Of a stretch of DNA of 64,000 nt, positions 1 to 64,000 are shown one piece after another. The position numbers and the translations under genes are program-made. This DNA comes from Streptomyces silaceus. GTDB lineage: Bacteria > Actinomycetota > Actinomycetes > Streptomycetales > Streptomycetaceae. Numbering within the stretch: position 1 is the stretch's first letter; each line of letters starts with the position of its first letter. Location: assembly GCF_001419745.1 (NCBI RefSeq), contig NZ_LIRJ01000042.1, forward strand, positions 1 to 64,000, given 5' to 3'. Under the pieces are notes generated by a model. The model was not told the origin of the DNA and did not search any database. It saw only the letters and a list, made by a program, of their open reading frames with translations.

Positions 1-3000
1 GGCGCCGGAGGCGGCGGTGTCGGGGCGGGCCAGGCGCGGGACGAACACGGTGTCGCCGCGCAGGGCGGCCTCCGGCTCGCCCTCGGCCACGGCGGCGGCG
101 AGGACGGGGGCGGGCACGCCGGCGGGCTCGCCGTCGGTGTCCACCAGCAGGAAACGGTCCGGGTGTTCGGACTGGGCGGAGCGCAGCAGACCGCGCACGG
201 CGGCCTGCGCCGGGTCGGGCAGCTCCTCGGGCGCGATGCCGACGGCGCCGCGCGTCAGGACGGCCAGGCGCGCCTGGGCGGGCGCCTCCTGGGCGAGCCA
301 CTCCTGGACGCGGGCCAGCACGGCACCGGTCAGCGCGTGGGCCTCGGCCGGGACGTCGGCGCCGTCGGGCACAGCCTGAGCGGTGCAGTCGAGCAGCACC
401 AACTCGGGCTCTCCCGAGAGGACTTCGGCGAGCGGGGCGCCCGGGTGCCAGAAGGCGGTGCGGGGCGCGTCGGTGTGCGCGGGCTGCCAGGCGTCCCAGC
501 GCGGGACGTACAGCGAGCGGGTGGGGACGGTGCGCACGTCGGCGGCGGACAGCGGGCGCAGGACCAGCTCGTCCACGGAGGCGACGGGCGCGCCCGAGGT
601 GTCGGTGGCGCGCAGCCGTACGCCGTCCTCGCCCGCCGCGGTCAGCTGGACGCGCAGCGCGGTGGCGCCGTCGCTCCAGCTCTGCACGCCGGACCAGGCG
701 AACGGCAGGCGTAGCGTGCCCTCGTCGCCGAACAGCCCGCCCAGGCCCATGGCGTGGAGGGCGGCGTCGAGGAGCGCCGGGTGGACGAGGAACTCCTCGG
801 CACTCGCCTCCTCGGGGAGGGCGACCTCGGCGAACACGTCGTCGCCGCGCCGCCAGACGGACTGCAGGCCCTGGAAGGCGGGGCCGTACTCGTAGCCGCG
901 CTCGAACAGCGCGTCGTAGAAGTCACCCATCTCGACGGAGGTGGCGCCGGCGGGCGGCCACGCGCCCCGGAGGTCGCCGAACTCGGCGCCGTCCCGGGGC
1001 TCTTCGGCCGTGAGCGTGGCGGTGGCGTGGCGGATCCACTCGGCGGGCTCGTCCTGGTCCGCCGTGCCGGCGCGGGAGTAGACGGCCGCGCCGCGCGCGC
1101 CGTTCTCGTCGGCCTCGAAGACCTGGACCTGGACGGTGACGCCGATGTCCTGGGTGAGGGTGAGGGGCCGCTCCAGGGTGAGTTCCTGGACGCGGGCGCA
1201 GCCGGTCTCGCGGCCCGCGGCGAGCGCGAGTTCGAGGAAGGCGGTGCCCGGCAGGAGCACGGTCTCCAGGAGGGCGTGGTCGGCCAGCCAGGGGTGGGTG
1301 GGCAGCGAGAGGCGCCCGGTGAGGACGGTCGTGCCGGACTCGGCGGGCACGGTGGCGGCGGCGAGCAGCGGGTGCGCGACGGGGTCGAGGCCGATGCCGG
1401 CGGCGTCGCCGGTGGCGGCCGGTCCCTCCATCCAGAAGCGGCGCCGCTGGAAGGGGTACGTCGGCAGCTCGGCGGAGTCGGCCAGGGCGGCGGTCGCGGC
1501 CGGGGTGTCCAGGAAGGCGCCCCAGGAGACGGGGACGCCGCGGGTCCACAGCGCGGCGGCGGCGCGGGTCAGCGCGGTGCTCTCGTCCTGGTCGCGGCGC
1601 AGGGTGCCGGAGACCACCACGTCGGCGCGGCCCGCGGCGGCGGCGACGTCCTCGATGGCGGGGGCGAGCACCGGGTGCGGGCTGATCTCGACGAACGTGT
1701 CGATGCCCCGGTCGAGCAGCGCGGCGACCGTCTCGGCGAACCGCACGGGCCGACGCAGGTTCCGGTACCAGTACTGGGCGTCGGCCTCGGTGTCGCCGAG
1801 TGGCTCCACCGTCACCGACGAGTGCATGGGCACGGTTCCGGCGCGCGGCGCGACCGGCTCGGCGACCTCCAGGAGCCGGGCACGGATGCCCTCGACGTGC
1901 GGGGTGTGCGAGGCGTAGTCGACCGGAATGGTGCGGGCGCGGACGCCCGCGGCCTCGGCGGCCTCGGAGACCTCGGCGAGCACCTCGGGGGCGCCCGCGA
2001 CGACGGTGGCGCCGGGGCCGTTGACGGCGGCGACCCACACGCCCTCGCGCTCGCCGAGGAGTTCGGCGGTGCGCTCGGCGGAGGCGGCGAGGGAGACCAT
2101 GCCGCCCTGGCCCGCGAGGTCCTCGGCGATGGTGCGGCTGCGCAGCGCGACCAGGCGCGCCCCGTCCTCCAGGGAGAGGATGCCGGCGGCGCAGGCGGCG
2201 GCGATCTCGCCCTGCGAGTGGCCCGCCACGACGTCGGGGGTGACGCCCGCGGCCTGCCACACCTTGGCGAGGGAGACCATGACGGCCCACAGCGCGGGCT
2301 GCACGACGTCGACGCGCTTGAGGGCCTGCTCGTCGCCGAGGACGTCGAGGAGCCGCCAGTCGGTGTGCGGCGCCAGCGCGTCGGCGCAGGCGCCCATGGC
2401 CTCGGCGAAGACGGGCGAGGACGTGATCAGTCCGGTGGCCATGCCGACCCACTGGGCGCCCTGGCCGGGGAAGACGAACGCGACCTTGGCGCCGGCGCGG
2501 GCGGTGCCGTGCACCAGGCCGGGGGCGTCCGCCGTGCCGTCGGCGAGGGCGGTCAGCGCTCCGGCGCGCTCGTCGCCGAAGACGACGGCGCGCTGCGTGA
2601 AGGCGGCGCGGGTGCGCACCAGCGCGGCGGCGACGGCGTCCGCGTCGGGGGCGGCGGTGTCGCCCGCCGCGCCGACGAAGGTGCGCAGCCGTGCGGCCTG
2701 GTCGTACAGCGCGGCCTCGTTCTTGGCGGACAGCGGCCAGGGCGGTACGACGCCGGTGAGGACCGGCGCGGCTCCCCCGGCGTCGGCTGCGGGAGCCTCG
2801 GTGTCCGGCTCCTCGGCCTCGGGGGCCTGTTCGAGGATGACGTGGGCGTTGGTGCCGCTGATGCCGAACGAGGAGACGGCGGCCCGGCGCGGGCGGCCCG
2901 TCTCGGGCCAGGCCACGGGCTCGGTGACGAGCTCGACGGCGCCGGCCGTCCAGTCGACGTGCGGGGTGGGCTCGTCGACGTGCAGGGTCGGGGGTACGAC

Positions 3001-4200
3001 GCCGTGCTGGAGGGCGAGCACCATCTTGATGACGCCCGCGATGCCGGCCGCCGACTGGGTGTGCCCGATGTTGGACTTCACCGAGCCGAGCAGCAGCGGA
3101 CGGTCCTCGGGACGGTCCTGGCCGTACGTCGCCAGCAGCGCCTGCGCCTCGATCGGGTCACCGAGCGTCGTGCCGGTGCCGTGCGCCTCCAGGGCGTCGA
3201 CGTCGGCCGGGGAGAGCCCGGCGTTGGCGAGGGCCTGACGGATGACGCGCTGCTGGGACGGGCCGTTGGGCGCCGTCAGACCGTTGGACGCGCCGTCCTG
3301 GTTGACCGCCGAGCCCTTGATGACCGCGAGGACGCGGTGGCCGTTGCGGCGCGCGTCGGAGAGCCGCTCGACGAGCAGCACGCCGACGCCCTCGCCCCAC
3401 GCGGTGCCGTCGGCGGAAGCAGCGAACGCCTTGCACAGGCCGTCCTGGGACAGCCCGCGCTGCTTGCTGAACTCGGTGAACGCGGCCGGGGTCGACATCA
3501 CCATCACGCCGCCCACCAGGGCCAGCGAGCTCTCCTTGTTGCGCAGCGACTGCGCCGCCAGGTGCAGCGCGGTCAGCGAGGACGAGCAGGCGGTGTCGAC
3601 GGTGACGGCGGGTCCCTCGAACCCGTACGTGTAGGAGATGCGGCCGGAGAAGATGCTGGAGGCGTTGCCGGTCAGGAGGTAGCCCTCGCTGTCCTGCGTG
3701 TTGCCCACGTTCCCCCCGTACCCGGACAGGACACCGCCGACGAAGACCCCCGCGCTCTCGCCGCGCAGCGTGCCCGGGTCGATCCCGGCCCGCTCGAACG
3801 CCTCCCAGGAGGCCTCCAGGAGGACCCGCTGCTGCGGGTCCATCGCGAGGGCCTCGCGTGGGGATATCTCGAAGAACTCCGCGTCGAAGTCGGCGGCGCC
3901 GTCGATGAATCCGCCCTTGCGGATGTACGAGCTGCGCGGGCGCAGCCCGTCCGGGTCGTAGAGGGCCCCCAGGTCCCAGCCGCGGTCCGCGGGGAAGTCC
4001 GCGATGCCCGCGCGCCCCTCGGCGACCAGCTGCCACAGGTCCTCGGGGGTCTGCACCCCGCCGGGGAACCGGCAGCTCATGCCGACGACGGCGAGCGGCT
4101 CACGGGCGGCCTCCTCCACGGCGCGCAGCCGTGCGTAGGAGTCGCGGGCGTCGGCAACCGCCTGCTTCAGGTACTCGCGGAGCTTCTGCTCGTTCGACAT
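1..4200 (-). CDS. Type I PKS E, module 9 (KS-AT-DH..., 3' part outside window)
   Basis: Modular polyketide synthase, last of the five PKS genes, cut by the left window edge after about 1400 residues. Order seen: N-terminal docking helix (starts [13 protein letters not shown]), KS with active Cys about residue 205 in the TACSSS motif, AT with Ser about 662 in GHSQGE and a YASH motif (methylmalonyl-CoA specific in known ATs), then DH with the [10 protein letters not shown] second motif. The first DH motif is [10 protein letters not shown] (His about 975); the Gly of the usual HxxxGxxxxP is Glu. KR, possible ER and ACP would lie left of base 1. The ATG at 4200 has a good ribosome site (AGAGGA, 4 bases ahead) and matches class I docking N-termini. 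It follows PKS D by 73 bases, so one transcript is likely. Function is certain at family level; the full module type is unknown. Confidence 0.95.
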
Positions 4201-4273
4201 CCAATCCTCTTCCGATCCAACAAATGCAGTCAGCAGGTGGGTTCACATGGCAGCGGGGTCGCCCGCCTGCCGG

Positions 4274-10813
<6,540 letters not shown>

Positions 10814-10923
10814 GGTGGATCCCATTCGTGTGTCTCGCCGCCTTACGCCTTGCCGCTCGCCGCTCGTGCGCGCGGTTCCGCCGGCGTGCGCCGGCCCGTT
10901 CGTACCGCTCGGCCCGTGGTCGT

Positions 10924-26388
<15,465 letters not shown>

Positions 26389-26487
26389 GGGGGACGAGTC
26401 CATCCTTCTGTGCACTAACGAGATCGGCAGACGTGGTTCCGGGGCTGGTCAGCGGGCCGGCGCGCAGGGCGCCCGGCCGGTCCGGGA

Positions 26488-37677
<11,190 letters not shown>

Positions 37678-37764
37678 GCTTGCGTGCCCCCGAGGGTGAG
37701 ACGGAAGTGTGCGTGCGCCCACGGGAGGGCGCGGGTGGTCGGAACCGCGACGTGAACAGGGGGT

Positions 37765-48792
<11,028 letters not shown>

Positions 48793-48930
48793 CGGCCGAT
48801 GACTGCCAACAGTCAATTTCTACCTGGAAGTTGCCGCAGGAGGAAATATGCGAGTTTTTCAATTCGCCGAGAAAAAAGAGCAGTTCAAATGCGTACATCA
48901 ACTCTGCCACACCGCTAACGAGAGTGACAA

Positions 48931-48946
48931 TGTGACGGGGGTCACA
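48931..48946. promoter_or_regulatory. Crp-type operator, TGTGAC-N4-GTCACA
   Basis: A perfect inverted repeat with 6-bp arms. It fits the classical cAMP-receptor-protein consensus TGTGA-N6-TCACA exactly, and also the GTG-N6-GNCAC form described for Streptomyces coelicolor Crp. Its centre lies about 147 bases upstream of the PKS A start and about 330 upstream of the dehydratase start. Binding is inferred from sequence match only. Confidence 0.55.
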
Positions 48947-48948
48947 AG

Positions 48949-48980
48949 ACGTTCTTGCTGGTCCAGGGCGTCAAGAACGT
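48949..48980. promoter_or_regulatory. Inverted repeat ACGTTCTTG-N14-CAAGAACGT
   Basis: Perfect 9-bp arms (48949-48957 and 48972-48980) separated by 14 bases, starting two bases after the Crp-like site and abutting the direct repeat. The spacing of about two helical turns suits a dimeric DNA-binding protein better than a transcription terminator: there is no U-tract and the loop is long. The binding protein is unknown. Confidence 0.45.
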
Positions 48981-49014
48981 GCCAAAGAAGTGCTGTTGAC
49001 ATGCCAAAGAAGTG
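48980..49014 (+). promoter_or_regulatory. Direct repeat TGCCAAAGAAGTG x2, 22-bp period
   Basis: Two identical 13-base copies (48980-48992 and 49002-49014), 22 bases apart, which is two helical turns, with a TTGACA hexamer (48996-49001) between them. Direct repeats with 11- or 22-bp period near the -35 element are the usual target form of SARP-type pathway activators in Streptomyces. The SARP link is inference; the repeats are directly visible. Confidence 0.5.
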
Positions 49015-49083
49015 TCGAGTGGATGCACGGAAGCCCTACGCGGGGGCCCGGATGATGGTCATGCCACGGTCTACAGAATCGAG

Positions 49084-49112
49084 TTGACAGCCGCCGCCGT
49101 GAGACGTAGGAC
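49084..49112 (+). promoter_or_regulatory. Candidate promoter for the sugar genes
   Basis: TTGACA (49084-49089), a 17-base spacer, then TAGGAC (49107-49112). This is close to the Streptomyces HrdB-type consensus (TTGACa, 16-19 bases, TAgnnT), lacking only the final T. It would give a leader of about 150 bases before the dehydratase ATG. A second TTGACA at 48996 with GTGGAT 17 bases later is a weaker alternative that coincides with the direct repeat. Confidence 0.45.
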
Positions 49113-49269
49113 TAGCCAAGGCCCAGAAAACCCAGGACTATCCGCACCCACTTCGGGGAATAGCGCAGCCGACGGCCTCTCAACTGCGTATCCACGCCGG
49201 TGCGGCACAATGCGCCACCTCCCCCACCACTCCGCCACGCGAACCGCGCCAGGGAACAAGGAGCGACTG

Positions 49270-50769
49270 ATGACGCACGCCCCGTCGGGCAGCGCCAACG
49301 TCTTGACCAGGCCGGAGAACCGCTCGGCCACCGGAATCGCCCGTTCCATGCGTGACGTGGACCACGCCGTCACAAGCCTGCGGGATTTTCACACGTGGTT
49401 CGACGCTTACCGAGACACGGAACAGTCGAAGATTCGTCACATCCCGTTTACGGAACTACAGGGCTGGCGATTCGAGGAGTCGAGCGGAAACCTGGTCCAC
49501 GACAGTGGCCGATTCTTTTCGGTACAGGGTCTGCGCGTGCGCAACGCCCCTGGCGGGGTGCCCTCCTGGGAGCAACCGGTCATCCATCAGCCCGAAGTCG
49601 GCGTACTGGGCATTCTGGTCAAGGAATTCGACGGTATACCGCACTGCCTGATGCAGGCGAAGATGGAGCCGGGAAACCACAACGGCGTACAGCTCTCACC
49701 CACTGTTCAGGCGACCCGGAGCAACTACACCCGGGTGCACGGCGGCCGGGCGGTGCCGTATCTCGACTACTTCCGGAATGCCGCACGCCACCGCGTGCTC
49801 GCCGATGTGCTCCAGTCGGAGCAGGGCTCCTGGTTCTACCGGAAACGCAATCGGAACATCGTCGTCGAGACCACCGAGGACGTGGAGCTGCTCGAAGGCT
49901 TCTACTGGCTGTCCGTCGGCCAGCTGCACGCGCTGCTCGCGGTGGACGATCTCGTGAACATGGACGCGCGCACCGTGATGTCCTGCCTCCCGTTGACGGA
50001 CCCCGCGTTACCCGGCTTCGGGTCCCCTGGCGGTGATCCACGATCACCCTATCCGGTCGAGGACGACACCGTCCGTTCTTCTCTGGCACGGTCGCTGGAT
50101 CCCGGCCACGGCGCACTGCACCCGCTCGGCTCCGTACGGAACTGGATCAGCGGCGTGCGGGCCGAATTCGACGGCCACGCCGAGCTGGTGGACCTCGGCG
50201 CCATCGGCGGCTGGCACCGCTCGGCGGAGCGGATCTCCCATGAATCCGGCCTGTTCTTCGACGTGATGGCCGTGGACGTACGCACGGGCAGCCGCGAGAT
50301 CGGCGGCTGGACCCAGCCGATGATCGAGGCGCGCGGCCAAGGCGTCGTGGCCTTCCTGGTGCAGCGGATCGACGGGGTGCTGCACGCCCTGACCCGGGTC
50401 AAGCACGAGGCCGGCTTCATGGACGCGGTCGAACTCGCACCCACCGTGCAGTGCACCCCCGAGAACTACACCGTACTGCCGCCCGAGGCCGCTCCCCCCT
50501 TCCTGGACGAGGTGCTGCACGCCCCGGCCGACGCCATCCGCTTCGACAGCGTGCTCTCCGAGGAGGGCGGCCGGTTCTTCCACACCCGCAGCCGCTATCT
50601 GATCGTCGAGGTCCCCGCCGGGCGCGAGCTGCGGGCACCGGAGGACTACCGCTGGCTGACGGCCCATCAGCTGTCCGGGCTCGTCCAGCACAGCAACTAC
50701 CTGAACATCCAGGCCAGGAGTCTGCTCGCCTGCCTGCACAGCCTGTTGCGCCAGACCAGAGGGGAATGA
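49270..50769 (+). CDS. NDP-hexose 2,3-dehydratase
   Basis: Enzyme that removes the C2 hydroxyl of NDP-4-keto-6-deoxyglucose, the committed step to 2,6-dideoxysugars (TylX3/EryBVI/OleV/EvaA family). The 499-residue protein shows the family's internal duplication: a first copy near residues 50-245 (Trp/Phe-rich start, then LSPTVQATRSNY) and a second near 285-480 (LAPTVQCTPENY). Length is normal. The start ATG at 49270 has AAGGAG 6-7 bases ahead; longer in-frame readings upstream lack this. Codon 247 (50008-50010) is TTA, so translation should depend on the bldA tRNA. Its stop overlaps the next start (ATGA), making it the first gene of a coupled sugar operon. The product is an unstable 3,4-diketo sugar, which the next gene should reduce. 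Confidence 0.93.
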   Translation: MTHAPSGSANVLTRPENRSATGIARSMRDVDHAVTSLRDFHTWFDAYRDTEQSKIRHIPFTELQGWRFEESSGNLVHDSGRFFSVQGLRVRNAPGGVPSWEQPVIHQPEVGVLGILVKEFDGIPHCLMQAKMEPGNHNGVQLSPTVQATRSNYTRVHGGRAVPYLDYFRNAARHRVLADVLQSEQGSWFYRKRNRNIVVETTEDVELLEGFYWLSVGQLHALLAVDDLVNMDARTVMSCLPLTDPALPGFGSPGGDPRSPYPVEDDTVRSSLARSLDPGHGALHPLGSVRNWISGVRAEFDGHAELVDLGAIGGWHRSAERISHESGLFFDVMAVDVRTGSREIGGWTQPMIEARGQGVVAFLVQRIDGVLHALTRVKHEAGFMDAVELAPTVQCTPENYTVLPPEAAPPFLDEVLHAPADAIRFDSVLSEEGGRFFHTRSRYLIVEVPAGRELRAPEDYRWLTAHQLSGLVQHSNYLNIQARSLLACLHSLLRQTRGE

Positions 50770-51797
50770 ACGTGAGTACCTCCACGACGCCGGAGCCGCT
50801 GCGGGTCGGTGTGCTCGGCGCGTCCTCGATCGCCGCGCGGCGCACGCTGCCCGCGCTGCGCGAGGTGCCGGACACCGCCGTCGCCGCCATCGCCAGCCGG
50901 GAGCGGGAGAAGGCGCAGCGGTTCGCCGCCGACTTCGGCTGCGAGGCGGTGCACGGCTACGAGAAGCTGCTGGAGCGCGACGACATCGACGCGGTCTACG
51001 TGTCGGTCCCCAACGCCCTGCACGCCGCCTGGGTGCGCGCGGCGCTCGACGCGGGCAAGCACGTGCTGTCGGAGAAGCCGCTGACCACGGCCGCCCCGGA
51101 CACCGCGGCGCTCGCCGCGCTCGCACGGGAGCGCGGCCTGGTGCTGCGCGAGAACATCGCGTTCGTCCACCACGGCATGCACCGCCGCGTGGCCGAGCTG
51201 GTGGCCGAGGGCCGCCTCGGCCGGCTGCGCCACATCGACGCGGCGTTCTGCTTCCCGCCACTGCCCCCGCAGGACGTCCGCTACGTCCCCGAACTCGGCG
51301 GCGGCGTCCTCCTGGACGCGGGCATCTACCCCGTGCGCCTCGCGCAGTACCACCTCGGCGACGACCTCACCGTCGCGGGCGCCGTGCTCCACGACGACCC
51401 TGCCTCCGGCGTCGACGTGGCCGGCAGCGCCGTGCTCGCCGCGTCCGGCGGTGAGATCGCGACCCTCAGCTTCGGTTTCGTGCACACCTACGGCTCGCGC
51501 TACACCCTGTGGGGCAGCGAGGCCCGGCTGTCCGTGGACCGCGCCTTCACCCCGGCGGCGACCGCGGCGCCCGTGCTGCGCATCGAGGAGCAGAACCACA
51601 CCGAGGAGATCGTGCTGCCCGCCGAGCACCAGTTCGCGGGCTCGGTCGCCGCGTTCGCCGCCGCGGTGCGCAAGAGCGTCGCCACCGGCGCCGACCCGGA
51701 CCACGAGGCCTGGGCCGCCACCACCGTGCGGACCGCCGAACTCCTCGACGCCATCCAGAAGTCGGCGGTCCGCGTCACCGCCCCCGAGGCCCCCTGA
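50766..51797 (+). CDS. NDP-sugar 3-ketoreductase (Gfo/Idh/MocA family)
   Basis: NAD(P)H-dependent oxidoreductase of 343 residues, proposed to reduce the 3-keto group of the dehydratase product (OleW/UrdT/LanT-type step). Visible features: N-terminal Rossmann turn (VGVLGASSIA near residues 14-23), the EKP motif near 103 typical of Gfo/Idh/MocA enzymes, and the C-terminal alpha/beta domain with GGGVLLDAGIYP. The ATG at 50766 overlaps the upstream stop by 4 bases; a GTG at 50772 is the only close alternative. Its own stop shares one base with the next ATG (TGATG). In known pathways this family gives the equatorial 3-hydroxyl of olivose/oliose-type sugars; the stereochemistry here is inferred. 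Confidence 0.88.
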   Translation: MNVSTSTTPEPLRVGVLGASSIAARRTLPALREVPDTAVAAIASREREKAQRFAADFGCEAVHGYEKLLERDDIDAVYVSVPNALHAAWVRAALDAGKHVLSEKPLTTAAPDTAALAALARERGLVLRENIAFVHHGMHRRVAELVAEGRLGRLRHIDAAFCFPPLPPQDVRYVPELGGGVLLDAGIYPVRLAQYHLGDDLTVAGAVLHDDPASGVDVAGSAVLAASGGEIATLSFGFVHTYGSRYTLWGSEARLSVDRAFTPAATAAPVLRIEEQNHTEEIVLPAEHQFAGSVAAFAAAVRKSVATGADPDHEAWAATTVRTAELLDAIQKSAVRVTAPEAP

Positions 51798-52537
51798 TGG
51801 AGATCGTCGGCAGGGGCTTCATCGCCCGGAACCTCGCGCCCGTCGGCGACCGCCACCCGCACGCCACGGTCATCGCCGCCGGCGTCTCCAGCACCAGCAC
51901 CAGCACGCGCGACGAGGAGTTCGACCGCGAGGCGGCCCTGGTGGACGAGATCACCCGGCGGTGCCGCGCCGAGGGCCGGCTCGTGGTGTTCCTGTCCACC
52001 TCGTCCCACGCGCTGTACGGCACCGGGAACACCCCCATGGCGGAGGACGCCGCGCTGGCCCCGGCCTCGGCGTACGGCCGCCAGAAGCTGCGCCTGGAAA
52101 GCATCGTCGCCGAGTGCGGCGCGCCCTGGCTCGCGCTGCGGGTGAGCCACGCGACGGGCCGCTGGCAGCGCGCGCACCAGCTCCTGCCCGCGTTCGCGCA
52201 GCAGGTGCGCGAGGGCACCGTGCGACTGTTCCAGGGCGCCCACCGCGACATGGTGGACGTGGCCGACCTGGTGCGGGCCGTCGACGGGCTGCTCGCCGAG
52301 GGCGTCGAGAACGAAGTGGTCAACGTGGCCTCGGGCACGCCCCGGCCCGTCGAGGAGGTCGTCGACGGCATCGAGAAGCGCCTCGGCCTGACCGCGCGCC
52401 GCGAGATCGTCGACGTACCCGTCACGATGACGCCGGTGTCGATCGACAAGCTGTGCGCGCTGCTGCCCGGCATGCGGTCGGTGACCGAGCCCGACTACCT
52501 CGACCGGATGCTCGACCGCTACGTCCCCTACTACTGA
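51797..52537 (+). CDS. NDP-hexose 4-ketoreductase (SDR/epimerase family)
   Basis: Short-chain reductase-like protein, 246 residues, with an N-terminal nucleotide-binding turn (MEIVGRGFIARNL), the SSHALYG segment and YGRQK, which carries the SDR catalytic Tyr-x-x-x-Lys pair. It is shorter than typical 300-330-residue epimerase/dehydratases but ends normally. Position directly after the 2,3-dehydratase and 3-ketoreductase, with a one-base overlap, points to the final 4-keto reduction of a 2,6-dideoxyhexose. No 3,5-epimerase is present in the window, so a D-sugar such as D-olivose is favoured. A role as another sugar SDR cannot be excluded. Confidence 0.82.
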   Translation: MEIVGRGFIARNLAPVGDRHPHATVIAAGVSSTSTSTRDEEFDREAALVDEITRRCRAEGRLVVFLSTSSHALYGTGNTPMAEDAALAPASAYGRQKLRLESIVAECGAPWLALRVSHATGRWQRAHQLLPAFAQQVREGTVRLFQGAHRDMVDVADLVRAVDGLLAEGVENEVVNVASGTPRPVEEVVDGIEKRLGLTARREIVDVPVTMTPVSIDKLCALLPGMRSVTEPDYLDRMLDRYVPYY

Positions 52538-52752
52538 CGCCGCGCTTCTCTCCCGCCGACGTCACGCCCCTCCGACGTCGGCGACGACGACGGGGCAACT
52601 CAAGTACGGTCACCCCAAGCACTGTTGAAACACGGTCAACTCCATTCACACCGACGCCCGTTCACGCCCCGCACCACTGGAGCAACGGCTGCCGCTGAGG
52701 CACGGCGCGCGGGCGGCTCCCCTCTCCACCGCCCCTTTCGTACGGAGGATGC
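52538..52752 (+). promoter_or_regulatory. Leader of the glycosyltransferase gene
   Basis: A 215-base gap after the three coupled sugar genes, large enough for a separate promoter. It contains the heptamer ACGGTCA twice (52606-52612 and 52632-52638) and a GTTG...CAAC inverted repeat around 52624-52640. I found no good -35/-10 pair, so read-through from the sugar operon remains possible. Confidence 0.3.
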
Positions 52753-54006
52753 ATGCAGGTCTCGCTCGTTGTCACAGGTTCACGGGGTGACGTCCAGCCG
52801 TTCATCGCGCTGGGCAGGACCCTGACGGCCCGCGGACATTCCGTGATCCTCGCCACCCACGGGGACTTCGAGAAGCTGGTCCGCGAGGCCGGCCTCGACT
52901 TCGCCGAACTCCCGGGCAGCCCGCGGGACTTCCTCGCGCACCCGGCCCTCGCCGAGGCGCTCCAGCAGGGCGCCTCGCTGTTCCGCGCGGCGCGCAAGGT
53001 GCCGCGCCAGACGCCCGAGCACATCCGCCTCCTGGCCTCCCGCATCGCGGAGGTGTGCGAGGGAGCCGACCTGGTGGTCAACAGCGTGCTGAGCCGGATC
53101 CTGTTCCAGGACAACGGCAAGGCGCCCTGGGCGTCGCTGACCTGGTGGCCGCTGCCGCCCACCAAGCAGTGGCCGGCCATGATGGCGCCGCAGAGCAAGT
53201 CGGGCCCGATATACAACCGCGTGACGCACAAGATGGCCGGTCTCCTGGACTGGGTCTCCATCCGCGGCTACCGCAAGGACGCGGGCATGCCGCCGCTGCC
53301 GTTCGGCGCGCCCTACCGCGAACTGGGCCGCGACGTCCCGCTGCTGTGCCCGGTCACCCGCGAGATGTTCACCGAGCCCGGCGACTGGCCCGCGCTGTCG
53401 AAGTTCACCGGCTACTGGTTCTGGGACCGCGAGTGGAGCCCTTCGGACGCGCTCGTCGACTTCATGGAGGCCGGGGATCCCCCGGTGACGCTGTCGTTCG
53501 GCAGCATCTGGCCGGTGCACCAGCCGGACAAGACGCTGCGCAAGGTGCTCGGCGTGGTCCGCTCGTACGGCAAGCGCCTGGTGCTGGTGGGCGGCGGCCC
53601 CGAGGAGGTGCCGGACGACGTGTTCCGCGTCGAGGACGTGCACTACCCCTGGCTGTTCCCCCGCTCGTCGGCCGTCATCCACCACGGCGGCTGCAACACC
53701 ACGGGCGAGGCGCTGCGTTCGGGTACGCCGCAGGTCGTCGTGCCGACGTTCGCGGACAGTCCGTTCTGGGCGGCGCAGGTGCACCGGCTCGGTGTCTCCC
53801 CCAAGCCCATCCCGTTCTCGAAGTTCACCGCCGAGCTCCTTGACGAGGCCCTCGGCAAGGCCCTCAACGACGAGGCCATGGCGAAGCGCGCGGCGACCAT
53901 CGGCGAGGCCGTGCGTGCCGAGCAGGGCACCGAGACGGCCGTCGACATCCTGGAGGACTGGGTGAAGCGGTGGCGCGGGCCGGGCGGGGCGAACGCCGGT
54001 GCGTGA
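52753..54006 (+). CDS. Macrolide glycosyltransferase (GT1, GT-B fold)
   Basis: 417-residue NDP-sugar glycosyltransferase that should attach the deoxysugar to the polyketide. The N-terminus has the acceptor-domain motif GSRGDVQPFIALG (residues about 9-21). The C-terminal donor domain has HHGG..TTGEAL..GTPQVVVP near residues 305-330 and DSPFWAAQV..LGVSPKPIPF, the pattern of the sterol-glucosyltransferase-like branch of GT1 that also includes antibiotic glycosyltransferases. Start: ATG 52753 with GGAGG four bases ahead. It sits between the deoxysugar reductases and the type II thioesterase, and is the only glycosyltransferase in the window. Acceptor and sugar are inferred from the cluster. Confidence 0.9.
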   Translation: MQVSLVVTGSRGDVQPFIALGRTLTARGHSVILATHGDFEKLVREAGLDFAELPGSPRDFLAHPALAEALQQGASLFRAARKVPRQTPEHIRLLASRIAEVCEGADLVVNSVLSRILFQDNGKAPWASLTWWPLPPTKQWPAMMAPQSKSGPIYNRVTHKMAGLLDWVSIRGYRKDAGMPPLPFGAPYRELGRDVPLLCPVTREMFTEPGDWPALSKFTGYWFWDREWSPSDALVDFMEAGDPPVTLSFGSIWPVHQPDKTLRKVLGVVRSYGKRLVLVGGGPEEVPDDVFRVEDVHYPWLFPRSSAVIHHGGCNTTGEALRSGTPQVVVPTFADSPFWAAQVHRLGVSPKPIPFSKFTAELLDEALGKALNDEAMAKRAATIGEAVRAEQGTETAVDILEDWVKRWRGPGGANAGA

Positions 54007-54105
54007 CGGCGTACGCCCGCCCGTGCGCGCATCCGTGCGCGAACCCGTGCGTGACAAGGGAGTCGGCACACCCCGCAGATCCCGTACCGAGGAGCAACGA
54101 CAGCC

Positions 54106-54852
54106 ATGACAGACACGACGGAACCCAGTACCCCTTCCATCCGCCGCTTCCACCCCTCGGACGCGGGCGTACGCCTGGTCTGCTTCCCGCACGCGGGAGG
54201 CGCCGCCAGCTACTTCTTCCCCGTCTCCCGGCAGCTGTCCGGGGTGGCCGACGTGCTGGCGGTGCAGTATCCGGGGCGTCAGGAGCGGCGCAAGGAGCCG
54301 CTCGTGGCGAGCGTGGACGAACTCGCCGACACCCTGGCCGAGGAGCTCCTGCAGTGGGCCGACCGGCCGCTGGCCTTCTTCGGCCACAGCATGGGCTCGC
54401 TGGTCGGCTTCGAGGTGGCGCGCCGCCTGGAGAGGAAGGACATCCGGCTGGTGTCGTTCTTCGCCTCGGGCCGGGCCGCGCCCTCCCTCTCGCGCGACGA
54501 GGGCGTGCACCGGCGCGACGACGCGGGCCTGCTCCGCAAGGTCAAGGAGCTGGGCGGCACGTCGGGCGGTCTGCTCGACGACCCGGACGTGGTGGAGATG
54601 CTGCTGCCCGCGATCCGCAACGACTACCGGGCCGTGGAGACGTACAAGCTCACTCCCGGTGAGCCGCTGAACTGCCCGCTGGTGGTGCTCACCGGCGACG
54701 CAGACCCGATGGTCACCGTCGAGGAGGCGAAGGGCTGGCAGGACTTCTCCACCGGCGAGTTCGAGCTCCACACGTACACCGGCGGGCACTTCTACCTCGA
54801 CGTGCACGCCGCCTCCGTGCTCGGGAGGATCAGCGCGCGGCTCGGCGCCTGA
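54106..54852 (+). CDS. Type II thioesterase (editing, PKS-associated)
   Basis: Alpha/beta hydrolase of 248 residues. It has the FPHAGG start motif (about residues 28-33), nucleophile Ser about 95 in GHSMG, acid Asp about 198-200 in TGDADP and His about 228 in GGHFYL, all at normal spacing. Such stand-alone thioesterases remove aberrant or decarboxylated acyl groups from PKS carrier proteins. Start ATG 54106 with GAGGAG about 11 bases ahead, slightly long. It lies 99 bases after the glycosyltransferase on the same strand and is the last gene on this side that clearly belongs to the cluster. It does not replace the chain-releasing thioesterase, which must lie beyond the left edge. Confidence 0.93.
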   Translation: MTDTTEPSTPSIRRFHPSDAGVRLVCFPHAGGAASYFFPVSRQLSGVADVLAVQYPGRQERRKEPLVASVDELADTLAEELLQWADRPLAFFGHSMGSLVGFEVARRLERKDIRLVSFFASGRAAPSLSRDEGVHRRDDAGLLRKVKELGGTSGGLLDDPDVVEMLLPAIRNDYRAVETYKLTPGEPLNCPLVVLTGDADPMVTVEEAKGWQDFSTGEFELHTYTGGHFYLDVHAASVLGRISARLGA

Positions 54853-54903
54853 ACGACCCGCCCAGCGGTGTTCCGCCCGGCGCCCGCCCGGCCGGATGAG
54901 GCC

Positions 54904-55305
54904 TCAGCCCCCGTCGTGCTCCACGGCGGGGGCCGACCCCATGGTGAGGACGATCTCCAGCGGCGTCCCCGCGTCCCGCCAGTACTCCACCGCCGCGGAG
55001 AACACCTCCTGCGCGATCTCCCACTCCCCCGGCGCCGTGCGCGCGTACTCCTGCCAGCCGGAGACGACGAGCAGCCGCCCCGCCGCGGGCGGCGCCCACG
55101 ACAGATCGGTGAGGCAGTCCGCGAGGGCGTCCCAGTTGCGCCCGAACCAGTCGGGCAGCGCGAGGCTGCTTGCGCAGCGCTCCATGAGGCCCGCCTTGTC
55201 GCCGACCCCGGCCAGGGGCAGCGTCCAGGTGGTCCACCCGGAGCCGCGCGCCGCGTCGAGCACGGGAGCGAGCGGATCGGGTGTCGTGTCAGTACCGCCG
55301 GCCAT
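54904..55305 (-). CDS. Barstar-like ribonuclease inhibitor
   Basis: 133-residue acidic protein with the barstar core WFGRNWDALADCLTDL (about residues 53-68), the segment that in barstar carries the helix and Asp residues plugging the RNase active site. Its ATG shares one base with the stop of the adjacent RNase gene (TAATG), so the two are translationally coupled and should be made together. Predicted role: cytoplasmic protection against the neighbouring RNase. Streptomyces barstar homologues that inhibit RNase Sa are known; that this one inhibits its neighbour is inferred. It ends 51 bases from the convergent thioesterase gene. Confidence 0.87.
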   Translation of the reverse strand: MAGGTDTTPDPLAPVLDAARGSGWTTWTLPLAGVGDKAGLMERCASSLALPDWFGRNWDALADCLTDLSWAPPAAGRLLVVSGWQEYARTAPGEWEIAQEVFSAAVEYWRDAGTPLEIVLTMGSAPAVEHDGG

Positions 55306-55724
55306 TACCTGAGCACCGCCTTGAAGGACGCGTAGTGGTCATCGGTGTAGTAGAACTCGCCGCCGTTCCCGGTGACGATCCGCCGGGCCCCGCGGTCGCG
55401 CTCGCCCGGCGTGCGGACGGTGTACTCGTGGTAGTAGCCGCGTTTGCGCTGCGGCAGCTCCCGCTCGAAGTTGCTGAAGACACTGCCGTCCTTCCCGTAC
55501 GGGAAGGGGCCGCCGTCGTCGATGCGCCGCAGCGTGGTCCGGGCCTCCGCGGGGAGCCGTTCGGCCCGCACGGTCGCCATCCCACGGGCCCAGGCGGGCA
55601 CGGAGGCGGCGGAGGAGGCGCTCCCGCTCCCGCCGTCGCCGCCACCGGACGAACAGCCCGAGACCAGGAAGGCGACACAGACCAGCAGCACCCCGAGGAC
55701 GCGGGGAATGAAACGGGACACCAT
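55305..55724 (-). CDS. RNase Sa/barnase-family ribonuclease, lipoprotein form
   Basis: Small guanyl-type ribonuclease, 139 residues. Residues 1-23 form a signal peptide ending in a lipobox (LVSG-Cys24), followed by a Gly/Ser-rich linker, so a membrane-anchored extracellular protein is predicted. The catalytic domain starts near 52 and matches RNase Sa, with its active-site residues at Glu100 (YYHEYTV), Arg111, Arg115 (ARRIVTG) and His130 (DDHYASF). The two Cys that form the RNase Sa disulfide are absent; only Cys16 and Cys24, both in the signal region, occur. The ATG at 55724 is chosen for the signal peptide, and no strong ribosome site is seen. It is coupled to the barstar gene. Confidence 0.87.
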   Translation of the reverse strand: MVSRFIPRVLGVLLVCVAFLVSGCSSGGGDGGSGSASSAASVPAWARGMATVRAERLPAEARTTLRRIDDGGPFPYGKDGSVFSNFERELPQRKRGYYHEYTVRTPGERDRGARRIVTGNGGEFYYTDDHYASFKAVLR

Positions 55725-55742
55725 GCGACAGATGCTGCCACA

Positions 55743-55767
55743 GCGGGCCCCGCACGGCAGGGCCCGC
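55743..55767. other. Stem-loop in the RNase gene leader
   Basis: Perfect 8-bp arms (GCGGGCCC at 55743-55750, GGGCCCGC at 55760-55767) with a 9-base loop, 18 bases ahead of the RNase ATG. It could limit RNase expression or belong to the 3' end of the upstream regulator transcript; no U-tract follows. Confidence 0.35.
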
Positions 55768-55818
55768 AGGGGGCGCGGGGCACCGCACACCGGGCCGCTC
55801 AGGGCCCGTGGGCGGATT

Positions 55819-55833
55819 CCGCACCCCGTGCGG
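55819..55833 (-). terminator. Possible terminator of the SorC-type regulator gene
   Basis: Short hairpin CCGCAC-CCC-GTGCGG three bases after the regulator stop codon, with a second GC-rich hairpin (CGGGCC...GGCCCG, 55791-55808) further on. There is no U-tract, which is common in Streptomyces terminators. Confidence 0.35.
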
Positions 55834-55836
55834 TGC

Positions 55837-56865
55837 CTAGCTGCCGTCCGGGTCCGTGCGGTTCAGCGCGGGCCGCGGCGGCGGGCCCGCCACCAGGAGC
55901 TGGTCCGCGGCGGCCGTGTCCGTCACCAGGCTGGTGACCAGACCGGACCGCAGCACGGCGTCGATCGCGGCGGCCTTGCGCTGCCCGCCCGCGATGGCGA
56001 CCACCTCGGGGATCCGGCGCAGCCGGTCCGCCTCGACGGTGATGCACCGCTCGCCCAGGTCACGCCCGACCCGGCGGCCCTCGGCGTCGAAGAGGTGCGC
56101 GGACATCTCGGCGGCCACGCCCAGCGAGGCGTAGTGCGCCCGCTCCTCGTCGCTGAGCATGTCGTGGACGGTGGAGATGCCCGGCTCCCAGGAGCCGATG
56201 GAGACACAGGCGACCGTGACCTTGTCGAAGTACTCGAAGGCACGGGCGATGCCGGTCTGGTTGCGCAGCGCCGCCGCCGTGGCGGGGTCGGGCAGCAGCA
56301 TCGGCGCGTAGATGGGGTGGGCCTCGCCGCCGGAGACCTGGGCGGCGCGGCGGACGGCCTCGACGGAGCCGCGCTCGGCGGTCCCTGCGTCGTACACGCC
56401 CGTCAGCTGCACGACCGTGCAGGGCGGCAGCTGCTCCAGCGCGGCCGCCATGTGGATGGTCGAGCGGCCCCAGGCCAGGCCGAGCACATCGCCCTCGGTG
56501 ACGAGCTCGCCGAGCAGGCCCGCCGCGACCTCGCCGAGGTTCTCGGGGTCGGGCGACTCGTCGATCTCGTCGCTGGGCGCCGGTGACTCCACCACGACCG
56601 CGTGCCGCAGGCCGTAGCGGGCCCGCAGCGCGTCCGAGCGCTCGGCGTCCAGCTCTGCCGGGACCCTGATCTCGATGCGCACGAGATCTCGCTCGAGGGC
56701 GGTCTCCAGGACCCGGGCCACCTTGAAGCGGCTGACGCCGAACTCCTCGGCGATCTGGATCTTCGATTTGCCCTCGAGGTAGAAGCGGCGGGCCATGGCC
56801 GCCGCCTGCACCAGCTCCGCGGGTCCCATCCGCATGGCTGACCGACCCGCCGACATGGCCGACAC
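55837..56865 (-). CDS. SorC/DeoR-type sugar-binding transcriptional regulator
   Basis: 342-residue regulator. An N-terminal helix-turn-helix (IQIAEEFGVSRFKVARVLE, about residues 42-60) is followed by the SorC sugar-phosphate-binding domain, including LGLAWGRST, the VQLTGVYD segment and IAGGQRKAAAI near the C-terminus. Family members sense phosphorylated sugars and control carbon metabolism genes. The GTG at 56865 has GAGGAG 6 bases ahead; the in-frame GTG at 56889 upstream lacks a site. It lies about 100 bases downstream of rpe on the same strand, so they may be cotranscribed; control of pentose-phosphate genes is a guess from the neighbour. Nothing ties it to the PKS. Confidence 0.85.
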   Translation of the reverse strand: MSAMSAGRSAMRMGPAELVQAAAMARRFYLEGKSKIQIAEEFGVSRFKVARVLETALERDLVRIEIRVPAELDAERSDALRARYGLRHAVVVESPAPSDEIDESPDPENLGEVAAGLLGELVTEGDVLGLAWGRSTIHMAAALEQLPPCTVVQLTGVYDAGTAERGSVEAVRRAAQVSGGEAHPIYAPMLLPDPATAAALRNQTGIARAFEYFDKVTVACVSIGSWEPGISTVHDMLSDEERAHYASLGVAAEMSAHLFDAEGRRVGRDLGERCITVEADRLRRIPEVVAIAGGQRKAAAIDAVLRSGLVTSLVTDTAAADQLLVAGPPPRPALNRTDPDGS

Positions 56866-56967
56866 GGCGCTCTCCTCACTGCTGTTCACAAACTGGGTAC
56901 GCCGTTCATCCTCGCAGATCCGGCCTAGTTGATCAGCCCTGAGGGACTGCGTTCACGTTCCTGTGGC

Positions 56968-57654
56968 TCAGTGGTCGCATGCCCATGCGCTTGACGACGT
57001 CTTTGCCTCGGCTTGGGCGCGCAGTGAACGTACCGCCTGGGCCGGGTCCTCGGCGCCGTAGACCGCCGAGCCCGCGACGAAGACGTCGGCGCCCGCCTCG
57101 GCGCAGCGCTCGATGGTGGCGGCCGAGACACCGCCGTCGACCTGCAGCCACACCTCCAGGCCGTGCTTGCCGATCAGCTCACGGGTGCGGCGGATCTTGG
57201 GCAGCATGATGTCCAGGAACGCCTGGCCGCCGAAGCCGGGCTCGACCGTCATGATCAGCAGCATGTCGAGCTCGGGGAGCAGGTCCTCGTACGGCTCGAT
57301 GGGCGTCGCCGGCTTCAGCGCCATGGAGGCGCGGGCCCCCTTGGCGCGGATCTCGCGCGCGAGCCGGACGGGCGCGGCGGCGGCCTCCGCGTGGAAGGTG
57401 ACGGATCCTGCGCCCGCTTCGACGTACTGCGGGGCCCAGCGATCGGGGTCCTCGATCATCAGGTGGCAGTCGAGAGGCGTGTCCGTCGCACGGGCCAGCG
57501 ACTCTACGATCGGCACACCGAGCGTGAGATTCGGGACGAAGTGGTTGTCCATCACATCGACATGGAGCCAGTCGGCGCCTTCGACGGCCTTCGCCTCGTC
57601 GGCAAGGCGGGCGAAGTCCGCGGACAGGATGCTGGGGTTGATCTGCACGGCCAT
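56968..57654 (-). CDS. rpe: Ribulose-phosphate 3-epimerase
   Basis: 228-residue TIM-barrel enzyme interconverting ribulose 5-phosphate and xylulose 5-phosphate in the pentose phosphate pathway. Family signatures are all present: [10 protein letters not shown] at the start, [13 protein letters not shown] (metal and acid residues), [18 protein letters not shown] and QVDGGV (second catalytic Asp), then AGSAVYG. Start ATG 57654 corresponds to the conserved N-terminus [13 protein letters not shown]; a longer in-frame reading to 57726 adds no conserved sequence. Core metabolism, and one of the markers that the right part of the window is conserved chromosome. Confidence 0.97.
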
Positions 57655-57788
57655 GCCCCAAGCCTGCCATGCCCGGCGCGCGTTGCTGACCCCAGTCCAC
57701 GGCATGGCCTCAGCGGGTCCCGCCACCGCACGCCCCGTGCCATGCTGGGCGGTCCACCGGCACCGCGCGGGGCAAGCGGGGGGACGCC

Positions 57789-59963
57789 ATGGCGGACACA
57801 GGACGGCAGGAGCGGCACGGCGCCGCCTGGCTGGTGTGCGGACGGCGCACCAAGTGGCTGGTGGTGCTCCTCTGGCTCGCGGTGCTTCTCGTCGCGGCGC
57901 CGCTGGCCCAGAAGCTCACCGACGCCCAGGAGAACGACGCCGAGTCCTGGCTGCCCGGCTCCGCGGAGTCCACCCAAGTCCTCGACATCTCGGCCGAGTT
58001 CAGGCCCGAGGCGATCCCCGCGGTGGTCGTGTACGCCCGCGAAGGCGGCCTCACCGCGGCGGACCGCGCGCGGATCGCCGGGGACGTCCGCCAGGCCAAG
58101 GAGCTGCGCGCCCACGGCATCCGGGGCAAGGAGACCCGCGGTCCCGTGTTCGACACGAGGGTGCGGCCCGAGGCGGCCCAGGTCTTCGTGCCGATCACCA
58201 TGGACGCGGAGGGCTGGGAGCGCATCGGACCCGCCGTCGACACCATCCGGGAGCGGGTGGGCACCAGCACCGACGGGCTGAGCGTGCACATCACCGGGCC
58301 CGGCGGCACGGCCGCCGACTCCGCCGAGGCGTTCGAGGGCATCGACTCGACGCTGCTGTTCGCCGCCGCGGGCATCGTGGTCGTGATCCTCCTGTTCACC
58401 TACCGCAGCCCCACGCTCCTCATCGCCCCGCTGATCGCGGTGATCACCGCGCTGTTCACGGCGCAGGCGCTCATCTATCTGCTCGCCACGCACGCGGACC
58501 TCACGGTGAACGGCCAGAGCGCGGGCATCCTGACGGTGCTCGTCTTCGGCGCGGGGACCGACTACGCCCTGCTCCTGGTCGCTCGCTATCGCGAAGAGCT
58601 GCGCCGCCACGCGGACCGCCACGAGGCGATGGCGCTCGCCCTGCACCGGGCGGGCCCCGCCGTCCTGGCCTCCGGCGCGACGGTCATCCTGAGCATGCTG
58701 GTGCTGCTCGTCGCCGAGATGAACTCCACCAGCGGGCTCGGCCCGGTCGCCGCGATCGGCGTCGCCGTCGGGCTCCTCGCGATGCTGTCGCTCTTCCCCG
58801 CCCTCCTGGTGATCTTCGGCCGGTGGTTCTTCTGGCCGCTGATCCCGCACCTGGGCTCCCCCGAACCGACCGAGCGCGGCCTGTGGGCCCGCACGGGCCG
58901 CCGCATGGCCCACCGCCCGCGGCTGATCTGGGGCGTCACGGCGGCGACGCTGGCCCTGCTCTCGCTCGGCCTGTTCCAGCTGAACGCCTCGGGGCTCAGC
59001 AACGCCGACGCGTTCACCGAGAAACCGGACTCGATCACCGGCCAGGAGGTGCTCGCCGAGCACTTCCCCGCGGGCTCCGGCGACCCCCTGGTGATCGTGA
59101 CGAACACCGCGCAGGAGGACCGGGTCGCCCGGATCGTGCGCTCCACGCCCGGCGTGGTGCGCACCAGCGTCGGCAGGCCGCCCGGGACCGCGTCCGAGTA
59201 CGAGGGCACGTCGCTCCTCGAGGCGACGCCGAGCGACCCGTCCGACAGCGAGGCCGCCAAGCGGACCGTGGACCGGGTGCGCGACGCCGTGCACGCCGTC
59301 CCCGACGCGGACGCGAAGGTCGGCGGCGGCACGGCGGCCCTGCTCGACATGGACCGCGCCACGGCCCACGACAACAAGCTGGTCATCCCGCTGGTCCTGG
59401 TCGTGGTCCTGCTGATCCTCGCGGTCCTGCTGCGCGCGGTGGTCGCCCCGGTGCTGCTGATCGCGACGGTGGTCCTGTCCTTCGCGGCGGCCCTCGGCAT
59501 CAGCGCGCTCGCCTTCCGCCACCTCTTCGACTACCCGGGCGAGACCACCGACTTCCCGCTCTTCGTCTTCGTCTTCCTGGTGGCGCTCGGCATCGACTAC
59601 AACATCTTCCTGTCGACCCGCATCCGCGAGGAGGCGATCCGCCAGGGCACCCGCGCGGGCGTCCAGACGGGCCTCGCCGCGACCGGCGCGGTGATCACCT
59701 CGGCGGGCCTGGTCCTCGCGGGCACGTTCGCCGCGCTCGGCACGCTCCCGCTGGTGGCGTTCGCCGAGATCGGCTTCGCGGTGGCGCTCGGCGTCCTGCT
59801 CGACACCTTCGTCGTACGGTCCGTCCTGGTCACGTCGCTGTTCCTGGACGTGGGCCCGAAGGTGTGGTGGCCCCACCCGCTGGCGCGCCGCCCGGAACCG
59901 CCGAGGGCCCCGGAGCGAACCACCGCCACCGAGACCCCCAAGGCGCCACTCCCGGACCCCTAG
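57789..59963 (+). CDS. MMPL/RND-family membrane transporter
   Basis: 724-residue membrane protein of the MmpL/ActII-3 group, proton-driven exporters of lipids or metabolites. One membrane helix lies near residues 20-40, then an extracytoplasmic domain, then a block of five to six helices (about 185-370), and the pattern repeats in the second half. The two Asp-Tyr pairs used for proton relay are visible: [15 protein letters not shown] and [15 protein letters not shown]. Start ATG 57789 with GGGGG ahead. Divergent from rpe (134-base gap) and convergent with rsmB. It lies outside the PKS cluster by about 3 kb of unrelated genes; export of the macrolide is possible but unsupported. Confidence 0.92.
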
Positions 59964-60009
59964 GACGGCTTCACGCCCGGCCGGGCCTGCCGCACGCCCC
60001 GCCGACGGG

Positions 60010-61470
60010 TCAGGCGGTCCGCCGGATCAGCGCCAGATACATCGCGTCCGTGCCGTGCAGATGCGGCCAGAGCTGGATGTCGGGCCCCTCGCCCAGCCCC
60101 GGCACGTCCGGCAGGAGCGGGCGCGCGTCGATGAGTTCGGCGCCGCCCGTCTGCTTGAGGACGTCGTCCACGACGGCCCGCGTCTCGGCCAGGTGCGGCG
60201 AACAGGTGGCGTATCCGACGACACCGCCGACGCGCACCGACTCCAGCGCCGTCCGCAGCAGCGAGCGCTGGAGCGGGGCGAAGCCGTCGAGGTCCTGCGG
60301 GCGGCGGCGCCAGCGGGCCTCGGGACGGCGGCGCAGCGCGCCGAGCCCGGTGCAGGGGACGTCCATCAGGACGCGGTCGAAGGTGCCGGGCCGCCACGGC
60401 GGACGGGTGCCGTCGGCCGCGATGACCTGGTAGGGCCCGGGGTTCCCGGCGAGCGCCTGCCCGACCAGACCGGCCCGGTGCGGCTGCTTCTCGGAGGCGA
60501 GCAGCGCGGCACCGCGCTGGGCGGCGAGCCCGGCGAGCATGGCCGCCTTGCCGCCGGGACCGGCGCAGCCGTCCAGCCACTTCTCGTCGCGGCCCTCCAC
60601 CGGCGCGTTCGCCAGCGCGAGCGCGACCAGCTGGCTGCCCTCGTCCTGCACACCGGCGCGCCCCTCGCGCACGGCCTCCAGGGAACCGGGCTCGCCGCCC
60701 TCGCTGAGCCGCACGGCATACGGCGACCAGCGGCCCGGCAGCGCGGACTCCTCGCCGACGGAGTCGAGGAGTTCGTCGGCGGTGGAGCGGCCGGGCCGCG
60801 CCACGAGCGTCACCTCGGGCCGTTCGTTGTCGGCCTCCAGGAGGTCCTCGATGCCGGCCCGGCCGCCGCCCAGCGAGTCCCACAGCGCCGAGACGACCCA
60901 GCGGGGGTGCGAGTGGACGACCGCGAGGTGGTCCTCGGGATCCTCGTCGTAGGGCGGGGCGACGCGCTCCACCCATCCGTCGAGGTCGTCCTGCGCGACC
61001 TTGCGCAGCACGGCGTTGACGAACTTGGCGCGGCCGTCGCCGAGCACCACGCGCGCCAGCTCCACCGAGGCGGAGACGGCGGCGTGCGTCGGGATGCGGG
61101 TGCCGAGCAGCTGGTGCACGCCCATGTTGAGCACGTCGAGCACCGGCGGGTCGACCTCGCGCAGCGGCCGGTCGATGCAGGCCGCCACGATCGCGTCGTA
61201 CGTGCCCTGGCGGCGCAGCGTGCCGTAGACCAGCTCGGTGGCGAGCGCCGCGTCCCGCGCGTCGAAGTCGCCCTTCTCGCGGGCCTTGCGCAGCAGCGGG
61301 GGCAGGACGAGGTTCGCGTACGCGTCGCGCTCGTCCACCGCCCGCAGCGCCTCGAAGGCGAGGATCCGGACGGGATCCTTCTGGGGACGGCGGTAGGGCT
61401 TGCCGGACTTCCCCGGCCTGCCCGGCTTGCCGGAGTGGGTGCGGGGACGCCGGTTCGGCTGGTCGTTCAA
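60010..61470 (-). CDS. rsmB: 16S rRNA (cytosine-C5)-methyltransferase RsmB
   Basis: 486-residue enzyme that methylates C967 (E. coli numbering) of 16S rRNA using S-adenosylmethionine. A basic Pro/Lys/Arg-rich start is followed by a NusB-like RNA-binding domain (about 35-175) and a Rossmann methyltransferase domain with the SAM-binding segment LDGCAGPGGKA. The two Cys of m5C methyltransferases are Cys373 (DVPCTGLG) and Cys423 (YATCSPH). The start codon appears to be TTG at 61470, with GGAG five bases ahead and no better alternative nearby. It lies 61 bases downstream of fmt, so one transcript is likely. Confidence 0.95.
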   Translation of the reverse strand: MNDQPNRRPRTHSGKPGRPGKSGKPYRRPQKDPVRILAFEALRAVDERDAYANLVLPPLLRKAREKGDFDARDAALATELVYGTLRRQGTYDAIVAACIDRPLREVDPPVLDVLNMGVHQLLGTRIPTHAAVSASVELARVVLGDGRAKFVNAVLRKVAQDDLDGWVERVAPPYDEDPEDHLAVVHSHPRWVVSALWDSLGGGRAGIEDLLEADNERPEVTLVARPGRSTADELLDSVGEESALPGRWSPYAVRLSEGGEPGSLEAVREGRAGVQDEGSQLVALALANAPVEGRDEKWLDGCAGPGGKAAMLAGLAAQRGAALLASEKQPHRAGLVGQALAGNPGPYQVIAADGTRPPWRPGTFDRVLMDVPCTGLGALRRRPEARWRRRPQDLDGFAPLQRSLLRTALESVRVGGVVGYATCSPHLAETRAVVDDVLKQTGGAELIDARPLLPDVPGLGEGPDIQLWPHLHGTDAMYLALIRRTA

Positions 61471-61531
61471 AGGTGCTCCGCTGCTGAAATGGATCGAAAA
61501 CTGAATCGAGGGGGACGAACGGGCCCGCTTC

Positions 61532-62476
61532 TCAGCGTACGTCGCCGCCGCCCACGCGCTCGCCGGGGGCGATCCGCACCCCGCGCGCCCAGTCCGCGCC
61601 GCGCATCGGCTTCTTGCCCTGCGGCTGGACCCAGAGCAGCTCGACGGCGTGCGATCCGGAGCCCACGTACACGTTGTTCTTGGCGGCGGAGAGCTCGCCG
61701 GGCGCGAGGTCGGTGCGGTCCTGGACCGGCGCGGCCTGGATGATCTTCAGGCGCTCGCCGCGGAAGACGGTCCAGGCACCGGGGGCGGGGGTGCAGCCGC
61801 GGACGACCCGGTCCACGCGGAGCGCGGGCGCCGCCCAGTCCACCTCGGCGTCCTCGACGGTGATCTTCGGGGCGAGGGTGACGCCGTCGTCCGGCTGCGG
61901 CACCGCGGTCAGGCTGCCGTCCTCGATGCCGTCCATGGTCGCCACGAGCAGTCCGGCGCCCGCGAAGGCGAGCCGGGTGAGCAGGTCACCGCTGGTGTCG
62001 GTGTTCCGCACGGCCTCGGTCACCGTGCCGTACACCGGACCGGAGTCGAGGCCCTGCTCGATCAGGAAGGTCGAGGCGCCGGTGATCTCGTCGCCCGCCA
62101 TCACCGCGTGCTGCACGGGTGCCGCGCCGCGCCAGGCGGGCAGCAGCGAGAAGTGCAGGTTGACCCAGCCGCGGGCCGGCACGTCCAGGGCGATCTTGGG
62201 CAGCAGCGCGCCGTAGGCGACGACGGGGCAGCAGTCCGGACCGATCTCCCGCAGCCGGGCCAGGAAGTCCTCGTCGCGCGGCTTCGCGGGCTTGAGCACC
62301 TCGATGCCCGCCTCCTCGGCACGCTCGGCGACCGGGCTCGCGACGAGCCTGCGGCCCCGGCCCGCGGGCGCGTCCGGCCGGGTCACGACGGCGGCCACCT
62401 CATGGCGGTCGGAGGCGATCAGGGCGTCCAGGGCGGGGACGGCGACCTCGGGAGTGCCTGCGAAGACGAGCTTCAC
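61532..62476 (-). CDS. fmt: Methionyl-tRNA formyltransferase
   Basis: 314-residue enzyme that formylates initiator Met-tRNA with 10-formyltetrahydrofolate. The N-terminal domain shows [14 protein letters not shown] at the start and the catalytic segment [15 protein letters not shown] with the SLLPxxRG signature; the C-terminal tRNA-binding domain follows (about 205-310). The start is GTG at 62476, matching the conserved N-terminus MKLVFAGTP, with GAGG nine bases ahead. A much longer in-frame reading extends to 63382 but has no conserved content and overlaps another gene. First gene of the fmt-rsmB pair. Confidence 0.96.
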
Positions 62477-62584
62477 TGGGGGGTACCTCGGATCTCTGGT
62501 CTGGGGTGGAGCGACGGCAGCGCACCAGTCTATGGGCCGCCCGGGGAGCCCGCCCGGGACGGTCCTGCCGAGGCCCGGGGTTGA

Positions 62585-63301
<717 letters not shown>

Positions 63302-63312
63302 CGCCCCTTCAC

Positions 63313-63352
63313 GGAAACGGCCCCCTCGCCCATCGGCGAGGGGGCCGTTTCC
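63313..63352. terminator. Bidirectional terminator, 18-bp stem
   Basis: Perfect inverted repeat with 18-bp arms (63313-63330 and 63335-63352) and loop CATC, 11 bases after the HTH gene stop and 46 bases from the priA stop. The outer pairs are GGAAAC/GTTTCC, so both strands end in a short T-containing stretch. It is placed to stop both convergent transcripts. Confidence 0.9.
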
Positions 63353-63397
63353 CTTACGGGCGGCGCCACCCGCCCTCGCCACCGGCGACGGTGACCG

Positions 63398-64000
63398 TCA
63401 CCCGATGTCCAACGGGTCGACCCGAATCCGCACGGCGTCCCCGGAACCGTCCCGTGCCGTCCCCTTGGCCCCCCGGGCCATCCGCGCGGCCTGCGCGGTC
63501 TTCAGAGCGGCGGCCAGCGCCGCCCCGCTCCCCGGCGGCACCCGGATCAACACCCGCTCCACGCCCTCACCGGTCCCGGAACCGGCCCCGGGCCCGACCT
63601 CCCGTACGGGCACAGGTCCCAACACCACCGCGTCCCGAGGCAACTCGGCGCCCGAGAGGAACCCGGACAGCGCCTCGGGTGCCCCGGAGACCGCCGCCAT
63701 CCGCGAAACCGGCGGAAACCCCAACTCAGCCCGCTCCGCGAGCTCCCGCACCGCATGCCCCACGGGGTCCCACCGCACCAACGCCTGCACGGGCCGCAGC
63801 GTCGGCTCCGCGACGACCACGACCCGCCCCCCGGCCCCCTGCGGCCGCACCAGGGCCGACGCACTCACCCACCGCCGCAACGCCTCCTCGCCGGCCCGGA
63901 GGTCGGGCCGCCCGAGCATGGCCCACCCGTCGAGCAGCAACGCCGCCGCGTAGCCGCCCTCGGCGACCGGTTCGGCCCCCGGCGTACTCACCACCAGCGC
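63398..64000 (-). CDS. priA: Primosomal protein N' (PriA), C-terminal part
   Basis: The last 200 residues of a PriA-like protein; the 5' part lies beyond the right window edge. Visible are LVVSTPGAEP, YAAALLLDGWAMLGRPDLRAGEEALRRW, VVVAEPTL and ELGFPPVSRMAAVSG, which match the helicase C-terminal and PriA C-terminal domains of actinobacterial PriA. In actinobacteria this protein usually lacks functional helicase motifs, which cannot be judged here. Its position next to fmt is the standard Streptomyces order. Confidence 0.85.
   Translation of the reverse strand, partial: ALVVSTPGAEPVAEGGYAAALLLDGWAMLGRPDLRAGEEALRRWVSASALVRPQGAGGRVVVVAEPTLRPVQALVRWDPVGHAVRELAERAELGFPPVSRMAAVSGAPEALSGFLSGAELPRDAVVLGPVPVREVGPGAGSGTGEGVERVLIRVPPGSGAALAAALKTAQAARMARGAKGTARDGSGDAVRIRVDPLDIG

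What the first reader, a model, noticed from the sequence alone, without database searches (positions are those of the whole stretch)
48949..49014. Adjacent inverted repeat and 22-bp-period direct repeat without a local regulator
A 9-bp inverted repeat (ACGTTCTTG/CAAGAACGT) touches a tandem pair of TGCCAAAGAAGTG spaced two helical turns apart, with TTGACA between the copies. The direct repeat has the form of a SARP site; the inverted repeat suggests a second, dimeric factor. No regulator of either type is encoded among the cluster genes seen here.
Basis: partly seen in the sequence, partly recalled or inferred. Interest (0 to 1): 0.6.

Follow-up and report, generated by a model that had tools for sequence, protein, structure and literature searches.

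The report
Divergent antibiotic promoters with Crp box
The repeats lie in an ordinary control region between two sets of antibiotic genes; what a related bacterium keeps there is a neighbouring Crp-type switch site and two promoters, while the reported repeats were seen in this genome only.

Summary
Both repeats exist. The 13-bp direct repeat (period 22) is not chance (0 of 500 shuffles); the 9-bp inverted repeat is marginal (7 of 300). They lie in a 531-bp gap between a modular polyketide synthase (minus strand) and a deoxysugar operon (plus strand). The direct repeat sits in a weak 11-bp-period array of SARP-like form; likeness to the PimR/SanG/PolR heptamer is not significant. Neither repeat is found in three related gaps. 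The two 50-bp blocks best conserved with Streptomyces mutomycini are (i) a Crp-type box TGTGACGGGGGTCACA (48931-48946) with TTGATG at fixed spacing toward the synthase and (ii) a TTGACA-17-TAGGAC promoter (49084-49112) of the sugar operon. HB132 has a TGTGAN6TCACA box; Kibdelosporangium has none. Exact boxes number 4 in the 8.74-Mb genome, all between open frames; a Crp gene is present. No SARP, LuxR or TetR domain was found among the frames scanned at the right edge or at the probable left edge (S. mutomycini). Best reading: a Crp-controlled divergent promoter region plus a genome-specific repeat. Known kind, modest interest.

The parts
37765..48738 (-). First modular type I polyketide synthase gene (3 KS, 3 AT domains), start TTG about 48738 (frame is open up to 48816, so a longer start is possible)
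   Evidence: Pfam scan; in S. mutomycini the ORF starts at the aligned TTG, the first start codon after the stop
48896..48901 (-). TTGATG, candidate -35 of the synthase promoter; 37 bases from the Crp-box centre in both window and S. mutomycini (which has a further TTGATG 18 bases from the centre)
   Evidence: inside the most conserved ungapped 50-bp block, 34/50, best of 100 shuffles 31; spacing; no clear -10 seen
48931..48946 (.). Crp-type box TGTGACGGGGGTCACA; fits GTG(N)6GNCAC on both strands
   Evidence: 0 of 1000 shuffles of the gap hold TGTGAN6TCACA; 4 exact TGTGACN4GTCACA places in 8.74 Mb, reversed control 0, all 4 between open frames; related boxes in L010 and L012; consensus as quoted in PMC10033298
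48949..48980 (.). 9-bp inverted repeat ACGTTCTTG/CAAGAACGT, 14-nt spacer
   Evidence: 7 of 300 shuffles; not conserved
48980..49014 (+). Direct repeat TGCCAAAGAAGTG x2, period 22
   Evidence: 0 of 500 shuffles; not conserved
48969..49030 (+). Array of 11-bp period: CGTCAAG TGCCAAA TGCTGTT TGCCAAA TGTCGAG TGCACGG with 4-bp spacers; candidate SARP-type operator, weak beyond the 22-bp repeat
   Evidence: likeness to the PimR heptamer not significant
49084..49112 (+). Promoter of the deoxysugar operon: TTGACA (49084-49089), 17 bp, TAGGAC (49107-49112)
   Evidence: 25 of 33 bases of 49084-49116 identical in S. mutomycini, 49101-49116 16/16; GTTGACAGC also in L012, in a block no better than shuffles
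49270..50769 (+). NDP-hexose 2,3-dehydratase, first gene of the deoxysugar operon
   Evidence: PF03559, E 1.1e-157
52753..54006 (+). Glycosyltransferase of the same operon
   Evidence: PF03033, PF06722
54106..54852 (+). Type II thioesterase, last cluster gene on this side
   Evidence: PF00975

Best explanation
48739-49269 is the divergent control region of a glycosylated modular polyketide cluster. Its two elements conserved with S. mutomycini are a sigma-70-type promoter of the deoxysugar operon (49084-49112) and a Crp box (48931-48946) at fixed distance from a candidate -35 of the synthase gene. Most likely the global regulator Crp binds the box, about 72 bp upstream of the inferred synthase start, and activates that promoter as a class I activator. 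The reported repeats sit in the spacer between the two promoters and would be transcribed from neither. The direct repeat and its 11-bp array were seen in this genome only: either the operator of a SARP encoded elsewhere, or a 22-bp tandem duplication without function. Shown: sequence, conservation in one orthologous pair, rarity of the box, presence of a Crp gene. Inferred: Crp binding, activation, transcription starts, SARP role.
For: Best conserved ungapped 50-bp blocks against the S. mutomycini gap are 48896-48945 (34/50) and 49081-49130 (33/50); best of 100 shuffles 31; the reported repeats fall in neither. In the gapped alignment the box keeps 13/16, the promoter stretch 25/33, the repeats 22/66. 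L010 carries TGTGACGTGGATCACG (1 mismatch to TGTGAN6TCACA; 13 of 1000 shuffles as good) and HB132 (L012) TGTGAGCTGCATCACA (0 mismatches; 1 of 1000). The first synthase and the dehydratase are orthologous at all three junctions (synthase 80%, 67% and 61% protein identity over the matched starts). With up to 1 mismatch the box TGTGACN4GTCACA occurs at 17 places in the own genome against 2 for the reversed control, and 12 against 2 in S. mutomycini. The own Crp (C55, L173) has cNMP-binding and Crp HTH domains and matches full-length actinobacterial CRP/FNR-family chains at E 2.5e-81 to 4.3e-77. Streptomyces Crp consensus GTG(N)6GNCAC and a box predicted between fkbB and fkbO of the FK-506 cluster: PMC10033298, passages. 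Crp binds promoters of the regulators of four S. coelicolor antibiotics: PMC6627628, passages. Crp overexpression raised two heterologous antibiotics threefold: PMC12093943, passages.
Against: No binding or expression data. No clear -10 for the synthase promoter. The HB132 box fits GTG(N)6GNCAC on neither strand and the L010 box on one strand only; both differ at 2 bases from TGTGACN4GTCACA and so are not among the places. Box-to-gene distances differ in HB132, and the HB132 gap as a whole is no more like the window than shuffles. No box in Kibdelosporangium (best 3 mismatches, 705 of 1000 shuffles as good, on a stretch that includes synthase coding sequence). In HB132 (15 against 12) and Kibdelosporangium (25 against 33) the box with 1 mismatch is not enriched over control. 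PMC10033298 saw no band shift with tagged S. tsukubaensis Crp at the cya promoter and PMC12093943 found Sco3571 binding nonspecific in its capture assay (passages). Rex, BldD or another Crp/Fnr protein could use a similar palindrome (recalled).
Confidence: 0.6

Rival explanations
1. The 11-bp array (48969-49030) is the operator of a SARP or SARP-LAL regulator encoded elsewhere, working beside Crp.
For: 11-bp steps; arrays of 4, 5 and 6 units at period 11 beat all 200 shuffles, mostly because of the direct repeat itself; flanking units resemble the repeat, P about 0.012, units picked after looking; same layout of heptamers with 4-bp spacers as the PimR footprint TGGCAAGaaagCGGCAGGtgttCGGCAAG, which also does not overlap a -35 (PMC3367932, passages); 20 BTAD matches in the own genome.
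Against: Three units reach only 5.5% of shuffles, and a C-rich period-10 array at 49192-49241 of the same gap also beats all 200 shuffles, so the statistic is not specific; no such array at this place in 3 of 3 related gaps; PimR-heptamer likeness not significant (7% for the five-unit array); the own genome has 4 places of TGCCAAAN15TGCCAAA with up to 2 mismatches, this one included, against 9 for the control; 0 of 20 BTAD genes here and 0 of 8 in S. mutomycini have the KS string DTACSSS in the flanks fetched (several lie at contig ends).
Confidence: 0.3
2. The direct repeat is a recent neutral 22-bp tandem duplication and the inverted repeat is chance.
For: The alignment with S. mutomycini has a 19-base gap here; 48985-49014 keeps 4 of 30 bases; an inverted repeat of this quality in 7 of 300 shuffles; neither is found again in the own genome in exact form.
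Against: Weak resemblance of the units between and beside the copies (P about 0.012); the inverted repeat with 3 mismatches is more frequent than its control (8 against 2).
Confidence: 0.45
3. The 48931-48946 palindrome is the site of another factor, such as Rex, BldD or a second Crp/Fnr protein.
For: Rex and BldD sites have similar halves (recalled, from no call).
Against: The window's box fits GTG(N)6GNCAC on both strands; the own genome encodes a full-length Crp.
Confidence: 0.2

Closest known systems
Crp boxes of Streptomyces (S. coelicolor SCO3571 regulon; predicted boxes in the FK-506 cluster of S. tsukubaensis)
   Same: Fits GTG(N)6GNCAC and lies in a gap between genes of a polyketide cluster, like the box predicted upstream of fkbB and fkbO (PMC10033298, passages).
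   Different: Perfect 6-bp arms; no cluster-situated regulator was seen, so Crp would act on structural genes directly; binding not tested.
PimR/SanG/PolR-type SARP operators (heptamers CGGCAAG, 4-bp spacers)
   Same: 11-bp period, heptamer-like units, off the -35 as for PimR (PMC3367932, passages).
   Different: Units are TGCCAAA or TGTCGAG and one does not fit; likeness not significant; no SARP gene seen near; not conserved.

Membership tests
Streptomyces Crp binding site | Match to GTG(N)6GNCAC | tested here: met
   GTGACGGGGGTCAC at 48932-48945, both strands; consensus from PMC10033298, passages
Streptomyces Crp binding site | Crp gene in the genome | tested here: met
   C55:21797, PF00027 and PF13545
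Streptomyces Crp binding site | Kept between the same genes in relatives | tested here: inconclusive
   S. mutomycini 1 mismatch at the aligned place; HB132 a TGTGAN6TCACA box that does not fit GTG(N)6GNCAC; Kibdelosporangium none
Streptomyces Crp binding site | cAMP-dependent binding in vitro or ChIP signal | not testable with these tools
   -
SARP operator | Heptameric direct repeats spaced 4-15 nt (11-bp or 22-bp period) | tested here: met
   22-bp repeat; the 11-bp part is weak
SARP operator | Heptamer sequence of a known SARP class (CGGCAAG) | tested here: inconclusive
   score reached by 3-48% of shuffles at period 11 and 7-64% at period 22
SARP operator | Repeats overlap the -35 of the target promoter (PimR is a known exception) | tested here: not met
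   the conserved -35 begins at 49084, 54 bases past the array's end; no -10 seen for the TTGACA at 48997
SARP operator | SARP gene in or next to the cluster | tested here: inconclusive
   none among frames scanned at the two edges; 0 of 20 own BTAD genes beside a KS string; contig gaps remain

The most novel reading that the evidence does not exclude
A large glycosylated polyketide cluster with no regulator of its own, switched directly by the global regulator Crp as a class I activator of its first synthase gene, and in this one species additionally captured by a SARP encoded elsewhere through a newly arisen 11-bp-period array between the two divergent promoters.
Probability: 0.12. Interest if true: 0.5.

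Novelty: new member of a known kind. Interest (0 to 1): 0.3.

Why it matters
It names a concrete control point (a 16-bp Crp box and two promoters) of a large polyketide cluster that I did not identify, tied to cAMP signalling rather than to a regulator seen in the cluster, so Crp overexpression is a direct way to try to raise or wake the product. It also shows that the conspicuous repeats of a region need not be its conserved elements.

Tried and rejected
Tried: the gap's DNA against 392 genomes of the genus: besides the own genome only two short matches, 79% and 81% over 62 and 47 bases, not followed. A 1201-base query in 296 relatives: every listed match other than the own begins at query base 872 or later, inside the dehydratase gene. 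The cluster's regulator: SARP flanks in own genome and S. mutomycini; the left part traced through S. mutomycini contigs; contig C256 is 3 kb long, so the left part was found only in pieces. LuxR-type large ATPases in S. mutomycini C346 (L245) and C26 (L138) and own C350 (L256) could not be placed in or out of the cluster. About 100 kb of Kibdelosporangium left of L011 was listed as open frames only, without family scans, and its regulators were not used.

Rejected: TTGACA at 48997-49002 as a -35; the ACGTTCTTG inverted repeat as the main dimer site; a transcribed leader (both candidate promoters point away from the repeats). Product: carbamoyltransferase plus deoxysugar genes recall venturicidin-type macrolides, a guess from memory, not tested; PMC9416504 (passages) mentions S. 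mutomycini only in a 16S comparison. Gao et al. 2012 is not held and is cited through PMC10033298 and PMC6627628. Search listings only: apart from the papers named with passages; PMC10972967 passages.

Full report
Observation. The inverted repeat (48949-48957/48972-48980, 14 nt between) and the direct repeat (48980-48992 and 49002-49014, period 22) are present as reported. In dinucleotide shuffles of 48745-49270 a perfect direct repeat of 13 nt or more appeared in 0 of 500 and an inverted repeat of 9 nt or more with spacer up to 20 in 7 of 300. In the own genome (8,742,210 bases, 732 contigs) TGCCAAAGAAGTG is exact only here; with one mismatch there are 5 places against 11 for the pattern read backwards. 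The inverted repeat with up to 3 mismatches has 8 places against 2 for the control, the 7 others all with 3 mismatches.

Setting. The repeats lie in a 531-bp gap. Left, on the minus strand, is the first modular polyketide synthase gene, start TTG about 48738. Right, from ATG 49270, are an NDP-hexose 2,3-dehydratase, a GFO/IDH-type reductase, an epimerase-family reductase, a glycosyltransferase and a type II thioesterase. Beyond 54852 come a barstar/ribonuclease pair, a gene with the sugar-binding domain of SorC-type regulators (family name recalled) next to ribulose-phosphate epimerase, and rRNA methyltransferase and formyltransferase genes, so I take the cluster to end there. The window is bases 1-64000 of a contig of 64,405, so the left part of the cluster lies on other contigs.

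Related gaps. One scan of named genomes with the dehydratase found 206 relatives and kept 80. I printed the upstream DNA of 7 (L010-L014, L020, L022) and used the three with the divergent synthase layout: S. mutomycini (L010, dehydratase 76%), Streptomyces sp. HB132 (L012, 61%) and Kibdelosporangium banguiense (L011, 63%); the layout of the other 73 was not examined. The first synthase is collinear with the window's in all three: 80% over 1593 columns, 67% over 1498 and 61% over 1940. S. mutomycini matches the window's synthase genes further at 78-87% DNA identity in pieces between 3352 and 48752, not without gaps, and to near position 54. The stretches that I cut for HB132 and Kibdelosporangium are approximate: the Kibdelosporangium one includes synthase coding sequence, the HB132 one leaves out about 80 bases next to the synthase (inferred).

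What is conserved. Against S. mutomycini, the two best ungapped 50-bp blocks are 48896-48945 (34/50) and 49081-49130 (33/50); the best in 100 shuffles was 31. The first holds TGTGACGGGGGTCACA and, 37 bases from its centre on the minus strand, TTGATG, with the same spacing in both species. The second holds TTGACA-17-TAGGAC of the sugar operon. By gapped alignment the box keeps 13 of 16, the promoter stretch 25 of 33, the reported repeats 22 of 66 bases. The HB132 gap as a whole is no more similar to the window than shuffles, but it holds TGTGAGCTGCATCACA (0 mismatches to TGTGAN6TCACA; 1 of 1000 shuffles as good); S. mutomycini has 1 mismatch (13 of 1000); Kibdelosporangium none better than 3 (705 of 1000).

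The box. The window's box fits the Streptomyces Crp consensus GTG(N)6GNCAC on both strands, the S. mutomycini box on one, the HB132 box on neither. The consensus comes from passages of PMC10033298, because the original paper is not held; the same passages report no band shift with the tagged S. tsukubaensis Crp at the cya promoter. TGTGACN4GTCACA occurs at 4 places in the own genome, reversed control 0; all 4 fall between open frames by my simple gene caller, and one (own C35) recurs beside the same genes in S. mutomycini and HB132. With one mismatch: own 17 against 2 control, S. mutomycini 12 against 2, HB132 15 against 12, Kibdelosporangium 25 against 33; the excess is clear in two of four genomes, and the boxes of L010 and L012 at this gap, with 2 mismatches to this stricter form, are not in those counts. 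A Crp protein with cNMP-binding and Crp HTH domains is encoded.

The repeats. From 48969 the sequence steps in 11-bp units CGTCAAG, TGCCAAA, TGCTGTT, TGCCAAA, TGTCGAG, TGCACGG with 4-bp spacers. Arrays of 4, 5 and 6 units scored above all 200 shuffles, 3 units reached 5.5%; this is mostly the 22-bp repeat itself, and a C-rich period-10 array at 49192-49241 also beat all 200 shuffles. The three units at -11, +11 and +33, picked after looking, match the repeat at 15 of 33 bases, P about 0.012 against random 11-mers of the gap. The layout is that of the PimR footprint (PMC3367932, passages), but likeness to its heptamer is not significant: 48%, 7%, 3% and 7% of 100 shuffles for 2, 3, 4 and 5 units at period 11, with the 3- and 4-unit bests on the other strand. 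No array was found at the equivalent place in the related gaps; HB132 gave a borderline six-unit array elsewhere (1.5%), and the Kibdelosporangium stretch gave GC-rich arrays scoring above the window's, which by position lie in its synthase coding part.

Regulators. L263 (S. mutomycini contig C129) holds a synthase end, a carbamoyltransferase, further frames of which one has an ABC ATPase domain, rmlB- and rmlA-like genes on the other strand, a phosphopantetheinyl-transferase-like frame and a peptide synthetase with a luciferase-like domain; 8 frames were scanned (two without any family) and none has a SARP, LuxR or TetR domain. That L263 is the left edge of this cluster is an inference: own synthase contig C327 matches it over 1.6 kb (80%) and C133 over 4.6 kb (85%), the identity seen for the rest of the cluster, but no unbroken sequence links C327 to the window. 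None of the own genome's 20 BTAD hits, and none of 8 in S. mutomycini, has the KS string DTACSSS in the flank fetched, although some flanks are only a few kb or end at the hit. So a regulator of the cluster was not seen but cannot be excluded.

Mechanism. Inferred: Crp binds at 48931-48946, about 72 bp upstream of the synthase start expected from TTGATG, a distance usual for class I activation (recalled), and so links the cluster to cAMP. Passages of PMC6627628 say that Crp binds promoters of the regulators of four S. coelicolor antibiotics. The sugar operon has its own promoter at 49084, with the box about 180 bp upstream of its expected start. The repeats lie between the two promoters and would be transcribed from neither.

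Verdict. The feature reported is real but is the genome-specific part of an ordinary divergent control region whose conserved elements lie beside it. New member of a known kind; interest 0.3.

Noticed in passing
window 54904-55790: Barstar-like inhibitor and a guanyl-type ribonuclease side by side on the minus strand, immediately beyond the thioesterase that ends the cluster.
   Followed up: partly
L263:3441-5282 (S. mutomycini): Carbamoyltransferase directly after a synthase gene's end; with the deoxysugar genes it recalls venturicidin-type macrolides (guess).
   Followed up: partly
own genome C35:2121-2136, S. mutomycini C28:21337, HB132 C1:144063: TGTGACTTGAGTCACA is identical in three genomes beside the same flavin-reductase-like gene (label by eye): a likely Crp-type site.
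   Followed up: partly
L245:4766-7621 (S. mutomycini C346): A LuxR-type large ATPase regulator lies between modular synthase genes; whether it belongs to this cluster could not be decided.
   Followed up: no
window 49192-49241: C-rich array of 10-bp period (CCACGCCGGT GCGGCACAAT GCGCCACCTC CCCCACCACT CCGCCACGCG) in the leader of the sugar operon, above all 200 shuffles.
   Followed up: no
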